Positions 1-64,000 of a DNA stretch of 64,000 nucleotides are shown piece after piece. The translations under genes were made by a program, and so were the position numbers. The stretch is from Akkermansia muciniphila (GTDB taxonomy: Bacteria > Verrucomicrobiota > Verrucomicrobiia > Verrucomicrobiales > Akkermansiaceae): positions 124,001 to 188,000 of the forward strand of contig CAMCIC010000005.1 of the NCBI GenBank assembly GCA_945874895.1, given 5' to 3'. Within the stretch, counting starts at the first letter, position 1. Each line of letters opens with the position of its first letter. Below the pieces are notes generated by a model. It saw only the letters and a program-made list of their open reading frames with translations, did not search any database and was not told the DNA's origin.

Positions 1-1
1 C

Positions 2-634
2 AGCCCGGCGATGGTATTCATCGGAGCCGCCATGTTGTGGGTCGGCTGGTTTGGTTTCAACGCAGGCAGCCAACTGAGCGCGGGCGGAAGTGCCGCCATG
101 ACGATGCTGGTGACTCATCTTTCCGCATGTGCTGCCGCAGTGGTTTGGATGCTATTGGAAAGAATCCGCAACGGAAAAATTGGAGTGGTCGGAATGGTGA
201 CCGGATTGGTAGCGGGGCTGGCCACCGTGACTCCCGCCTCTGGCGATGTCGGACCGCTGGGAGCCATCGCCATCGGATCCTTGGCCGCACTTGTTTGCTA
301 TGGAGCCGTGAACTTGATTCGCGAAAAATGGCACATCGATGACTCGCTGGATGTCTTCGCCGTTCACGGCGTGGGCGGCATTCTCGGCACCGTCCTGCTG
401 GCCTTTTTTGGTCAAAAATCCATGGGAGGACTGGGCCTCGTCAAGCCCGTGGGCGAGCAATTGATGATCCAATTGACAGGATTGGGCGTAACAGTGGTGT
501 GGTCGGCTGTGGCCACCGTGATTTTGTTCTTTATTGTGAAAAAAACCATCGGTGTGCGAGTCACCGAGGAACAGGAATGGGAAGGTCTCGACCGCGCAGA
601 GCATGGCGAGAACGCTTACTCAACGGAATCCTAA
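2..634 (+). CDS. amt: Ammonium transporter, C-terminal part (cut by window edge)
   Basis: The reading frame is open through the left edge from base 2, so this is the last ~210 residues of a longer protein. It is an Amt/MEP/Rh family inner-membrane channel that conducts ammonia/ammonium. The sequence shows several hydrophobic helices, and the segment DVFAVHGVGGILGT carries the second of the pore's two conserved histidines. The C-terminal tail (VTEEQEWEGLDRAEHGENAY) matches the cytoplasmic tail that interacts with GlnK-type PII proteins. A PII gene is not visible downstream; one could lie to the left. The gene converges on the next one, with only 27 bases between. Family assignment is secure. 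Confidence 0.95.
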   Translation, partial: SPAMVFIGAAMLWVGWFGFNAGSQLSAGGSAAMTMLVTHLSACAAAVVWMLLERIRNGKIGVVGMVTGLVAGLATVTPASGDVGPLGAIAIGSLAALVCYGAVNLIREKWHIDDSLDVFAVHGVGGILGTVLLAFFGQKSMGGLGLVKPVGEQLMIQLTGLGVTVVWSAVATVILFFIVKKTIGVRVTEEQEWEGLDRAEHGENAYSTES

Positions 635-661
635 TCGACTCTATGGGCGCGCGCGCGGTTG

Positions 662-1777
662 TCACCAGTCCTGGCCAATGCCGTAGCGCGCGCCGATTTC
701 CAGTAGTTCCTCTCGCATGGGCCACTCGTCGGCCCGCTCGCTCTTGGCATGGCGCTTGCTCGCCCCCTTGAGCATCATGCATCCGGTATTGTCGCCAATG
801 CAGCGTACTTCTTCGATCTCCTCTGGAGTCAGGCGCACATCGGGGAGTGGGACAAAGGCCTGGATCTTATCCTCGATCGGGCGTTTGTCTTCACCCGTTT
901 CCTGTAAAAACGTAGGAACCACCGAGGAAACCGCAGGTTGCGAAAGATTCCAAATCGCGGCAAACTGCAACATGCTGAGCCCGTATTTGCGTGCAATGGG
1001 ACGCATGCGTTCCATTTTTTCGATACCGTGTTTGACCCAGCCCGCCGGGCGATAGGTACGGTGATCTCCAGGTTTGAATTCATGATCCTCCGAAAACTCA
1101 TCTGTGAAAACGCCACCGTAGTCCACCACGCGTGTCAACACTTTGACGCCGTTTTGCGCGTAGGCATTCAGCGCGAGCCCCGCAGGCCATGGCTCTAGGG
1201 GATTGAGAATGACCATGGTCCAATCGATCAAATCCTTGTATCTCTCGATATTGTGGATGGTATCGAGAGTGAAGCCGTTAGCGGGACCGGGTGCTGTTCC
1301 GAGCATTTGGGTGAGACCCTCAGCCTTGAGTGCGCTCATACCGCTCCAGACAGCCTCATGCGTGTATCCGATCTCATCGGGATTATGGAGCATGACCAGA
1401 TCGAAATGCGATGTGCGGCAGCGCTCCAGCGATTTTTCACAAGCCATGCGGAGGTAGGCGGCGTATTGATCGGGACCTCGCAATTCCGGATCAGTAAATC
1501 TCGGGTATCCCGTATTCCCCTTGCGCTGGCCCTCGTAGAAATCGTGACCAAGCATACCCACCAAGCAATACGTGGAACGATCCACGCCATCGAGCGCCTT
1601 TCCTAACAAATCATCAGCACGGCCGTTGCCATACACATCGGCCGTCACAAAGGTGCGAAAACCGGAATCGTAGGCAAGGCGAAGGGATTCGATGAAACGA
1701 TCCTCGGTTAACATCTCGCCGTAGTGCATGAATCTGCCGCCGCTCCAGGTGCCGTATGCTTCTTGTGTGAGTTCCAT
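662..1777 (-). CDS. Aldo/keto reductase-like protein with altered catalytic residues
   Basis: The 371-residue protein has the aldo/keto reductase (AKR) TIM-barrel pattern: a VTADVYGNG segment near residue 45, FDLVMLHNPD in the middle, and a C-terminal region typical of the NADPH site. The AKR catalytic tetrad is normally Asp, Tyr, Lys and His. The Tyr (about residue 49) and His (LVMLHNPD) are present. The Asp of the usual DTAxxYG motif is replaced by Val, and the Lys of the usual 'atKvG' strand appears to be Met in LVGMLGHD. The protein may therefore be a non-reductase barrel or use a different chemistry. It is monocistronic, starts with ATG at 1777, and has its own promoter. Substrate unknown. 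Confidence 0.85.
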   Translation of the reverse strand: MELTQEAYGTWSGGRFMHYGEMLTEDRFIESLRLAYDSGFRTFVTADVYGNGRADDLLGKALDGVDRSTYCLVGMLGHDFYEGQRKGNTGYPRFTDPELRGPDQYAAYLRMACEKSLERCRTSHFDLVMLHNPDEIGYTHEAVWSGMSALKAEGLTQMLGTAPGPANGFTLDTIHNIERYKDLIDWTMVILNPLEPWPAGLALNAYAQNGVKVLTRVVDYGGVFTDEFSEDHEFKPGDHRTYRPAGWVKHGIEKMERMRPIARKYGLSMLQFAAIWNLSQPAVSSVVPTFLQETGEDKRPIEDKIQAFVPLPDVRLTPEEIEEVRCIGDNTGCMMLKGASKRHAKSERADEWPMREELLEIGARYGIGQDW

Positions 1778-1802
1778 GGTTTGTGTATGATGACTTGCCC
1801 TC

Positions 1803-1830
1803 TACATAACGCAATTCGCGCAAAGGTCAA
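1803..1830 (-). promoter_or_regulatory. Sigma70-type promoter of the aldo/keto reductase-like gene
   Basis: Read on the minus strand: -35 TTGACC (1830-1825), 16-base spacer, -10 TATGTA (1808-1803). Transcription would start about 20 bases before the ATG at 1777. Confidence 0.5.
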
Positions 1831-1880
1831 AACAAAGCAAAATCAGATCGTCAAAGAAATGATGGGGGAAAGATCGCGAA

Positions 1881-2891
1881 TCACAAAAGATCCCATTCGC
1901 CAGAAGGTTTTTCGCGTTGCGCTTGAGCGGAGAGATAGCGATTGGAATAGGAAATCACGGCGCCGACGCTGGCCCCGTGATCGCCACCGAGCCGGCGAGG
2001 AACATCAAACACGGGCAAACGATACCTGCGGCGCGAGTGCCGCCACCAGAAAAGCAGCATCAAACAAGAAAGCGATCCTAGCGAGATGATAGCCAGCCTT
2101 CGCCACCTATGCCACCATTCCCGCGAAGACATCAACCACTGTTGTGCCGTAGGCAATGAGCTCCCCTTCGCTTCTTCATCGGGCGGTGCTACCACTCCCG
2201 CTTCCAAAGCTTTTTCCATCCAATAGATGCGATGGGACATTTGCTCACAAAATCCGTCGAGTTGATCGACTGGATGGCTTTTCACAAGAGCATGCCGAAC
2301 GGCGCTTTCCAGTGCTCTCGCTCGTTCCGACTTGCCCACCGATTTCATCAAATCCGGACTCGCAAAAAATTCACTACGGGAGGGATTCCCCATAAAATAA
2401 AACAACAATACCACGGGACCTTCCTTGGAAAAGTGTTGCTTCCAAAGACTCACACCATTGATATGATTGGGAATTTGTTGAGATCCATCGAACAAATATA
2501 CGTAAAATTTTACGCTTGAGTCACTATCGTGATACTTCAAAAAACTCAACTGATCTCGGTATTCCTGACGGCTCAGAGTTTTTTGTGGATCGATCAGAAA
2601 TTTTTCCGGTTTCCGCATGTAATCTTTTTCCCAACGCTCCTCGAATCGATCTTGGGACGCGATGTCATTCTCCCCATCTCTCGGGGGTAATGATACCCCT
2701 TCCATGACAGATGGTGTGAGATCTGATTCGTTCAAAGGACGGAAAAGCAGATCGGAGATCAAATCCTCTCCTTCGATCAAGCGTTCGGCATCCTCATCCG
2801 ACCAACGGGGCAAAGTGGGGGCCTCGCTGGTCTGACTGAACGCCTGTAAATGCATTAAGAAGATGCAAAAAAACCATCTTGCCCACCTCAT
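1881..2891 (-). CDS. Hypothetical secreted/membrane-anchored protein, possible divergent TPM-like domain
   Basis: I do not recognise a named family. The 336-residue protein starts with a signal peptide (MRWARWFFCIFLMHLQAFS). Its central part (residues ~95-230) has beta strands such as VKFYVYLFDG and GPVVLLFYFMGNP followed by helices, which resembles the TPM-domain fold in layout. There is one transmembrane helix near residues 265-285 (LAIISLGSLSCLMLLFWW), then a basic cytoplasmic tail. The start overlaps the stop of the upstream zinc-ribbon/TPM gene by four bases (ATGA), indicating translational coupling. The TPM similarity is an inference from pattern and neighbour; profile searches would decide. 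Confidence 0.7.
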   Translation of the reverse strand: MRWARWFFCIFLMHLQAFSQTSEAPTLPRWSDEDAERLIEGEDLISDLLFRPLNESDLTPSVMEGVSLPPRDGENDIASQDRFEERWEKDYMRKPEKFLIDPQKTLSRQEYRDQLSFLKYHDSDSSVKFYVYLFDGSQQIPNHINGVSLWKQHFSKEGPVVLLFYFMGNPSRSEFFASPDLMKSVGKSERARALESAVRHALVKSHPVDQLDGFCEQMSHRIYWMEKALEAGVVAPPDEEAKGSSLPTAQQWLMSSREWWHRWRRLAIISLGSLSCLMLLFWWRHSRRRYRLPVFDVPRRLGGDHGASVGAVISYSNRYLSAQAQREKPSGEWDLL

Positions 2892-3547
2892 GACTCACCC
2901 TCCTTGTTCTTGGATGTTCCGTCTTGCGCCCAATCCTGAACCGATGTTTTCGCAGCGCTCCATTTCTTCAGCGCCGATGTGGTGAGAACACGGCGCGCGA
3001 ATGCAAGCGGATTGCGCTTCACCTGAACACTTCGTTTGGCGAGTATCTGCGCCAAAGCACCCATGAGAGCCTCGATGCCATCGCCATAGCGTGCTTCCAA
3101 CCAGTGCGGATGGGCCTTGCTGAGACAGAAGAATGTATCGTCCTCGTTCAAGTACGCATCAAAATGATACCCGAAACTGAGAGTTGCTGCTTTGCGCTCG
3201 GCGTCCATGACCAAAAGCACGCAGGATTCGTTAGCAAGATCCGAATGATTTTCGAGACGAATCCGATTAAGAACCCAAAATCCGCACACGCGAAGGCTTT
3301 CGTGATCACGAAAAACACCGGTATAGACAGCAAAGAACAACTCGGGAAAGCGCGAGGTGAAGCGTCGCATCGCGCGCGAAACGCGGTTTCGCTCAGCCAA
3401 TCGCAATAAGCCCGCGCGATCGGCCAATGCGGGCAAATGGACTGGCACATCGGCAAACAACTCATCGGCATCATGCAGGGAAAAACCACAACGCGGACAC
3501 GACTCCGCTCCGCGATGGATTTTCTGCACACACCTAGGACATTTCAT
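2888..3547 (-). CDS. Zinc-ribbon plus TPM-domain protein
   Basis: The 219-residue protein begins with a four-cysteine zinc ribbon (CPRC...CPRCG, residues 3-20). The body (about 35-185) fits the TPM domain (also called TPM_phosphatase or YgcG-like): a run of helix then LFFAVYTGVF, SCVLLVMDAERKAATLSFG, and the late helix with ALMGALAQIL. TPM domains occur in membrane-associated proteins of poorly known role, including photosystem II repair in plants. There is no signal peptide, so it should be cytoplasmic. It is the first gene of a two-gene unit with the overlapping membrane protein at 1881-2891. The exact function is unknown. Confidence 0.7.
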   Translation of the reverse strand: MKCPRCVQKIHRGAESCPRCGFSLHDADELFADVPVHLPALADRAGLLRLAERNRVSRAMRRFTSRFPELFFAVYTGVFRDHESLRVCGFWVLNRIRLENHSDLANESCVLLVMDAERKAATLSFGYHFDAYLNEDDTFFCLSKAHPHWLEARYGDGIEALMGALAQILAKRSVQVKRNPLAFARRVLTTSALKKWSAAKTSVQDWAQDGTSKNKEGES

Positions 3548-3637
3548 AATGCCGCGCTAGCTTGTGAAATTCAGGACCTGAGGTCAAAACGAAATCCTCG
3601 AACTTGCGAATCAATTCCCCTCGCAATGACTTTCCTC

Positions 3638-3889
3638 TCACGAATCAGACGATTTTTTTTTCCACCAATCGGCCTCTCGCTCCCACGGCGCGAGAGGCTC
3701 TGATTTCGACTGGTGCGCCACGGGCCTTCTCGATTCCTCTGCCATTTCCTCCAACAAGGCATCGACATGATGGTCGCGACGCGAGGATCGCCATCGCATG
3801 CACAGCAACAGTAGACCGACGACTCCGAGAGCGCTGAAGATCACCACCAACATGGCCACAGCAAAGGCATCCGATTCAACCGTGCTCAT
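3638..3889 (-). CDS. Small single-pass membrane protein
   Basis: An 83-residue protein with one strong transmembrane helix near residues 9-32 (AVAMLVVIFSALGVVGLLLLC) followed by a basic, then charged, cytoplasmic tail (RWRSSRRDHHVDALLEEM) rich in Trp and Lys at the end. No family recognised. It lies 4 bases from the GNAT gene on the same strand and upstream of the TPM pair, so it is probably co-transcribed with them. It could be a small membrane adaptor, but nothing in the sequence shows a partner. Confidence 0.65.
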   Translation of the reverse strand: MSTVESDAFAVAMLVVIFSALGVVGLLLLCMRWRSSRRDHHVDALLEEMAEESRRPVAHQSKSEPLAPWEREADWWKKKSSDS

Positions 3890-3893
3890 GACC

Positions 3894-4385
3894 TCAAGAA
3901 ATGATGCGGCGCATGGGGATCATGCTTGAATATTCAAAGCCCATTTTTTTGAAGAAATGCTGAGAGTCCGCACTGATTTTATCAGTCAATAAGGTGATGC
4001 GCTTGAAGTCCTTTTTCTTGGCGAAATCGAGGACATATTCGATCAGCATCGTGCCGTAGCCATGTCCGCGATGCACAGGGTGTACGATCACATCTTCCAT
4101 GAGAATGACGAATCCGCCCATGGCCGTTGATATGGTGAATAGCAAGTTGACCATACCAAAAATCGCATCATCCGAGCGCAGGACAAAGATGCGACCACGT
4201 GCCGGTTGCTCCAAGATAAGTCGCAGCCCATGTTCCTGCACTTGGGAATCGGCGCGCAAATCGCCGGAATGGGCGAACAAGTCCATCGTCAATGCGACAA
4301 GTTCCGGCAAATCCTCGATGGAGGCAGGTTCTACCCGGAGGTTGAGACCACGCTGCGAGGACTGTTTTCCTACCATTTGTTCCAT
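3894..4385 (-). CDS. GNAT family N-acetyltransferase
   Basis: A 163-residue Gcn5-related acetyltransferase. Motif A, the acetyl-CoA pyrophosphate loop, is seen as VHPVHRGHGYGTMLIEYVL (R-G-H-G-Y-G), followed by the motif B-like stretch FKRITLLTDKISADSQHFFKKMGFE. Substrate cannot be read from the sequence. I chose ATG at 4385; an in-frame GTG at 4400 and an ATG at 4376 are alternatives, and none has a clear Shine-Dalgarno site. The gene is followed within 4 bases by the small membrane protein. Confidence 0.9.
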   Translation of the reverse strand: MEQMVGKQSSQRGLNLRVEPASIEDLPELVALTMDLFAHSGDLRADSQVQEHGLRLILEQPARGRIFVLRSDDAIFGMVNLLFTISTAMGGFVILMEDVIVHPVHRGHGYGTMLIEYVLDFAKKKDFKRITLLTDKISADSQHFFKKMGFEYSSMIPMRRIIS

Positions 4386-4454
4386 GCCATCAGCATGCAC
4401 GAATCATACCAAAAGTCACGCGATTATTCCGCCATCCGCGAAGCGCGGAATTCG

Positions 4455-5201
4455 TCATTTCCCATCGGATGCAAGGGCAACAGATAACAGTCGCAACATC
4501 TGTGCCGCGGCCTGCTGACCGGTATCGAGAACTTCGGAGTGGTCCAATCCACGCGCGGACAATCCCGCCCCCCAATTGGTGAGACAGGAAAAACCGAGGA
4601 CCTCCAACCCCAGCGCTCGAGCCTGTAAGGCTTCCAGCACCGTGCTCATCCCCACGGCGTCGGCTCCCATCGCTCGCAACATACGGATTTCCGCCGGAGT
4701 CTCATACTGCGGACCACGCAATCCTGCATACACGCCTTCGTGCAGAGCCATGCCGATGTTCCGTGCCGACTCACGCATATGTTGGCGCCAAGCAGAGGAA
4801 TACACGTCCGTCATATCGATGAAGTGCGCTCCTCCTTCCAGTGGAGAAGTGGAAGTCAAGTTCAGGTGATCACTCAGCATCATCCATTCTCCCGGAGAAA
4901 ATGTTGGATGCAAAGATCCCGCCGCGTTGGTCAGAATCAATCGTGTGACTCCTTGATCAGCAAGCCATCGAACTCCAGTCGTTACATCTTTTGCGGTGTG
5001 TCCTTCGTAAAGATGCACTCGCCCCTGCATGACCCAGATTTTTGTGGCGGCAAAATCTCCGAGTAGGAATCGCCCTTTGTGACCTTCCACCTTGGATTCT
5101 GGCATACCGGCATCATGGAACGAAACCTCCCGCTCCACCGTGACATGGTCAGCGAAGGAACCCAATCCAGAACCCAATACGATCGCGATGCTGGCACTCA
5201 T
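4455..5201 (-). CDS. punA: Purine nucleoside phosphorylase (trimeric type)
   Basis: Cleaves purine nucleosides with phosphate to the base plus (deoxy)ribose 1-phosphate in purine salvage. The 248 residues show the low-molecular-mass PNP signature: phosphate loop GSGLGSFAD at the N-terminus, VMQGRVHLYEGH, LTNAAGSL, GPQYETPAEIRMLR, and the base-binding region GMSTVLEALQARALGLEVLGFSCLTNWGAG. It is somewhat shorter than the usual ~270 residues, mainly at the N-terminus. The ATG overlaps the stop codon of the upstream MFS-acyltransferase gene by four bases, so the two are translationally coupled although their roles do not obviously connect. Confidence 0.93.
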   Translation of the reverse strand: MSASIAIVLGSGLGSFADHVTVEREVSFHDAGMPESKVEGHKGRFLLGDFAATKIWVMQGRVHLYEGHTAKDVTTGVRWLADQGVTRLILTNAAGSLHPTFSPGEWMMLSDHLNLTSTSPLEGGAHFIDMTDVYSSAWRQHMRESARNIGMALHEGVYAGLRGPQYETPAEIRMLRAMGADAVGMSTVLEALQARALGLEVLGFSCLTNWGAGLSARGLDHSEVLDTGQQAAAQMLRLLSVALASDGK

Positions 5202-7645
5202 GAGCGAGATGAAGATAGGTAGAGAAATCCGCGTTCATCCCATGACGAACCCGCTGGCAAAACCATTCTTGTCTCGGGTAGAGCAGGACCGTGAAGCGTC
5301 ATCCCATCTTGACTGTTTCTCGCCACAAAAAAACCAGGCAAGAGCAGACCAACCGCACCTTCACGAGAACCAAATTGCGGGTTGCTCGTTTCCACGCCCA
5401 TGGGGGGATCAGGCATGGACATCGCGATCACTACGCCCTCTTCCTCGTAACAACGGCAATGAAGGATCTGTGGTGGAAGTGCCGCAGCTTCGTATTCAAA
5501 ATCGTAGAAAACACCGGCAACCGCATCAGAACCTGCCTCGAGGAGCATCTCGCGAGTGGCTTTCCCTCCGACCCGAACTGCCGTTGTCAGAACTTCCTTG
5601 CCCCCCATGAAAACGCGGTTGCCGTAGATCCCCGCAAAGCCAATGTGAATGGAACTGAGGGACTGAGCCACACGATCGTGCTCCCAGAGACACAAATCAG
5701 CACGACGAGGCAAGGCATTGACCTGCCCCATTTGCAGTCCATTGATCCACATCCGCGCCTTCATTCCCTTGCGATGGGCCAGTTTTTTCGAGCGGTGCTC
5801 CAAAGCTACTGCGCTAGCACGATGCAATGAGCCTCGCAGCGACTCGACAGAAACCTCCCGGGCCGAAAGCGGCTGGGCAACCACCACAGTGAGTGGATAG
5901 GGCAATTGATAAGGAACTTTGTTAAAAAATCTTCCTCTTTCAAACGAAAAGACCGAGCCCCAGGCACCATCGAGCCACATCGGAATCAGGGGCGCCCCAG
6001 ACTTTCTCGCCATCAGTTCGAATCCGCGTTTGATTTCCTGAAGACAACCGGTACGCGTCAACTCCCCTTCCGCAAACAGACATACCACGTCTCCTGCCTC
6101 GAGGGCGTCTCCCACAAAACGAATGGCGTCCTTGGCACGATGAGGTGAAATCGGAACCGTATGGAACAATCGGGCAAACCACCCTACGCCCTTCGTATGC
6201 ATGAATGCATCAAACATCACAAAACGGACTGGACGCGGGCAAGCAGCGGATACAAAGAACGCATCGGCCCATGTTACGTGGTTCGGCAGCAACAGCGCGC
6301 CACCAGTGTCCGGAATGTTCTCACGACCGATGACGCGAAGACGGTAAACGAGACGAACCATCGGCAGAATCAGCACGCGAAGCAGTTCGGGCATCCATTT
6401 TTTTGCTGCCATCACCGTAATGAGCAGGGTCAAGATGCCTAACAGAAAAAACTGCCACGGCACCGGCAATCCGAACAAGACCATGACCAACTGAATGATG
6501 ACCGCTGTGATGCCGCCGAGATTGTTGAAAAAATTCGAAACAGCGATGACTGACCCACGCTGATCCGCGGGGGGATGATCCTGCACAAAAGTATTCACCG
6601 GAACAAGAAACATCGCCGCACCAGCGCCCGCTGTCGCGAGAAAATAGGGCAACAGATGCGAATGAGGATCGATCTGCGATAAGATCAGCAAGCCCAAAGA
6701 CATGATCGAAAGTCCGATCGGTGCCAAGGACCACTCGATGCCGCGTTTGCTGAGCAATCCAGCGACAATGCTACCCAGGGCGATGCCAAGACTAGCGAAA
6801 AACATGAGCTTTGAAATCGCGGTGCCCAGTTCATGACTGCTGGTTTCTTTGGCGATCTCGATCACCACCAGATTGACGAAGCCGGCGAAGGCCCAAAAGT
6901 AAGCGGTGCCGAGCGCTGCGATGCGCAGATCCTTGTCACGCCATACGACTTTCGAGTCCGTCACATGACGAAAGAACAAAGATCGGTGAAAAGCGACTGT
7001 GCTCTGTGATTGAGTGCGATGGATCATTTGAGCGACCAAAGCACCCGCCAAGGCGATCGAGCCAATCCAGAACAGCACGGACAGTGCCGCATTCCATCCA
7101 TCATGAGAAGAACTCAGATTGTTATCGAACCAAATGCCTCCCGCAATTTGACCTGCAAGAATAGCGAGGATCACCGTGCCTTCGACCACACCTGTGGCGA
7201 AAGCCAAGCGCCGGGAACCCACCAACTCCTTTACCACACCGAGCTTGGCTGGGCTAAGCAAACAACATTGCAGGGAATAGAGAAAAAAACACACCAAGCC
7301 GGCGTGCAGCGAGCGCATGGCGATGGCTGCCATCAAAAGCAAAACGATCCCCCATTGCGAGAGACCAGCGATTTTGATGACCCGACTCTTGGGAAAACGA
7401 TCTCCGATCCAGCCCGCCGCGGGGGAAAACAACAGATAGGGCAGAACCAGGAGCAAACTCACCACGTGTTCCGTATGTTTCGCGAGTTGTCCACCTTGCT
7501 CACGCAGTGCTAGCCAAGCCCCGAGAGGGATGAGCAAAAACTTGATGATGCTGACAGTAAATGAGTTCTGAACCTGCATGCCGATCAGAGCCCAAAAAGA
7601 ACTCCACGCTGGCTGACGGGAACCTTTGTCAATCTCATCACTCAT
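5198..7645 (-). CDS. MFS transporter-acyltransferase fusion with remnant AMP-ligase region (Aas/LplT-like)
   Basis: An 815-residue fusion. Residues ~14-400 form a 12-helix MFS transporter of the LplT lysophospholipid flippase type (LLFSPAAGWIGDRFPKSRVIK). Residues ~430-620 are a PlsC-type glycerophosphate/lysophospholipid acyltransferase with the NHVTWAD (H-x4-D) catalytic motif and FAEGELTRTG. The last ~170 residues resemble scattered pieces of the acyl-ACP synthetase domain that follows in three-domain Aas-like proteins (NGLQMGQVNALPRR, SNPQFGSREGAVGLLLPG), but the adenylate-forming P-loop and catalytic lysine domain are missing. It probably imports and reacylates lysophospholipids at the inner membrane. 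I chose ATG at 7645 because a promoter ends just ahead of it; a longer in-frame start at 7744 is less likely. Confidence 0.88.
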   Translation of the reverse strand: MSDEIDKGSRQPAWSSFWALIGMQVQNSFTVSIIKFLLIPLGAWLALREQGGQLAKHTEHVVSLLLVLPYLLFSPAAGWIGDRFPKSRVIKIAGLSQWGIVLLLMAAIAMRSLHAGLVCFFLYSLQCCLLSPAKLGVVKELVGSRRLAFATGVVEGTVILAILAGQIAGGIWFDNNLSSSHDGWNAALSVLFWIGSIALAGALVAQMIHRTQSQSTVAFHRSLFFRHVTDSKVVWRDKDLRIAALGTAYFWAFAGFVNLVVIEIAKETSSHELGTAISKLMFFASLGIALGSIVAGLLSKRGIEWSLAPIGLSIMSLGLLILSQIDPHSHLLPYFLATAGAGAAMFLVPVNTFVQDHPPADQRGSVIAVSNFFNNLGGITAVIIQLVMVLFGLPVPWQFFLLGILTLLITVMAAKKWMPELLRVLILPMVRLVYRLRVIGRENIPDTGGALLLPNHVTWADAFFVSAACPRPVRFVMFDAFMHTKGVGWFARLFHTVPISPHRAKDAIRFVGDALEAGDVVCLFAEGELTRTGCLQEIKRGFELMARKSGAPLIPMWLDGAWGSVFSFERGRFFNKVPYQLPYPLTVVVAQPLSAREVSVESLRGSLHRASAVALEHRSKKLAHRKGMKARMWINGLQMGQVNALPRRADLCLWEHDRVAQSLSSIHIGFAGIYGNRVFMGGKEVLTTAVRVGGKATREMLLEAGSDAVAGVFYDFEYEAAALPPQILHCRCYEEEGVVIAMSMPDPPMGVETSNPQFGSREGAVGLLLPGFFVARNSQDGMTLHGPALPETRMVLPAGSSWDERGFLYLSSSRS

Positions 7646-7654
7646 TCGCGCGCA

Positions 7655-7682
7655 ACTATGCATCACGTGGATCGATTGACAA
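7655..7682 (-). promoter_or_regulatory. Promoter with start codon 9 bases after the -10 box
   Basis: Minus strand: -35 TTGTCA (7682-7677), 16-base spacer, -10 CATAGT (7660-7655), then 9 bases to the ATG at 7645. The predicted transcript has only 2-3 leader bases. Supports the 7645 start for the fusion gene. Confidence 0.45.
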
Positions 7683-7791
7683 GCATCATCCTCCGCGATC
7701 GGACCACCATTCTGACAAAGCGGATTGTGTGACGAAACAGGCATCGATTTCGCCGCTTGCCAGAGCAGAAAAAATCCTCCACCCTCCCTCC

Positions 7792-8271
7792 ATGACCACT
7801 GTCCGCCAGCGCTTCCTGCTCCTTTTCGTCATAATCCTCAGCCCAGCTTGGGCCGGTGATAAAAAAGCAAAAAACATGGCGGTGACTTTTCACATCGAGA
7901 CCGAGGCAACCGCCAATCCCAAGATGTTCTTCGAACAGCCAATTGCAGGAAAAAGACGATTTTTTCAACGATCTCCCGACTTCAATAGCGGAGATGTTGT
8001 TGCGTTCGGCCCATTCATGTCTGACAATGAGAAGGACTACGGCATGGTCCTGAAGCTTCGTCCCATCGCTGCTTCGCGCCTAGAGAGTCTCACGACCGCC
8101 AATCAAGGGAAAATGCTGCTCGCCACTTTCAACGGTAGACCGATCGATGCCGTCATCATCGATCAACCTGTGAAGGACGGACACTTGGTCATTTGGAATG
8201 GCATCACCGAGGCGGAAATCAAGGAGTGCGATAAAGTTGTGCCACGCATTGGCAAAGATAAGAAAAAGTAA
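7792..8271 (+). CDS. Small secreted protein of unknown function
   Basis: A 159-residue protein starting with a clear signal peptide (MTTVRQRFLLLFVIILSPAWAG) and ending in a lysine-rich tail (GKDKKK). The mature part is mixed alpha/beta: it contains TFHIETEATANPKMFFE, FNGRPIDAVIIDQPV, and other short strands, with no cysteines expected for disulphides and no motif I recognise. It sits 21 bases before the M23 peptidase gene on the same strand and is probably co-transcribed, which suggests an envelope role. The frame is open further upstream, but 7792 is the only start that yields a signal peptide. Confidence 0.7.
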   Translation: MTTVRQRFLLLFVIILSPAWAGDKKAKNMAVTFHIETEATANPKMFFEQPIAGKRRFFQRSPDFNSGDVVAFGPFMSDNEKDYGMVLKLRPIAASRLESLTTANQGKMLLATFNGRPIDAVIIDQPVKDGHLVIWNGITEAEIKECDKVVPRIGKDKKK

Positions 8272-8292
8272 TCCTTCCATCGTATCCTTCCG

Positions 8293-9351
8293 ATGCGTCT
8301 GCTCCTCTTCCTACTCATGAGCCTCCAGTCGGTGCTTGCCGCACTGGAATTGCAACTCCCCACGGAAAACCACCACCTTTTTTCTGGGCAACCAGAGAAA
8401 TTTTACATGTATGTGGATCGATTCTTCGAGGGAGGGCGCAGCCAGCCTTGGGAAGGTGGCGCCTACGGGTATGTTCGCACCAGCGAACGAGTCAGTGGTA
8501 AAATCATTCAAACCAAATTTCACGAAGGGATCGACATCGCACCCATGAAACGCGACAAGGCCGGCAATCCTCTGGACTTGGTCTCAGCCATCGCCGAAGG
8601 CAAAGTGGTCTACGCAAACTCTATTTCGGGTCGCAGCAATTATGGCAAGTATGTGGTATTGGAGCACAACTGGAACAACAGCCCCGTGCTCAGCATCTAC
8701 GCGCATTTGGCCGATATCACCTGCAAGGTGGGAGATACCCTCACGAAGGGAGGATTGATCGGACGCATGGGATACACGGGCGAAGGGATTACCCGAGTGC
8801 GAGCCCACGTGCACTTGGAAATCGCTCTCATGCTCAGTTCGCGATATCCTGAATGGGCACCCAAAACCATCAACTACCATGGACTCTACAATGGCATGAA
8901 TCTCGCAGGCTTGGATGTTGCCGCCTTTCTGCTGGCTCACAAAGCCAAACCAGAAACCTCCATCGTCGACTTCCTTGCTCAGTATCCAGTCTATTACAAA
9001 GTCGCGATCCCGAACATCGGTCCGGTGGAAATGGCGACTCGCTATCCCTGGTTATTGCAATCACCGCCCTCACGTCAGAGCGTTTCATGGGAAATCGCTT
9101 TTTCCGATACGGGCATGCCCTTGTCCATTTGCGCCAGCGACCGTGCGGTCAACCATGCTATCGTCACCTGGGTCAAGAACTCCGATGTGCCCCACCGCTA
9201 CAAAACCCGTGGGCTTTTGAGCGGTGAAGGAGCTCGTGCCAGCCTCGCGCGCGACGGCCAAAACCTAGTGGACCTGTTGTCCGGCCGTTTTCCCGTACCA
9301 CCATCTCCCTCTAAAACCTCTTCTTCTCAAACCTCCTCTTCCCCACGTTAA
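8293..9351 (+). CDS. M23 family metallopeptidase (LytM-type), secreted
   Basis: A 352-residue zinc endopeptidase of the M23/lysostaphin type that would cleave peptidoglycan cross-bridges or stems in the periplasm. A signal peptide (MRLLLFLLMSLQSVLA) leads. The zinc ligands are seen in KFHEGIDIA (H-x3-D) and RVRAHVHLEIAL (H-x-H); GKYVVLEHNWNN and YAHLADI fit the catalytic domain. The C-terminal ~150 residues are not part of the M23 core and end in a Ser/Thr/Pro-rich tail (PPSPSKTSSSQTSSSP). It lies between the small secreted protein and ridA on the same strand. Confidence 0.92.
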   Translation: MRLLLFLLMSLQSVLAALELQLPTENHHLFSGQPEKFYMYVDRFFEGGRSQPWEGGAYGYVRTSERVSGKIIQTKFHEGIDIAPMKRDKAGNPLDLVSAIAEGKVVYANSISGRSNYGKYVVLEHNWNNSPVLSIYAHLADITCKVGDTLTKGGLIGRMGYTGEGITRVRAHVHLEIALMLSSRYPEWAPKTINYHGLYNGMNLAGLDVAAFLLAHKAKPETSIVDFLAQYPVYYKVAIPNIGPVEMATRYPWLLQSPPSRQSVSWEIAFSDTGMPLSICASDRAVNHAIVTWVKNSDVPHRYKTRGLLSGEGARASLARDGQNLVDLLSGRFPVPPSPSKTSSSQTSSSPR

Positions 9352-9361
9352 CCCATCCTTT

Positions 9362-9817
9362 ATGACACCCCACGAAAATCTCGCCCGCCTCGGTCTCACT
9401 CTTCCGAATGTCCCTGCTCCTGTTGCCGCGTATGTCAATTGCGTGCGCAGCGGCAATCTGTTGTTTCTCTCTGGCGGACTGCCCATCGAGGGAGACAAAA
9501 AAATCATCGGTCAAGTCCCGCGCGATGTGTCCATCGAGGAAGCGCAGGAAGCGGCACGCATGATTGTTCTGAACCGTCTTGCTGTCATTCAGTCTGAAAT
9601 TGGCAACATCGATCGAGTGACCCGCATCGTCAGCCTCGGCGGTTTTGTCAGCTCCGCTCCCGACTTCTATGATCACCCGAAAGTCATCAATGGCGCTTCT
9701 GAGTTGTTGCTAGAAATTTTCGGCGACAAAGGAAAACACTCGCGCACAGCCGTGGGCGTGGCAGCCCTGCCGCTGAATGTGGCGGTGGAAATCAATCTCA
9801 TCGTCGAGGTGGAATGA
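9362..9817 (+). CDS. RidA/YjgF family protein
   Basis: A 151-residue member of the RidA superfamily, whose best-known members hydrolyse reactive enamine/imine intermediates from pyridoxal-phosphate enzymes. Seen: LFLSGGLPIEGDKKIIGQVP near the N-terminus, NIDRVTRIVSLGGFV in the middle and GKHSRTAVGVAALPLNVAVEINLIVEV at the end, which holds the conserved Arg (R-x-A-V-G). It is about 20 residues longer than RidA proper, as in the YjgF-like subgroup common in bacteria. It starts 10 bases after the M23 gene, so an operon is likely. Confidence 0.92.
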   Translation: MTPHENLARLGLTLPNVPAPVAAYVNCVRSGNLLFLSGGLPIEGDKKIIGQVPRDVSIEEAQEAARMIVLNRLAVIQSEIGNIDRVTRIVSLGGFVSSAPDFYDHPKVINGASELLLEIFGDKGKHSRTAVGVAALPLNVAVEINLIVEVE

Positions 9818-9845
9818 GGCGCCGCACGGCGCACCGGAGATCATC

Positions 9846-10661
9846 ATGAGGTTGGCGGACGCTCACAATCACCTCCAAGATCGGCGCTTTGGCAACGATC
9901 TCGCACGCGTTGTGAAAGAAATGCAGCAGGCGGGAATCCAGCACGCTGTGGTGAACGGGACGCGGGAAAGCGATTGGCCATCCGTGCTCGAAGTATGCCG
10001 CCACCATCCGGAGATCTTGTCGCCTGCTCTGGGGCTTCATCCATGGCATGCATCCTCACGCAGCAGCACATGGGTTGAGCAATTGCGCCTGGGACTGGCC
10101 AGCACGAGCGACAGCACCCTGGGCGAATGCGGTCTGGACTTGTGGCGAGAACCAGCTGATCTCGCGGATCAAATCAAAGTGTTAGCAATTCATTTCGAGT
10201 TGGCACGTGAGCTTGGCAAGTCACTTACACTGCACTGTCTCAAAGCTTGGCAACCTTTGATGGATTGTCTCCGATCGACCGCTCCTCTGCCGCCCTTTCT
10301 GCTTCACAGTTTCAGCGGTCCACCTGCCATGATGGCTGCACTCGTAAAGTTGGGCGCTTACTTCTCGCTTTCTGGATATTTTCTCATGGAGCGAAAAACC
10401 AAAGCCTTGCAGGTCTTTGCGGACATTCCCATGGACCGCATCTTGGTGGAATCCGACGCTCCCGATATGGCACCACCCATGTCATTTCGGGGAGCGTATC
10501 ATCGCGATGGCTATCATCACCCAGCGGATCTGATTTCCTGTGTTGAAGCTTTAGCCACCCTGAAGCAAATTCCGGTGGGCGAATGCGCAGAAATTTGCTG
10601 GCAAAACACCCAGCGATGGCTGGGACGTGAACTCACCGGTAGACGATCGTCCGTCTCTTGA
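9846..10661 (+). CDS. TatD family metal-dependent hydrolase
   Basis: A 271-residue amidohydrolase-fold protein of the TatD family (DNases and related phosphoesterases). Metal-binding motifs are visible: DAHNHL at the N-terminus, GLHPWH, LGECGLDLW, the lysine/histidine region LTLHCLKAWQPL, LHSFSGPP and the late acidic motif LVESDAPDM. The family removes 3'-ends of nucleic acids. I chose ATG at 9846, which is preceded by a GGAG sequence six bases upstream; a start inside ridA at 9777 would give an extra 23 residues with no homology. It is co-directional with ridA, 28 bases apart. Confidence 0.92.
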   Translation: MRLADAHNHLQDRRFGNDLARVVKEMQQAGIQHAVVNGTRESDWPSVLEVCRHHPEILSPALGLHPWHASSRSSTWVEQLRLGLASTSDSTLGECGLDLWREPADLADQIKVLAIHFELARELGKSLTLHCLKAWQPLMDCLRSTAPLPPFLLHSFSGPPAMMAALVKLGAYFSLSGYFLMERKTKALQVFADIPMDRILVESDAPDMAPPMSFRGAYHRDGYHHPADLISCVEALATLKQIPVGECAEICWQNTQRWLGRELTGRRSSVS

Positions 10662-10702
10662 AAATGCATTGCTAATTCAATCCCGCTCATTCATTGTGGG
10701 GC

Positions 10703-11536
10703 ATGGCATCATTGGGAGATCGTGTGACACTGCGGATTGTCAAATCGCGCAGCTCTGGATTCTACCTTGACGCCGGTGAATTGGGTGAAGTTCTGCTGCC
10801 TGGTTCCGAGGCATCTTCCGATTTGCACGTAGGTGCCGATGTGGAAGTGTTCTTATATCTGGACTCGTCCGATCGCCCTGTGGCCACCCGACGCACGCCA
10901 CGAGCCATACCCGGAGACATCGCCCTGCTCACCTGCACGGCATCCAACGAAACGGGGGCATTTCTGGACTGGGGTCTCCCCAAGGAATTGTTGGTGCCCT
11001 ACCGAGAACAATCCAAAGCGATGATTCCCGGACGGCATTACGTAGTAAAAATACGACTCGATGAAAAAAGTGGTCGCTTCATCGGTAGCCAGCGCATTGC
11101 CCGCCATCTCCGCAGCGCAGCAGCCCGTTATCGGGACGGAGATGCCGTGACGGGCTTGTTGTGGGGGAAAACGGACATGGGTTACAAGGTAGTGGTAGAT
11201 GGAAAATACAGCGGCCTGCTCTTTTCCAACGAGGTTTTTCAGCCCCTTGCATACGGACAAACCATCACGGCCTATGTGCGCGAAACCCGAAAGGACGGCA
11301 AGCTGGACCTTTCACTCACACCAGAAGGGCGCAAAAAAATTTCGCCCAAGGCTCAGGAATTGATGAGCCAACTGCAACAAATGGGAGAAATCATGCTTCA
11401 CGATGGCAGCCCGGCAGAGGAGATCCAAGCACAGTTGCAGATGAGCAAAAAAACTTTCAAACAAGTGATCGGGCAGCTCTACAAGCAGCAAAAGATCGTC
11501 ATTTTGCCTGATCGGATCCAGCTGCGGCCTCGATGA
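10703..11536 (+). CDS. cvfB: CvfB-like RNA-binding protein with tandem S1-type domains
   Basis: A 277-residue protein with the CvfB (YitL) layout: three S1-like OB folds followed by a winged helix. S1 features include SSGFYLDAGELGEVLLPGSE at the N-terminus, ETGAFLDWGLPKELLVPYREQ in the second repeat and MGYKVVVDGKYSGLLFSNEV in the third. The C-terminus (IQAQLQMSKKTFKQVIGQLYKQQKIVIL) is the winged-helix. In staphylococci CvfB affects virulence-factor expression; the general role is RNA binding. ATG at 10703 was chosen over a TTG at 10694. It lies 41 bases after tatD and just before the deacetylase gene. Confidence 0.88.
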   Translation: MASLGDRVTLRIVKSRSSGFYLDAGELGEVLLPGSEASSDLHVGADVEVFLYLDSSDRPVATRRTPRAIPGDIALLTCTASNETGAFLDWGLPKELLVPYREQSKAMIPGRHYVVKIRLDEKSGRFIGSQRIARHLRSAAARYRDGDAVTGLLWGKTDMGYKVVVDGKYSGLLFSNEVFQPLAYGQTITAYVRETRKDGKLDLSLTPEGRKKISPKAQELMSQLQQMGEIMLHDGSPAEEIQAQLQMSKKTFKQVIGQLYKQQKIVILPDRIQLRPR

Positions 11537-11560
11537 TCGGATGGCTTCGGATTTTCAACT

Positions 11561-11588
11561 TTGCCAAGCAATGAATCGATGGTATCTT
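11561..11588 (+). promoter_or_regulatory. Promoter giving a leaderless deacetylase mRNA
   Basis: -35 TTGCCA (11561-11566), 16-base spacer, -10 TATCTT (11583-11588), then exactly 6 bases to the ATG at 11595. This start is independently the one that gives a signal peptide. Confidence 0.45.
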
Positions 11589-11594
11589 TCCTGC

Positions 11595-12782
11595 ATGCGA
11601 CGAATCCTACAATGGATGATGATGATGTGCACCTGCGCGAGTCTGATGGGACAGACTCCTGCCACCCTCGGATCCAATGCGGCACCGGCGATTCCTGCAG
11701 CACCAGCCGTCGCTCCACCCAGCTTGCCCGATGATGGCGTTCGCGTTTCGGTATTGGGATATCATGATTTTTCCAATGATCTGAAAGAAACCGAAATGCG
11801 GATCAACACCCTAAAGTTCCGGGCCCAGATGCAATGTCTCAAGGATCAAGGACTCAGCGTCATCAGCATGAGTGATTTTTCTTTATGGAAGCAGGGAAAA
11901 AAGTCGATACCACCGCGCTCTGTTGTGATCACCATCGACGATGGCTGGAGCTCCGTCTACACCGATGCCTATCCGATCTTGAAAGAGTTCCGCTATCCCT
12001 TCACGGTGTTTCTCTACACCAAATACATTGATGTGCAGGGGCGATCGATGTCGCTCTCCATGATCAAGGAAATGCAAAAGAACGGAGCTACGATTGGCAA
12101 CCACAGCATGAGTCATCCGTATCCGGCCACTGTAAAAAGCCAAATGAAAAAAGGTCCGAAGTCATTTCTCACCTACCTCGAGCGTGAAATGGGAGAATCG
12201 AAAATGCTGTTAGAAAAATCGTTCAATCAGAAGGTCACGACCTATTGCTATCCGGGGGGATTCCACACGGAGGAGATGTTTGCGATGGGGCAAAAGTTTC
12301 AATACGACCACATGTTCACCGTGTTACCTGGCAAGATCAAACGGGATACCGACGACAGGGCTCTTCCTCGCTATGTGATCCTCGGAACCTATGATCGTAT
12401 ATTTGAACTGGCCACTGAATTCCGAGATGCCCTCCCCCTCGTATCCACCACGGCGCCGAAAGTCACGACACCCTATCCTGTGACACCTGAGGCCGGTGCC
12501 ATCATCAATTCAAGACTTCCCGTGATTTCGATTGATCTGAGCAAGGTGCCAGATCTCGATCCCCAGAGCCTGGTCATGCGCGTTGGTGGTTTTGGGGATG
12601 TGCCCGCTGTGCTTGATCCCGAAACCAAACAATTCCGCTGGCAGGTGAACCGCCGCCTGCGAGACTCTGTTTGCCAGATTTCGGTAAGTTGGAAAAATCT
12701 CAACGAGAAAACGGGGCCCGCGCCTATCCGCTGGAATTTTAGCATCGACAAAGAAGCCGCCTATCAGCCCAACGGTGGTTGA
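11595..12782 (+). CDS. Secreted polysaccharide deacetylase family protein
   Basis: A 395-residue carbohydrate esterase 4 / NodB-fold protein, probably acting on cell-wall or exported polysaccharide. It has a signal peptide (MRRILQWMMMMCTCASLMGQ) and an Ala/Pro-rich linker. The catalytic motif 1 is TIDDGWSS (the two Asp are base and metal ligand), motif 2 is NHSMSHPYP (metal histidines), and YCYPGGFH is motif 3. The last ~110 residues (after TTAPKVTTP) look like a separate beta-rich domain. I chose ATG at 11595, which gives the signal peptide and lies just behind a promoter; a longer start at 11541 would put extra residues before the signal. Confidence 0.88.
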   Translation: MRRILQWMMMMCTCASLMGQTPATLGSNAAPAIPAAPAVAPPSLPDDGVRVSVLGYHDFSNDLKETEMRINTLKFRAQMQCLKDQGLSVISMSDFSLWKQGKKSIPPRSVVITIDDGWSSVYTDAYPILKEFRYPFTVFLYTKYIDVQGRSMSLSMIKEMQKNGATIGNHSMSHPYPATVKSQMKKGPKSFLTYLEREMGESKMLLEKSFNQKVTTYCYPGGFHTEEMFAMGQKFQYDHMFTVLPGKIKRDTDDRALPRYVILGTYDRIFELATEFRDALPLVSTTAPKVTTPYPVTPEAGAIINSRLPVISIDLSKVPDLDPQSLVMRVGGFGDVPAVLDPETKQFRWQVNRRLRDSVCQISVSWKNLNEKTGPAPIRWNFSIDKEAAYQPNGG

Positions 12783-12919
12783 TCAAAACGTATAAGGCGA
12801 TCCATCGAGCGAGAAACTGTGCTTCCCCGTATCGAGAAAAACTGCTGCTCTTTCATTGCCTTACAGTGCATGGCTTTCCCTGGCTTGATCGCACTTTCGA
12901 AACGTCTGATCCTCAAGGT

Positions 12920-12948
12920 TTGACTTTGTGAATCAGAAAAGGTAAAAT
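12920..12948 (+). promoter_or_regulatory. Strong promoter giving a leaderless DUF3127 mRNA
   Basis: -35 TTGACT (12920-12925), 17-base spacer, -10 TAAAAT (12943-12948), then 6 bases to ATG at 12955. Transcription would start at or beside the A of the start codon. The rest of the 172-base gap before this gene shows nothing else convincing. Confidence 0.6.
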
Positions 12949-12954
12949 TCCTCC

Positions 12955-13359
12955 ATGTACGAAGCCAAAGGCAATCTCAAATGGATCGGTGAAACCCAGA
13001 CTTTCCCCAGCGGATTCACCAAACGCGAATTTGTTGTGACCACGCAACACGACAAGTATCCTCAGGATCTGAAATTCGAGGTGGTAAAGGACAAGTGCCC
13101 CCTACTGGATGGCTATGATGTGGGCACTGCCGTTACCGTATCCTTCGACATCCGCGGCAACGAATACAACGGAAAATACTTCGTCAATCTCTCCTGCTGG
13201 AAACTGCAAGGAGAAGGAGCGAATGATTTTGCGCCCAAAGGCGAACGCCGCCCACAAAGCAACGGGGCGAAGCCGAGCCATCGCGCTCCGACGTCGGAAC
13301 CCAGCGCAGAAGAATTGCGCAACGAATCGAACTTCGACGACGACGACATTCCGTTCTGA
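12955..13359 (+). CDS. DUF3127 OB-fold protein with SSB-like acidic C-terminal tip
   Basis: A 134-residue protein matching DUF3127, a small OB-fold family. The N-terminal ~85 residues (AKGNLKWIGETQTFPSGFTKREFVV, then KYPQDLKFEVVKDK and VTVSFDIRGNEYNGKYFVNLSCWKLQ) form the beta-barrel. A flexible basic/polar linker (PKGERRPQSNGAKPSHRAP) follows. The protein ends in NESNFDDDDIPF, almost identical to the acidic tip of bacterial SSB (DDDIPF) that docks repair and replication partners. I infer a single-strand DNA binding or SSB-partner-competing role; this has not been shown for the family as far as I know. Its promoter sits immediately ahead and predicts a leaderless transcript. Confidence 0.88.
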   Translation: MYEAKGNLKWIGETQTFPSGFTKREFVVTTQHDKYPQDLKFEVVKDKCPLLDGYDVGTAVTVSFDIRGNEYNGKYFVNLSCWKLQGEGANDFAPKGERRPQSNGAKPSHRAPTSEPSAEELRNESNFDDDDIPF

Positions 13360-13370
13360 CACAAGATTCT

Positions 13371-13390
13371 GGAATGGGGATCGCCATTCC
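13371..13390. terminator. Hairpin between convergent genes (weak terminator candidate)
   Basis: Inverted repeat GGAATGG / CCATTCC with a 6-base loop, located between the DUF3127 gene and the oppositely oriented topoisomerase gene. No T-tract follows on either strand, so it may only slow transcription or protect the mRNA end. Confidence 0.3.
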
Positions 13391-13419
13391 GATCCACAGG
13401 GCTAGGTTATGAAAAAGAA

Positions 13420-15399
13420 TCAGGCCCCGACCTCAGGGTCAAAATCCTTGGGCGCCCTCACAATTCTCTCCACAGCGTGCTTGGTCACCACGTTGCCGCC
13501 ACTGGAACGACCTTTCACGGCCACTTCGGCAAAGTGGAATGGACGGCTCACATTGCGCAAGCGAAGTTGCGGCTTCAAGTGAACAATGAGCATCTGAGCC
13601 GCACTTTCTGCTTCCGTTTTGTGCACCGCAAAATATAGGATGCGCGTGCCCGCTTTGCCCTTGGCGAGATCGTATTCCTTGTCGCGAGTCACCCCGCCGA
13701 CCTGGAATCGTTTGGCATAGATGGCACCATCCTTACCATCCCGATAGATGATGGAATAGAACAAGGGATCGTCCTTACGGAAAACCGCGACGTGAATGGG
13801 CTTCTGACCGATAAATCCTTTTTCGGCGATTTTCATCACTTTCATTTTGCCATCCTGGGTGAAAGCGACGATGTCATCGATGGTAGAGCATTTCTCGATG
13901 GCTTCATCTTTTTTCAATCCGTATCCGGCGAATCCATTTTTCCAGTCCACATACAAGGTTTCTGTAGCAGCCACTACCTGCGTGCGGTCTACCCGATCAA
14001 AGGTGGCGATCTCAGTACGACGCTCACGTCCGACCGCATATTTTTTCTTCAGTTCCTCAAACCACTTGATGGTGAATTTGTTCAACTGCTTCAAATTTTT
14101 CTCTGTTAGATCGATATCCTTCTCCAGTCCACGAATTTCCTCATCAGCCTTGAAGGAATCATAACGGGAAATGCGTTTGATCTTGATTTCTGTGAGACGA
14201 ACGATGTCTTCCTGCGTCACCGCGCGCTTGAGCAACGTCTTGAACGGCTCGAGGCCATGATCGATCGCTTCGATGACAGCTTCCCATGTCTCGCATTCCT
14301 CGATGTCGCGGTAAATGCGGTTTTCGATAAAGATTTTCTCAAGTGAACTGAAGTGCCACTTTTCCGCCAGTTCGGCCAGTTTGATCTGCAACTCCATGCC
14401 CAGAAGATCCTTCGTCTGCTGAGTATTGCGGCGCAGGATCTCAGAAACGCCAAGAAATTGAGGTTTGCCATCAAGAATGACGCACGCATTGGGAGAGATG
14501 GACAACTCGCAATCGGTAAACGCATAGAGCGCATCACGCGTGGTTTCTGCATCCGCCCCCGCAGGCAAATGAACGAGAATGTCGACGTGTTCTGCGGTAT
14601 TGTCCTCGATCTTCTGAATCTTGATCTTTCCTTTGTCTGATGCCGCCACGATCGACTCCATCAAATTGCCCGTTGTGGTACCGAAGGGAATTTCGGTGAT
14701 ACGCAGCAGTCCTTTTTTTTCAGAAGAAATTCGAGCCCGCACGCGCAAGCGTCCTCCACGCAATCCATCGCGATACTCACTGGCATCCATCATGCCACCG
14801 GTCGGAAAATCGGGCACAAGGGTGAAGGGCTCGTTTCGCAGCACAGCAATACTGGCATCGATCAGCTCCATGAAATTGTGAGGTAAGACCTTACAGGCAA
14901 GGCCCACGGCAATGCCCTCGACTCCCTGAGCGAGCAAAAGTGGAAATTTCACCGGTAGGGTGATCGGCTCTTTATTGCGTCCATCGTAGCTGGGAGTCCA
15001 GTCAGTGGTCTTGGGATTGAAGACCACTTCCAGGGCAAATTTGGTCAAGCGAGCCTCAATGTAACGGGACGCCGCAGCACTATCCCCCGTTAGGATGTTT
15101 CCCCAATTTCCTTGGGTATCGATGAGGAGATCCTTTTGCCCCAACTGCACCATGGCGTCACCGATCGATGCATCACCGTGAGGATGGTATTTCATCGTAT
15201 TGCCCACGATGTTCGCCACTTTATTGTAGCGACCGTCGTCAAGCTCCTTGGTCGAGTGAAGAATGCGACGCTGCACTGGCTTGAGACCATCGTTCAAATG
15301 CGGCACCGCGCGCTCCAGAATCACGTAGCTGGCGTAATCGAGAAAGTAATCGGAATACATCGCGCCCAAAGAACTTGGGTGCTCGTTATCGGTAGTCAT
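13420..15399 (-). CDS. parC: DNA topoisomerase IV / gyrase subunit A-type protein (short form)
   Basis: Breaks and rejoins both DNA strands together with a GyrB/ParE-type ATPase subunit (not in this window). The 659 residues carry the type IIA winged-helix core: GLKPVQRRILHST near the N-terminus, YHPHGDASI, the quinolone-region segment, and SAAASRYIEARLTKFA with the DNA-linking Tyr. A long coiled-coil arm (SFKADEEIRGLEKDIDLTEKNLKQLNKF) follows. The C-terminal beta-pinwheel part is short (about 170 residues), so total length is less than in GyrA (~850) and ParC (~750), as in Bacteroidota/Verrucomicrobiota-type topoisomerase IV A. I call it ParC-like on length; phylogeny would decide. Confidence 0.88.
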   Translation of the reverse strand: MTTDNEHPSSLGAMYSDYFLDYASYVILERAVPHLNDGLKPVQRRILHSTKELDDGRYNKVANIVGNTMKYHPHGDASIGDAMVQLGQKDLLIDTQGNWGNILTGDSAAASRYIEARLTKFALEVVFNPKTTDWTPSYDGRNKEPITLPVKFPLLLAQGVEGIAVGLACKVLPHNFMELIDASIAVLRNEPFTLVPDFPTGGMMDASEYRDGLRGGRLRVRARISSEKKGLLRITEIPFGTTTGNLMESIVAASDKGKIKIQKIEDNTAEHVDILVHLPAGADAETTRDALYAFTDCELSISPNACVILDGKPQFLGVSEILRRNTQQTKDLLGMELQIKLAELAEKWHFSSLEKIFIENRIYRDIEECETWEAVIEAIDHGLEPFKTLLKRAVTQEDIVRLTEIKIKRISRYDSFKADEEIRGLEKDIDLTEKNLKQLNKFTIKWFEELKKKYAVGRERRTEIATFDRVDRTQVVAATETLYVDWKNGFAGYGLKKDEAIEKCSTIDDIVAFTQDGKMKVMKIAEKGFIGQKPIHVAVFRKDDPLFYSIIYRDGKDGAIYAKRFQVGGVTRDKEYDLAKGKAGTRILYFAVHKTEAESAAQMLIVHLKPQLRLRNVSRPFHFAEVAVKGRSSGGNVVTKHAVERIVRAPKDFDPEVGA

Positions 15400-15470
15400 C
15401 TCCGAGATGATAAAGCATTCTTAAACATATGTGCAAGCTCTATTCTTGCTATGCCCCCCAAGAGCAGGCG

Positions 15471-15704
15471 TTACTTGCCGATCATCGGGAAAACAAGTTT
15501 CCAAAAAACAGAGATACCGAAAAACAAGGCGGCTAAGATGAATATTCCTAGGACCAAAATCCCCATGACATGAAAAAAATTACTTATATACGTGAGGATG
15601 GGGCCACGCTTCTTATCACCGGTCCATTCATCCCAATCATCCTGTGATTCATCAGTGGACGATTCTTGGTAAAATCTCGGACCGCTGTCAAAACGCGTAG
15701 TCAT
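15471..15704 (-). CDS. Small single-pass membrane protein
   Basis: A 77-residue protein: an acidic N-terminal half (STDESQDDWDEWTGDKK) followed by a hydrophobic helix pair or single long helix (VMGILVLGIFILAALFFGISVFW) and a short basic end. No family recognised. I chose ATG at 15704 because AGAGGA precedes it by five bases, a clear Shine-Dalgarno-like site that is rare in this window; in-frame ATGs at 15737 and 15785 are alternatives. It lies directly downstream of the dynamin-like GTPase on the same strand and may be its small membrane partner. Confidence 0.6.
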   Translation of the reverse strand: MTTRFDSGPRFYQESSTDESQDDWDEWTGDKKRGPILTYISNFFHVMGILVLGIFILAALFFGISVFWKLVFPMIGK

Positions 15705-15791
15705 TCGTCCTCTCAATCTTCGATTTTCGTTTTTCATAAAAACTACGGGCAATCTAAAAAACTTGTATGACATGTCAAGCGACAATGTCCG

Positions 15792-17510
15792 TCAGAAAGG
15801 CATGTCCTGTTCCGTTGCCTTGATTTTTAGGAACAACTCGTTCCAACGCTGCGAGTAGGGTTGCAATGCATTTTCACGACGAGCCAGCGCTTGGCGTATG
15901 CGCTGGAGACTATGGGCGTATTCACGAAAGAATCCCCTCAATCCCTCTTCATAGTCGCCACGCAAAGAGGAGAGAAACGGATCAGCTCCACGCTGCAGAC
16001 TTCCACGGTAGTCATCCACCATATCACGTGCCGTGCGCACGGAAAGCATCACTAAACCTACAGCAAAACATCCGGCCACCGAAGAGGCGATGATAGGAAT
16101 CCACGGCACATACATGCCGCCCGCCAGCCCTGCGACAATCAGTGACACAAGAATCATGGCCATCCACATGGCGAACCCCGCATGGCGTCGTCGCAGCGCA
16201 TCAAACAACAATCCCCTCACGCGCAGTTGGCCGACACTCCTCACAGCAGCCTGATCCATCCGCTCCACGAGTTGTTGCTTCTCACGGCGCAACCGTGGCT
16301 CGATATCAGACCATGGCATTGAATACCCTGCCCCCAGATCGTCCAAGCGCTCGCCTATCAAGGCCCAATGCACCTCACAATCGCAAATCAAAGATTCTGC
16401 GTTGCGATCCGTGGCTGACTTCACAGCCCCCGTCAAACTCCGCTGCATCAGAGCCTCAAGACCTTGCGCGATGTTTTCACCAGCCATCATGCGCCACAAG
16501 CTAGGAAACAAACCGAGACGAGATCGCAACAGCTGGGACATGGCCATGGCTTGTTTGTCATATTCTTCCGCGATAGCACCAAGCCCCATGCTCTGTTGAT
16601 GGATGGTTCGTTGCAGAAGATCATCCATCTCTCTCTCCAAGCCCTCCAAAAAACGTATGTCACGCATGACCGCGCGATTCATCCCATCCACCTTTTCGTC
16701 AATCTGATAGAGAAGCGCGAGTGACACCCTCCGCAAGGTCTCCAGCGCACGCCATCGATCCTGACATTGGTCCAATCGTTGATCGATGAATGAAGCAAGA
16801 TCTCTCATTCCCAAGACATCGGCCTGGTCCGTCACAAGGCGTGATGGTTTTGCTTCCAGAAAACGGCGAGCGGACACCAAAAAAACAGGCGGCTGATGAC
16901 CGATGCGCTTCTGTGCCAGATCGCCCATGTGATTCAGCAACACAGGAAGATCGGATGGCTCCGCCTCGTCACAAGACTGCACCACAAGAACCAATGATCG
17001 CTGGGTCTGCAAAGAAAGTTTTGCGAGAAAATCCCACGTCGGAGAACTCCACGGATTGCGATAGGGAAAAACCACCAGCACTAGGTCCGATCTCTCCAAC
17101 CACGATCCCCAGCGCGTGAAAGCGGAGGAACCTGCGGCATCGATGCCAGGCAGATCGAGCCAGTGGACATGATTCAATGTCTCATCCGGCCACTGACATT
17201 CGAGCCAAGTATCGCCATGACTTACTTCCCGCCGGACAGACCCAGCGGTATGCAAGTGAGGCAGTTTCGTTTCCGGAAAATCGCTAACACGACAGATGAT
17301 TCTTCCGTGCAGCGCGTTGATGAGCGAGGATTTGCCCGCATTGATCGCGCCACAAACGGTCAAAAGAAATGGCTTATTGACGATTTCCCTGCACGTAACG
17401 AATTCCGCCTGCTCATCGTAGGAAACCGAGGTATGTTCTGCCAATGCCCTAATCTCGGCGCAAATCTCAAGCAACCGATTGCGGGTGAAAACGAAGTTTT
17501 TTGCTAACAT
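15792..17510 (-). CDS. Dynamin-like large GTPase with two membrane helices
   Basis: A 572-residue protein with an N-terminal GTPase domain: P-loop CGAINAGKSSLINAL (~residues 53-67), G2 region ETKLPHLHT, G3 DLPGID (~117), and the likely G4 position VVQSCDEAE. A long helical region with coiled-coil character follows (residues ~230-420), then two adjacent transmembrane helices (FAMWMAMILVSLIVAGLAGG and IIASSVAGCFAVGLVML), and a C-terminal helical tail. This layout resembles bacterial dynamin-like proteins that remodel membranes, though sequence identity with them cannot be judged here. It could also be called a dynamin-family GTPase. Next to it is a small membrane protein. Confidence 0.8.
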   Translation of the reverse strand: MLAKNFVFTRNRLLEICAEIRALAEHTSVSYDEQAEFVTCREIVNKPFLLTVCGAINAGKSSLINALHGRIICRVSDFPETKLPHLHTAGSVRREVSHGDTWLECQWPDETLNHVHWLDLPGIDAAGSSAFTRWGSWLERSDLVLVVFPYRNPWSSPTWDFLAKLSLQTQRSLVLVVQSCDEAEPSDLPVLLNHMGDLAQKRIGHQPPVFLVSARRFLEAKPSRLVTDQADVLGMRDLASFIDQRLDQCQDRWRALETLRRVSLALLYQIDEKVDGMNRAVMRDIRFLEGLEREMDDLLQRTIHQQSMGLGAIAEEYDKQAMAMSQLLRSRLGLFPSLWRMMAGENIAQGLEALMQRSLTGAVKSATDRNAESLICDCEVHWALIGERLDDLGAGYSMPWSDIEPRLRREKQQLVERMDQAAVRSVGQLRVRGLLFDALRRRHAGFAMWMAMILVSLIVAGLAGGMYVPWIPIIASSVAGCFAVGLVMLSVRTARDMVDDYRGSLQRGADPFLSSLRGDYEEGLRGFFREYAHSLQRIRQALARRENALQPYSQRWNELFLKIKATEQDMPF

Positions 17511-17539
17511 ACTCGGTCCGTGGTCCGGAGCCCATCCAC

Positions 17540-18397
17540 TTACCGATCAACGCCCACCACTGCCGAGGTGGGCCTTGGCTGTGTGGCATGGCCGGAATTT
17601 CCCATAGCGAGCAGTTGAGATACCGTGACAAAACGATAGCCTTTGCGCAAAAGTGTGTCGACCGTGGCTGGCATCGCATCGACCGATGAACCATGAAGAT
17701 CATGCACGAGAATGATAGCGCCGTTGTTGGTGCCGCCGATGATTCGGGATGTCACCACGGATGAACCGGGGCGCTTCCAGTCAAGAGGATCCACCGACCA
17801 CATGATGGTGGGATACCCCAGAGTCGAATGAACGATTTGTCTCTGGCTCTGCAGCAACGCTCCGTAGGGAGGACGAAGAGTTCGGGGCCGCACGCCGCAA
17901 GCGCGGATCACAGCCTCATCCGTTTTGCGAATTTCCGTTAGGACTCGATCCATGCCAAGAGCAGACAATTTCGGATGCGTGTAGGTGTGATTGCCGATTT
18001 CATGCCCCTCCGCCACGGTCCTGCGCACGATGCCTGGATAAAGATCCACATTTTTCCCGATCACATAGAACGTGGCCTTGACGTTGCGCGCACGCAGAAT
18101 GTCCAGCAATCGAGGCGTATGGGTGGCATGAGGACCGTCGTCGAAGGTAAGTGCCACATAGGGACCTGGCACGGACACCCGGCTAAAGGTGACGCCCGAT
18201 GATGAAGAGAAATTTCCTGACATCCTCATATCAGGATTTCTGGGCACGGGGCCTTGGGGCAAGGGCGTACGGTAATTCGGATTCGCCGAGGTTCTCCATG
18301 CTCCTGAGGAGGCCTGCGGAGGAGATTTTTCCGGAGAGCAACTGCCAAGGGAAAGCGAGAGAAGGGCGAAAAGCGTAGAGAAAATGGACGACTTCAT
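17540..18397 (-). CDS. Polysaccharide deacetylase lipoprotein (NodB type)
   Basis: A 285-residue CE4 family esterase with an N-terminal lipoprotein signal (SIFSTLFALLSLSLGSC), so it should be anchored to a membrane facing the periplasm. Motif 1 is ALTFDDGPHATHTP, motif 2 HEIGNHTYTHPKLSALG, motif 3 LRPPYGA, motif 4 MWSVDPLDW, and motif 5 ILVHDLHGS, all five complete. This is the peptidoglycan or chitooligosaccharide N-deacetylase pattern, so a cell-wall GlcNAc deacetylase role is likely. I chose ATG at 18397, which gives the lipobox; an upstream in-frame start adds residues that spoil the signal peptide. Confidence 0.92.
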   Translation of the reverse strand: MKSSIFSTLFALLSLSLGSCSPEKSPPQASSGAWRTSANPNYRTPLPQGPVPRNPDMRMSGNFSSSSGVTFSRVSVPGPYVALTFDDGPHATHTPRLLDILRARNVKATFYVIGKNVDLYPGIVRRTVAEGHEIGNHTYTHPKLSALGMDRVLTEIRKTDEAVIRACGVRPRTLRPPYGALLQSQRQIVHSTLGYPTIMWSVDPLDWKRPGSSVVTSRIIGGTNNGAIILVHDLHGSSVDAMPATVDTLLRKGYRFVTVSQLLAMGNSGHATQPRPTSAVVGVDR

Positions 18398-18571
18398 AAG
18401 AGAGAAGAAACGAGCAACTTGCGCATGCCTATAACAAATGCAGCGCAATGTCACGACTCATTTTTTCCGATCGTTTCGTCACAAAACCAGCACGCCTGAG
18501 CTGGATGTCTCTTTCTTTTCTCTGCGCGAAGTGACGCACTTTCAAATGCCTCCCTTTTTTGCACTCTTCAC

Positions 18572-18600
18572 TTGACTCCAACCAGTTGGTATGCTAGATG
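18572..18600 (+). promoter_or_regulatory. TetR-gene promoter with a palindromic operator between -35 and -10
   Basis: -35 TTGACT (18572-18577), 17 bases, a weak -10 TAGATG (18595-18600), then 6 bases to ATG at 18607. The spacer opens with CCAACCAGTTGG (18578-18589; 5-base arms CCAAC/GTTGG), placed as an autorepressor operator. Confidence 0.45.
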
Positions 18601-18606
18601 TCATGC

Positions 18607-19218
18607 ATGACTCGTCGCACCAAAGACCCGATCGCCACTCGTGCCCGTATCATGCAAAGTGCCGGAGAAGAATATTGCCGCATGGGATTTCAGGCGGCGA
18701 GGCTCAATGCCATTGTCGAGCACTCAGGCATCACCAAAGGTTCCCTCTTTCATCACTTTTCTGGTAAGGATGACTTAGCGCTGAGTTGGATGCAAGAAAC
18801 CTTGCCTCCAATGCTCGAAAAACGCTGGATCCAGCCATTGCAGACCTCGACTGATCCGATTGACTCACTGAAAGACATTCTGCGCGGGTGTGCACAAGCC
18901 TTTGAAAAAAACGCAGCGGAGGAACCTGGGATGGATCACATGGCCACCTTAACGGCGTCACTTCCACCATCCGATGTGGCCTTGCATCAGGCCATGATGG
19001 AAATCCAGCAAAATTGGCATCGAGCTGTGAGCGACGCCCTGCTACAAGGACAGCAACAAAAGCGTGTCCATGCAGCGATCGTAGCGAGCGATGAGGCGCG
19101 ACTCATCATAGGCATGGCTTTGGGCATGGAGCTGCAGTTCAAAAGCACGGGAGCATCCGTCATGAGCGGCTGGTTGCGGTCGGCATACGCATATTTGGAA
19201 ACCTTACGCCCCGCATAG
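18607..19218 (+). CDS. TetR/AcrR family transcriptional regulator
   Basis: A 203-residue one-component repressor. The N-terminal 50 residues carry the TetR helix-turn-helix (ARLNAIVEHSGITKGSLFHHFSGKDDLALSWMQ). The C-terminal helical part is the ligand and dimer domain of the AcuR/NemR-like group. I chose ATG at 18607 because the promoter geometry puts the transcription start there; a second in-frame ATG at 18598 falls inside the -10 box. A CCAAC-N2-GTTGG palindrome in the promoter fits autorepression. Its target genes and effector are not evident: the neighbours are a divergent deacetylase and convergent acpS, whose end it overlaps by 15 bases. Confidence 0.9.
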   Translation: MTRRTKDPIATRARIMQSAGEEYCRMGFQAARLNAIVEHSGITKGSLFHHFSGKDDLALSWMQETLPPMLEKRWIQPLQTSTDPIDSLKDILRGCAQAFEKNAAEEPGMDHMATLTASLPPSDVALHQAMMEIQQNWHRAVSDALLQGQQQKRVHAAIVASDEARLIIGMALGMELQFKSTGASVMSGWLRSAYAYLETLRPA

Positions 19219-19590
19219 GACGATCGCGTTCGCCGCTGCGTAATCCCGAGCGTGAGTCAGGCTGATCTTGATTTCTACGATCTCACGAGATGCGCAAAAT
19301 TCTTTGGCTCGTCCGGCCAGTTCGAGAATCGGCTCACCATTCTCGCCACGAGTGATTTCCAGATCCAGCCATCCGACTTCGCTGCCGATTCCCGTTCCCA
19401 GGGCTTTGGCGACGGCTTCTTTCGCAGCAAAACGGGCGGCAAAATGAAGTTCGGGCCGAGCCTTGGATTGGCAATACTCGCGCTCTTTCGGAGTAAAAAT
19501 ACGAGCTGCAAATCGCTCACCGAATTCATCGAGAGAAGAAGCGATACGCCCGACCTCAACCACATCAATACCGATTCCAAAAACATTCAT
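19204..19590 (-). CDS. acpS: Holo-[acyl-carrier-protein] synthase
   Basis: Transfers phosphopantetheine from CoA to apo-ACP for fatty-acid synthesis. The 128-residue protein has the AcpS signature GIGIDVVEVGRI at the N-terminus (catalytic Asp), FTPKEREYC, and FAARFAAKEAVAKALGTG (metal Glu and catalytic Lys), plus ISLTHARDYAAANAIV at the end. Length matches the family (~125). I chose ATG at 19590, five codons inside the longer frame, because the family normally begins just before GIGID. It is downstream of the C39-like gene, 18 bases apart, on the same strand. Confidence 0.94.
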   Translation of the reverse strand: MNVFGIGIDVVEVGRIASSLDEFGERFAARIFTPKEREYCQSKARPELHFAARFAAKEAVAKALGTGIGSEVGWLDLEITRGENGEPILELAGRAKEFCASREIVEIKISLTHARDYAAANAIVLCGA

Positions 19591-19608
19591 GAGAACATCC
19601 ATCTGAGC

Positions 19609-20976
19609 TCAACGCGTGGGAGACATGGTGTAGACCGACAAACTGCTGGCAAAGGCATGGGCTAATGGCATTTTTTTGAATTCGTGCCCCTTGCCCCATG
19701 AGTCCGTGTAAATGATCTCCTCCGTTTTGGTATTGTATCCGATGATCAATCGCATGTGACCGCCTTGCGCTTGGGGAATGTCTTTTTCCGGAAACATGCC
19801 AAGCCGTAGACACCAGCTCAAAGGGATGCCTTGATCAATGTATTCGACCACCTTGGTCATGAAACGCTTGCAGCCGGACTGTTCGCTTTTGACCTGAGCA
19901 AAAATTTTCGGTTTCATCCGCGTCCACACGCCATCAGGGATCAACTCGTATCCCTTTGGTGCCTTGAACTGCTCTTCCCCCTCTTTTTTCGCCAACTGAT
20001 TGTAGGCCCTCACATCGGCATCGAATTGCCTGGGGGAAAACTCGAAATGTTGCGTGGTGCGAATGTGCAACTTGCTGATGATCGTTTTGAAAGCCATTTC
20101 TAGCTCCGCCGGACTGGTCCCCTGGCGTGTGGTATTGGCCAACTGTGCGATTTCATGCTGATCCACATCAAGGCCATAGTAAGTGCTGACTCGGGCAATC
20201 GATGCCACGGCGCAATAGCCTTTCTGGCCCTGATCCACCATCGGCATGTTTTTGATAAAAACGTCCCCATCATCGCGGCGTTCGAGGTTGCCTTTGAGAC
20301 TGGAGCGATGAGTGATCTTGCCATCAGCATCAGAGGCAGAAGCCAGACGGATGCGGAGAAACTCCGCCCGCGCCATGCCTTCCGCATGGTTGACGCTTCC
20401 TTCTAGCAGAACCGCAGTATCGCCCTTGCGCCATTGGTAGGCCATCACCTCGACGGCAGATGTCGCCTTGCGCGTCTCGCCACGCACCCCCATTTTTTCC
20501 TCGATGCGGGCGCGCCATTGCTCCCATCGGGTCTGCAAATTGCGCGCGGAGAGTTCTCCGTTATCACCACGGTTGAAAAGTGAGATGTTGATACTGGCTA
20601 CGTTGCCTTTCTGACCGCGGATCAGGACTTCGCCCAGTTCTTCCCCCCACAAAGTCGATGTGCCGGCGGCAGCGCGGAGTCCGTCGCGTTGCGCAGATAG
20701 CCATACGAAAGCGCGGTCACGAGCTTCTCCCGGGTCAAAGCCCTGCTGCTTCATCATTTCACGCTGCAATGCCATTTGGCGCAACTGCTCTGGCGAGCGT
20801 TGGACCAGATGACTTTTTTCCACCTGCTCCAGCGATGTTTTCCACAAATTTTCATCCAAAAACATCTCTCCCAGCTCGGAGGGTTTTGTTTGAGCCCATC
20901 CCGCGCACGTGCACAAAAGAGTCAACAAAATCGCAGAAATGCTGACTCGGTGGTGACGGTTCAAGGTGGCAAACAT
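19609..20976 (-). CDS. Secreted C39-like cysteine peptidase
   Basis: A 455-residue exported protein. After a signal peptide (ISAILLTLLCTCAGWAQ) come ~230 residues of helical then beta-rich sequence without a recognised family. The C-terminal ~210 residues match the C39-like papain fold: QGQKGYCAVASIARVSTYYG (Cys with preceding Gln oxyanion residue), GGHMRLIIGYN (His) and YTDSWGKG (Asp). In C39_2 proteins such domains often cleave cell-surface or peptide substrates, but no ABC exporter is next door. I chose ATG at 20976; 31 codons longer is open but lacks a sensible signal. Confidence 0.85.
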   Translation of the reverse strand: MFATLNRHHRVSISAILLTLLCTCAGWAQTKPSELGEMFLDENLWKTSLEQVEKSHLVQRSPEQLRQMALQREMMKQQGFDPGEARDRAFVWLSAQRDGLRAAAGTSTLWGEELGEVLIRGQKGNVASINISLFNRGDNGELSARNLQTRWEQWRARIEEKMGVRGETRKATSAVEVMAYQWRKGDTAVLLEGSVNHAEGMARAEFLRIRLASASDADGKITHRSSLKGNLERRDDGDVFIKNMPMVDQGQKGYCAVASIARVSTYYGLDVDQHEIAQLANTTRQGTSPAELEMAFKTIISKLHIRTTQHFEFSPRQFDADVRAYNQLAKKEGEEQFKAPKGYELIPDGVWTRMKPKIFAQVKSEQSGCKRFMTKVVEYIDQGIPLSWCLRLGMFPEKDIPQAQGGHMRLIIGYNTKTEEIIYTDSWGKGHEFKKMPLAHAFASSLSVYTMSPTR

Positions 20977-21021
20977 GATTCCCAAGGTAACATCAAATGA
21001 CAAAACGGGAAGAATATAACG

Positions 21022-21051
21022 AAAAAAACCACGGAGTATGCACCCCGTGGT
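21022..21051 (-). terminator. Rho-independent terminator of the NHL-repeat gene
   Basis: Minus strand: stem ACCACGG / CCGTGGT (7 bp, ten-base loop) followed at once by a run of seven T. It lies 19 bases after the stop of the gene at 21070-22071. Confidence 0.8.
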
Positions 21052-21069
21052 CGATCGTGCTGGCAACGA

Positions 21070-22071
21070 TTATTTCTTCAGCAACTTGGTCACGCGCCCC
21101 GTGACGTTCCAGTCCTGCACGTAGATATTGCCTGCTTTGTCAAAGCACAGTCCGTGAGGAGCGGTGAAAATACCGTCAGTCCATTCAGCCACGGGCACTT
21201 TGAAATTGGCCCACTGCTTCTTGTTCGGATTATCTCCCAAAAAAGCGACGGGCACACCCTGTTTGTCGAGGATGGTGACACGCGACTCCAACTCGGCTAC
21301 TGCGCAGTAATCGCCCATGATGTCCACCATGCAGGGCAGACGTAGACCTTTTGAGTGAACCTCTATGAAGTTACCCTGCATATCGGTGTGTACGAGACGA
21401 CGATTGGCACGGTCTGCCACAAGCAAACGAGGCTCACCGAAACGAGTATCGATCGCAAGACCGTGGCAGGTATTGTATTGCCCGTTGCCCGTGCCCTTGC
21501 CTCCGAAAGACTTGATCAGCTTGCCGGTGGCATCGAATTTGTGAATCATCTGCGCGCCGTATCCCGTGGCGGCGAAAATCGAACCATCGGGAGCGACAGT
21601 CACTGCCGTAAGGCCATTCCATCCGCCCTGAACCGTTTCTGTATGGGCATTGGGAATTTCCAGCAGCAGCTTGCCATCGGTATCGATCTTACAAACGCGA
21701 CCTTTTTTCAATTGCGCCCCGTAGATGACATCCTTGCCATTTTCCGTGCGCAAAGCCATGGCGTGAAAACCCACGCACTCGGGAGCGATGGTTTTTACGA
21801 ATTTGCCATCTGCTTCATAGACGATGATCGACATGGCCGCATCTGTGCTGAAGTAGATTTTTCCATCCGTGCCACTAAGCACACTGCCGTGTGTAGGGCC
21901 GAGATTTTTGCCATCGGGCAACTTGCCCCATCCGGGCACGGTTTCAAAAGTCCAGCCTCCGTTGCCCACCTTTACAGCGTGAGACAGGTCTTTGCCCGGC
22001 ACGGTCGCGTGATCGGGGTGAGCGTAGGCAAAAAAGCTCGTGGCCAACAATCCTATCAATGGTAATTTCAT
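21070..22071 (-). CDS. Secreted NHL-repeat / SMP-30-like beta-propeller protein
   Basis: A 333-residue protein with signal peptide (MKLPLIGLLATSFFAYA). The mature part is made of NHL-type blades: GKIYFSTDAAMSIIVYEADGK, GVCKIDTDGKL, GLTAVTVAPDGSIFAATGYG, NTCHGLAIDTRFGEPRLLVAD, TAPHGLCFDKAGNIYVQDW. The blade pattern resembles peptidyl-alpha-hydroxyglycine amidating lyases and SMP-30/gluconolactonase-like proteins common in Verrucomicrobiota and Planctomycetota. An enzyme role cannot be read off. It has its own strong promoter (TTGACA/TGTAGT) and terminator, so it is a single-gene unit divergent from the aldehyde dehydrogenase gene. Confidence 0.85.
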   Translation of the reverse strand: MKLPLIGLLATSFFAYAHPDHATVPGKDLSHAVKVGNGGWTFETVPGWGKLPDGKNLGPTHGSVLSGTDGKIYFSTDAAMSIIVYEADGKFVKTIAPECVGFHAMALRTENGKDVIYGAQLKKGRVCKIDTDGKLLLEIPNAHTETVQGGWNGLTAVTVAPDGSIFAATGYGAQMIHKFDATGKLIKSFGGKGTGNGQYNTCHGLAIDTRFGEPRLLVADRANRRLVHTDMQGNFIEVHSKGLRLPCMVDIMGDYCAVAELESRVTILDKQGVPVAFLGDNPNKKQWANFKVPVAEWTDGIFTAPHGLCFDKAGNIYVQDWNVTGRVTKLLKK

Positions 22072-22080
22072 GACGGAGAG

Positions 22081-22109
22081 ACTACAGCAGAATCAACCAT
22101 TTCTGTCAA
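22081..22109 (-). promoter_or_regulatory. Consensus promoter with ultrashort leader (NHL gene)
   Basis: Minus strand: -35 TTGACA (22109-22104, perfect), 17-base spacer, -10 TGTAGT (22086-22081), then 9 bases to ATG at 22071, leaving roughly 3 leader bases. Confidence 0.6.
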
Positions 22110-22251
22110 CTTGCGCGATCACACGCCGCTAATTCCTGGATTGGAGGTGAGATTGGCTTCATCGTCTGATGGCTATGATAAGCGACTTCCTAGCAAACCC
22201 TTGCCAAGTCCCATCATCTGCGTTAGGAGATCTCTGAAACTATTGAACATC

Positions 22252-23811
22252 ATGCGCGGCACATCATTCATCGGCTCTTCTCGCGGCGCGCACATCGCGC
22301 CCTTCACCTTTGCGATCAATCCCGCTACTGGCGAGACACTGCAACCGGGCTATGCCGCGCCGAGCGAGGAGGAAGTCGAGACAGCAGTCCGCCTTGCGCA
22401 TCAGGCATTCCCCATCTACCGCATGACATCCGCCGTGACACGCGCCACATTTTTGCGCCAAATTGCGACGGAACTCGAAGCCGTGGCCGATGAGATTGCG
22501 GCCCGCGGTTGTGCGGAAACCGGTTTGCCAGAGGCCCGACTGCGCGGAGAAACGGGGCGTACTGTGGGGCAATTGCGTTTGTTCGCCAACATGCTCGATG
22601 ACGGCTCCTGGCTCGATGCTCGCATCGAACACGCCATCCCCGACCGCGCGCCTATCCCCAAGCCCGACATCCGATCGATGATGCGACCGCTTGGTCCCGT
22701 AGCGGTATTTTGCGCATCCAATTTCCCCCTCGCCTACTCCGTCGCCGGCGGTGACTCGGCATCGGCATTGGCGGTGGGATGTCCCGTGATCGTGAAGGCT
22801 CATTCCTCCCACCCCGGCACTGCGGAAATCGTGGCAGATGCTGTCATTCGGGCCGCCCAAGCCTGTCAAATGCCCGAGGGTGTGTTTTCGGTGCTGTATG
22901 GTTCAGGCGTCAAGGTGGGCGGAGCCTTGGTCTCACACCCATCGATCAAGGCGGTCGGTTTTACCGGATCTCACAAAGGGGGCCGCGCGCTCATGGATTT
23001 GGCCGCCGCACGTCCCGAACCCATCCCCGTCTATGCGGAAATGAGCTCGATCAACCCCGTGGTCTTTTTGCCGCAGGTCTTGCATCAAAAAGCCGATGCC
23101 CTCGCCGAGGCCTTTTTTCAATCCCTAACTTTAGGCGTGGGGCAATTCTGCACCAATCCTGGCATGGTTCTGCTTCCCCAGGGCGCAGAATCGGCATTCA
23201 TTGATGCACTGAAGCATAAGATTGCACAAGCTCCTGCTGGCGTGATGCTCAATGCCGGCATTTGCCAAGCCTATCAACACAGCACCTCCACTGCAGCGTC
23301 CCAGCCTGGCGTGGTTCGCATCATCAGCGAGCAACCCGTCAACGAAGGTTGCGGGTTGCCCCAAGCATTGATCTGCGATGCAGCCACTTTCCTCCGTCAC
23401 GAGGAACTCACCGAGGAAATGTTCGGCCCCGCGAGCCTACTCATCACAGGGAGCGCAGAAGAACTGCTCGCAGTGGCAGAGTCGTTGGAAGGTCAACTCA
23501 CCGCATCCATTCACGGCACCGATGAGGACTTCGCCCATGCGGGCCCTATGCTCGAAATCCTCGAACGCAAGGCCGGACGTTTGATTTTCAATGGCTTCCC
23601 GACAGGAGTCGAGGTCTGCCACAGCATGGTTCACGGCGGTCCCTATCCCTCGACCTCGGATGGACGCAGCACTAGCGTGGGAACCATGGCCGCCAGCCGT
23701 TTCACGCGCGCTGTGTCATGGCAAAACACACCGGACCACCTACTGCCGGATGAATTGAAAGAAGCCAACCCCCTCGGCATCCCGCGCATGGTCGATGGCA
23801 AACGCTCCTGA
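22252..23811 (+). CDS. Aldehyde dehydrogenase, probable alpha-ketoglutaric semialdehyde dehydrogenase
   Basis: A 519-residue aldehyde dehydrogenase superfamily enzyme of the 2,5-dioxovalerate (alpha-ketoglutaric semialdehyde) type, which oxidises the semialdehyde with NAD(P)+ at the end of pentose/hydroxyproline/glucarate oxidation. Seen: cofactor region FCASNFPLAYSVAGGDSASALAVGCPV (Asn of the oxyanion hole), GFTGSHKGGRAL, catalytic Glu in PVYAEMSSINPV and catalytic Cys in GVGQFCTNPGM. Length fits the subfamily. ATG 22252 was chosen; the frame extends 47 codons upstream without homology. No sugar-acid dehydratase or transporter is adjacent, so substrate is inferred only. Confidence 0.88.
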   Translation: MRGTSFIGSSRGAHIAPFTFAINPATGETLQPGYAAPSEEEVETAVRLAHQAFPIYRMTSAVTRATFLRQIATELEAVADEIAARGCAETGLPEARLRGETGRTVGQLRLFANMLDDGSWLDARIEHAIPDRAPIPKPDIRSMMRPLGPVAVFCASNFPLAYSVAGGDSASALAVGCPVIVKAHSSHPGTAEIVADAVIRAAQACQMPEGVFSVLYGSGVKVGGALVSHPSIKAVGFTGSHKGGRALMDLAAARPEPIPVYAEMSSINPVVFLPQVLHQKADALAEAFFQSLTLGVGQFCTNPGMVLLPQGAESAFIDALKHKIAQAPAGVMLNAGICQAYQHSTSTAASQPGVVRIISEQPVNEGCGLPQALICDAATFLRHEELTEEMFGPASLLITGSAEELLAVAESLEGQLTASIHGTDEDFAHAGPMLEILERKAGRLIFNGFPTGVEVCHSMVHGGPYPSTSDGRSTSVGTMAASRFTRAVSWQNTPDHLLPDELKEANPLGIPRMVDGKRS

Positions 23812-23852
23812 TCCAAAAGGATCTCCATGCCCGGGATGAAGCCAGTAACGAT

Positions 23853-24596
23853 CTAACGCATTTCGGCAATCGCAGCGCGCACCGCTTGTTGGATGCGGAG
23901 GTCTGCATAACAAGGTCCCGATCCTGGTCCGCCGTAGAAATGTGTTTCTAACAACACCACGTCGTTGCCACTGATTACGAATGACGGATTGCCACTATCG
24001 CCCACGATCAGATTGCGACGATAAATGGAATCAATCCCAGGGTGGTAGGAAAAAGAGATCAATCCCCCATTCAACGATTGGATCTGATGGACAGAAACGG
24101 TTTTCGTTTGATCCGTAATGAGGACGGCTCGCCCTGGTTTGACTTCAGACATCGGCGCAAACCGATAACGCTTGATTTCGCTGGGCACAGGCAGATTGAG
24201 TTTGCCAATCGCGACGTCCGCCATAGGCGCCAACGAGCGTACAGCAGTGATGTAGCGCTCTACGGGCTTGCCCTCGCGATCGTGAAACATCACGGGCACA
24301 TTCATCGGCCGGATGTAATGCGCGGCCATCACGACAAATTGATCGTCGACGAGAGTTGCCGTACGACTGTCATTCCATGACACCCCTGTCATATCGAGCG
24401 CATAGGTCCAGTTTCGCTTCCATTTCGCGAGCCCCTTGGGTTCGTAGTAACTGAAGAGCACTCCCTTTTCCGGAGAGCCGGGCAAAAGGCCCAACTCGCC
24501 TTTGCTGATATCGCCCGGGGCAGAGCAATGGCTGAGCATGGCGGCCAACGATACGAGCGCGAACAAAAGACGAATGGATCCAAACGTTGGTTGCAT
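23853..24596 (-). CDS. Trypsin-like serine peptidase homologue, probable lipoprotein
   Basis: A 247-residue exported protein with a hydrophobic leader ending LSHCSAPG, which is a poor but possible lipobox. The mature part fits a chymotrypsin-fold: catalytic His in VVMAAHYI, Asp in APMADVAIGKL and Ser in VGDSGNPSFV, the classic GDSGxP box with Gly changed to Asn. Strands such as GKPVERYITAVRS fit between them. Activity and substrate are unknown. ATG at 24596 was chosen over a TTG at 24605. The gene diverges from the giant repeat-protein gene with a 186-base promoter region. Confidence 0.75.
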   Translation of the reverse strand: MQPTFGSIRLLFALVSLAAMLSHCSAPGDISKGELGLLPGSPEKGVLFSYYEPKGLAKWKRNWTYALDMTGVSWNDSRTATLVDDQFVVMAAHYIRPMNVPVMFHDREGKPVERYITAVRSLAPMADVAIGKLNLPVPSEIKRYRFAPMSEVKPGRAVLITDQTKTVSVHQIQSLNGGLISFSYHPGIDSIYRRNLIVGDSGNPSFVISGNDVVLLETHFYGGPGSGPCYADLRIQQAVRAAIAEMR

Positions 24597-24737
24597 GGTG
24601 GGCAAAAGTCTACGGTAGAAACGGCTTACGCGACAACGATTATTCCATCCAAAGATTCCCTTTTGATTCCATCAAAAAGGGAACGATGTGACCTATTTTG
24701 TATGACACAAAACCACAAAGAACTGCCACATGGTGTC

Positions 24738-24766
24738 TTGACCTTTGGGGGGAATTTGCCTGTATT
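24738..24766 (+). promoter_or_regulatory. Promoter of the giant repeat protein
   Basis: -35 TTGACC (24738-24743), 17-base spacer, -10 TGTATT (24761-24766); ATG at 24783 would follow a ~10-base leader without Shine-Dalgarno sequence. Confidence 0.5.
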
Positions 24767-24782
24767 TCTTACCACCAAACCC

Positions 24783-27700
24783 ATGAAAGCGAAATTGTCG
24801 ATTTTTAAAAAGTGTCATCAACGTAACACAATCCCATCGAATTGGATCGGATCCATTGTCTTATCGATGATGGTAACAAGCTTCAGTTCTTATGGTCAGA
24901 CGACTCGGTCCTGGGACGGTGGTGCTGCCGGCACGGGAACAGATTTGGGAACGGCTACCAACTGGAGCGGTGACGTGCTGCCGGCAAATGCCACAGGAGA
25001 CATCGCTCAGTGGAACGGCACGGTAGCGGGGAATTTGGTTCTAACCTACTCCACGGGTCTCGCAGGCGGCGCTGGCAACCCAGGCATCAATTTTGCCATG
25101 AGTTCCGCACAGACGGGCAATGTGAGCATCGATAGTGGGCTCAGTACCACTGCGATTCGTTTGAACGGAATCAACATTTCTGCAGGTGCCGGAGCATTTA
25201 CACTGGGCAATGGCGCCAACGCTTTCAACTTCACTTTGGGAGGCACTGCTGGCACACGCACATGGACCAACGATTCCAGCAACACCGCCACCATCAGCTC
25301 TGAAGTTGCATTCAACGCCGGTGGAGCGGGCGCTCAGGTGCTGGCAATCGGTGGCTCAGGCAACTGGTTGATTGCCGCTCCTCTTATTCTTGGCAACAAT
25401 ACGGGAGCAAACAGTGTCACACTTAACAAATCAGGAACTGGCACGCTGACTCTTACCGCCAGCAACGTCAACTCCTGCAATGGTCCTGTCACTGTGAACG
25501 GCGGTACCATCGTAGCAGGAGTTACAGGCGGCAATCCGCAATACGGTGCTTTTGAGAAGACATCGCTTCTGACCATCAATTCCGGCAGCACAGTGCGCGC
25601 CATGGGCGCTAACGCCTTTGGTGGATGGAGTGGCGGAAGCCTGGCTGTCACGATCAACGGCGGTCAACTCATGCTAGAAGACGGCATCGCGGTCGCGGGC
25701 AACCATTCTCTTGCCGCACTCACCCTCAATGGCGGCTCTATCGTCGGCAATGGCAACGCAATCTACGGTGGATTCAATCTGGGAGCCAACGTCAGTGTCA
25801 CCAATGACTCCACCATCAGTGCCACCAATACCAACACGGCAGGCGTGAGCCGCACGATCAACGTCACCTCTGGAAAAACTCTCACTTGGTCCGGAACCAT
25901 TCACAATGGCAACAACAATGCATGGACAACAAGTCTGACCTTTGCCGGAGAAGGAACGACCATTTTGAGCGGCAACAATACCCACAGTGGCACCACCACC
26001 GTCAGCGGAGGTTCGCTGCGGGTTGGCGACGGCGGAACAACGGGCAATGCAGGCACCGGACCTATCGTCAACAATGCATCTCTTGTCTTCAACCGGAGCG
26101 ATAACTTCACGGTTTCTCAACTGATCTCTGGTACGGGCAGCTTTCAAAAACTGGGCGCAGGAACACTCACTCTCACCAGCTCTTCCACCTACTCGGGCAC
26201 CACTACCGTTTCTAACGGAAAGTTGGCCTTGGGCACCTCAGCTGGTTCGCTTGATTCCACGACTGCATTGACCATCGCCCCGGGGGCGAGTTTCTCCGCC
26301 ATCAGTTCCAGCGCGAATCGCGTGCAAACGCTTGCCAGCTTGAACATGGATGGAGGAACAATCGAATTTGGACTCCTCGCTGCATCGGCTGACAGAATCA
26401 GCGTAACGGGCTCAGCGACGCTCGCAGGAACCAACACGGTAAAAATCTCGGGGTCCGTCAGTCCTGGGACCTACACACTGATCTCTTCCAGTTCCCCTCT
26501 CACAGGCACCATCAATCTGGATAGCTCCGCGATGCCGACTGGCTTCTTGTCCTACTCCGGTGCCATCAATGGCAATAACTACGAGTTGACCGTAACCGGC
26601 AACCCGACTCCTGCCACTGCTTATTGGAAAGGCGATGTAAGCGCCATCTGGAGTGATGCGACGGGGGCGCCAGACAGCAACTGGACCAGCGACGCCGAAG
26701 GAACCACCGATGCAAGTCAGGTACCTGGTGCCACCACGGATGTGGTATTCGCGGCAACGGGCTCCGCCAATGGTGCCACCACTCTCGGCGCCAATACTAC
26801 GATCGATAGTCTTACTTTTGGAACCGGCACCTATGCTGTGGGTGGAGACAATTCCCTAACCATTCTGGGAACCAATGCAAATGGCATCGCACTCGAAGTT
26901 CTCGGCGGATCATCCACCACGCTTTCCACTTCATCCTCCACTTGGACAGGTGTGACACGGGTGAATAGCACAGGCACTCTTACCGTATCCTCCTCCGGTG
27001 CTTGCGGAGACTCTACTGCAGCTCTGGAACTGGAAGGCAATCTGAAATTGAACACAAACCTGACCAAAGGAGATCTCTCTGGCGTCGGAGTGGTGAGTGC
27101 AGACACCGCTTCGAATTTTGGTGTTCAATCCGTCAACGGCTCCTCCTTTGCAGGAACTTTTGAAGATGGTCTCGCTCCCCTGTCCTTCACGAAGTCTGGC
27201 GCCGGCACCTTGACACTCCTGAATCAGATGACAAACACCGGCACCACCACTGTGTCAGCTGGTCGTCTGGAAATCGGCGATGGCAATACGTCCGGAGCTC
27301 TCGGCACAGGTGACATCACCGTCAACGCGGGAGGCTCACTGTCATGGAATCGCTCGGATGACATCACCATTGGCAATAACATCTATGGCGCCGTCGCTAA
27401 CATCATCAAAGATGGATCCGGCACACTTACCGTGACTGGAAATAACAACTTCGCGACCGCGGGTGGCAGCGGCTTCCTCATCAACAGCGGCAAAGTCGTT
27501 CTCGGCTCAGCCACTGCTGTTCCGAACAACATTGTTTTCGGGGTTCGCGGTGGCAAACTCGACCTGAATCAGAACAGCATCATCTGCGGATGGCTTGATG
27601 GCTTTGCTCCGGGTGAGGTGACCGATGACACCGTCACTGCGGGAACCACGACACTGACACTGAACGTGGGTGGCAATCCCGTTTATTCGGGTGCGATCAA

Positions 27701-29771
27701 CAATGGCGCGAATGGACGGGTTCTATCACTCGTCAAAACAGGAGGCGGCACACAAACCCTATCAGGCACCAGCAATTACTCGGGAGGAACATCAGTTCAG
27801 GGAGGATTGCTCCAAGTCAACTCCAGCAATGCCCTTGGCTCTGGTTCGATCGTTCTTCCAGGCAACAATGTGGACATCACACGTCTGCAACTCGGAAATG
27901 GCGTTACGATTTCTAACAACCTCGAAATCGGCATACCCACGCGCACGAACTTCAACGGCGCGCTTAGCATGGCTGGTGCAAACGATTCGGCAACAGTCGA
28001 CGGTTCCATTCTGGTCAAAGCATCTGGTCTCGTGGGTGGCACTCTCAATGGAGGCGCGATCTACGGGCCGACTGGAACCGGATTGCTCACGATAGCGGGT
28101 GCGGTGAATTCGGATTCCCCCACCACGCAAGTTCTCATGCGAGGCGGCAACGTCAGATTCAATAACGCTGGCAGCGCGACCAACTGGCGCAATGAAGGAA
28201 ATATGAGCCTCGGCGCGGAAAACGCATTGAATCCAGCATCTGTCCTCATCATGTCAGGCAGCAATGCGGCCGCACTCGACCTCAATGGATTCCATCAAAC
28301 TCTCGTCGGCGTGGGGAGCAGCACGGCTCACAACTTTGCTGCAACCGTGACCAATACATCCGGCACACAGGCCATACTTACCCTTGCTACAGATCCCTCG
28401 ATCGATTACGGAACCTTCTCTGGTGCAGTGCCCATGGGCTCCTTGGGAACCAACATTCTCGATGGCAATACCGTGATTGCAGGCAATCTCTCCGTGGTCA
28501 AACAAGGCTTGGGCACCGCCCAGTTGCAGGGGCCAAGCAGCTTTGCCGGCAATCTCACCGTTAGTGCTGGAACTCTCATCGCTGACCGGAATAACAATGT
28601 GAACACTCCTGCCACCAGTTCGCTTGGCAATCCGCAAACGGATCGCAGCATCACGGTGGAAAACGGCGCCACCCTGAAGTTGAACCAAGGTGATGTGTTC
28701 GGTAGTGCTACGACTATCGTAGTAGCAACTCTAGTGGTCAACTCCGGCGGCACGGTCGTCAACAACGGAAACAACTTCAACACATTGGGACCTGTTGTTC
28801 TGAACGGTGGCACCATTGCCACGACCGGCGGCGCAATTGCAGGCTACCAATCCTACAACTTGTTAGGAACGGTTTCGGTCACTGGCACCACGCCATCTGC
28901 CATCACCGTTTCCGGTCCAGGCAATGCCTTCAACGGCGTCCACCTCGATACGTTCACCATCTTCGATGTTGCAGACGCGACAAACGATGCATCAGCCGAC
29001 CTTGTGGTATCCGCACCTCTGATAGATCGCAACGCAACTCTTGGCGGAGCGGGTGGCGTTGCAAAATCCGGACCAGGCACGATGGCGATCACGGTAGCTG
29101 CCGCCTACACAGGTGCCACTTCAGTGCAGGCAGGCGTGCTTTCCATCAACAATCCCTACATTGCTAGCGGATCGGATGTAATCCTCTCAGAATCTGGAAA
29201 AATCGACTTGGCATTCGTCGGCACTGACACGATCCGTTCCCTCTACATCGGCGGAGTCCTGCAATACACCGGCGTTTGGGGTGGCATCGGCTCAGGTGCT
29301 CAATATGAAACCAGCGCCATCACCGGTACGGGAACCTTGACCGTGACCACCGGAGCTACCCCTCCGGGATACACGGCATGGGCTACCGATCATGGTCTCA
29401 CGGCAGGTGTCAACGATGGTGCGGATCAGGATCCTGACAATGATGGCATCAAGAACCTTCTCGAGTATGTGTTTGGTGGCGATCCCCTCTCCTCCTCACA
29501 AACTCCGGTTCCCACATCGTCCATGAACGAAACCCATATGATCCTCACCTTCAAACGTTCGGATCTATCAGAAACTGACACCACCACGATCGTTCAGTGG
29601 TCCACAGACCTCGGAAGCACCTGGACGGATTTTGCCACAGTGGGCGCGGTTTCATCCGGTGCGGTCACCGTGGTAGAAAATGACGCATCTGACGATGATG
29701 TCTCCGTAGCGATTCCAAGAAGCAACGCTGTGAATGGAAAACTATTCGGTCGAGTGAAGGTCACGAAATAA
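24783..29771 (+). CDS. Giant secreted protein with autotransporter-associated beta-strand repeats
   Basis: A 1662-residue surface/secreted protein. An extended signal (KKCHQRNTIPSNWIGSIVLSMMVTSFSSYGQ) leads into RSWDGGAAGTGTDLGTATNWSGD, typical of the start of these proteins. At least eight copies of the passenger-associated ~30-residue repeat are visible, such as GTGTLTLTASN, GTTILSGNNTHSGTTTVSGG, GTLTLTSSSTYSGTTTVSNG and GTQTLSGTSNYSGGTSVQGG, near nucleotides 25436, 25951, 26158, 27203, 27418, 27748, 28510 and 29073. They should stack as a right-handed beta-helix. The end has a DQDPDNDGIKNLLEYVFGGDP segment (calcium-loop-like) and a beta-rich tail. There is no C-terminal beta-barrel, so it is not a classical type V autotransporter. 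Own promoter, strong terminator. Confidence 0.93.
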   Translation: MKAKLSIFKKCHQRNTIPSNWIGSIVLSMMVTSFSSYGQTTRSWDGGAAGTGTDLGTATNWSGDVLPANATGDIAQWNGTVAGNLVLTYSTGLAGGAGNPGINFAMSSAQTGNVSIDSGLSTTAIRLNGINISAGAGAFTLGNGANAFNFTLGGTAGTRTWTNDSSNTATISSEVAFNAGGAGAQVLAIGGSGNWLIAAPLILGNNTGANSVTLNKSGTGTLTLTASNVNSCNGPVTVNGGTIVAGVTGGNPQYGAFEKTSLLTINSGSTVRAMGANAFGGWSGGSLAVTINGGQLMLEDGIAVAGNHSLAALTLNGGSIVGNGNAIYGGFNLGANVSVTNDSTISATNTNTAGVSRTINVTSGKTLTWSGTIHNGNNNAWTTSLTFAGEGTTILSGNNTHSGTTTVSGGSLRVGDGGTTGNAGTGPIVNNASLVFNRSDNFTVSQLISGTGSFQKLGAGTLTLTSSSTYSGTTTVSNGKLALGTSAGSLDSTTALTIAPGASFSAISSSANRVQTLASLNMDGGTIEFGLLAASADRISVTGSATLAGTNTVKISGSVSPGTYTLISSSSPLTGTINLDSSAMPTGFLSYSGAINGNNYELTVTGNPTPATAYWKGDVSAIWSDATGAPDSNWTSDAEGTTDASQVPGATTDVVFAATGSANGATTLGANTTIDSLTFGTGTYAVGGDNSLTILGTNANGIALEVLGGSSTTLSTSSSTWTGVTRVNSTGTLTVSSSGACGDSTAALELEGNLKLNTNLTKGDLSGVGVVSADTASNFGVQSVNGSSFAGTFEDGLAPLSFTKSGAGTLTLLNQMTNTGTTTVSAGRLEIGDGNTSGALGTGDITVNAGGSLSWNRSDDITIGNNIYGAVANIIKDGSGTLTVTGNNNFATAGGSGFLINSGKVVLGSATAVPNNIVFGVRGGKLDLNQNSIICGWLDGFAPGEVTDDTVTAGTTTLTLNVGGNPVYSGAINNGANGRVLSLVKTGGGTQTLSGTSNYSGGTSVQGGLLQVNSSNALGSGSIVLPGNNVDITRLQLGNGVTISNNLEIGIPTRTNFNGALSMAGANDSATVDGSILVKASGLVGGTLNGGAIYGPTGTGLLTIAGAVNSDSPTTQVLMRGGNVRFNNAGSATNWRNEGNMSLGAENALNPASVLIMSGSNAAALDLNGFHQTLVGVGSSTAHNFAATVTNTSGTQAILTLATDPSIDYGTFSGAVPMGSLGTNILDGNTVIAGNLSVVKQGLGTAQLQGPSSFAGNLTVSAGTLIADRNNNVNTPATSSLGNPQTDRSITVENGATLKLNQGDVFGSATTIVVATLVVNSGGTVVNNGNNFNTLGPVVLNGGTIATTGGAIAGYQSYNLLGTVSVTGTTPSAITVSGPGNAFNGVHLDTFTIFDVADATNDASADLVVSAPLIDRNATLGGAGGVAKSGPGTMAITVAAAYTGATSVQAGVLSINNPYIASGSDVILSESGKIDLAFVGTDTIRSLYIGGVLQYTGVWGGIGSGAQYETSAITGTGTLTVTTGATPPGYTAWATDHGLTAGVNDGADQDPDNDGIKNLLEYVFGGDPLSSSQTPVPTSSMNETHMILTFKRSDLSETDTTTIVQWSTDLGSTWTDFATVGAVSSGAVTVVENDASDDDVSVAIPRSNAVNGKLFGRVKVTK

Positions 29772-29789
29772 ACGGAATCTCAGGCTCCA

Positions 29790-29830
29790 ACCACACCGTC
29801 CGCAACTTTGTTGCGCGGTGTGGTTTTTTT
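29790..29830 (+). terminator. Strong rho-independent terminator of the giant repeat gene
   Basis: Two-part stem ACCACACCG / CGGTGTGGT with inner stem CGCAAC / GTTGCG and a TTT loop, followed by T8. The following ~170 bases up to the fumarase start show no further gene. Confidence 0.9.
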
Positions 29831-30005
29831 GTATTCAGTATATTGTTGCGTTAAGATTCCTGCAAAATTCTGAATTTCTGCTGTATCACGAGAAATCTCC
29901 CGCAAGCCGTCATGACCTGGGAAACTTCTCAGTAGGGCTTGAGCGGACGGGCAATATCTCGTTTTCTCCCCTTGGCGATTGCAGGCATCCGTGCTACTGA
30001 TGGGC

Positions 30006-31646
30006 ATGCCAGAAGCGCCCTTTATCTACCAAGACATCTACGCCACCGGACCTGATTCCACCGAATACGAGTTGGTGAGCAAGGAGCATGTGAGCGTGGA
30101 ACAGTTTCATGGCAAGGAAATGCTTGTGGTGCAACCCGAAGCTCTGAGCTTGTTGGCACAGGAAGCATTCAAGGCCATCAATTTCATGCTACGTCCGGCC
30201 CATCTCGCGCAGGTCGCTGCCATTCTCGATGATCCTACCGCCACAGAGAACGATCGAATGGTCGCGCTGATGATGCTGCGCAACGCGGAGATCGCCGCGC
30301 ACGGAATTCTGCCTTTCTGCCAAGACACGGGCACCGCCACCATCATTGGCAAAAAAGGCCAGCAGGTCTGGACTGGTTGTGACGATGCCGAAAAACTCTC
30401 ACAAGGAGTGCATGCCACCTATACCCGGGAAAACTTGCGCTATTCGCAAACCTCGGCCGTGACGATGTATGAAGAGGTCAACACCAAGACCAACCTTCCC
30501 GCGCAGATCGATCTGTATGCCACTGAGGGAGATGCCTACAAATTCCTCTTCGTCAGCAAGGGCGGCGGCTCAGCGAACAAAACGTTTCTCTATCAGGAAA
30601 CCAAGGCATTGCTCAATCCCAAGCGCCTCGTCGAGTTCTGCATCGAAAAAATGCGGTCCCTTGGCACCGCTGCCTGTCCTCCCTATCACCTCGTGTTTGT
30701 CATTGGCGGCACATCTGCGGAAGCTTGCTTGAAGACCGTAAAACTCGCTTCCACCAAGTATCTCGATGCCTTGCCCACCTCCGGCAACGCCCACGGTCAA
30801 GCGTTCCGGGATGTGGAATTGGAAAAAGAATTGTTAGAGTGTGCGCGCAACATCGGCATCGGCGCGCAATTCGGAGGCAAGTATTTCGCTCTCGATGTGC
30901 GAGTTGTTCGGCTTCCCCGTCACGGCGCGTCATGCCCGGTCGGCATCGGCGTTTCCTGCTCGGCAGACCGACAAGCGAAAGCGAAGATCACCAAGGATGG
31001 CATCTTTCTCGAGAAGCTCGAAAAGAACCCTGGAAGATTCATTCCTGAGGCCTATCGCGATTGGAAATTCAAAGGAGTGGAAATCAACCTTGATCTCGGC
31101 ATGGAGCAAACTCTGGCCACGCTCAGCAAGTATCCTGTCACCACTCCACTGGCTCTCACGGGCACCATCATTGTCGCACGCGACTCGGCTCACGCGAAGA
31201 TGAAGGAATACCTCGAAGAGCACGGAGACCTGCCCGATTATTTCAAGAACTATCCGATCTACTACGCGGGCCCAGCCAAGACGCCTGCCGGAATGGCGAG
31301 CGGTTCGTTTGGACCGACCACAGCAGGACGAATGGACTCCTACGTCGATCTGTTTCAATCACACGGCGGCTCGATGGTCATGCTTGCCAAAGGAAATCGT
31401 TCGCAACAAGTCACCGATGCCTGCAAAAAACACGGTGGCTTCTATCTTGGCTCCGCCGGTGGTCCGGCCGCTTTATTGGCACAAAATCACATCCGCTCGC
31501 AAGAGGTGGTGGATTTCCCCGAACTCGGCATGGAAGCCGTGTGGAAAATTACCGTCGAGAATTTCCCGGCCTTCATCCTCGTCGATAACAAAGGCAACGA
31601 CTTCTTTCAGACCATCAATCAGTGTCCGGTAGGGCACGGATCGTGA
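30006..31646 (+). CDS. fumA: Class I fumarate hydratase (iron-sulfur type)
   Basis: Interconverts fumarate and malate in the citric-acid cycle using an oxygen-sensitive [4Fe-4S] cluster. The three cluster cysteines of the FumA/FumB type are seen: [19 protein letters not shown] and [15 protein letters not shown]. The N- and C-terminal domains are both present in one 546-residue chain, as in E. coli FumA/B (548). Conserved [16 protein letters not shown] and [22 protein letters not shown] are seen. I chose ATG at 30006, second of two close ATGs (30000 is the other); a TTG at 29979 is less likely. Monocistronic, convergent with the ROK-like gene. Confidence 0.95.
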
Positions 31647-31692
31647 CCTACCGGAGCTTTGCCGAATTGATCAAGAATCCAAGGGCCAAGCG

Positions 31693-33087
31693 CTAGGAGA
31701 GCCCTGCCACAAAAGGAAGACTCGCGGCCGCAACTGCTTGGCCGTGTCGCTTGGTCTTTTCGTCAGGAACCACGAGTTTGATCTTCAGTTGCGGAAACTC
31801 GGCAGCAAGAACTTTTTCTGCTTCACGAATGATGATGGCACCGCCTTCGCCCGAAGTCACACGGCCAAGGATGAGAAGGTTTTCGATGTCGTAGAAGTCG
31901 GCGTAGTGAGCGATCGAATACCCGAAGCAAACTCCGATGCTCTGATAGATGTTGGCGGCACGCGGATCACCCGCCTTCATGGCGTTCTGAACTTCCACCA
32001 GTTGTTCAGGAAAAGGCATCTTACCGAAGTCAAACCCGGCGGCGGGAGCGAGACGGGCGACGGCTTGTTGGGAGAAATACAAAGCGCCGCAGCCGCGATC
32101 GCCCGACCACTCATCGAGCGGACCGTTCTCACGGTAATCCACCGGCGCGAATGCGAGTTCATTCAACCATGGTTTGATGTGCCCTTGGGCATCGACATAG
32201 CCTGCGGCCTCGGAAGTCCCCATGGCAACCCCTAGCACCGAGTTGGCTTGCAGCCCCATCGATCCAGCCAAAGCCGTGACCTCGCCATCGTTGACCACCT
32301 CAAAGGGAATCCCATTCCAGCGCTCGTTTTTGAGAGTCGTAAAAATATGACGAACATGCTTTTCATAATCATCAGCCGCAACGCCTCGGAACAACGAGGA
32401 TGCGCGCACCTGATTGTCCATGATCACACCAGCGGAACTCCCACCGATCGCATCCACCCGCGGCAAATGAGCGGCGGCTCGCACCAAGGAATCATGAATG
32501 CCCTCGATGTGATAGTTCGGATCGTTTTGGAAATACGGATCCCAGACCACTTCCTCGGAAAACACCACTTCGCCATCGATCACGGCCGCACACTTGCGGT
32601 CGGATCCACCGAGGTCGAAACCGATACGGCAACCTTGCAGGTTACGCCCCAGATTCATGGCCGCGCCCTTCTCTTGTGGCAGTTCTTCAAAAGTCGCAGC
32701 TTTCACCGTGATGGGTGAGCCGAAAATCTTGGTTCCGATGAACTCACGGTCAAAGTGTCGCTCGCCGTGTTGCGCATATTTCTCAGCCAGCATCGCTGCG
32801 ATGTCATGAGCACCTGCAACTGCAATGTGATTTCCGCCTTTTTGCCAGAGCAGGAATTTGACCAAACGCTCGATGTATTTCTCCGTCAACGACGCGTTTT
32901 CCGCTGTGTCTGAAAGCACTTTGCCCGACCAACGAAAACAAGTGCCATCATCGCGACTGAGAGCCAATTCCACATGCCGACCACCATGCGAAGCCATCGC
33001 CTCATAGGCGCGGTTCCATAACACGGCGGGAACAAATTCAGGGTCGAGAACAGGAGAAAATGAGGGGGAAATCGCAATCTGGCTCAT
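31693..33087 (-). CDS. ROK/ASKHA-type sugar kinase-like protein, substrate unknown
   Basis: A 464-residue protein. The C-terminal ~300 residues have ASKHA kinase features: phosphate-1 loop RIGFDLGGSDRKCAAVIDGE, DAIGGSSAGVIM, EVVNDGEVTALAGSMG with VLGVAMGTSEAAGYVD (phosphate-2), and LLILGRVTSGEGGAIII (adenosine). The group is nearest to ROK family glucokinase/repressor-like proteins, but the N-terminal ~130 residues (LFTRNGVGG-like extension) are unusual and the classical zinc motif is not evident. The start at 33087 follows a promoter-like sequence overlapping a long inverted repeat. It lies downstream of the WYL regulator on the same strand. Confidence 0.75.
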   Translation of the reverse strand: MSQIAISPSFSPVLDPEFVPAVLWNRAYEAMASHGGRHVELALSRDDGTCFRWSGKVLSDTAENASLTEKYIERLVKFLLWQKGGNHIAVAGAHDIAAMLAEKYAQHGERHFDREFIGTKIFGSPITVKAATFEELPQEKGAAMNLGRNLQGCRIGFDLGGSDRKCAAVIDGEVVFSEEVVWDPYFQNDPNYHIEGIHDSLVRAAAHLPRVDAIGGSSAGVIMDNQVRASSLFRGVAADDYEKHVRHIFTTLKNERWNGIPFEVVNDGEVTALAGSMGLQANSVLGVAMGTSEAAGYVDAQGHIKPWLNELAFAPVDYRENGPLDEWSGDRGCGALYFSQQAVARLAPAAGFDFGKMPFPEQLVEVQNAMKAGDPRAANIYQSIGVCFGYSIAHYADFYDIENLLILGRVTSGEGGAIIIREAEKVLAAEFPQLKIKLVVPDEKTKRHGQAVAAASLPFVAGLS

Positions 33088-33102
33088 ACGCGTGGAAACA
33101 GT

Positions 33103-33143
33103 AACGCGCAATCTGTATTTTGTGAAGATACAAATTGCGCGTT
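33103..33143. promoter_or_regulatory. Long inverted repeat ahead of the ROK-like gene
   Basis: AACGCGCAATCTGTAT (33103-33118) and ATACAAATTGCGCGTT (33128-33143) are complementary over 16 bp with one mismatch (a G-U pair in RNA), around a 9-base loop. It ends 15 bases before the ROK-like ATG and 24 bases after the WYL gene's stop. A minus-strand -35 TTCACA and -10 TACTGT overlap it. It has no T-tract, so it looks like an operator or a leader hairpin and not a terminator. Confidence 0.65.
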
Positions 33144-33167
33144 CTGTGAATTCGGACGCGAGTGGGA

Positions 33168-34037
33168 TTACGCTTCTTTTTTCTCGCTCACTACTTGGAA
33201 GTATGAGGCCCAAGGCTCTTTGGCATTGGCATCCCAAGGCAAACCGAGGTTGTGACGAACATATTTCACCATGGCCTTGCGAACACGCAGTTCGAGGGTG
33301 TCCGATGTCATACCGTAGTCCATTTTAAGAGCGGCCTTGGCTTCTTTGCTGAGAGAGGAGTTGGGCTTGAGCTTGAGGGTCACGAAAGTGTCCCAGTCAA
33401 CATCGGCGGGTGGTTCATCCACATCTTTTCTCGACCACTTGCACTCCTCCATGCGTCCCAGCACGAAGTCGCGCCACTCCAGTTGCTCGGTATCCCAGCA
33501 ACGGGCATGCCAGCGCGAGCCATCGTAACCGAGGGCACGAGGCATCAGGGTGCGGGTTTTGCGGGTGGAGCTGTTCACGGAGACGTAACGTGCTTCGATC
33601 GCCTCCTTGCGCAACAAGGCCATTACCAAGACACGAACAGCACGATCATTTACCACGCGTTGTGGCATGGTCACAATATCTGCCAGGTCTCCCGTTTGCC
33701 CCGGTGCCGAATCGGCACGAACTGCTAGTGCGGCGTGTCCTGGGTTCTGGCCGAACAACAAGGTCACGGCCTCTGTGAGACTGGGGCGATGAAGACGGCA
33801 GGTGAAACTCTCACTGGCTTCATAACGCTTGCGGTTCGGATGATAGATCACTCCATTGCGGTTCAATTCCAAGAAACGCTGGATGTCACCACTCGCCTGA
33901 GCTGCGGAAATTCCAAAGCAATCCAGAAGATCACCACGACGTACCCAACCCCGCCACCACAACAACACTTCGATCATACGAAGACGCTCGCGTGCAGCCC
34001 AATTTTCTTCATTTGTCAGATTACCCATATGCTTCAT
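33168..34037 (-). CDS. WYL-domain transcriptional regulator of the BrxR/CapW type
   Basis: A 289-residue regulator with an N-terminal winged helix (MIEVLLWWRGWVRRGDLLDCFGI then AQASGDIQRFLEL), a central WYL domain (RALGYDGSRWHARCWD...WRDFVLGRM), and a C-terminal WCX-like part (VTLKLKPNSSLSKEAKAAL...LELRVRKAMVKYVRHNLGL). The RWHxRCW and RDFVLxRM pattern is that of BrxR/CapW-type regulators, known as repressors of BREX and CBASS defence operons. No such defence genes are in this window: the neighbours are a ROK-like protein and ilvC. An inverted repeat overlaps its own promoter, which fits autorepression. Confidence 0.85.
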   Translation of the reverse strand: MKHMGNLTNEENWAARERLRMIEVLLWWRGWVRRGDLLDCFGISAAQASGDIQRFLELNRNGVIYHPNRKRYEASESFTCRLHRPSLTEAVTLLFGQNPGHAALAVRADSAPGQTGDLADIVTMPQRVVNDRAVRVLVMALLRKEAIEARYVSVNSSTRKTRTLMPRALGYDGSRWHARCWDTEQLEWRDFVLGRMEECKWSRKDVDEPPADVDWDTFVTLKLKPNSSLSKEAKAALKMDYGMTSDTLELRVRKAMVKYVRHNLGLPWDANAKEPWASYFQVVSEKKEA

Positions 34038-34054
34038 TTTTGGTTACGGAGTGA

Positions 34055-34082
34055 AACATACATTCTATTTCTAAAATGTCAT
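34055..34082 (-). promoter_or_regulatory. WYL-regulator promoter with overlapping inverted repeat operator
   Basis: Minus strand -35 ATGACA (34082-34077), 16-base spacer, -10 TATGTT (34060-34055). The plus-strand sequence ACATTCTATTTCTAAAATGT (34060-34079) has 8-base arms with one mismatch and a 4-base spacer, filling the gap between the boxes, where a bound dimer would block RNA polymerase. An ATCTAGAT palindrome (34081-34088) lies at the -35. Confidence 0.5.
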
Positions 34083-34239
34083 CTAGATAATACATAAGCG
34101 TATTTATCCTACCAGTCGTTTTTATCGATGCGTTTGAGAAGAATGCACCTGTCAAAAAAAGCTTATTTCCCCTGTGCGTGAGCCTTTTCTCTTTGAGCCC
34201 GAAGACCCTGCGCGACAAATCAGCTCAAGCACAGGCATC

Positions 34240-34273
34240 AAAAAAGCCGACCCTCTGACGAAGGTCGGCTTTT
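34240..34273 (-). terminator. Terminator downstream of ilvC
   Basis: Stem GCCGACC / GGTCGGC with a 10-base loop (34246-34269), flanked by A-run on one side and T-run on the other. Read leftward from ilvC it is a canonical intrinsic terminator (stem then T6). The rest of 34038-34239 shows no gene. Confidence 0.85.
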
Positions 34274-34292
34274 GATTTGAGCGAGCGATGGC

Positions 34293-35339
34293 TTATTTGG
34301 AATCGGAAACAAAGCTGGCCTGAGTAGCGCCTTTGGCGATCTTCTTGCTCTTGATCCAGCTCATTTGCGAGCGCAGACGCTCACCTACTTTTTCGATCGG
34401 ATGGGCTGCTTCCGCTTTGCGGATGGCGTTGAAGTTCTTGTTGCCGTCGGCGAACTCTTTGGTCCACTCTTTGGCAAACTTGCCGTCTTCGATGGCCTTC
34501 AGTTGCTTGCGCATGCGCTCTTTGACTGACTTGTCGATGATCTTGGGACCCACGGTCACATCGCCGTATTCGGCCGTTTCTGAGATCGAGAAACGCATAC
34601 CGGCAATGCCTTGTTCGTTCATCAGGTCGACGATCAATTTCAATTCGTGCAAGCACTCAAAGTACGCCATCTCAGGCTGGTAGCCCGCTTCCACCAGCAC
34701 CTCGAAGCCGGCTTTCACCAAGGCCGAGGCACCGCCGCAAAGAACGCACTGCTCGCCGAACAGGTCGGTCACAGTCTCCTCGCGGAAGTTGGTTTCAAAC
34801 ACACCGGCACGGGTGCAACCCACGCCACGAGCCCATGCCAGAGCGGTCTCTTTGGCTTTGCCAGAAGCATCGTTGTGCACAGCGATCAGACCGGGAACTC
34901 CCTTGCCGTTGACAAACTGCGAGCGCACTGTGTGACCAGGGCCCTTAGGAGCCACCATGATCACGTCGATGTCTTGGGGTGGAGTGATGGTTTTGAAATG
35001 GATCGCAAAGCCATGAGAGAACAGCAGGGTTTTGCCTTTGCTCAGATTCTTCTCAATGTCTTTCTTGTAAACCGTTGGCACTACCGTGTCGGGAGTGGCA
35101 ACGAAAATCACGTCAGCCGCTTTGACAGCATCTGCGGTTTCCATCACCTCGAAGCCGAGCTTCTTGGCAACCGCCCAGGATTTGGATTTCTTGTAGAGAC
35201 CAATGATGACTTTCAAGCCACTGTCTTTGAGGTTAAGGGCGTGTGCGTGACCTTGTGAACCAAAGCCAATTACGGCAAGGGTCTTCTTTTTCAAGGGAGC
35301 AAGCGAGGCATCTTTGTTGGTATAAATTTTAGCAGCCAT
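34293..35339 (-). CDS. ilvC: Ketol-acid reductoisomerase
   Basis: Second step of valine/leucine/isoleucine synthesis: isomerises and reduces acetolactate or acetohydroxybutyrate with NAD(P)H and Mg. The 348-residue protein has the class I short form. NADPH fingerprint [17 protein letters not shown] at the N-terminus, phosphate-binding region [19 protein letters not shown], and the metal-binding region [25 protein letters not shown] at 35339 ([11 protein letters not shown]) was chosen, as this is where the family starts. It is followed by a terminator. Its partner genes ilvB and ilvH are 17 kb away on the other strand. Upstream lies trpF, divergent-independent, 139 bases away. Confidence 0.96.
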
Positions 35340-35478
35340 AATGTGTAAGTCGGGTGTCGGATCATGCCGTCCACTCATGACAGGAGAAACGGCGGGCGCG
35401 CAAACTGCCAAGAAATGCAGCTTCCGTCAAGAAAATGCTCACACAGTTTTGGAGGAACGAATTCGCAGAGAGAAAAGG

Positions 35479-36177
35479 CTACCAAACTGACTCGCAGGTC
35501 CCGCTGTTCACGATCGCTTGCAGCGCACCCACTTTGGCAAAATCTTTCACTCCTGGCGAAATCTCCGCGCCGGACGCGATATCGATCGCCGCAGGACGCA
35601 CCGTAGCAATGGCATCAGCCGCGTTGGCGGGAGTAATGCCACCCGCCAGCAGAATGGGCATCGATGGGAAACCCTTCTTCGCCTCGTTCGCCAGCGACCA
35701 ATCGAACGTGGCCCCCGTGCCGCCGTAGACACCGGGAGCAGCTGTATCAAGGAGCAAGGCATTCGCTTGTTCGTAATCGCGCAAGGACGACAAATCTCCC
35801 GCATCGCGGATGCCCAGCGCCTTGATGCAGGGAATGCCCCGATCCAAGAGGATCGTCATTTCGGCAGGAGTCTCGTCCCCATGCAACTGAGCGATATCAA
35901 TCCAGCCTTTGCTGTGCAGCTCGGTGATGAAATCCAGATCCGCATTGACAAACACTCCGACACGAACGATGGATCCTTTCAACTCCATGAGCCAAGGGGC
36001 GGCATCATCGGGATCGATAAAACGTTTCGAAAGCGGCCAGAAATTCACCCCCAAGGCGGCGACCCCCGCATCGACTAAGCCTCGAGCATCAGAATCCCTG
36101 GTCACACCGCAAATTTTCAAAGAACAGCGATGGGTCGATAAAAACGATTCAATCAAGTGGTCGCATTCAGAACTCAT
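35479..36177 (-). CDS. trpF: Phosphoribosylanthranilate isomerase
   Basis: Amadori rearrangement step of tryptophan synthesis. The 232-residue TIM barrel shows the signature: LKICGVTRDSDARGLVDAG (catalytic Cys), GVFVNADLDFI, IAQLHGDE, ALLLDTAAPG (catalytic Asp), LAGGITPANAADAI and DIASGAEISPG, the phosphate-binding end. No other trp genes are nearby, which is common when pathway genes are scattered. ATG at 36177 was chosen. It sits upstream of ilvC on the same strand; the gap of ~139 bases suggests separate transcription. Confidence 0.95.
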   Translation of the reverse strand: MSSECDHLIESFLSTHRCSLKICGVTRDSDARGLVDAGVAALGVNFWPLSKRFIDPDDAAPWLMELKGSIVRVGVFVNADLDFITELHSKGWIDIAQLHGDETPAEMTILLDRGIPCIKALGIRDAGDLSSLRDYEQANALLLDTAAPGVYGGTGATFDWSLANEAKKGFPSMPILLAGGITPANAADAIATVRPAAIDIASGAEISPGVKDFAKVGALQAIVNSGTCESVW

Positions 36178-36287
36178 GATACGCCCCACGCTTGCACGAG
36201 CTCGCCCGAATGCAAGCGGGAAAGAACGAAGCGCAGGGAAAATCCACGTTGCAGGAAATCACATCAGGGATAGATTGTTTTCTTTTC

Positions 36288-37481
36288 ATGCCATCGCAGC
36301 TTTTTCCTCCTCCGCTTCCCCCTGCCACCCGAGCCAATGCGCTGCAACAACTGCAAGCCTTCGCCCGCCGCGCCCATCGCTACGGCCGGGAGAGAAATTT
36401 TGTGGTCGCCGATCACGTCAACGTGTCGCGCCTCTCCGCCGCGATCCAGCATCGGCTCATCAGCCAAAACGAGGTCATGGAAGTGGTCTTGCAGCATCAC
36501 CCGCTGGGCTCGGTGGAAAAATTTGTGCAGGAAGTGCTGTGGCGCAGCTACTGGAAAGGTTGGCTGGAAATGCGGCCTTCCGTATGGCACAGCTACCTTG
36601 ATGAAGCCGCCCGTGGCACGGATGCAAAAATCGAGAGAGCCGAGCAAATCGCCACGGGCCATAGCGGTTGCGCGGTGATGGATGACTTTGCCCGGGAATT
36701 GATCGAAACCGGCTATCTCCACAACCATGCCCGGATGTGGTGGGCCTCATTCTGGATCCATCAACAAAAACTACCTTGGGCATTAGGAGCCAAGCATTTC
36801 ATGAATCACTTGCTCGATGCCGATGCCGCCAGCAACACTCTCAGTTGGCGCTGGGTGGCTGGACTTCACACCCCCGGAAAAACCTACCTCGTCCGCCGCG
36901 ATAACATCGAGCACTACCACCATGCTCCAGGAGTCGCTGGCATGGAAATGTTAGAACACACCAAGGCTGCCGAGATCAGGGACTCTGCCTTAGCCCCTCT
37001 CCTGCCCTACCACGCTTTGCCGTCGAACTGCCCACCCGATGACAAGCGCACGGCCCTGCTCTTGCATGCGGAAGACTTGTCGGTGGAAACCACGGAATTA
37101 TCCCATCTCAGGCCCGAGATCGTGGCCTTTTATCGCCACGATGAGGAATCATCGTCATCCCCGCGGCACGAGTGGCGCAACATGGCCTTCGCCGACGCCA
37201 ACCGCCGAGCCGAAGCCCATTTCGGTCGCGCCGTCGCCTCGCTCTCGTCCGTTGCTAACATCGTGGCATGGTTGATCGAACACAGGATCGAACGTTTAGT
37301 CATGATGCAACCCATGGTCGGTCCATTGCGAGACGCCCTCACGGCGTTGCCGGATTCGCTCAGCAACAAAGGCATACAACTCCTGTGTTTGCGGCGCGAA
37401 GAAGACAACCGCTTTTTCCCACATGCGACTAGCGGCTTCTTCACTTTTTGGAAAAAAGCCAGTCGTCGTCTCACCGCATAA
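36288..37481 (+). CDS. Photolyase/cryptochrome homologue with apparently permuted domains
   Basis: A 397-residue protein. Residues ~10-240 match the photolyase FAD-binding helical domain: VSRLSAAIQHRLIS, KFVQEVLWRSYWKGWL, TGHSGCAVMDDFARELIETGYLHNHARMWWASFW, and AKHFMNHLLDADAASNTLSWRWVAGLHTPGK. In photolyases an N-terminal alpha/beta antenna-cofactor domain precedes this; here it is absent. Instead the C-terminal ~150 residues (TALLLHAEDL... to HATSGFFTFWKKASRRL) look like that alpha/beta domain, ending in the FTPFxKAW-like linker motif. The order therefore appears circularly permuted. DNA repair activity is unknown. It diverges from trpF. Confidence 0.8.
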   Translation: MPSQLFPPPLPPATRANALQQLQAFARRAHRYGRERNFVVADHVNVSRLSAAIQHRLISQNEVMEVVLQHHPLGSVEKFVQEVLWRSYWKGWLEMRPSVWHSYLDEAARGTDAKIERAEQIATGHSGCAVMDDFARELIETGYLHNHARMWWASFWIHQQKLPWALGAKHFMNHLLDADAASNTLSWRWVAGLHTPGKTYLVRRDNIEHYHHAPGVAGMEMLEHTKAAEIRDSALAPLLPYHALPSNCPPDDKRTALLLHAEDLSVETTELSHLRPEIVAFYRHDEESSSSPRHEWRNMAFADANRRAEAHFGRAVASLSSVANIVAWLIEHRIERLVMMQPMVGPLRDALTALPDSLSNKGIQLLCLRREEDNRFFPHATSGFFTFWKKASRRLTA

Positions 37482-37507
37482 AAAAGGGCGACCCGCTTGG
37501 GCCGCCC
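37480..37507 (-). terminator. Terminator of the MFS transporter gene
   Basis: Stem GGGCG...CGCCC extended by CCC/GGG with a GCTT loop (37486-37507). On the minus strand it is followed by T6 (37485-37480), which puts it 29 bases downstream of the MFS gene's stop codon. It overlaps the end of the convergent photolyase-like gene. Confidence 0.75.
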
Positions 37508-37535
37508 TGAATCTTTGATCCGTGGAATTTGTCGA

Positions 37536-39155
37536 TCACTTCGTGGACTCTTCCACGCTCAGCGGACGATAGCCACCGATTGCTTTGAAGTAGAACAACA
37601 GCAGCAGATAGATCACACCCATGCCGCAGGGCAGCAGAGCATCGTGACGCAGAGTTTTGCGGCTACCGCTGATTTCGGCATCCACCATGGCTTGTTGCTC
37701 AGGAGTACGTTTTTCTTTCTCCATCTCCTTGGCTGCAGCGACTTTTTTGCCATCGAGGGCTTTGACCTCCTCAAATCCGAGCCATTTGCTGGATTTTTCT
37801 GCCTTATTGGACTCAAGGATCGCTTGGTTGCCCGTTTCGATCATGCTTTCAGCGGTGAAACGGTCTTTGGCGTAGCCCAGACCTGGGCCACCCAACTGCC
37901 CAACGGAAAGCATGCCGATGCCACCCATGATGGACATGGCCACAGCTCCGGTGCGAGGGAAACGGTCACCTACTACGGCCAGCATGGTGGGCCAGAAGAA
38001 GGTTTTGCCAATGCTGTAAACAAACATGGCGGCGAACGCGGCAGCAACCCCTGATGCACCGGCTGCGAGATACAATCCCGCGATCGCAAAAAGAGCGCAA
38101 ACAAACAGGATAGCGACGGGAGAAAGCTTCAGCTTGCTCTCGATCCAGTGCGAGCAAAAGCGCAGGCCGAACATCATCGAGCTAGCGAAGATGAAGAGAA
38201 TCTTGCCGAGGCTGGGAGTCAGGATGGTGCCGTTGATGTTTTCGATCCACGAGTCGGTGCCCAATTCCAGCGAGCCCAGAATGCCGTGAGCAAGGAACAA
38301 GACGAAGAGGAGCCAGTGACCGATGGAAAATTGCGTGATCACGGCAACCCAAAGCACGAAGCCTGCGCCCACTGCGATGGAGATGGTGTTCCAAGCTTTG
38401 CTGAGGAAAAATTCCGAACCGGTCAGGCCTGCAAGAATGTTGGCGCCGAGTGCGTCGCGGGTGAAAAGGTAGAGCAGGACGCCTGCCACGCTAGCACCGA
38501 GGATGCCGACGTCTTTCATCATTTCACCGAGAGAAAATCCTTTGCTGGAAGCCTCCGATTTAGGGAAGCTTTGTCCGAAGAACATGAAACCGTAAATGAA
38601 TGTTGGAACGAGGTAGAGACCCAGCTGAGCTTTCCAGCTCCAGTGGTTGCCCACCAACAAGGTGATCACGGCACCGAGAATCATACCTGCGGGCCAACTG
38701 GCGTGCAGAATGTTCAGATAGTGCGTGCGGTTTTGCGGGAACAAAGTGGCTACCAGAGGGTTTGCCACTGCTTCGAGAGTTCCGTTGGCGAGAGCGAAAA
38801 TAAACGTTCCGGAAAACAGCAACAAAAATGCTGTCTGTTGGCCCATACCTGATGAGGGCATCAGTGTCACCACGGCCGAGAGCACGTGAAGCAAGAATGC
38901 TGCGATCACCAGTTTGCCGTATCCGATTTTATCAACGATCATACCACCGATGATGATACCAAAGCAAAAACCGGAGAAGCCGGCACCGCCGATCAATCCG
39001 TTTTGCAAGTTGGTGAATCCGAATTCAGCAGCCCAGGCCGCATTGATGCCATTACGAATGGCAAATCCAACGCCTGCGGCGAGAATCGCCATAAATCCCG
39101 CCCATAGCAATCGCTTTGCGTTGGACGCCGTCATTGTGTCATGTGAGTTACTCAT
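37536..39155 (-). CDS. Major facilitator superfamily transporter
   Basis: A 539-residue inner-membrane transporter with 12 or more hydrophobic helices. Typical MFS loop-2 motif appears as GGMIVDKIGYGKLVIAAFLLH after TM2. After TM helix 11 there is a large, charged, helical insertion (ESNKAEKSSKWLGFEEVKALDGKKVAAAKEMEKEKRT, about residues 460-505) before the last helix; this insert is unusual for MFS proteins and may be a regulatory or partner-binding element. It belongs to the FucP/NarK-like broad group; substrate is not evident. ATG at 39155 was chosen. Divergent from the ATP synthase operon across a ~250-base region. Confidence 0.88.
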   Translation of the reverse strand: MSNSHDTMTASNAKRLLWAGFMAILAAGVGFAIRNGINAAWAAEFGFTNLQNGLIGGAGFSGFCFGIIIGGMIVDKIGYGKLVIAAFLLHVLSAVVTLMPSSGMGQQTAFLLLFSGTFIFALANGTLEAVANPLVATLFPQNRTHYLNILHASWPAGMILGAVITLLVGNHWSWKAQLGLYLVPTFIYGFMFFGQSFPKSEASSKGFSLGEMMKDVGILGASVAGVLLYLFTRDALGANILAGLTGSEFFLSKAWNTISIAVGAGFVLWVAVITQFSIGHWLLFVLFLAHGILGSLELGTDSWIENINGTILTPSLGKILFIFASSMMFGLRFCSHWIESKLKLSPVAILFVCALFAIAGLYLAAGASGVAAAFAAMFVYSIGKTFFWPTMLAVVGDRFPRTGAVAMSIMGGIGMLSVGQLGGPGLGYAKDRFTAESMIETGNQAILESNKAEKSSKWLGFEEVKALDGKKVAAAKEMEKEKRTPEQQAMVDAEISGSRKTLRHDALLPCGMGVIYLLLLFYFKAIGGYRPLSVEESTK

Positions 39156-39321
39156 GTGTTCGTGTGTTTTTTCCGTGGGGGGACGAACTCCTACGCAATT
39201 GTGAAACAGATGACAAGAATTCATTGCGTCAAAAAGAAAAAATCTCTTTCTGGATGGAAATAACCGAAAATTCGACAATTAAGAAAAATAATAACCATTG
39301 AGCATCAACGTTTTATTGAGC

Positions 39322-39339
39322 TTGTGAAATTTTTCACAA
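39322..39339. promoter_or_regulatory. CRP/FNR-consensus palindrome upstream of the atp operon
   Basis: TTGTGAAATTTTTCACAA is an 18-base palindrome apart from the central AT-rich spacer; it contains the TGTGA-N6-TCACA consensus of CRP-family regulators. Its centre lies ~54 bases before the predicted atpB transcript start and about 175 bases before the MFS start, so it could serve either gene. Confidence 0.5.
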
Positions 39340-39346
39340 ATAAAAC

Positions 39347-39376
39347 TTGTCAATGTTACGGAAATTCGAATAAAAA
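39347..39376 (+). promoter_or_regulatory. Predicted atp operon promoter
   Basis: -35 TTGTCA (39347-39352), 18-base spacer, -10 TAAAAA (39371-39376). ATG of atpB follows at 39402. The CRP-like palindrome ends 8 bases before the -35. Confidence 0.4.
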
Positions 39377-39401
39377 TCGCGCGCCCGCTTCCCATTCTCT
39401 C

Positions 39402-40292
39402 ATGCGTAAGTATTTCTTCTCTCTTTTTGCTTTGCTGGTGACATCACACGCCGCATCCGCCGCATCCGCTGGCCATGATCATTTGCCAGTTCACGCTGAG
39501 GAACTCTATCATCTGGGCCCCATCACCATCAGCAACTCGATGCTCATGGTCTGGATCGTAGCCGCCGTTCTGATTTTGGTCGCTCAAATGGCCACACGCA
39601 AGATCACCCTGATTCCTTCGGGTTTGCAAAATTTCGTCGAATGGCTGGTCGAGAGCCTGTATAACTTTCTCGAAGGAATTCTCGGCACCCATCTGGTGAA
39701 AAAAACATTCTGGTTCTTCGGCACCATTTTCGTGCTGATTCTGTTCACGAACTGGTTCGGCTTGATCCCCGGCGTGGGCACGATCGGACAATTCAACCCC
39801 GATGGCTTCGGTGGCGACAGCCACGATAACTTCCGCCCCTTCCTGCGCGGCGGTAACGCCGACTTGAACATGACCCTAGCGATGTCGATCTCCTTCGCTC
39901 TTCTGTGGTTCTATTGGGCCATCAGCGAAAACGGTCTCGTAGGCTTCTTCAAACACATCTTCGCCCCCAAGGGCAAGTTCTCCGGCATCATGGCCGTGAT
40001 GATGCTCGTGGTCTTCGGCTTTGTCGGTCTCCTTGAGCTGGTTTCGATCATTTTCCGCCCCGTCGCTCTCTCCTTCCGTCTTTTCGGCAACATTTTCGCC
40101 GGAGAAACCACTCTGGAAACCATGACCGCCATCACAGGCAAATGGTATACCGCATGGCTACCACCACTCCCCTTCTATTTCATGGAGTTGCTGGTCGGTC
40201 TGATCCAGGCGCTCGTTTTCATGTTGCTCACTGCCGTTTTCCTCAAGCTCATTTGCGAGCATCATGAGGAAGAAGGTCACGAGCATCACTAA
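39402..40292 (+). CDS. atpB: ATP synthase F0 subunit a
   Basis: Stator channel protein of the F1Fo ATP synthase in the inner membrane; it conducts protons to and from the c-ring. The 296-residue protein has about five or six hydrophobic helices and the essential arginine in ALSFRLFGNIFAGET. The N-terminus (KYFFSLFALLVTSHAASA) reads as a cleavable signal peptide, with a His-rich start of the mature chain. The C-terminus ends HHEEEGHEHH. No atpI precedes it. First gene of the eight-gene operon; ATG at 39402 chosen because the upstream ATG at 39324 lies inside the promoter. Confidence 0.96.
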   Translation: MRKYFFSLFALLVTSHAASAASAGHDHLPVHAEELYHLGPITISNSMLMVWIVAAVLILVAQMATRKITLIPSGLQNFVEWLVESLYNFLEGILGTHLVKKTFWFFGTIFVLILFTNWFGLIPGVGTIGQFNPDGFGGDSHDNFRPFLRGGNADLNMTLAMSISFALLWFYWAISENGLVGFFKHIFAPKGKFSGIMAVMMLVVFGFVGLLELVSIIFRPVALSFRLFGNIFAGETTLETMTAITGKWYTAWLPPLPFYFMELLVGLIQALVFMLLTAVFLKLICEHHEEEGHEHH

Positions 40293-40299
40293 TCCTTTC

Positions 40300-40333
40300 C
40301 CGTTTTGACCATGGAATGAACCGTGGGAAACGG
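40300..40333 (+). other. Inverted repeat in the atpB-atpE spacer
   Basis: CCGTTT / AAACGG can pair around an internal CCATGG in the 70-base spacer between atpB and atpE. It lacks a T-tract, so it would be an mRNA structure, not a terminator; it is weak evidence. Confidence 0.25.
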
Positions 40334-40362
40334 AAAACCAACAACAACCATACTAAACTACT

Positions 40363-40578
40363 ATGTCCACACTTCCTATCCTTGCTGAATTGTCCGGCAA
40401 CTTCCACGTTGCTCTCGCCGCTATTGGTGCTGCTATCGGCATCGGCCTTCTCGGCTCGAAAGCCGCCGAAGCAACCGGCCGTAACCCAGGCGCTGCAGGC
40501 AACATCCTCACACTCTCGATCATCTTGGCTGCCCTGATCGAAGGTATCGTGTTCTTCGCGATCTTCCTTGCCAAGTAA
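40363..40578 (+). CDS. atpE: ATP synthase F0 subunit c
   Basis: 71-residue c-ring subunit with the two-helix hairpin: helix 1 LAAIGAAIGIGLLGSKAAEA, the polar loop TGRNPGA, and helix 2 ILTLSIILAALIEGIVFFAIFLAK with the ion-binding Glu in ALIEG. The residue after Glu is Gly; the Ser/Thr seen in sodium-type rings is absent and no Gln is found in helix 1, so a proton-driven ring is likely. Translation start is ATG without Shine-Dalgarno. Confidence 0.96.
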   Translation: MSTLPILAELSGNFHVALAAIGAAIGIGLLGSKAAEATGRNPGAAGNILTLSIILAALIEGIVFFAIFLAK

Positions 40579-40588
40579 TTGCCTTCTC

Positions 40589-40612
40589 GGGAGCACCCTG
40601 CGGGGTGCTCCC
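40589..40612 (+). terminator. Strong hairpin after atpE (partial terminator/processing site)
   Basis: Perfect 10-bp stem GGGAGCACCC / GGGTGCTCCC with TGCG loop, 10 bases after the atpE stop. What follows is CTTTCTTCCTTTC, not a solid T-run, so it may stop only part of transcription or shield the atpE end from decay. Either would favour c over the downstream subunits. Confidence 0.65.
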
Positions 40613-40700
40613 CTTTCTTCCTTTCGCTCGATAAGAGCCCTCCCCTTTCTTGCTGTTTCCTTCTTCTTACTATCGCACACTTTCGCTTTACTCCGATCTT

Positions 40701-41273
40701 ATGTTCACGCCACTGACCCTACTCGCCACCACCGCTGCCGCACCGGCCCAGGACGCAGGCATCGCCGGAACCGTCAAGGAGATTGCCACCAATTTCAAAA
40801 TTCTTCCCGAGCTCTTTATTCCACAGGTCATCAGTTTCCTGCTGGTCGCCGTATTGCTGAAGAAATTTGCTTTCGGTCCTGTGCAAGCGATGCTGGAACA
40901 GCGCAAGCAACGCATTGCCGATGGAGAAGCAAAGCTGAAGCAGATCGAAAAACAACTCGCCGAATCTGCACAGCACACAGCTGATGTGATTGCGAAGGCC
41001 AACGCCGATGCAAAACGGATGATCGATGAAGCGAAAGCCAGCGCTTCCACACTGACCGAACAAAAAGCCCAAGAGGCGATCGCTTCCGCACAAAACATCA
41101 TCGCCAAGGCAGAGGCCGCTGCCCAAGCCGAGCGCGCCCAAATTGCTGCCGACCTCAAACGCGAATTCGGACGCCTTGTCGCAAGCACCGCGCAAAACGC
41201 CACAGGTGGAAAACTCACCGCCGATCAGCAGCGCGCTATCAACGAGGAATCACTCGCCAAGGTTCAAGCCTAA
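40701..41273 (+). CDS. atpF: ATP synthase F0 subunit b
   Basis: 190-residue peripheral-stalk protein: one N-terminal transmembrane helix (LFIPQVISFLLVAVLLKKFAF) followed by a long charged coiled coil (AMLEQRKQRIADGEAKLKQIEKQLAES and following). Only one atpF is present, so the stalk is presumably a b homodimer. The N-terminus (MFTPLTLLATTAAAPAQDAGIAG) is longer than in E. coli. ATG at 40701 was preferred over a start at 40650, which lies inside the post-atpE spacer. Length is slightly greater than the ~160 usual. Confidence 0.94.
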   Translation: MFTPLTLLATTAAAPAQDAGIAGTVKEIATNFKILPELFIPQVISFLLVAVLLKKFAFGPVQAMLEQRKQRIADGEAKLKQIEKQLAESAQHTADVIAKANADAKRMIDEAKASASTLTEQKAQEAIASAQNIIAKAEAAAQAERAQIAADLKREFGRLVASTAQNATGGKLTADQQRAINEESLAKVQA

Positions 41274-41287
41274 CTCTTTTCTGATTC

Positions 41288-41680
41288 ATGAAAGTTTCCA
41301 AAGTCGCCAAAACTTCCGCCAACCGCATTTTCCGCCTTTGCATGGCCGGTGGCTCTCTGAACGAGAGCCTCATGCGCAGCGCGATCCAGAAACTGGTCAG
41401 CTCCAAACCCCGCGACTATCAAGCCATTCTCGTAACCCTCAAGCGACTTGTGCGTCTTGAAATGGAACGCAAACAGGTCACAGTCGAGAGCGCTGCTCCC
41501 CTCGATCTCGAAGAGCGCAATCGCGCCGCCGATTATGTCGTTGCCCAATACGGCAAGGACCTAACATTTTCCTACAAAGTCACCCCCGAGCTTCTCGGAG
41601 GACTTCGCATTCAGGTCGGCAATGACGTCCTCGACGGCTCCGTACAAGGCCGCATCAACCGCCTCGCCAAAGCATTTTAA
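41288..41680 (+). CDS. atpH: ATP synthase F1 subunit delta (short form)
   Basis: 130-residue delta subunit that links F1 to the peripheral stalk. The conserved C-terminal signature PELLGGLRIQVGNDVLDGSVQGRINRLAKAF is intact. At 130 residues it lacks about 45 of the usual ~178, and the loss lies in the N-terminal six-helix domain that grips the alpha-subunit N-termini; the remaining N-terminus is basic (MKVSKVAKTSANRIFRL). Position between atpF and atpA, 14 bases after atpF, confirms identity. Confidence 0.9.
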   Translation: MKVSKVAKTSANRIFRLCMAGGSLNESLMRSAIQKLVSSKPRDYQAILVTLKRLVRLEMERKQVTVESAAPLDLEERNRAADYVVAQYGKDLTFSYKVTPELLGGLRIQVGNDVLDGSVQGRINRLAKAF

Positions 41681-41722
41681 TTTCCCACCCTTCACTCTCC
41701 ACCACTCACACTTCACTATTCT

Positions 41723-43264
41723 ATGAGCACCATCCTGCAAGAACTCGAAAAAGAGATCGCCAACATTTCTTCCTCCATCGACAAAACCAACGTTGGCATC
41801 GTCCGTGAAATCGGCGACGGCGTCGCTCGCGTCGAAGGCCTTTCCGACGTGATGCTCAACGAGATGATCTCGTTTCCTGGCGGCGTGACCGGTCTGGCCA
41901 TGAACCTGGAAGAAGGTTCCGTCGGTGTCGTGTTGCTCGGCAACTACACCGCCATCAAAGAAGGCGACCAATGCTCCACAACGGGCAAGCTGCTCTCGAT
42001 CCCCGTTGGCGAAGCACTCCTCGGTCGCGTTGTGAACACTCTTGGCGAACCTCAGGACGGCAAAGGTGAAATTGCCGCTTCCGCTTCGTATCCACTGGAA
42101 AAGATCGCTCCCGGCATCATCAAACGGAAGTCGGTTTCGGTTCCTGTGCAAACGGGTATCATGGCCATCGATGCAATGATTCCGATCGGTCGTGGTCAGC
42201 GTGAGTTGATCATTGGCGACCGCGCCACCGGCAAGACCACCATCGCCGTGGACACCATCATTTCCCAAGCCAAACAAAACAAGGCTGCTGAGCAAGGCAA
42301 ACTGCAGAATCACAAGCCACTGTATTGCATCTACGTCGTGATCGGCCAAAAGCTCTCGAACGTGGCGCGTATCATCAAGACCCTCGAAGACTCGGGCGCG
42401 ATGGAATACACCACCATTGTTACCGCATCGGCTTCCGACTCCGCCGCGATGCAGTATCTGGCCCCGTATGCCGGTTGCGCCATTGCCGAATATCTCATGG
42501 ACAAAGGGCAGGACTGCCTGATCGTGTTCGATGACCTTTCCAAACACGCTGTCGCCTACCGTCAGGTGTCATTGATTCTCAAGCGTCCTTCCGGTCGTGA
42601 AGCCTATCCTGGTGACGTGTTCTACCTTCACAGCCGCTTGCTCGAGCGCTCCGCTCGTCTGTCGGACAATGCTGGCGGCGGTTCCTTGACCGCACTGCCC
42701 ATCATTGAAACCCAAGCCGGCGACGTTTCCGCTTACATTCCTACCAACGTGATTTCCATCACAGACGGTCAGATCTATCTGGAGACCGACCTATTCTACC
42801 AAGGCATTCGTCCCGCCATCTCCGTGGGTCTCTCGGTGTCACGTGTGGGTTCCGCCGCGCAAACCAAGACCATCAAATCGGTGGCAGGCACAACGAAACT
42901 CGACCTCGCTCAGTTCCGCGAACTGCAAGCCTTCGCCCAGTTCGGATCCGACCTCGATGCCTCCACCAAGAAGAAACTCGATCGCGGTGCTCGCATCGTA
43001 GAGCTCTTCAAGCAAAACCAATACAACCCACTCAGCATGGAAATGGAGTCGGTTCTCCTGTTCGCCATGCAGAACGGCTATTTCGATGATGTAGCTGTTA
43101 ACAGAGTGCGTGAATTCCAAGCAGCTCTTGGTGAGTTCTTCGAAACCCGCAAGGCCGATGTGCTTGACAACATCCGCAACAACAAGCCCGACCTCAAGAA
43201 GGACGCGAATGCCGTTGCCACTGTCAAACAAGCCATCGAGGACTTCAAGGCATCGTGGAAGTAA
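41723..43264 (+). CDS. atpA: ATP synthase F1 subunit alpha
   Basis: 513-residue non-catalytic nucleotide-binding subunit of F1. Walker A is [15 protein letters not shown] (family: GDRQTGKTAIA), the N-terminal beta barrel reads [21 protein letters not shown], the arginine-finger region follows in [18 protein letters not shown] and [14 protein letters not shown], and the C-terminal helical bundle [28 protein letters not shown] is complete. Length is standard. The 42-base spacer before it is C/T-rich and has no Shine-Dalgarno site. Confidence 0.98.
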
Positions 43265-43314
43265 CCTTTTCTGGTTTCTGGATTCTGGTTTCTCAATTCT
43301 TATCTCTCTAACAC

Positions 43315-44208
43315 ATGGCCAACCTTCGCGACATTCGCCGACGCATCAAATCGGTCAAGAACACTGCCCAAATCACCCGTGCGATGCAGCTCGTGGCTGC
43401 CGCCAAGATGAAAAAGGCGCAGGACCAAGCGATTGCGGGGCGCGACTACGCCAATCAACTCAACCAAGTCCTCCTTAACCTCAAGGAGAACGTTGAGGAA
43501 GAAAGCCATCCCCTGCTGCAGAGCCGGGAAGGTCATCGTGAGCTGATGCTGGTGATTTCCACCGACAAAGGACTTTGCGGCGCGCTCAACACGAATCTGC
43601 TGAAAAAAGTGCGCAGCGAGAGCGGCACAGAGACCCATTATGTAACGGTGGGTCGGAAACTGCGTGGCATCTTGGCCAAAATGGGCAAGGAAATGCTGGC
43701 GGATTTTGAAGTCAAGGACCCTGTGCCCTTTTCCGAGGCCCGACCGATTTCCCGTTTGCTCACCAAGCAATTTCTCGACGGTCACTATGATAAAATTTCC
43801 ATCGCCTTCAACAATTTCGTAACGGTGATGAATCAGGAGCCTACCATCATTCAGCTGTTGCCTCTCAGCAGCGAAAAGGTCGGTGAAAAGCAAGGCTACG
43901 AGGATGCCAACATCAAGGCTGTGGAGACGGATAAGTCCGCAGCCCTCAGCAAGGATTACCTTTTTGAGCCATCACCCATGCAAGTGCTGGATACCTTGTT
44001 GCCACTATACATCAACTTCCAAGTGTATCAAACCCTCGTCGAAGCCCGCGCTTCCGAACACAGCGCACGAATGGTTGCCATGAAAGCAGCCACAGACAAT
44101 GCAAAGAAATTCATCAAGGAACTCACCTTGGAATACAACAAAGCCCGTCAGGCCGCAATTACCTCCGAACTCCTCGAAATCACCACCGCTATGAAGGCGA
44201 TGGAATAA
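43315..44208 (+). CDS. atpG: ATP synthase F1 subunit gamma
   Basis: 297-residue central rotor shaft that turns inside the alpha/beta hexamer. The N-terminal helix LRDIRRRIKSVKNTAQITRAMQLVAAAKMKKA and the C-terminal helix ARMVAMKAATDNAKKFIKELTLEYNKARQAAITSELLEITTAMKAM, the coiled-coil pair that fills the ring, are both typical. Middle motif VISTDKGLCGALNTNLLKKV is conserved. Slightly longer than E. coli gamma (287), with an insert around the GYEDANIKAVETDKS stretch. Confidence 0.97.
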   Translation: MANLRDIRRRIKSVKNTAQITRAMQLVAAAKMKKAQDQAIAGRDYANQLNQVLLNLKENVEEESHPLLQSREGHRELMLVISTDKGLCGALNTNLLKKVRSESGTETHYVTVGRKLRGILAKMGKEMLADFEVKDPVPFSEARPISRLLTKQFLDGHYDKISIAFNNFVTVMNQEPTIIQLLPLSSEKVGEKQGYEDANIKAVETDKSAALSKDYLFEPSPMQVLDTLLPLYINFQVYQTLVEARASEHSARMVAMKAATDNAKKFIKELTLEYNKARQAAITSELLEITTAMKAME

Positions 44209-44233
44209 CAAAGTGCCGGGTGGGCAGTGATCC

Positions 44234-45786
<1,553 letters not shown>

Positions 45787-45834
45787 CCGAAGTTCCAGCG
45801 TTTCAGCTTCCCAACCACTCAGCTTTTCTCAAAA

Positions 45835-46245
45835 ATGCCATTACATTTAGAAATCGTCACACCGGAAAAAAAGGTGTTTTCGGATACCGTGACCAACGTC
45901 TACCTTCCTGGAGCCGATGGTGAATTGGGCATTCTGCCTGCGCACGGATCCTTGGTGACGGCGCTGGCACCGGGCGAATTGAGATACGAGAAAGAAGGCG
46001 TCATCACGGCACTCGCTATTGGCAGCGGGTTCGCGGAAGTGACGCAGGAAAAAGTCAATATCCTCACGGATATGGCGATGGGAGATGACCAGATCGATGA
46101 AGCTGCGGCGGAAGAAGCCATGCAGCGCGCGGAGAAACAGTTGCAGTCCATGGATCACAGCGTTGATGCCGAAGAGGTGGCTCACCTCCAAGCCATGATC
46201 GCCAAGTCGCTGGCACAGCTCAAACTCAAGCGCCGTCCACGCTGA
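45835..46245 (+). CDS. atpC: ATP synthase F1 subunit epsilon
   Basis: 136-residue epsilon subunit that attaches the shaft to the c-ring and can inhibit ATP hydrolysis. N-terminal beta-sandwich signature: LPGADGELGILPAHGSLVTALAPGELRYEKEG and IGSGFAEVTQEKVNILTDMA. The C-terminal helical part (DEAAAEEAMQRAEKQLQS...HLQAMIAKSLAQLKLKRR) is present, so inhibitory regulation is possible. Last gene of the operon; convergent with the M14 peptidase gene 19 bases on. Confidence 0.95.
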   Translation: MPLHLEIVTPEKKVFSDTVTNVYLPGADGELGILPAHGSLVTALAPGELRYEKEGVITALAIGSGFAEVTQEKVNILTDMAMGDDQIDEAAAEEAMQRAEKQLQSMDHSVDAEEVAHLQAMIAKSLAQLKLKRRPR

Positions 46246-46264
46246 TTGACGAAGACCTTCCTCT

Positions 46265-47017
46265 TCACACGAGAAACTGCAATGCTTTGCGAATCGCCGC
46301 TCCATGAGCGGCGATTCTTTTTTCCACAGGTGCCGCGCAACTGGGTGTCTCGAAGGTAAAAGAAAGCGGGCAGCCGCGTTTGGCCAAGAAGATCGCCTCG
46401 GGCCACGCATCAGGAAAATCCGCATGAGGCTCGTGATGGATCCAGCCCGGCTCACGCACCACGTGATCATCAATCACGGCATTTTCCTCGATCGGACAAA
46501 CCTCTCGCACAGCCTCCAAGAGTCCGCGGGCACGATGGGGTAGGTCATCCCCGAGACTGATTTCATACAAATAAAATCCCTGCGTTTCCCAGTCCTCATG
46601 AAGGCTCAGAAACAAATCCGGCACGGATTGTTTTTCCAACCAATCCGCATGACCACGGATTTCTTGAGAGCGCCGCAAAAGATAATCACGATTGAGATCG
46701 AATCCATGGCGATTATCGCGCGACAAAGAAGCAAAACCAGTGGGATTGAGCATGGGGCAAACCAGCCAATTGACATCCGAGGGATTTTCCTTTTGCCAGA
46801 ATCTCTCGATGGCCAGCGGGCCTGCCGGCTCGTCACCGTGGATTCCCGCCGAGAGATAAACCGTGGGTCTCCCGGCTCCTGCATGGCGTGACCACGCCAA
46901 AACCTCTCCAGCTGCTGTAGCAGCGATCAACTCCCGGTGAAAACCCAATGATCGAAACAGCGCCTCCGAAGATGCGTAAAACTCATCCAATGCAATCCGA
47001 TCGGTGCAAATTCTCAT
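46265..47017 (-). CDS. M14 family metallopeptidase/amidase-like protein
   Basis: 250-residue zinc carboxypeptidase-fold protein. Zinc ligands are seen in AGIHGDEPAG (H-x2-E) and DLFLSLHEDWE (His); the active-site Arg-Asn region reads GFDLNRDYLL, and the catalytic Glu in LSFTFETPS. The layout resembles MpaA, which trims murein tripeptides, and the succinylglutamate-desuccinylase group, both M14; peptidoglycan-fragment recycling is a reasonable guess. No signal peptide, so cytoplasmic. ATG at 47017 avoids overlap with the lipase gene; an in-frame ATG at 47038 is an alternative. Confidence 0.85.
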   Translation of the reverse strand: MRICTDRIALDEFYASSEALFRSLGFHRELIAATAAGEVLAWSRHAGAGRPTVYLSAGIHGDEPAGPLAIERFWQKENPSDVNWLVCPMLNPTGFASLSRDNRHGFDLNRDYLLRRSQEIRGHADWLEKQSVPDLFLSLHEDWETQGFYLYEISLGDDLPHRARGLLEAVREVCPIEENAVIDDHVVREPGWIHHEPHADFPDAWPEAIFLAKRGCPLSFTFETPSCAAPVEKRIAAHGAAIRKALQFLV

Positions 47018-47021
47018 GCCT

Positions 47022-48638
47022 TCATCCTTCCCATTCATTCAGCTCGCGCACATGGAGACGGAGAATCCGCAGGATCTCCGAAGAAACCTCGGGGAGACGT
47101 GTGCAACCGTGCGAACCATGCACCACGCATTCCGATTTCGCTTGTGCTACGTGCGAGCTCCAGTAAGCCACCACACCGTCACTGGTGTCCAGCAACTCCC
47201 GCTTTTTCTGCAAGCGCGCAATGATCGAATGACACGGCACCTGAATCGGTCGCTTTTGCAGAGACTTGAGAATCGGGTGTTGCGGAGATAAGGTCTGAAC
47301 GCTGCGACATCCCATGTTGCTAAATTTATGGAGCTCCGGCTGTAAATCATGATGGGCATTCAGGCGGATGTCCAGAGTGACCGCGTCCAGACTGTGGGTA
47401 GGATTGACCAGCATTCCTATGGCTCGAACAATCGGAACCTGAGCGATAGAGCTCCCTTGGTGAGGTGATGCGACAAATACGACACGTTGGATAAAGTCGA
47501 CGCGTTTGAAAACCATGGAGTCGCGGATCAAATCCTTCGTCCCCTGCTTCAAAGGGAGTTGCTCCAGCGGACGAGTAAAAAAAGCGCGATAGATGTCTTC
47601 TCCGCTATCGATCGTCTGCATCCGACCCAACAATCCGCCCATGCTGTGTCCGACGAGAACCATGCGTTTCATCTGCGGGTTCCGATGACTCGGATCGTAA
47701 TGGTCGCGGGCCATGGCAAGCATGCGTCGCAGCTTCGCAGCCGAGGCATACACAGGAAGTCCTGTGGGGTAGAGGAAATACCAGCACTGATACTTTTTTC
47801 TCAAGTAAGGATCCCGCAAGACTTCGTTCATCGCATTTTGCCAGACACGAGGATCGCTCTTCAAGCCATGGACAAAAACCAAAGGGATTTTTTCCGGATC
47901 ATAGACATCAGGCACATAGATTCCCGTATCTTCGAGGTAGCGGTCGGAATCGATCAATCCATGAAATGCGATATCCTGAAACAACTTGCCGCGCAAACTG
48001 CGATGCAAAGGCGTGGTGAGATCGAACGCCAGAGGATACATCTTCCCGCCTAACCAAGCGTGATCGACATTGCGCGTGTGGTAAAACCGCAACGCCATGT
48101 GCCCCGACGTATCAACATCTAGAACAGCGGTGGCGGGCAAGTGCCGACCATTGAGTGGGAAAAGTTTTTTGCCTGTTGCCTTTTCCGCTCGGAATTCCTG
48201 ACTCATCACCACAGGAATGCCCCAGCCTTTTTGCGCGGCAAGAGAATGAACCTCGTCCCCTCCTTCCGGTTGGTGAATGATGCTGATTTCATCAAAATCC
48301 TTGGGATCAAGCTGCAACAACTCGTTCGTGCCGCCATCGATCCGGATCTCATGCGCTCCCGCGGAAATGACCCCACGCCATGCCGCAAGCTCGTGCTGGT
48401 GCAGGATCATTTCCAGACATTCACGCACCTGCTCGTTGTAGGTTTCCCTTGCATTCGCGGATCGGTTTTTTAGCAAATCAGCCATCGAATGCCGAAAATG
48501 GAAATCACTCCGCGCTCGAGATTGGGACAGTTCGCGGACATTCGACGGAACACAGGAACAGAGCCATTGACAACCGATCGCGATCAAAGCAAACACCATC
48601 GCTCGGGACACCCATCGTGCATTCATCCAAACTCGCAT
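47022..48638 (-). CDS. Secreted/lipoprotein alpha/beta hydrolase (lipase-like)
   Basis: 538-residue protein with a lipoprotein-like leader (VFALIAIGCQWLCSCVPS). The alpha/beta-hydrolase core is seen at residues ~240-400: VFVHGLKSDPRVWQNAMNEVL and the nucleophile elbow LVGHSMGGLLGRMQT (catalytic Ser). A candidate catalytic Asp and His lie in DTSDGVVAYWSSHV and VVHGSHGC. The N-terminal ~230 residues form an extra region of unknown role. Family is that of putative lipases/esterases; substrate unknown. ATG at 48638 was chosen; further in-frame starts at 48626 and 48683. Confidence 0.82.
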   Translation of the reverse strand: MRVWMNARWVSRAMVFALIAIGCQWLCSCVPSNVRELSQSRARSDFHFRHSMADLLKNRSANARETYNEQVRECLEMILHQHELAAWRGVISAGAHEIRIDGGTNELLQLDPKDFDEISIIHQPEGGDEVHSLAAQKGWGIPVVMSQEFRAEKATGKKLFPLNGRHLPATAVLDVDTSGHMALRFYHTRNVDHAWLGGKMYPLAFDLTTPLHRSLRGKLFQDIAFHGLIDSDRYLEDTGIYVPDVYDPEKIPLVFVHGLKSDPRVWQNAMNEVLRDPYLRKKYQCWYFLYPTGLPVYASAAKLRRMLAMARDHYDPSHRNPQMKRMVLVGHSMGGLLGRMQTIDSGEDIYRAFFTRPLEQLPLKQGTKDLIRDSMVFKRVDFIQRVVFVASPHQGSSIAQVPIVRAIGMLVNPTHSLDAVTLDIRLNAHHDLQPELHKFSNMGCRSVQTLSPQHPILKSLQKRPIQVPCHSIIARLQKKRELLDTSDGVVAYWSSHVAQAKSECVVHGSHGCTRLPEVSSEILRILRLHVRELNEWEG

Positions 48639-48788
48639 AACATCTGTTCGTTTCCCATCGTTCGCGATGTCCTCGCGTGACAAGACCGCATGCTAATCGG
48701 ATCGCTGACGTTTATCCAGAGCGAACTAACCAGTCGCCCGTCATCAAATTTTCTCGAAAAAAATCTTTCTCCATGCCACCCTCACTGT

Positions 48789-49502
48789 GTGACGAGACAA
48801 TTCGCGGTTTTTTCTCCAAGCCACCTGACGGCAGTAGCGGTGGGGTTTTTTGTGATGAGCGTGCTGATCGTTTCGGCGCGTCGCTCGCCCGAGGTGGCAA
48901 AGCCGATCGCCCGCGCGGTTCTCGCCTTTTTTTGTCTCACCGCCTACGGATACTCCCAGTTTGCATGGAGCACTTGTCCGCATCCCGTCGATCTGGATAA
49001 CTCCCTGCCCTTTCATCTTTGTGACATCACGGCTTTTCTTGCGGGCTACGCTCTGCTGAGTCGTAGGTCCTGGGCGCAGGAACTCACTTATTACTGGGGA
49101 CTGGCTGCCACCCTGCAGGCACTCATCACACCTGCCCTGATGTATGATTTTCCCCATTTGACGTTTTTCACCTTTTTCCTCCATCACTTTGCGATCGTCG
49201 GATCCTCGCTGTTCATTCCACTGTGCGATGGATGGAAACCTGCACAGCCATGGTGGAAGGGGCCGCGCAGAGCTTTTGTATGTGTCAATCTTTACCTCCT
49301 CGTGGCAGGGATATTGAACGCAACGCTAGGCACGAACTTTGGCTTCGTGGCGCATCCACCGGAAAATCCCAGCCTCATCGATCATCTGGGACCATGGCCG
49401 GTTTATCTGATTTGGTTCGAGGTCATCGGTTGGATTCTTTTCACTCTGTTGACGCTACCTTGGTTGCGGAAAAATCCTACGATTGGCGGAATCGCGAGTT
49501 GA
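48789..49502 (+). CDS. TIGR02206-type membrane protein (YwaF-like)
   Basis: About 237 residues with six to seven hydrophobic helices. The conserved parts of the TIGR02206/YwaF family are visible: FAVFSPSHLTAVAVGFF at the start, SLPFHLCDITAFLAGYALL in the middle (the LPxHLCDI signature), ALITPALMYDFPHLTFFTFFLHH, and LWxWYVILxE-like WPVYLIWFEVIGWILF. Role unknown. GTG at 48789 is chosen because homology begins there; an in-frame ATG at 48690 adds 33 residues without resemblance. It shares no stop-start overlap with the LutA-like gene. Confidence 0.75.
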   Translation: MTRQFAVFSPSHLTAVAVGFFVMSVLIVSARRSPEVAKPIARAVLAFFCLTAYGYSQFAWSTCPHPVDLDNSLPFHLCDITAFLAGYALLSRRSWAQELTYYWGLAATLQALITPALMYDFPHLTFFTFFLHHFAIVGSSLFIPLCDGWKPAQPWWKGPRRAFVCVNLYLLVAGILNATLGTNFGFVAHPPENPSLIDHLGPWPVYLIWFEVIGWILFTLLTLPWLRKNPTIGGIAS

Positions 49503-49536
49503 ATTTTTTTCCAAAGCACGCGATGCTCCCGCGCGC

Positions 49537-50292
49537 ATGTCCTCACCTACCTCACGACCCGTTGGTAAAAAAGTTTTGCTCATGGGCACTTGCCTGTGCG
49601 ACGCATTTTTTGATGACGTGGCAAAAGCCACTGTCGAAGTGCTGGAGCATCTTGGCGTGGAAGTGATTTTCCCAGAAAACCAGACATGCTGCGGACAGCC
49701 CGCATTCAACTCCGGCGACTGGAATGCTTCTCGCAAGGTCGCACTTCATACCGCTTCGGTATTTGCGGGAGATTTGCCGGTGATCGTTCCCTCAGGGTCC
49801 TGCGCGGCCATGAATTTCCACGGCAACAAATTGCAATTTGAAGAGTGTCCTGATGCCAGTATCGACTCGCTCGCTCAACGCACATGGGAAATCATGGACT
49901 ACCTCGTTCACGGTCTTGGCGTCACAGAATGGCAAGGCAAATGCGATCAACCGACGAAGATTGCCTTTCATCGCTCCTGCCACTCGCGAGGAACTTGCTC
50001 CGGTGAATCCACCCGCACACTGCTTTCCTCGATTGAAAACGTTATCTTGTTGCCGTTTGGACAGAGCGAGCAGTGCTGTGGTTTCGGCGGCACCTTCTCG
50101 GTGACTTTTCCTCACATTTCAGGAAAAATGGGCACGCTTAAGCTCGATCACATTCTCGAGCAAGAGCCTGATCTTCTTATCAGCGGCGACATGTCCTGCC
50201 TGATGCACCTCTCCGGACTGGCCACGACCCAAGGTCGCCAAATTCCTATCAAACACGCGATCCAAGTCCTGCGCGACTCGATGCAACGCTGA
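49537..50292 (+). CDS. lutA: LutA-like (Fe-S)-binding oxidoreductase subunit, CCG domains
   Basis: 251-residue protein with two CCG (cysteine-rich) domains: the first holds MGTCLCDAFFDDV and NQTCCGQPAFNSG, the second HRSCHSRGTC and QCCGFGGTFSVTFP. This is the LutA/LldE pattern, a subunit of a lactate oxidation complex that normally works with LutB and LutC. Neither partner is nearby; the next gene is ffh. It may have another partner elsewhere in the genome, so the lactate role is inferred. ATG at 49537 chosen. The upstream membrane-protein gene ends 34 bases before. Confidence 0.88.
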   Translation: MSSPTSRPVGKKVLLMGTCLCDAFFDDVAKATVEVLEHLGVEVIFPENQTCCGQPAFNSGDWNASRKVALHTASVFAGDLPVIVPSGSCAAMNFHGNKLQFEECPDASIDSLAQRTWEIMDYLVHGLGVTEWQGKCDQPTKIAFHRSCHSRGTCSGESTRTLLSSIENVILLPFGQSEQCCGFGGTFSVTFPHISGKMGTLKLDHILEQEPDLLISGDMSCLMHLSGLATTQGRQIPIKHAIQVLRDSMQR

Positions 50293-50312
50293 TCATTCCT
50301 ACACATCCGAAC

Positions 50313-51689
50313 ATGTTTCAATCCCTTGCTGACTCCCTCGACAAAACCTTCCGCAACCTTCGCGGCGTAGGAAAAATTTCCGAGTCCAACATCAGTGACG
50401 CTCTCAGGGAAATTCGTCTTGCGCTACTGGAAGCCGATGTGGAGTTCTCCGTAGCCCGCGATTTCATCAATCGCATCAAGGAGAAAGCCCAAGGAGTGGA
50501 CGTCTTGAAGTCCCTGAAACCAGGCGAGCAAATCGTCAAAATTTTCCACGATGAATTGGCTGCCTTGCTCGGCGGTGACAATGCCCCTCTCGATCTCAAT
50601 CCTCCCGCTCGCATTCTGCTCTGCGGACTGAACGGTGCCGGCAAGACCACTACGGCTGCCAAACTGGCGTATCGCCTCAAGAAAGAAGGTCGTCGCCCCG
50701 TGCTGGTTGCGATCGACCTCTATCGACCCGCCGCCATCGAACAACTCGCGACGCTGGCACGACAGGCGGAAGTACCCTGTTACACGCCCACCTCAGGAGA
50801 AACCGATCTGGTCAAGGTTGCCAAAGACGCCTTGAAATGGGCCGAGACTCAGGACCACAGCGTGATGATTTTTGACACTGCCGGACGTCAGGAATTGGAC
50901 GAGGCTTTGATCGTGGAGCTGAAAAAACTCCATCAATTCCTCACTCCACGGGAGACTCTGCTGGTGGCCGACTCCGCTGCCGGACAGCAGGCGGTCTCGG
51001 TAGCGACCCATTTCAACGATGCGGTTGGATTGACCGGCATCATTCTCACCAAGCTCGATGGCGATGCCCGCGGCGGCGCCGCACTCTCCATGCGTGCAGT
51101 CACTGGCAAACCGATCAAGTACATCGGCGAAGGCGAAAAAATCGATCAACTAGGAGAATTCCATCCCGTCCGCATGGCGGATCGCATTCTTGGGATGGGT
51201 GACATCGTCGGCATGGTGGAAAAAGTCGCCGACAAAATCAACGAGGCGGATGCCATGCGCAGCGCTCAACGCATGGCCGAGGGCAAGTTCGACTTCACCG
51301 ATTTCCTTGATCAGATGAAAATGATCCAGAACATGGGTCCACTCGAAGGCTTGCTAGGATTGTTACCCGGTTTCAGCAAAATCAAAAAACAACTGCCCTC
51401 GAATGCCTTTGACGGCAAGAAAATGAAGCGCACCGAGGCGATCGTGCTGAGCATGACCCACGATGAAAGACGCCGCCCTGAAATCATCCGTGGCAGCCGG
51501 CGCAAACGCATTGCCAATGGTTCGGGCACCAGCTTGCAAGAGGTCAATGCCCTGCTCAAACAATTCGGACAAATGCGTGAGATGATGCGTTCACCTCACA
51601 AAATGAAAAACATGATGAAAGCCATGTCCGGCGGCGCGGAGAGCATGGGAGATCTAGGGAACATCATGCGAGGCTTCGGCAAAAAGTAG
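50313..51689 (+). CDS. ffh: Signal recognition particle protein Ffh
   Basis: 458-residue SRP GTPase that binds signal sequences on the ribosome and hands them to FtsY. NG domain: P-loop LCGLNGAGKTTTAAKLAYRLK, DLYRPAAIEQLATLARQA, DTAGRQELDEAL, and TKLDGDARGGAALS. The Met-rich M domain fills the C-terminus (IIRGSRRKRIANGSGTSLQEVNALLKQFGQMREMM). Length is normal. No 4.5S/SRP RNA gene was seen in the flanks. The 20-base gap after the LutA-like gene suggests co-transcription without a functional link. Confidence 0.97.
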   Translation: MFQSLADSLDKTFRNLRGVGKISESNISDALREIRLALLEADVEFSVARDFINRIKEKAQGVDVLKSLKPGEQIVKIFHDELAALLGGDNAPLDLNPPARILLCGLNGAGKTTTAAKLAYRLKKEGRRPVLVAIDLYRPAAIEQLATLARQAEVPCYTPTSGETDLVKVAKDALKWAETQDHSVMIFDTAGRQELDEALIVELKKLHQFLTPRETLLVADSAAGQQAVSVATHFNDAVGLTGIILTKLDGDARGGAALSMRAVTGKPIKYIGEGEKIDQLGEFHPVRMADRILGMGDIVGMVEKVADKINEADAMRSAQRMAEGKFDFTDFLDQMKMIQNMGPLEGLLGLLPGFSKIKKQLPSNAFDGKKMKRTEAIVLSMTHDERRRPEIIRGSRRKRIANGSGTSLQEVNALLKQFGQMREMMRSPHKMKNMMKAMSGGAESMGDLGNIMRGFGKK

Positions 51690-51850
51690 GATTCCTTGCC
51701 CAACAAGCCGTTCGCAACAACGGCGCACCGACCAGCGATCTGAGGCTTTTTTCCTCATGGCATGAGTGATTCTGGAGTGACGGGTCGAAGATCCAAGGGG
51801 CAAAAAAGAACTTGCATCGGCTCCATTCGTGCCGTAACCAAGGTTCCGCC

Positions 51851-52276
51851 ATGAAAAGAAAGATCATCCTTCCCTTCTTCATAGCAGCCGTGTGCGTGCT
51901 TCTTGATTCCTGTGCATCTGACGCCCTGTCGCATGCATTTCACGGAAAAACCCAGGAAGATTGGCAAGTCAGCACCGTGCAGCACGGTAAGGCATCTTGG
52001 TATTCGGTGAGAACCAATTCAGGCACCAGAACCGCCAGCGGAGAACGGTTATCCAACCATGCCGCCACCGCCGCCCACAAGACGCTCCCGATGGGAACCC
52101 GCGTTCGAGTCACCAACATGACGAATGGGAAATCAGAAATCGTTCGGATTACGGATCGAGGCCCTTACACCCATGGACGCATCATTGATGTGACGGTCGG
52201 TTGCGCGGAGCGACTCGGCTTTTACTCACGGGGTGTTGCATCCGTCAAAGTCGAGGTCCTTGACCGCAAGCATTGA
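51851..52276 (+). CDS. rlpA: RlpA-like septal-ring lipoprotein (DPBB domain)
   Basis: 141-residue outer-membrane lipoprotein of the RlpA family, which includes lytic transglycosylases active on naked glycan. Lipobox: VLLDSCASD. The double-psi beta-barrel reads HGKASWYSVRTNSGTRTASGERL, TLPMGTRVRVTNM and VRITDRGPYTHGRIIDVT, with the catalytic-type Asp in TDRGPY. There is no C-terminal SPOR domain, so it is the short form; whether it is active or only a scaffold is unknown. ATG at 51851 gives the lipobox. Confidence 0.9.
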   Translation: MKRKIILPFFIAAVCVLLDSCASDALSHAFHGKTQEDWQVSTVQHGKASWYSVRTNSGTRTASGERLSNHAATAAHKTLPMGTRVRVTNMTNGKSEIVRITDRGPYTHGRIIDVTVGCAERLGFYSRGVASVKVEVLDRKH

Positions 52277-52640
52277 CCCGCCCACAGATTCTCCCTTGGA
52301 ACTAAGGCATCGAGACAAGTCACACACCACCCCAAAAAATCGGGTCTCCTTTGTTTCTTGATCCACATCGGAAAGAGCATGCCTTGCGCACCACTTTTTC
52401 TCTTAGCGGCCGATCTGAAAAAATCAGACTCCATTTTTCCACCAGAGGAGTCCAGCACCTTGCCCATCGCTACTCTCTAGAATTTCGGCACTCTACAATT
52501 CGAATTTCGAGAAAAAATGCGCGTTTTCGACACCACACCACCCATAAAATCGGACATTTACCGAAAAAGTTTCAATTTTTGATTGCATTTCCATCAAGAC
52601 CACCCCATGTTTGGGTCCTCAACCCCAATTTTCGATCATC
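52277..52640. other. Gene-less AT-rich region before ilvB
   Basis: 364 bases with no gene I can support. It holds a 22-base-spaced direct repeat GAATTTCG at 52480 and 52502, the palindrome AATTCGAATT (52497-52506), and a GACTCC...GGAGTC inverted repeat (52427-52452). I found no promoter boxes with good spacing and no branched-chain-rich leader peptide. It probably contains the control region of ilvBH. Confidence 0.5.
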
Positions 52641-54371
52641 ATGGCAAATCAAGAACCAATGGACGGTGCCCAGGCACTCATCAAAACTCTCGATGAATTA
52701 GGCATCGAGTATGTATTCGGCTACTCTGGAGGCGCCGCGCTCCCCATCTTTGACGCGCTGGAGACGGTAAAGACCAACATGAAGTTTGTCTTGGTTCGTC
52801 ATGAACAGGGTGCTGTTCACATGGCTGATGGTTATGCTCGCGCCACGGGGAAACCCGCATGCGTTCTGGTTACCTCAGGCCCAGGAGCGGGCAATACCGT
52901 AACGGGGTTGATGACAGCCCAAATGGACTCGGTCCCCATGATCGTTCTCTGCGGCCAACAGGTCACGTGGATGCTGGGCAAAGATGCTTTCCAAGAAGCC
53001 GATATCTTCGGCATCACGATGCCCGTGGTGAAACACAACTTCCTGGTCAAAAACACCAATGATCTGCCCAAGGTTGCTCGCGAGGCCTACCACATCGCCA
53101 CGACCGGACGCCCTGGCCCGGTATTGATCGATGTCCCCAAGGATGTTTCTCAATCACCCTTCACCGGCGATATGGAGCCAGAAATCGACCTCCCAGGCTA
53201 TCATCCTGAAGAGGCCTACGAGATTTGCCCCAAGGCCATCGATGAAGCGGTGCAAATCATCGCTCAGGCAAAACGTCCCGTCATTTTGGCTGGTCAAGGC
53301 GCCATGATTTCTCGGGCGGGCGAAGAACTGTTGAAATTCGCTGAGACCCTCAACTGCCCCGTAACCAGCACATTGTTGGGCAAAGGAATCTTCCCGGAAA
53401 CTCATCGTCTCTCACTGGGCATGATCGGTATGCACGGCACCGCATACGCCAACAAGGCCATTTGCGAAGCGGATCTGATCTTCAATGTCGGTTCGCGTTT
53501 CGACGATCGCATCATCGGCAAGCCACACATGTTCGGTCGTAATGCAAAAATCGTCCATGTCGATATCGACAACGCCGAGATGAACAAGATGATCCGTCCT
53601 GATGTGCAGATCGTGGGCGATGCGAAGGCTGCTCTGCGCGAACTGAACAAACGCATTTCGAAGCTCGATACAGCGGAATGGAACACCCACCTCGATGGCT
53701 ACAAGAAAAAATATCCACTGAGCTACAAAAAGCAAGGTGGTCTGCGCATGCAACAGGTGATTCAGGAGCTTTACAAACAAACCAAGGGCAAAGCCATCGT
53801 ATCCACGGACGTCGGGCAGCACCAAATGTGGGCAGCACAGTTTTTCCTCAACGACCGTCCCTACGAGTGGCTCTCTTCCGGTGGAGCCGGCACGATGGGA
53901 TTTGGGTTTCCTGCAGCGATCGGCGCTCAGTTCGCTTGTCCTGACAAAACGGTCATCTCCATTTCCGGAGACGGCGGATTTCAAATGACTTTGTTTGAGT
54001 TGGCCACCGCAGCGATTCATCGACTGCCCCTCAAAATCGTGGTTCTTAACAACCACTATCTCGGCATGGTGCGCCAGTGGCAGGAATTGTTCTTTGATGA
54101 TCGACTCAGTGGAGTGGATCTCGTGGGCAATCCTGACTTCTGCAAACTAGCCGCCGCCTACGGCATCCCCAGCGTTAACATCAAACGTCCGGCGGATGTT
54201 TCCCGCATGATCAAAAAAGCCTTGGCTTACAATGATGGTCCCATTTTGATTCATGCTGAGTGCATCAAAACGGACAATGTTTTCCCCATGATTCCTGCTG
54301 GTGCCGCGCTCGAGGACATGCTGACCGAACCTCCGAAACACAAGATGGCAAAACCCACCGGTTCCACGTGA
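52641..54371 (+). CDS. ilvB: Acetolactate synthase large subunit
   Basis: First common step of branched-chain amino-acid synthesis: ThDP-dependent condensation of pyruvate. 576 residues with the N-terminal PYR domain ([16 protein letters not shown], catalytic Glu in [19 protein letters not shown]), central domain, and C-terminal PP domain with the ThDP motif [32 protein letters not shown] (GDG...NN). FAD-binding region included. ATG at 52641 was chosen ([15 protein letters not shown]), where the family starts; upstream ATG at 52611 adds residues without homology. ilvH follows 55 bases on. Confidence 0.96.
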
Positions 54372-54426
54372 TCTTTACGCAACTTTTTACTAACGAATTA
54401 TCGAAACCACTCTTTCCCATCACGTT

Positions 54427-54963
54427 ATGCAAACCATCGTTACCACCGATACTCCCGTCGCTCCCTCCCAACACCAAGCGGTGCATACGCTCTCGGTGCT
54501 TGTGAACAACCGCCCCGGCGTATTGATGCGCATTTGCCAGGTTTTCGCCCGCCGCGGATTCAACATCGACAGCCTGGTCGTTTCCCAAGGTCGTGATACG
54601 CGTTTCTCCCGCATGACAATCGGCATTGTGGGTGACCCGAACGGACTTGAACAGATCATCAAACAGGTTCACAAACTGATCGATGTCATTCATTGTTTCG
54701 AGCACACCAGCGATGATTCGGTGGTGCGTGAATTGCTGATGATCAAAATCGCCTGCACACCCTCCGACCGCGCACAAGTATTGCAGATTTGTGAGCACTT
54801 CAATGGAAAAACGGAGGACCTGACACCGACCAGCATCATCATCATGATCACCGGAGAAAGCTCCAAGGCAGATGCAGCGATCACGATGTTCTCGCAGTTC
54901 GACATCATCGAAACCGTTCGTACTGGCAAAGTGGTGATGGCGCGAGGCGAGCAGCCCACATGA
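54427..54963 (+). CDS. ilvH: Acetolactate synthase small subunit
   Basis: 178-residue regulatory subunit that activates IlvB and gives valine feedback inhibition. N-terminal ACT domain: HTLSVLVNNRPGVLMRICQVFARRGFNIDSLVV; the second, C-terminal part (RELLMIKIACTPSDRAQVLQI and following) is also present. Length is typical. It sits directly behind ilvB, so both subunits are made from one transcript. The first ~20 residues (MQTIVTTDTPVAPSQHQ) extend beyond the usual start. Confidence 0.95.
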   Translation: MQTIVTTDTPVAPSQHQAVHTLSVLVNNRPGVLMRICQVFARRGFNIDSLVVSQGRDTRFSRMTIGIVGDPNGLEQIIKQVHKLIDVIHCFEHTSDDSVVRELLMIKIACTPSDRAQVLQICEHFNGKTEDLTPTSIIIMITGESSKADAAITMFSQFDIIETVRTGKVVMARGEQPT

Positions 54964-54999
54964 TTTTTTTACGATCCATCCTCTCCCCCTCCGATCGTC

Positions 55000-56694
55000 A
55001 TGGAAAACTGGAAAAGCGATCTGCCGTTCTACGTCATAGGTCATCGCAATCCTGACACCGATGCCATCTGCTCGGCGATCGGACACGCTGCTTTGCTCCG
55101 TCTCACCGGAGAACCTTCGGCTACCGCTGCACGCTGCGGAGAAATCACCTTGCGAACCGCATGGGTTCTTCAAGAAGCAGGTCTGGATGCCCCCGTGTTG
55201 ATCGACGACGTTCGCACGACTGCAGGGATGATGTGTCGCCGCGATGTCGTGAAGGTTTTGCCGCACGATACTTTTCTGACCGCATATCAGCGCATGGTGG
55301 AAGCTGGAGTGCGCGCCGTGCCGGTTGTTGATGAAGAGAACAAAGTTGCTGGTATCTTACGATATCTCGATTTGTTGGAACTATTGGTTCCCGCACAGAC
55401 CGAAGGCATCGCTGTTCGAACCGTTCAAGTCGCCTTAAAAAACATGGCGTCTACCTTGAATGCAGAAAATATCGGCGCCACTTGCCCCGAGAGCGAAGAC
55501 GAGGAAAATCTCATCATCCTCGTGGGTGCATCCTCACAAGACACCGTGGAAAAGCGCCTCCAGAAAGCTTGTGAAGACGGCACCATCGGTCGTTTTCTTG
55601 TCATTTGCGGCGATCGACCCTACGTGCATAAAATGGCCATTGATTCCGGTGTGCGTGCACTGTTAATCACGGGTGGTTACAGCATCGATCCTGTTTTGGA
55701 AAAGCTCGCGCGCGAAAAAAACATTTGCGTGCTCATGGCAAAACAGGACACGGCATCCTGCACTACACTGATCCGCTGCTCTCGCACGGTGCGTCATGTG
55801 TTAGACTCGGGATTCATCAACGTTTCCGAACACGAGCCCGTATCCTTGTTGAAAAAACGCCTTACCACCACGGCGCAGGAACTGTTCCCAGTGGTAGATT
55901 CCGATGATGAGCAACTGCTAGGTGTGGTATCCAAATCAGACCTGATCAATCCACCTCGCCTGCGCTTGGCATTGGTGGATCACAATGAATACGCGCAAGC
56001 GGTGAGAGGCGTGGAGGAGGCGGAAATTGTCGAAGTGATCGATCACCACCGTCTCGCCGGGAATCTGGTCTCAAGAGAACCCATCCGTTATCTCAACGAG
56101 CCTGTTGGATCGACTTCCACACTGGTGGCCAGAAAATTCTCCCATAGGGATCTTACCCCCGCGCCAGGTGTATCGCTTTGTCTCCTGGCGGGCATCGTGT
56201 CAGATACGCTAAATCTCACCTCCCCCACTACCACAGACCTAGACCGGGACATGCTGATCTGGCTCGCCGGGCTCGCAGGTGTCGATGCCGCAGAATTTAC
56301 GCGTAAATTTTTCGCAATTGGATCATTGCTAGCCAATGGCAGCGTGGATGACATCGTCAATGCCGATCGCAAGGAATTTTCCGATGATGGTCTCAAGATT
56401 TCCATTGCGCAGGTGGAGGAGCTCGGCATGGAGGCTCTGCCTGCAAGAGAAGAAGAACTTCTCCAGCATCTCAGTCACTTAGCGGACAAAGAACGGTTGG
56501 ATCTGATCTGTCTGGTGATTACGGATGTAACGGAACACTTCAGCCACATCCTCGCTGTAGGGAATCCTACGCTGATGGATGCCCTGCCTTACCAGCGTAT
56601 CCATGAGCACTCCTTCTCTGCTCCAGGCGTTGTAAGCCGGAAAAAACAGATATTTCCTGCTGTTTGCCAGGCGATTCGTATGGCACGTCGATAA
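55000..56694 (+). CDS. ppaC: CBS/DRTGG-containing manganese-dependent inorganic pyrophosphatase
   Basis: 564-residue family II pyrophosphatase with an inserted regulatory module. The DHH-type metal motifs are IGHRNPDTDAICSAIG at the N-terminus and VIDHHRLAG in the later part, followed by the DHHA2 domain near the C-terminus (RKKQIFPAVCQAI with the substrate-binding R-K-K). Between them come a CBS domain (VPVVDEENKVAGILRYLDLLE), a DRTGG domain (ENLIILVGASSQDTVEKRLQK) and a second CBS domain. CBS-PPases of this type are known to be regulated by AMP and diadenosine tetraphosphate. Own unit, following ilvBH by 36 bases. Confidence 0.92.
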   Translation: MENWKSDLPFYVIGHRNPDTDAICSAIGHAALLRLTGEPSATAARCGEITLRTAWVLQEAGLDAPVLIDDVRTTAGMMCRRDVVKVLPHDTFLTAYQRMVEAGVRAVPVVDEENKVAGILRYLDLLELLVPAQTEGIAVRTVQVALKNMASTLNAENIGATCPESEDEENLIILVGASSQDTVEKRLQKACEDGTIGRFLVICGDRPYVHKMAIDSGVRALLITGGYSIDPVLEKLAREKNICVLMAKQDTASCTTLIRCSRTVRHVLDSGFINVSEHEPVSLLKKRLTTTAQELFPVVDSDDEQLLGVVSKSDLINPPRLRLALVDHNEYAQAVRGVEEAEIVEVIDHHRLAGNLVSREPIRYLNEPVGSTSTLVARKFSHRDLTPAPGVSLCLLAGIVSDTLNLTSPTTTDLDRDMLIWLAGLAGVDAAEFTRKFFAIGSLLANGSVDDIVNADRKEFSDDGLKISIAQVEELGMEALPAREEELLQHLSHLADKERLDLICLVITDVTEHFSHILAVGNPTLMDALPYQRIHEHSFSAPGVVSRKKQIFPAVCQAIRMARR

Positions 56695-56844
56695 AAGTAC
56701 GCTTGGTTGCGTTGCGCTTCAGTCGCCAAGGCAATGGGGCCAATCTTTTCCCCTATGCCCCTTGCTCGGTAAGTTCATGCGAGGTCAAAAATTTCCGAAG
56801 AATTCTCAGGAACTGGCACGGAACATTCTACAAGGAAGTTACGA

Positions 56845-58401
56845 ATGCCTCCCATTGCACGCCCCAGAATCCTGATCGTCACACCTGAAATCACATATTT
56901 GCCCTCGGGCATGGGGAACTTCGCCCAGCACATGTCCGCCAAAGCGGGAGGTCTGGCGGATGTATCCGCCTCCCTCGTGTCGGCCTTGTTCGAGTTGGGT
57001 GCCGATGTTCATGTGGCGCTGCCCAATTACCGCCGGATGTTTCATGGAGATGTCTTTAGCTTCCATGAAAAACAATTGCGGAAGTATTACGAAGTGCTTC
57101 CTGACGCCCACATTCACTTAGCAGAAGACAGAATCTTTTATTATCGCGAACAAGTTTACAGCGGCTATCACGATGAATCGATGAAAATCGCCTTGGTTTT
57201 TCAACGTGAAGTGATCAACCACATCGTGCCAAATGCCCGACCTGACCTCATCCATTGCAACGACTGGATGACGGGGTTGATTCCTGCCATGGCACGACGC
57301 AGGGGCATCAAGAGCCTTTTTACGGTGCACAACATTCACACACAGAAAGTCCGGCTTCCCGAGATCGAAGAGCATGGAATTGATGCCGCGGAGTTCTGGA
57401 CCAACCTCTACTATGACGGGATGCCGTATCACTACGAAAATGCACGCAACTCGACCTATGTTGATCTACTCACGAGCGGGATTTTTTCGGCCCATTTCAT
57501 CAATAGCGTAAGTCCTCGTTTCCTATGGGAAATCGTCGAGGGCTGGCATACCATGATACCTGACTCCGTGCGGCAGGAATTGCGACAAAAATATGCGGCT
57601 GGATGTGCACGTGGAATCCTGAACGCCCCAGATGTTTCGTATGATCCTGAAACCGATCCGCATATCCCCCACCCTTTTCATAGCGCGAATGTCATCGAAG
57701 GCAAACGCGCCAACAAGATCGCATTGCAGCGGGAGTTGCAGCTCGAGGTCAACCCGGACGCACCGCTGTTCTTTTGGCCCTCGCGTTTGGACCCCATCCA
57801 AAAAGGTCCGCAACTGTTATCCGACATTCTCTACAAGCTGGTATCGGATTACTGGCAGGAAGACCTACAAGTCGCGATCATTGCCAATGGTCCACACCAA
57901 AGATATTTTCATCAGATCGTCAGCACATTCGGACTGCAAGGAAGAGTCGCCATCGTGGATTTTGAAGAACGTCTCTCCCGCATGGGGTATGCGGGGTCTG
58001 ATTTCATCATCATGCCCTCCTTGTTCGAGCCTTGTGGTCTACCGCAAATGACGGCTCCGATCTACGGTTCGCTGCCTATCGTGCACGCCACCGGCGGTCT
58101 TTACGACACGGTGCAGCACATCGACCTCCACGCGGGAACAGGCAACGGATTCCGCTTCGATCACTACAATCCAGCTGCATTGCGCTGGGCCATCGATCGT
58201 GCCATGGAATTCCATCGCCTCCCCATGGAAATGAAAGAAGCCCATCTGTGCCGAATCATGAAGGAATCCGCATTGCGCTTCAACCATCAAGAAGTGGCAG
58301 AGCAATACATCGCCATCTATGAGGAAATGCTCGCGAGACCTCTGGTCGATCGCGATGCAGGACAAACGGAATCGATTCCTCCCGTGCTGCCTATCCCCTG
58401 A
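56845..58401 (+). CDS. glgA: Glycogen/starch synthase, GT5 family
   Basis: 518-residue retaining glycosyltransferase that elongates alpha-1,4-glucan from ADP-glucose. N-terminal signature SAKAGGLADVSASLVSALFELGADVHVALPNYR (KxGGL), mid-region HCNDWMTGLIPA, and the C-terminal Rossmann region IIMPSLFEPCGLPQMTAPIYGSLPIVHATGGLYDTV with the conserved Glu. It has a slightly longer N-terminal insert (MGNFAQHMSAKAGG). An AAGGAAG sequence precedes the ATG by about nine bases, one of the few Shine-Dalgarno-like sites here. No other glg genes are present in the window. Confidence 0.93.
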   Translation: MPPIARPRILIVTPEITYLPSGMGNFAQHMSAKAGGLADVSASLVSALFELGADVHVALPNYRRMFHGDVFSFHEKQLRKYYEVLPDAHIHLAEDRIFYYREQVYSGYHDESMKIALVFQREVINHIVPNARPDLIHCNDWMTGLIPAMARRRGIKSLFTVHNIHTQKVRLPEIEEHGIDAAEFWTNLYYDGMPYHYENARNSTYVDLLTSGIFSAHFINSVSPRFLWEIVEGWHTMIPDSVRQELRQKYAAGCARGILNAPDVSYDPETDPHIPHPFHSANVIEGKRANKIALQRELQLEVNPDAPLFFWPSRLDPIQKGPQLLSDILYKLVSDYWQEDLQVAIIANGPHQRYFHQIVSTFGLQGRVAIVDFEERLSRMGYAGSDFIIMPSLFEPCGLPQMTAPIYGSLPIVHATGGLYDTVQHIDLHAGTGNGFRFDHYNPAALRWAIDRAMEFHRLPMEMKEAHLCRIMKESALRFNHQEVAEQYIAIYEEMLARPLVDRDAGQTESIPPVLPIP

Positions 58402-58427
58402 GTGACCACCGCGTAGTCGCGTGAAAA

Positions 58428-60650
58428 TCAGCGTCGATAGTTCTGAAACGGATAGGAATAAATCGTGGCGTGGATGAAGCTGTGCAAGCTGTAGTTGTTC
58501 TTTGCCGCATGAGCTACGATTTTATCCACGGCAGGCTTATCGTAATAATCCAGACCGCGCCCGAGGGCAAAGGTCAGCATCTTCACAGCAAAGGCTCGGT
58601 GAAATTCATCGGCTCGTTTGGTGGCGAGGATTTTTGACAACGAGGCGGGAGAGTCTACCATTTCGCCCGACGCGAGGCTGCCTTTGGTATCGATATCGGG
58701 GCCTTTGCGACGCGAGCCATCAACATCGAATGCTTCAAACGCAAAACCGATTCCATCCATCAACTTGTGACAGGAAGCGCAGGCAGGATCCTTGCGGTGA
58801 AGTTCCAACTGGGCCCGCAAGCTGGCCGAGCTGATCCCCTGATGGGATGCAGGCAAGGAGGGTACATTGGGAGGGGGGGGCGGTGGAGCGGCATCCAACA
58901 AGGTTTCCAGCACCCATTTTCCGCGCTTCACGGGAGAGGTTCGATTGGGGTTCGACGTCACGGCTAGAATCGAACCGTGAGTGAGGATGCCACGTCGCGC
59001 TGGATCAGGCAATTTGACTTTGCGGAACTCACTCCCCCGCACATCTGATATCTGGTAATGCCCGGCCAACGATTCATTCACAAACGTATAATCCGCATCA
59101 ATCAACCGAGTCACAGGAAGATTGTTTTTCCACATATCTTCGCAAAAGACTTTGGTTTCCATGATCATTTCATCGCGCAAGGAACCCGCCGCCGCTGGGT
59201 ATAGTTTGCTATCGATCGCGATGAATGCCGCATCTTGATACTGCAGCCATTGAGCAAAAAATCGATCGACCAATGCCGATGTTTTGGGACTGCGAATCAT
59301 ACGATCCACTTCTTCCTTGAGCAAGGGACGCAACTGTTTATTGGCAGCAAGCGACAAAGTAGAATCTTCCGGCGCCGAGCTCCACAGGAAATAGGAGATG
59401 CGCGACGCCAACGAAAGTTCGGGCACAGGCAGAATCGTCCCGGGCTTATCCAGCGAATAGACGGCGTGCAGCTCCCGGAACAAAAACTGGGGCGATATCA
59501 TCGCGGCCTCCAATGCGGGACGCATAGCATCTTCCAAGCTCTGCTTGTCTTTCCGCTGGGCTTTCACGAGTCCTGCATAACTGGCGATTTCCGCATCCGT
59601 TGCGGGACGGCGGAAAGCATGGGAGAGGAAATTTCTCAGGATCGTTGCCATGTATGCGTCATCGTTCTGACCATCCTTGCGATCAGGAAATAGCAACAGG
59701 TTGCGCTTGCGTTGCTGATCGAGGGGCCCTTCGAGAGTGATCGAATGCACGAGCAGATTGCGGTCCGCCTGGGTCTTTTCGTCCCAGTGATCATTGAGAT
59801 ACTCTACCCCCATCGCATGCTGCTCCTCAGTCAATTCGGCGGTGATGGCAAAATCTTTGCTGTCCGTGTTTGCGACCGTAATTTCATTGATCACCGAACC
59901 TAACAAGATGCGGGCCTTCACCTTTTCATCGCCGGCCTGTTGACCACTGAGACGAAAAGTAATGCGGTATTTGCCCGGCTTCACATCGAGCTGCATGGAC
60001 CTACGGCCGCTAATGCACATCGTGAAGATGTCGTCCTCATAGGCCGGACTACCTTTCATCATACGTGGATCAATCAGTCTTTTAGGAACCGCGGCGATTC
60101 CATAGGCCTTATCCAGTGCTTGCGACGCCGTATTCAAGTAGGCCTCGAGGTGTGTGGGCGAGAGCGTAAGAACATCTGCCATGTTGTCGAATCCGTATCC
60201 TGAATCATCAGGAGGCAGCAACTGGGTATCAGGAACCACACCGATCAAATCACGAACCGTGTTGCGGTATTCGAAAAGATTCAACCTGCGGAGCGTGACA
60301 CGACCGGGATCAGGATTTTTGGGGTCGACAGGAAAAACCGCGGCATCAATCCAAGCAATCAATCTGCGCCGTTCATCCGTGGATGGCTGATCCTTGTCGA
60401 TGGGAGGCATGAGCTCGTAGGCGAGATTTTCTCTCACTCGTTTCCATGCATCGCGTTTGGCCTGCATTGTGGCAATATTGGTAAAAGCATCAAAAGAGAA
60501 ATCCCCTTTTTTGACACCGTCTGCATGACAATCGAAGCAGTAGTTTTCCAGAATGGGTACGATTTCCTTGTCCCACTCCTTTGCCAAATCAGCATGCAAA
60601 GGAAGAACAGACAACAGCAACCACCAACACCACTTCATGCGAGAACTCAT
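58428..60650 (-). CDS. DUF1592-type cytochrome-domain protein (Planctomycete-type)
   Basis: 740-residue exported protein with the domain set typical of Planctomycetota and Verrucomicrobiota: a Planctomycete cytochrome c-like start (NYCFDCHADGVKKGDFSFD, heme motif CxxCH), DUF1587 (LRRLNLFEYRNTVRDLIGV), the DUF1595/1592 middle, DUF1588 (RRGILTHGSILAVTSNPNRTSPVKRGKWVLE) with CASCH (a second possible heme site), and DUF1585 at the end. Signal peptide from MKWCWWLLLSVLPLHA. The partner gene usually encoding DUF1552 is not adjacent, which is unusual. Role unknown; membrane-associated redox is inferred from heme motifs. Start at 60650 chosen; 60638 is a close alternative. Confidence 0.92.
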   Translation of the reverse strand: MSSRMKWCWWLLLSVLPLHADLAKEWDKEIVPILENYCFDCHADGVKKGDFSFDAFTNIATMQAKRDAWKRVRENLAYELMPPIDKDQPSTDERRRLIAWIDAAVFPVDPKNPDPGRVTLRRLNLFEYRNTVRDLIGVVPDTQLLPPDDSGYGFDNMADVLTLSPTHLEAYLNTASQALDKAYGIAAVPKRLIDPRMMKGSPAYEDDIFTMCISGRRSMQLDVKPGKYRITFRLSGQQAGDEKVKARILLGSVINEITVANTDSKDFAITAELTEEQHAMGVEYLNDHWDEKTQADRNLLVHSITLEGPLDQQRKRNLLLFPDRKDGQNDDAYMATILRNFLSHAFRRPATDAEIASYAGLVKAQRKDKQSLEDAMRPALEAAMISPQFLFRELHAVYSLDKPGTILPVPELSLASRISYFLWSSAPEDSTLSLAANKQLRPLLKEEVDRMIRSPKTSALVDRFFAQWLQYQDAAFIAIDSKLYPAAAGSLRDEMIMETKVFCEDMWKNNLPVTRLIDADYTFVNESLAGHYQISDVRGSEFRKVKLPDPARRGILTHGSILAVTSNPNRTSPVKRGKWVLETLLDAAPPPPPPNVPSLPASHQGISSASLRAQLELHRKDPACASCHKLMDGIGFAFEAFDVDGSRRKGPDIDTKGSLASGEMVDSPASLSKILATKRADEFHRAFAVKMLTFALGRGLDYYDKPAVDKIVAHAAKNNYSLHSFIHATIYSYPFQNYRR

Positions 60651-60673
60651 ACGAAAGCGAAAAAATCTTCTTT

Positions 60674-61003
60674 TCACAAGCTGTGACGGAAAAGTGTCAT
60701 GTCGATTCGACCGTGCGCTACCGCAACTCTTTCAGAAGACAAGAGTGACTCTTTCTGCCGCAGCCTCACCTCGTCTGCGCCACCCCAAAAACCGCCCAGC
60801 CCACCATCACTTGTCACCACCCGGTGACAAGGAACCTCAGGAGCGAAAGGATTGCGCCTCAAAGCTTGTCCAACAGCTCGGGCCGAACGCATCCCCAGCG
60901 CCTGCGCCACATCCGCATAACTGACGACCTTACCCCTAGGAACCGATCTCACCACATCATACACGCTTTGAGCAAAAACTGAGAGCTTGTTTTCCGTCGC
61001 CAT
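60674..61003 (-). CDS. MGMT/ATL family DNA-alkyl repair domain protein
   Basis: 109-residue protein corresponding to the C-terminal DNA-binding domain of O6-alkylguanine-DNA alkyltransferase. Seen: FAQSVYDVVRSVPRGKVVSYADVAQALGM and the active-site motif PCHRVVTSDGG, which retains the Cys; alkyltransferase-like (ATL) proteins have Trp there. The N-terminal domain of Ogt/Ada is missing. It therefore may be a minimal, possibly active alkyltransferase. ATG at 61003 was chosen. It ends 23 bases before the DUF1592 gene's start and diverges from the barrel protein gene at 61029. Confidence 0.88.
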   Translation of the reverse strand: MATENKLSVFAQSVYDVVRSVPRGKVVSYADVAQALGMRSARAVGQALRRNPFAPEVPCHRVVTSDGGLGGFWGGADEVRLRQKESLLSSERVAVAHGRIDMTLFRHSL

Positions 61004-61028
61004 GTCGTTACCATAGCGCAGAACCCAT

Positions 61029-61895
61029 ATGAAACAACCTATGAAAATCGCTTTCCCTTTGATGGCCGCGTTTACCTGCATTTCCCACGCCGATGACCTC
61101 GATTACGGGGTATCCAAAGCGGAGTGGTTTTCTTATGGAAGCTTGGACGCCAGCGATCGCTCCCATGAGTTGCAGATGCAGCAATGGCGCATGCAAACCC
61201 CCTTCAGCCAACCCATCAAACTGGCAGATTCTTTCTACCTGATGCCCGCCATCCGTTATGAAATCATTGATTTCGAAGGCGTAAATCCAGAAAAACGAGC
61301 CTTCCAAGATGAATTGCATATGGTCGAATTACCGCTGCTATTTGTTTATAAACCCGGGGAATCACCCTGGAACTACAATGCGCGCTTGAGCCCAGGCATT
61401 TCGTCAGACATGCACTCGATTAGCATGGATGATGTGTTTTGCGATGCCAGACTCGGCGCAACCTATCAAGTGAACGACCGCCTCAACATCAATTTCGGAA
61501 TTTCCTACACGCGCGCCATCGGAGAGCCTCAGATCTTTCCTTACCTCGGATTTGTCTATGAAATGAACGACCAATGGCAATTTGCATGGCGCGGATTTTC
61601 CCTCGAAGCCCGCTGCCACCTCAGCGAGTCATGGATCTTCCGCCTAAAAAGCGAAGCGGCCGGTGGCTACTGGAACATCGATACGCCGAGCTCAGACTAT
61701 CTCACCTTGCAAAGGTATCGAATGGGATTCACTCTCGAACACGAAGTCCAAGACGATCTGTGGGTGATCGCTGGTGCTGGTTACACGCTCGCCAATGAAG
61801 CGAGTTGGCTCAACGCATCGGGCGATACCTTGCGCGATACAGAATACGACAACGGCTTTTATTTCAACCTGGGCCTGCGATTGCGCGACTGGTGA
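61029..61895 (+). CDS. Outer-membrane beta-barrel protein, DUF6268-like
   Basis: 288-residue exported protein with a signal peptide (KIAFPLMAAFTCISHA). The rest alternates aromatic/hydrophobic strands as in outer-membrane barrels: SFYLMPAIRYEIIDFEGV, ELPLLFVYKPGESPWNYNARL, ARLGATYQVNDRLNINFGIS, FPYLGFVYEMNDQWQFAWRGF and the end NGFYFNLGLRLRDW, with a terminal aromatic residue. I place it near DUF6268 with moderate confidence. It overlaps the convergent SET-domain gene by 37 bases at its 3' end. Substrate or role unknown. Confidence 0.78.
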   Translation: MKQPMKIAFPLMAAFTCISHADDLDYGVSKAEWFSYGSLDASDRSHELQMQQWRMQTPFSQPIKLADSFYLMPAIRYEIIDFEGVNPEKRAFQDELHMVELPLLFVYKPGESPWNYNARLSPGISSDMHSISMDDVFCDARLGATYQVNDRLNINFGISYTRAIGEPQIFPYLGFVYEMNDQWQFAWRGFSLEARCHLSESWIFRLKSEAAGGYWNIDTPSSDYLTLQRYRMGFTLEHEVQDDLWVIAGAGYTLANEASWLNASGDTLRDTEYDNGFYFNLGLRLRDW

Positions 61896-62464
61896 GTGGC
61901 TTCCACTTCGGCTTGTTTTGCCCGTTTTTTTATCTCCAGTTCCGCCCACTGGGTGCGGCTTACGATATGACCCACACATGATTTTTTGCCGCAACGGCAT
62001 GGATGCTCCTCCCATGTATCGACGTCAAATCCGTAATCAAAGGATAGCTCTTCCCCCTCTTTTATAGCGCGGAGCGCATGAATAAAAATACGCGATCCAT
62101 CGATCCATGCTTCGCAATTCGGTTCGCATGAATGATTGATCAAGCGGGCGGTGTTCCATGGCAGATTGCCATCGAGATCGTATTGATCATCCACGGTGAA
62201 GATGTAAACGGCGGCATCACCATGCTTTTCGGCTCGCTCCGCTTGGATGTGAGCACGCCGATCACTCTCCTCCTTGTCGATCAACTCACCGACATACTCG
62301 ATGATCTTTTCCCCTTTTTTGATCGGTCGGCTCGCATACACGCCCCGCCCGTGAATCGCAGAGTTCCGCACTTCACAGAGTTCGCTCTGCGCTTCTTCCC
62401 ATAGTTTCTTCATCTTGCGGATCAGCTTAGCCGTTTTTTCCGCCTTCGATTTTTGTTTGCCCAT
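61859..62464 (-). CDS. SET-domain protein (putative lysine methyltransferase)
   Basis: 201-residue protein with a complete SET domain: VRNSAIHGRGVYASRPIKKGEKIIEYVGELI (N-terminal SET), TARLINHSCEPNCEAWI (SAM-binding NHSxxPN), GEELSFDYGFD (catalytic Tyr region) and a post-SET-like cysteine cluster CRCGKKSCVG. This arrangement is eukaryote-like and uncommon in bacteria, although it is known from Chlamydiae and some Verrucomicrobiota. Substrate is unknown. ATG at 62464 chosen; a frame-open start at 62497 would overlap the upstream gene. The C-terminus is basic (RNRRPRLK). Confidence 0.9.
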   Translation of the reverse strand: MGKQKSKAEKTAKLIRKMKKLWEEAQSELCEVRNSAIHGRGVYASRPIKKGEKIIEYVGELIDKEESDRRAHIQAERAEKHGDAAVYIFTVDDQYDLDGNLPWNTARLINHSCEPNCEAWIDGSRIFIHALRAIKEGEELSFDYGFDVDTWEEHPCRCGKKSCVGHIVSRTQWAELEIKKRAKQAEVEATHQSRNRRPRLK

Positions 62465-62481
62465 GCCCTCTCGTTTTCCGA

Positions 62482-63102
62482 TTACTGATTCAACCATTCC
62501 TCTTTGGGTATCGCGCGTCGCTGGATCGCAGGCAGTTCCATGTCTGCTGGGAGACTGATGAAAAGACTGCGCATGTCTTGTACGGTTAGACCAGCACCAT
62601 CAATGAAAGTCCATTGTGGTTTATCCTTGTCAGCAATCGCAACTTGGAATCCTTTGCTCTCGATCACCATCGACTCTTGTTTTTGAATCACGCGATAACG
62701 GACTTCCGTGGGAACTAGCAACAACCACTTGGTATTGACCAATGTTTCCACTTGCTTGCCATCCACCAATTCCACTTTTTTACCGGGAAAGACTTCATAC
62801 ACCTTGGGGAAGCCGTATGTCTTGAAGGAGATCATGCTCGTGCCTTGGCGCACCATTTCGGCCACTGCTTCGTCGAACTGTTTCTCGAGTGCTTGCTCAC
62901 TGCCCAACTTGCGACTCAATCGCTCTTTCCACTGTGGATACATTCGATCCAAGGATGTTTTCATTTTTCCCAACACTGCCTGACGGCCCAGGTCATTGAC
63001 AGCAGCAATGGCGGAATTCACTACCTCCAGCGGTGCGGTGGTCTGCGAATGAGCACCATACATCAATCCAAGGAACGTAAAAATCACGCATAAAATTTGC
63101 AT
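62482..63102 (-). CDS. Secreted protein of unknown function
   Basis: 206-residue exported protein with a signal peptide (MQILCVIFTFLGLMYGAHS). The mature part starts helical (VVNSAIAAVNDLGRQAVLGKMKTSLDRMYPQWKERLSRKLG, then KQFDEAVAEMVRQG) and ends in a beta-rich domain (KWLLLVPTEVRYRVIQKQESMVIESKGFQVAIA). No family is recognised. It lies 17 bases upstream of the SET-domain gene on the same strand and may be co-transcribed with it. Confidence 0.7.
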   Translation of the reverse strand: MQILCVIFTFLGLMYGAHSQTTAPLEVVNSAIAAVNDLGRQAVLGKMKTSLDRMYPQWKERLSRKLGSEQALEKQFDEAVAEMVRQGTSMISFKTYGFPKVYEVFPGKKVELVDGKQVETLVNTKWLLLVPTEVRYRVIQKQESMVIESKGFQVAIADKDKPQWTFIDGAGLTVQDMRSLFISLPADMELPAIQRRAIPKEEWLNQ

Positions 63103-63193
63103 GTGCTTGGTATGGCCTTGGCGACGGGCAGCGTCAAGCACGGGATGCGGAGGATGATCTCCTAGAAAAAAATTCCTTTATGGCATTTTTCTC

Positions 63194-63221
63194 TTGCCAG
63201 AATGGCACGCAGGACTAGAAT
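63194..63221 (+). promoter_or_regulatory. rpmI promoter with ultrashort leader
   Basis: -35 TTGCCA (63194-63199), 16-base spacer, -10 TAGAAT (63216-63221), then 9 bases to ATG at 63231. An inverted repeat TGCCA-GAA-TGGCA (63195-63207) overlaps the -35, with another TGGCA at 63181. Confidence 0.55.
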
Positions 63222-63230
63222 CCGCCCCCC

Positions 63231-63440
63231 ATGCCAGGTCCATCAGGCACATCCAAAACAAGAAAAGCTGTCGCCAAACGATTCAAGATCACCGGCACAG
63301 GCAAAGTTCTACGTCGCAAACAAGGCAAGCGCCACATTCTTCAGAAGAAGAGTTCGAAGCGCAAGCGCGCCCTCGGGCGTGCGGGTCTGGTTTCCGATGC
63401 TGACATCAAAAATGTCAAAGAGAACCTGCCTTTCGGTTAA
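63231..63440 (+). CDS. rpmI: 50S ribosomal protein L35
   Basis: 69-residue basic protein of the large ribosomal subunit: KTRKAVAKRFKITGTGKVLRRKQGKRHILQKKSSKRKR is the family core, and AGLVSDADIKNVKENLPFG the usual end. It is slightly longer at the N-terminus (MPGPSGTS). In most bacteria infC precedes rpmI; here it does not. rplT follows, but after an unusually long 139-base spacer. Confidence 0.95.
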   Translation: MPGPSGTSKTRKAVAKRFKITGTGKVLRRKQGKRHILQKKSSKRKRALGRAGLVSDADIKNVKENLPFG

Positions 63441-63579
63441 TTGAGTCGCAGTGACAACTGCGCACCCACCCGCGGTTCGGGTGGACTCCACACAGCCTAC
63501 CCCGTCACAAGGGTCACTCGTCAGGCGAGACTGTGGGAGTTAAGAAAACAAACAGCCTGCCGATAGAAAACACACCTAC
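63441..63579 (+). ncRNA. Structured rpmI-rplT spacer, candidate regulatory RNA
   Basis: The spacer folds on paper into a compact series: hairpin 1 CGCAGT/ACTGCG (63447-63462, GACA loop), hairpin 2 CCACCCG/CGGGTGG (63466-63484, CGGTT loop), and a closing helix ACTCC-CACAG / CTGTG-GGAGT (63485-63495 with 63531-63540, one bulged A) that encloses two small hairpins, ACCC/GGGT and CTCG/CGAG. That is a three-way-junction layout. L20 is known to repress its own operon by binding mRNA structures in E. coli and Bacillus. Here it could bind this element, but that is an inference. Confidence 0.5.
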
Positions 63580-63951
63580 ATGTCAAGAGCCACCAATTCC
63601 CCGGCCAGTCGCAAACGCCGCAAGCGTACGCTGCTCCGTGCGAAAGGTTTCCGCGGTTTCCGTTCGAAACTTTTCCGCTACGCTAAAGACGCTGTTCGTA
63701 AGGCGCAGACTTACGAATATCGCGACCGCAAAAAGCGAAAAGGTCAATTCCGCCGTCTGTGGATCGCGCGTATCAGCGCCGCCGTCCGCAACGAAGGTCT
63801 TACCTACTCGCGTTTCATCGAAGGCCTCAAGGCAGCTGGTATCGAAGCTGACCGCAAGATCCTCTCGGATCTGGCGATCACTGATGCCGCCGCGTTCAGC
63901 GCCATCGTGGCACAGGTCAAGAAAGCCCTGGAAGCGAAAGCCGCCGCTTGA
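63580..63951 (+). CDS. rplT: 50S ribosomal protein L20
   Basis: 123-residue large-subunit assembly protein with the basic N-terminal tail [91 protein letters not shown], the L20 core. The N-terminus (MSRATNSPA) is longer than usual and a little altered. The C-terminal Ala-rich end (EAKAAA) follows. L20 proteins are known translational repressors of their own operon. Confidence 0.96.
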
Positions 63952-64000
63952 TCCACTTCTGAGTATCATAGCACTCATCTCAAAACACCGCTCGGTTCGC

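What the first reader, a model, noticed from the sequence alone, without database searches (positions are those of the whole stretch)
63441..63579. Compact multi-hairpin RNA candidate between rpmI and rplT
rpmI and rplT usually lie close together. Here 139 bases separate them, and they hold two perfect hairpins (6 and 7 bp), then a 10-bp helix with one bulge enclosing two further small stems, a three-way-junction layout. Nothing else in the window folds so densely. L20 (RplT) binds structured leader RNA and represses translation in E. coli and Bacillus, so this may be a lineage-specific L20-binding autoregulatory element or a new RNA motif.
Basis: partly seen in the sequence, partly recalled or inferred. 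Interest (0 to 1): 0.62.

Follow-up and report, generated by a model that had tools for sequence, protein, structure and literature searches.

The report
Pseudoknot RNA controlling ribosomal protein L20
Between two ribosomal-protein genes, Akkermansia-type bacteria carry a conserved knotted RNA that ends about 17 letters before the start of the L20 gene and probably lets the L20 protein shut down its own production; it is a new design for a known kind of feedback switch.

Summary
The 139-nt rpmI–rplT spacer holds a real, conserved RNA, although the folding energy alone is unremarkable (z -1.9; rank 211 of 922 windows). The evidence is comparative. In 76 distinct Akkermansiaceae/Verrucomicrobiaceae spacers the helices covary strongly. 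All 8 of its pairs show double substitutions, and RNAalifold finds it de novo. It crosses the 10-bp helix, and invariant GAG(A)C and AAC sit at the junction. Across the order, a covariance model finds 89 hits in 113 genomes; 88 abut rplT. All 40 spacers sampled from other families, including 20 the model missed, have a candidate pseudoknot there. No Rfam family matches and I found no paper describing it. rpmI has a conserved promoter that leaves almost no 5' UTR, and rplT lacks a Shine-Dalgarno sequence. Best reading: an L20 autoregulatory r-leader with a new scaffold, repressing only rplT. L20 binding and rRNA mimicry are inferred, not shown. New variant of a known kind.

The parts
63194..63221 (+). 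promoter of rpmI: TTGCCA (63194-63199), 16 nt, TAGAAT (63216-63221); the -10 ends 9 nt before the rpmI ATG
   Evidence: consensus scan, 1 found vs 0.3 expected; same layout in relatives, -10-like hexamer ends 9 nt before ATG in 67 of 78
63231..63440 (+). rpmI, ribosomal protein bL35 (69 aa)
   Evidence: Pfam PF01632, E 5e-22
63447..63462 (+). P0 hairpin CGCAGU/ACUGCG, present only in near relatives
   Evidence: MFE fold; not conserved in alignment
63466..63484 (+). P1 hairpin, 7 bp (63466-63472 with 63478-63484)
   Evidence: 7 of 7 pairs with double substitutions, 97% of cells paired; predicted de novo
63485..63540 (+). P2 helix: 63485-63489 + 63491-63495 with 63531-63540, bulged A63490; apical extension C63497-G63529 and U63498-A63528 with C63496.A63530 mismatch
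   Evidence: 9 of 10 pairs with double substitutions, 93% of cells paired; apical positions tabulated in other families
63499..63514 (+). P3 small hairpin inserted between P2 and the pseudoknot strand (ACCC/GGGU here), sequence variable
   Evidence: MFE fold; hairpin recurs with different sequence in relatives; 58% of cells paired on the unrefined alignment
63519..63526 (+). pseudoknot 5' strand CGUCAGGC
   Evidence: 8 of 8 pairs with double substitutions, 0 of 500 shuffles reach the covariation score
63527..63531 (+). junction GAGAC: G63527, A63528, G63529 and C63531 invariant in 76 sequences
   Evidence: GAG/GAA kept in the other families
63551..63553 (+). AAC directly before the 3' pseudoknot strand (plus one nt), invariant in 76 sequences; candidate L20-contact AA dimer
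63555..63562 (+). pseudoknot 3' strand GCCUGCCG, ends 17 nt before the rplT AUG (13-18 nt in most relatives)
63563..63579 (+). A-rich unstructured start region of rplT without Shine-Dalgarno sequence
   Evidence: SD-like 4-mer in 3 of 80 Akkermansiaceae-type loci vs 17 of 18 from other classes lacking the element
63580..63951 (+). rplT, ribosomal protein bL20 (123 aa), the presumed regulated gene and presumed ligand
   Evidence: Pfam PF00453, E 2e-40

Best explanation
It is a cis-acting RNA element of the rplT (bL20) mRNA, an L20 r-leader with a scaffold of its own. Shown by comparison: the transcript between rpmI and rplT forms hairpin P1 and then an H-type pseudoknot (helix P2, inserted hairpin P3, crossing helix PK) with invariant GAG(A)C and AAC at the junction; PK ends 13-18 nt before the rplT AUG in most relatives; rplT has no Shine-Dalgarno sequence; and rpmI is transcribed from a promoter so close to its AUG that no upstream leader fits. 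Inferred: when L20 exceeds free 23S rRNA, it binds and stabilises the pseudoknot, which lies in the upstream part of the 30S footprint, and blocks initiation at rplT. rpmI, translated from a near-leaderless 5' end, would escape direct control. When rRNA is plentiful, L20 is titrated away, the knot opens and rplT is translated.
For: Covariation of PK, P1 and P2. Candidate PK in all 120 spacers of the order examined, 114 of 122 sequences with at least 7 of 8 pairs and 112 above the 99th percentile of shuffled spacers. Association with rplT and nothing else: 88 of 89 model hits end at the rplT start. The sampled classes of the phylum without the element have short spacers with an SD instead. L20 is a known autogenous repressor through a pseudoknot beside the start codon in E. 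coli, by competition with the ribosome (PMC10931766; PMC6962249). Established L20 leaders share two consecutive G-C pairs and an AA dimer (PMC7247131); invariant A63551-A63552 and the conserved G63495-C63531 and C63497-G63529 pairs are candidates here.
Against: No binding or expression data. The rRNA-mimicry mapping onto 23S H40-H41 is not unique. Known L20 control acts on the whole operon; here rpmI lies upstream of the element. A structure 5' of an SD-less start could equally help initiation. Folding energy is near background.
Confidence: 0.7

Rival explanations
1. The pseudoknot is a constitutive translation-initiation or insulation element of the SD-less rplT start: it keeps the A-rich start region single-stranded and presents it to the 30S subunit, without binding L20.
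For: SD is nearly absent where the element is present and nearly universal in the sampled classes that lack it; A-rich unpaired stretch right before AUG.
Against: Invariant junction nucleotides in 76 sequences suggest specific recognition; a mere spacer needs no pseudoknot kept through an order.
Confidence: 0.15
2. It is an mRNA processing or stability element (endonuclease site or 3' stabiliser for rpmI) that sets the L35:L20 ratio.
For: P1 is a stable hairpin shortly after the rpmI stop; intergenic position.
Against: Conservation is densest in PK, GAG and AAC near rplT, not at the rpmI end.
Confidence: 0.07
3. It is a leader responding to another ligand (bL35, IF3 or another factor).
For: No ligand has been tested; no infC was seen beside rpmI.
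Against: In 88 of 89 hits it stands directly before rplT and L20 is the established regulator of this operon elsewhere.
Confidence: 0.06
4. It is a transcription attenuator or terminator, as in the Bacillus L20 leader.
For: The Bacillus L20 leader works this way.
Against: No U-tract terminator in the spacer; RF00558 does not match it.
Confidence: 0.02

Closest known systems
E. coli bL20 operator (infC-rpmI region; pseudoknot site 1 plus irregular stem site 2)
   Same: A pseudoknot whose 3' part lies just upstream of a start codon; expected competition with the 30S subunit at the translation level.
   Different: In E. coli it is long-range, spans the infC 3' end and controls rpmI with rplT through coupling; here it is compact (about 80 nt for P2/P3/PK), lies between rpmI and rplT, and no second site was identified.
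Bacillus/Firmicutes L20_leader (Rfam RF00558)
   Same: cis RNA of an operon holding rplT; presumed ligand L20.
   Different: RF00558 is before infC and attenuates transcription with a terminator; no RF00558 match here and no terminator.
Deltaproteobacteria L20 r-leader candidate (Eckert and Weinberg 2020, PMC7247131)
   Same: Structurally independent L20 leader candidate found by comparative analysis, proposed to keep the G-C pair/AA dimer features.
   Different: Reported for a different group; the text of that paper mentions neither Verrucomicrobia nor a pseudoknot.

Membership tests
L20 autoregulatory r-leader (functional kind) | lies in cis in the mRNA directly before an L20-operon gene, and only there | tested here: met
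   88 of 89 R1 hits in 113 genomes of the order end at the rplT start
L20 autoregulatory r-leader (functional kind) | conserved RNA structure supported by covariation | tested here: met
   P1, P2 and PK covary, 0 of 500 shuffles reach the score
L20 autoregulatory r-leader (functional kind) | mimics the 23S H40-H41 L20 site (two consecutive G-C pairs and an AA dimer) | tested here: inconclusive
   invariant AA and conserved G-C pairs exist at the junction, but no unique mapping to E. coli 23S could be fixed
L20 autoregulatory r-leader (functional kind) | binds L20 and represses expression | not testable with these tools
   needs binding and reporter assays
Rfam RF00558 L20_leader | match to the covariance model | tested here: not met
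   none in window at gathering; none in 63141-63700 at E<=10; none in 20 relatives' spacers at E<=1; two weak hits elsewhere in related genomes are terminator-like
E. coli-type L20 operator | pseudoknot adjacent to the regulated start codon | tested here: met
   PK ends 13-18 nt before rplT AUG in most sequences
E. coli-type L20 operator | located between infC and rpmI, controlling both rpmI and rplT | tested here: not met
   element is downstream of rpmI; the gene upstream of rpmI is divergent

The most novel reading that the evidence does not exclude
A phylum-specific L20 control system in which rpmI is leaderless and unregulated while only SD-less rplT is gated by a pseudoknot. In the sampled genomes of the order it is a pseudoknot; in most sampled families from other orders of the same class it takes the form of a simpler GGGU-GA..GCG-ACCC hairpin that may resemble the 23S H40-H41 site. 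The lineage would then show a stepwise change of r-leader scaffold around one L20-binding core.
Probability: 0.25. Interest if true: 0.75.

Novelty: new variant of a known kind. Interest (0 to 1): 0.58.

Why it matters
It adds a structurally new L20 leader candidate, conserved through an order that includes the gut bacterium Akkermansia, where no r-protein leader was found described in the library held. It places control inside the operon, after a gene that is probably leaderless, which makes testable how feedback works where Shine-Dalgarno initiation is not used. It also offers a case of repeated evolution of RNA scaffolds for one protein.

Tried and rejected
Rfam RF00558: two weak genome hits in relatives are U-tract terminator matches and lie elsewhere. 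My first idea that GAGAC corresponds to 23S AGAC near nt 1047 was dropped: the Rfam LSU structure puts that at the base of the GTPase-centre arm, not at H40-H41; the GGU/ACC resemblance to nt 1002-1004/1151-1153 is only suggestive, because those bases covary in the leader. The claim of unusual folding density was rejected. The three out-of-order R1 hits in the phylum (G284, G184, G294) are stray: G294's rplT is on another contig, and no rplT was found by tblastn around the other two. Choonee 2007, Guillier 2002, Fu 2013 and Weinberg 2017 were not in the library. The genome has no 23S in its assembly.

Full report
Observation. rpmI (63231-63440) and rplT (63580-63951) are separated by exactly 139 nt. 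Among 922 windows of 139 nt on both strands the + strand ranks 211th by energy and 113th by z. Energy alone would not justify the finding.

Comparative evidence. The RplT search returned 80 loci from other Akkermansiaceae/Verrucomicrobiaceae genomes. Counting the window's own genome, 80 of the 81 loci include an rpmI-rplT spacer, 128-180 nt long. A sequence-only MAFFT alignment of 76 distinct sequences was folded de novo by RNAalifold. It chose exactly two helices, P1 and a long-range helix pairing the stretch before GAGAC with the stretch just upstream of the rplT AUG, and all 14 pairs have double substitutions. With P2 added, that long-range helix is a pseudoknot. Pair counts: P1 7/7, P2 9/10 and PK 8/8 pairs with double substitutions, 92-97% of cells paired, no shuffle reaching the covariation score, and sliding the partners by one column destroys it. 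P3 is a hairpin of variable sequence whose columns are poorly aligned (58%).

Breadth. A covariance model of P1+P2 only (R1) searched in 113 genomes of the order gave 89 hits in 88 genomes; 88 of the 89 hits end at the rplT start. I fetched 20 spacers from genomes without a hit and 20 distant ones. In a script that demanded GA, then AAC plus one nt, then an 8-bp helix, all 120 spacers of the order gave a candidate; over the 122 sequences scored, 114 had at least 7 of 8 pairs and 112 exceeded the 99th percentile of dinucleotide-shuffled spacers. The script presupposes AAC, so only the 76-sequence alignment is independent evidence for its invariance. Two further families of the class (L143, L152) show the pseudoknot by eye. 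Of 20 genomes sampled from other orders of the class, 13 have a hairpin GGGU-GA...GCG-ACCC in the spacer, which I regard as a possible relative, not a member. In 18 sampled members of other classes, most spacers are short and 17 have a Shine-Dalgarno-like sequence.

Anatomy. P2 extends at its tip: C63497-G63529 and U63498-A63528 are kept in nearly all families, while the pair between them and the rest of P2 (63496:63530) is C.A in this family and C-G, A-U, U-A or U-G elsewhere. G63527 separates P2 from PK on one side and AAC+1 nt on the other. This is a compact H-type pseudoknot with an A-rich crossing loop. PK ends 17 nt before AUG here and 13-18 nt in most relatives, i.e. in the upstream part of where a 30S subunit would sit (general knowledge). 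rplT has no Shine-Dalgarno sequence here (3 of 80 in the family).

Operon context. The gene upstream of rpmI is divergent. The rpmI promoter TTGCCA-16-TAGAAT ends 9 nt before AUG, the same distance in 67 of 78 relatives, so the 5' UTR should be a few nt at most. Leaderless TSSs were reported for 10% of Akkermansia muciniphila TSSs (PMC4782308). There is thus no room for an L20 leader before rpmI, which fits the placement between the genes.

Mechanism. L20 represses its operon in E. coli through a pseudoknot near the rpmI start by competition with the ribosome, and in Bacillus by transcription attenuation (PMC10931766; PMC6962249). The same ligand and a translational mode are the economical reading here: L20 stabilises the knot, the 30S subunit cannot load on the SD-less start, and rplT is repressed. 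No terminator is present in the spacer. The ligand and the sign of regulation are inferred. Eckert and Weinberg (PMC7247131) describe two consecutive G-C pairs and an AA dimer as the common denominator of L20 leaders; candidates exist here but I could not fix a unique correspondence with 23S.

Novelty. No Rfam family matches in the window or in relatives; searches of the paper library for Verrucomicrobial r-leaders or for rplT in Akkermansia found nothing relevant. Several key papers and preprints are not held, so an earlier description cannot be excluded.

Noticed in passing
window 63194-63231: Conserved rpmI promoter (CTTGCCA ... TAGnnT) ending 9 nt before ATG with a C-rich start (CCCCATG) in most relatives: probable leaderless rpmI mRNA.
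   Followed up: partly
L138, L140, L142, L144, L146, L147, L149, L150, L151, L153, L154, L155, L157 (spacer before rplT): Other orders of the class have a hairpin GGGU-GA(n)GCG-ACCC in the rpmI-rplT spacer, with an outer stem resembling 23S H40-H41 (GC-UA(A)-helix / helix-A-GC) in some.
   Followed up: partly
window 33083-33221 (+) and 35724-35862 (+): Stretches with much stronger folding z-scores (-6.0 and -5.4, 16 shuffles each) than the finding.
   Followed up: no
window 61859-62497 (-): SET-domain protein (212 aa, PF00856 E 3e-26) upstream of the cluster, a family better known from eukaryotic lysine methyltransferases.
   Followed up: no
G091:C1:272820-273155: A second, diverged rplT-like copy (46% identity) with an in-frame TGA about 6 kb from the intact rplT in a related genome.
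   Followed up: no
G087:C34:34477-34624: The one R1 hit in the order that is not beside rplT (E 4e-4); probably chance.
   Followed up: no
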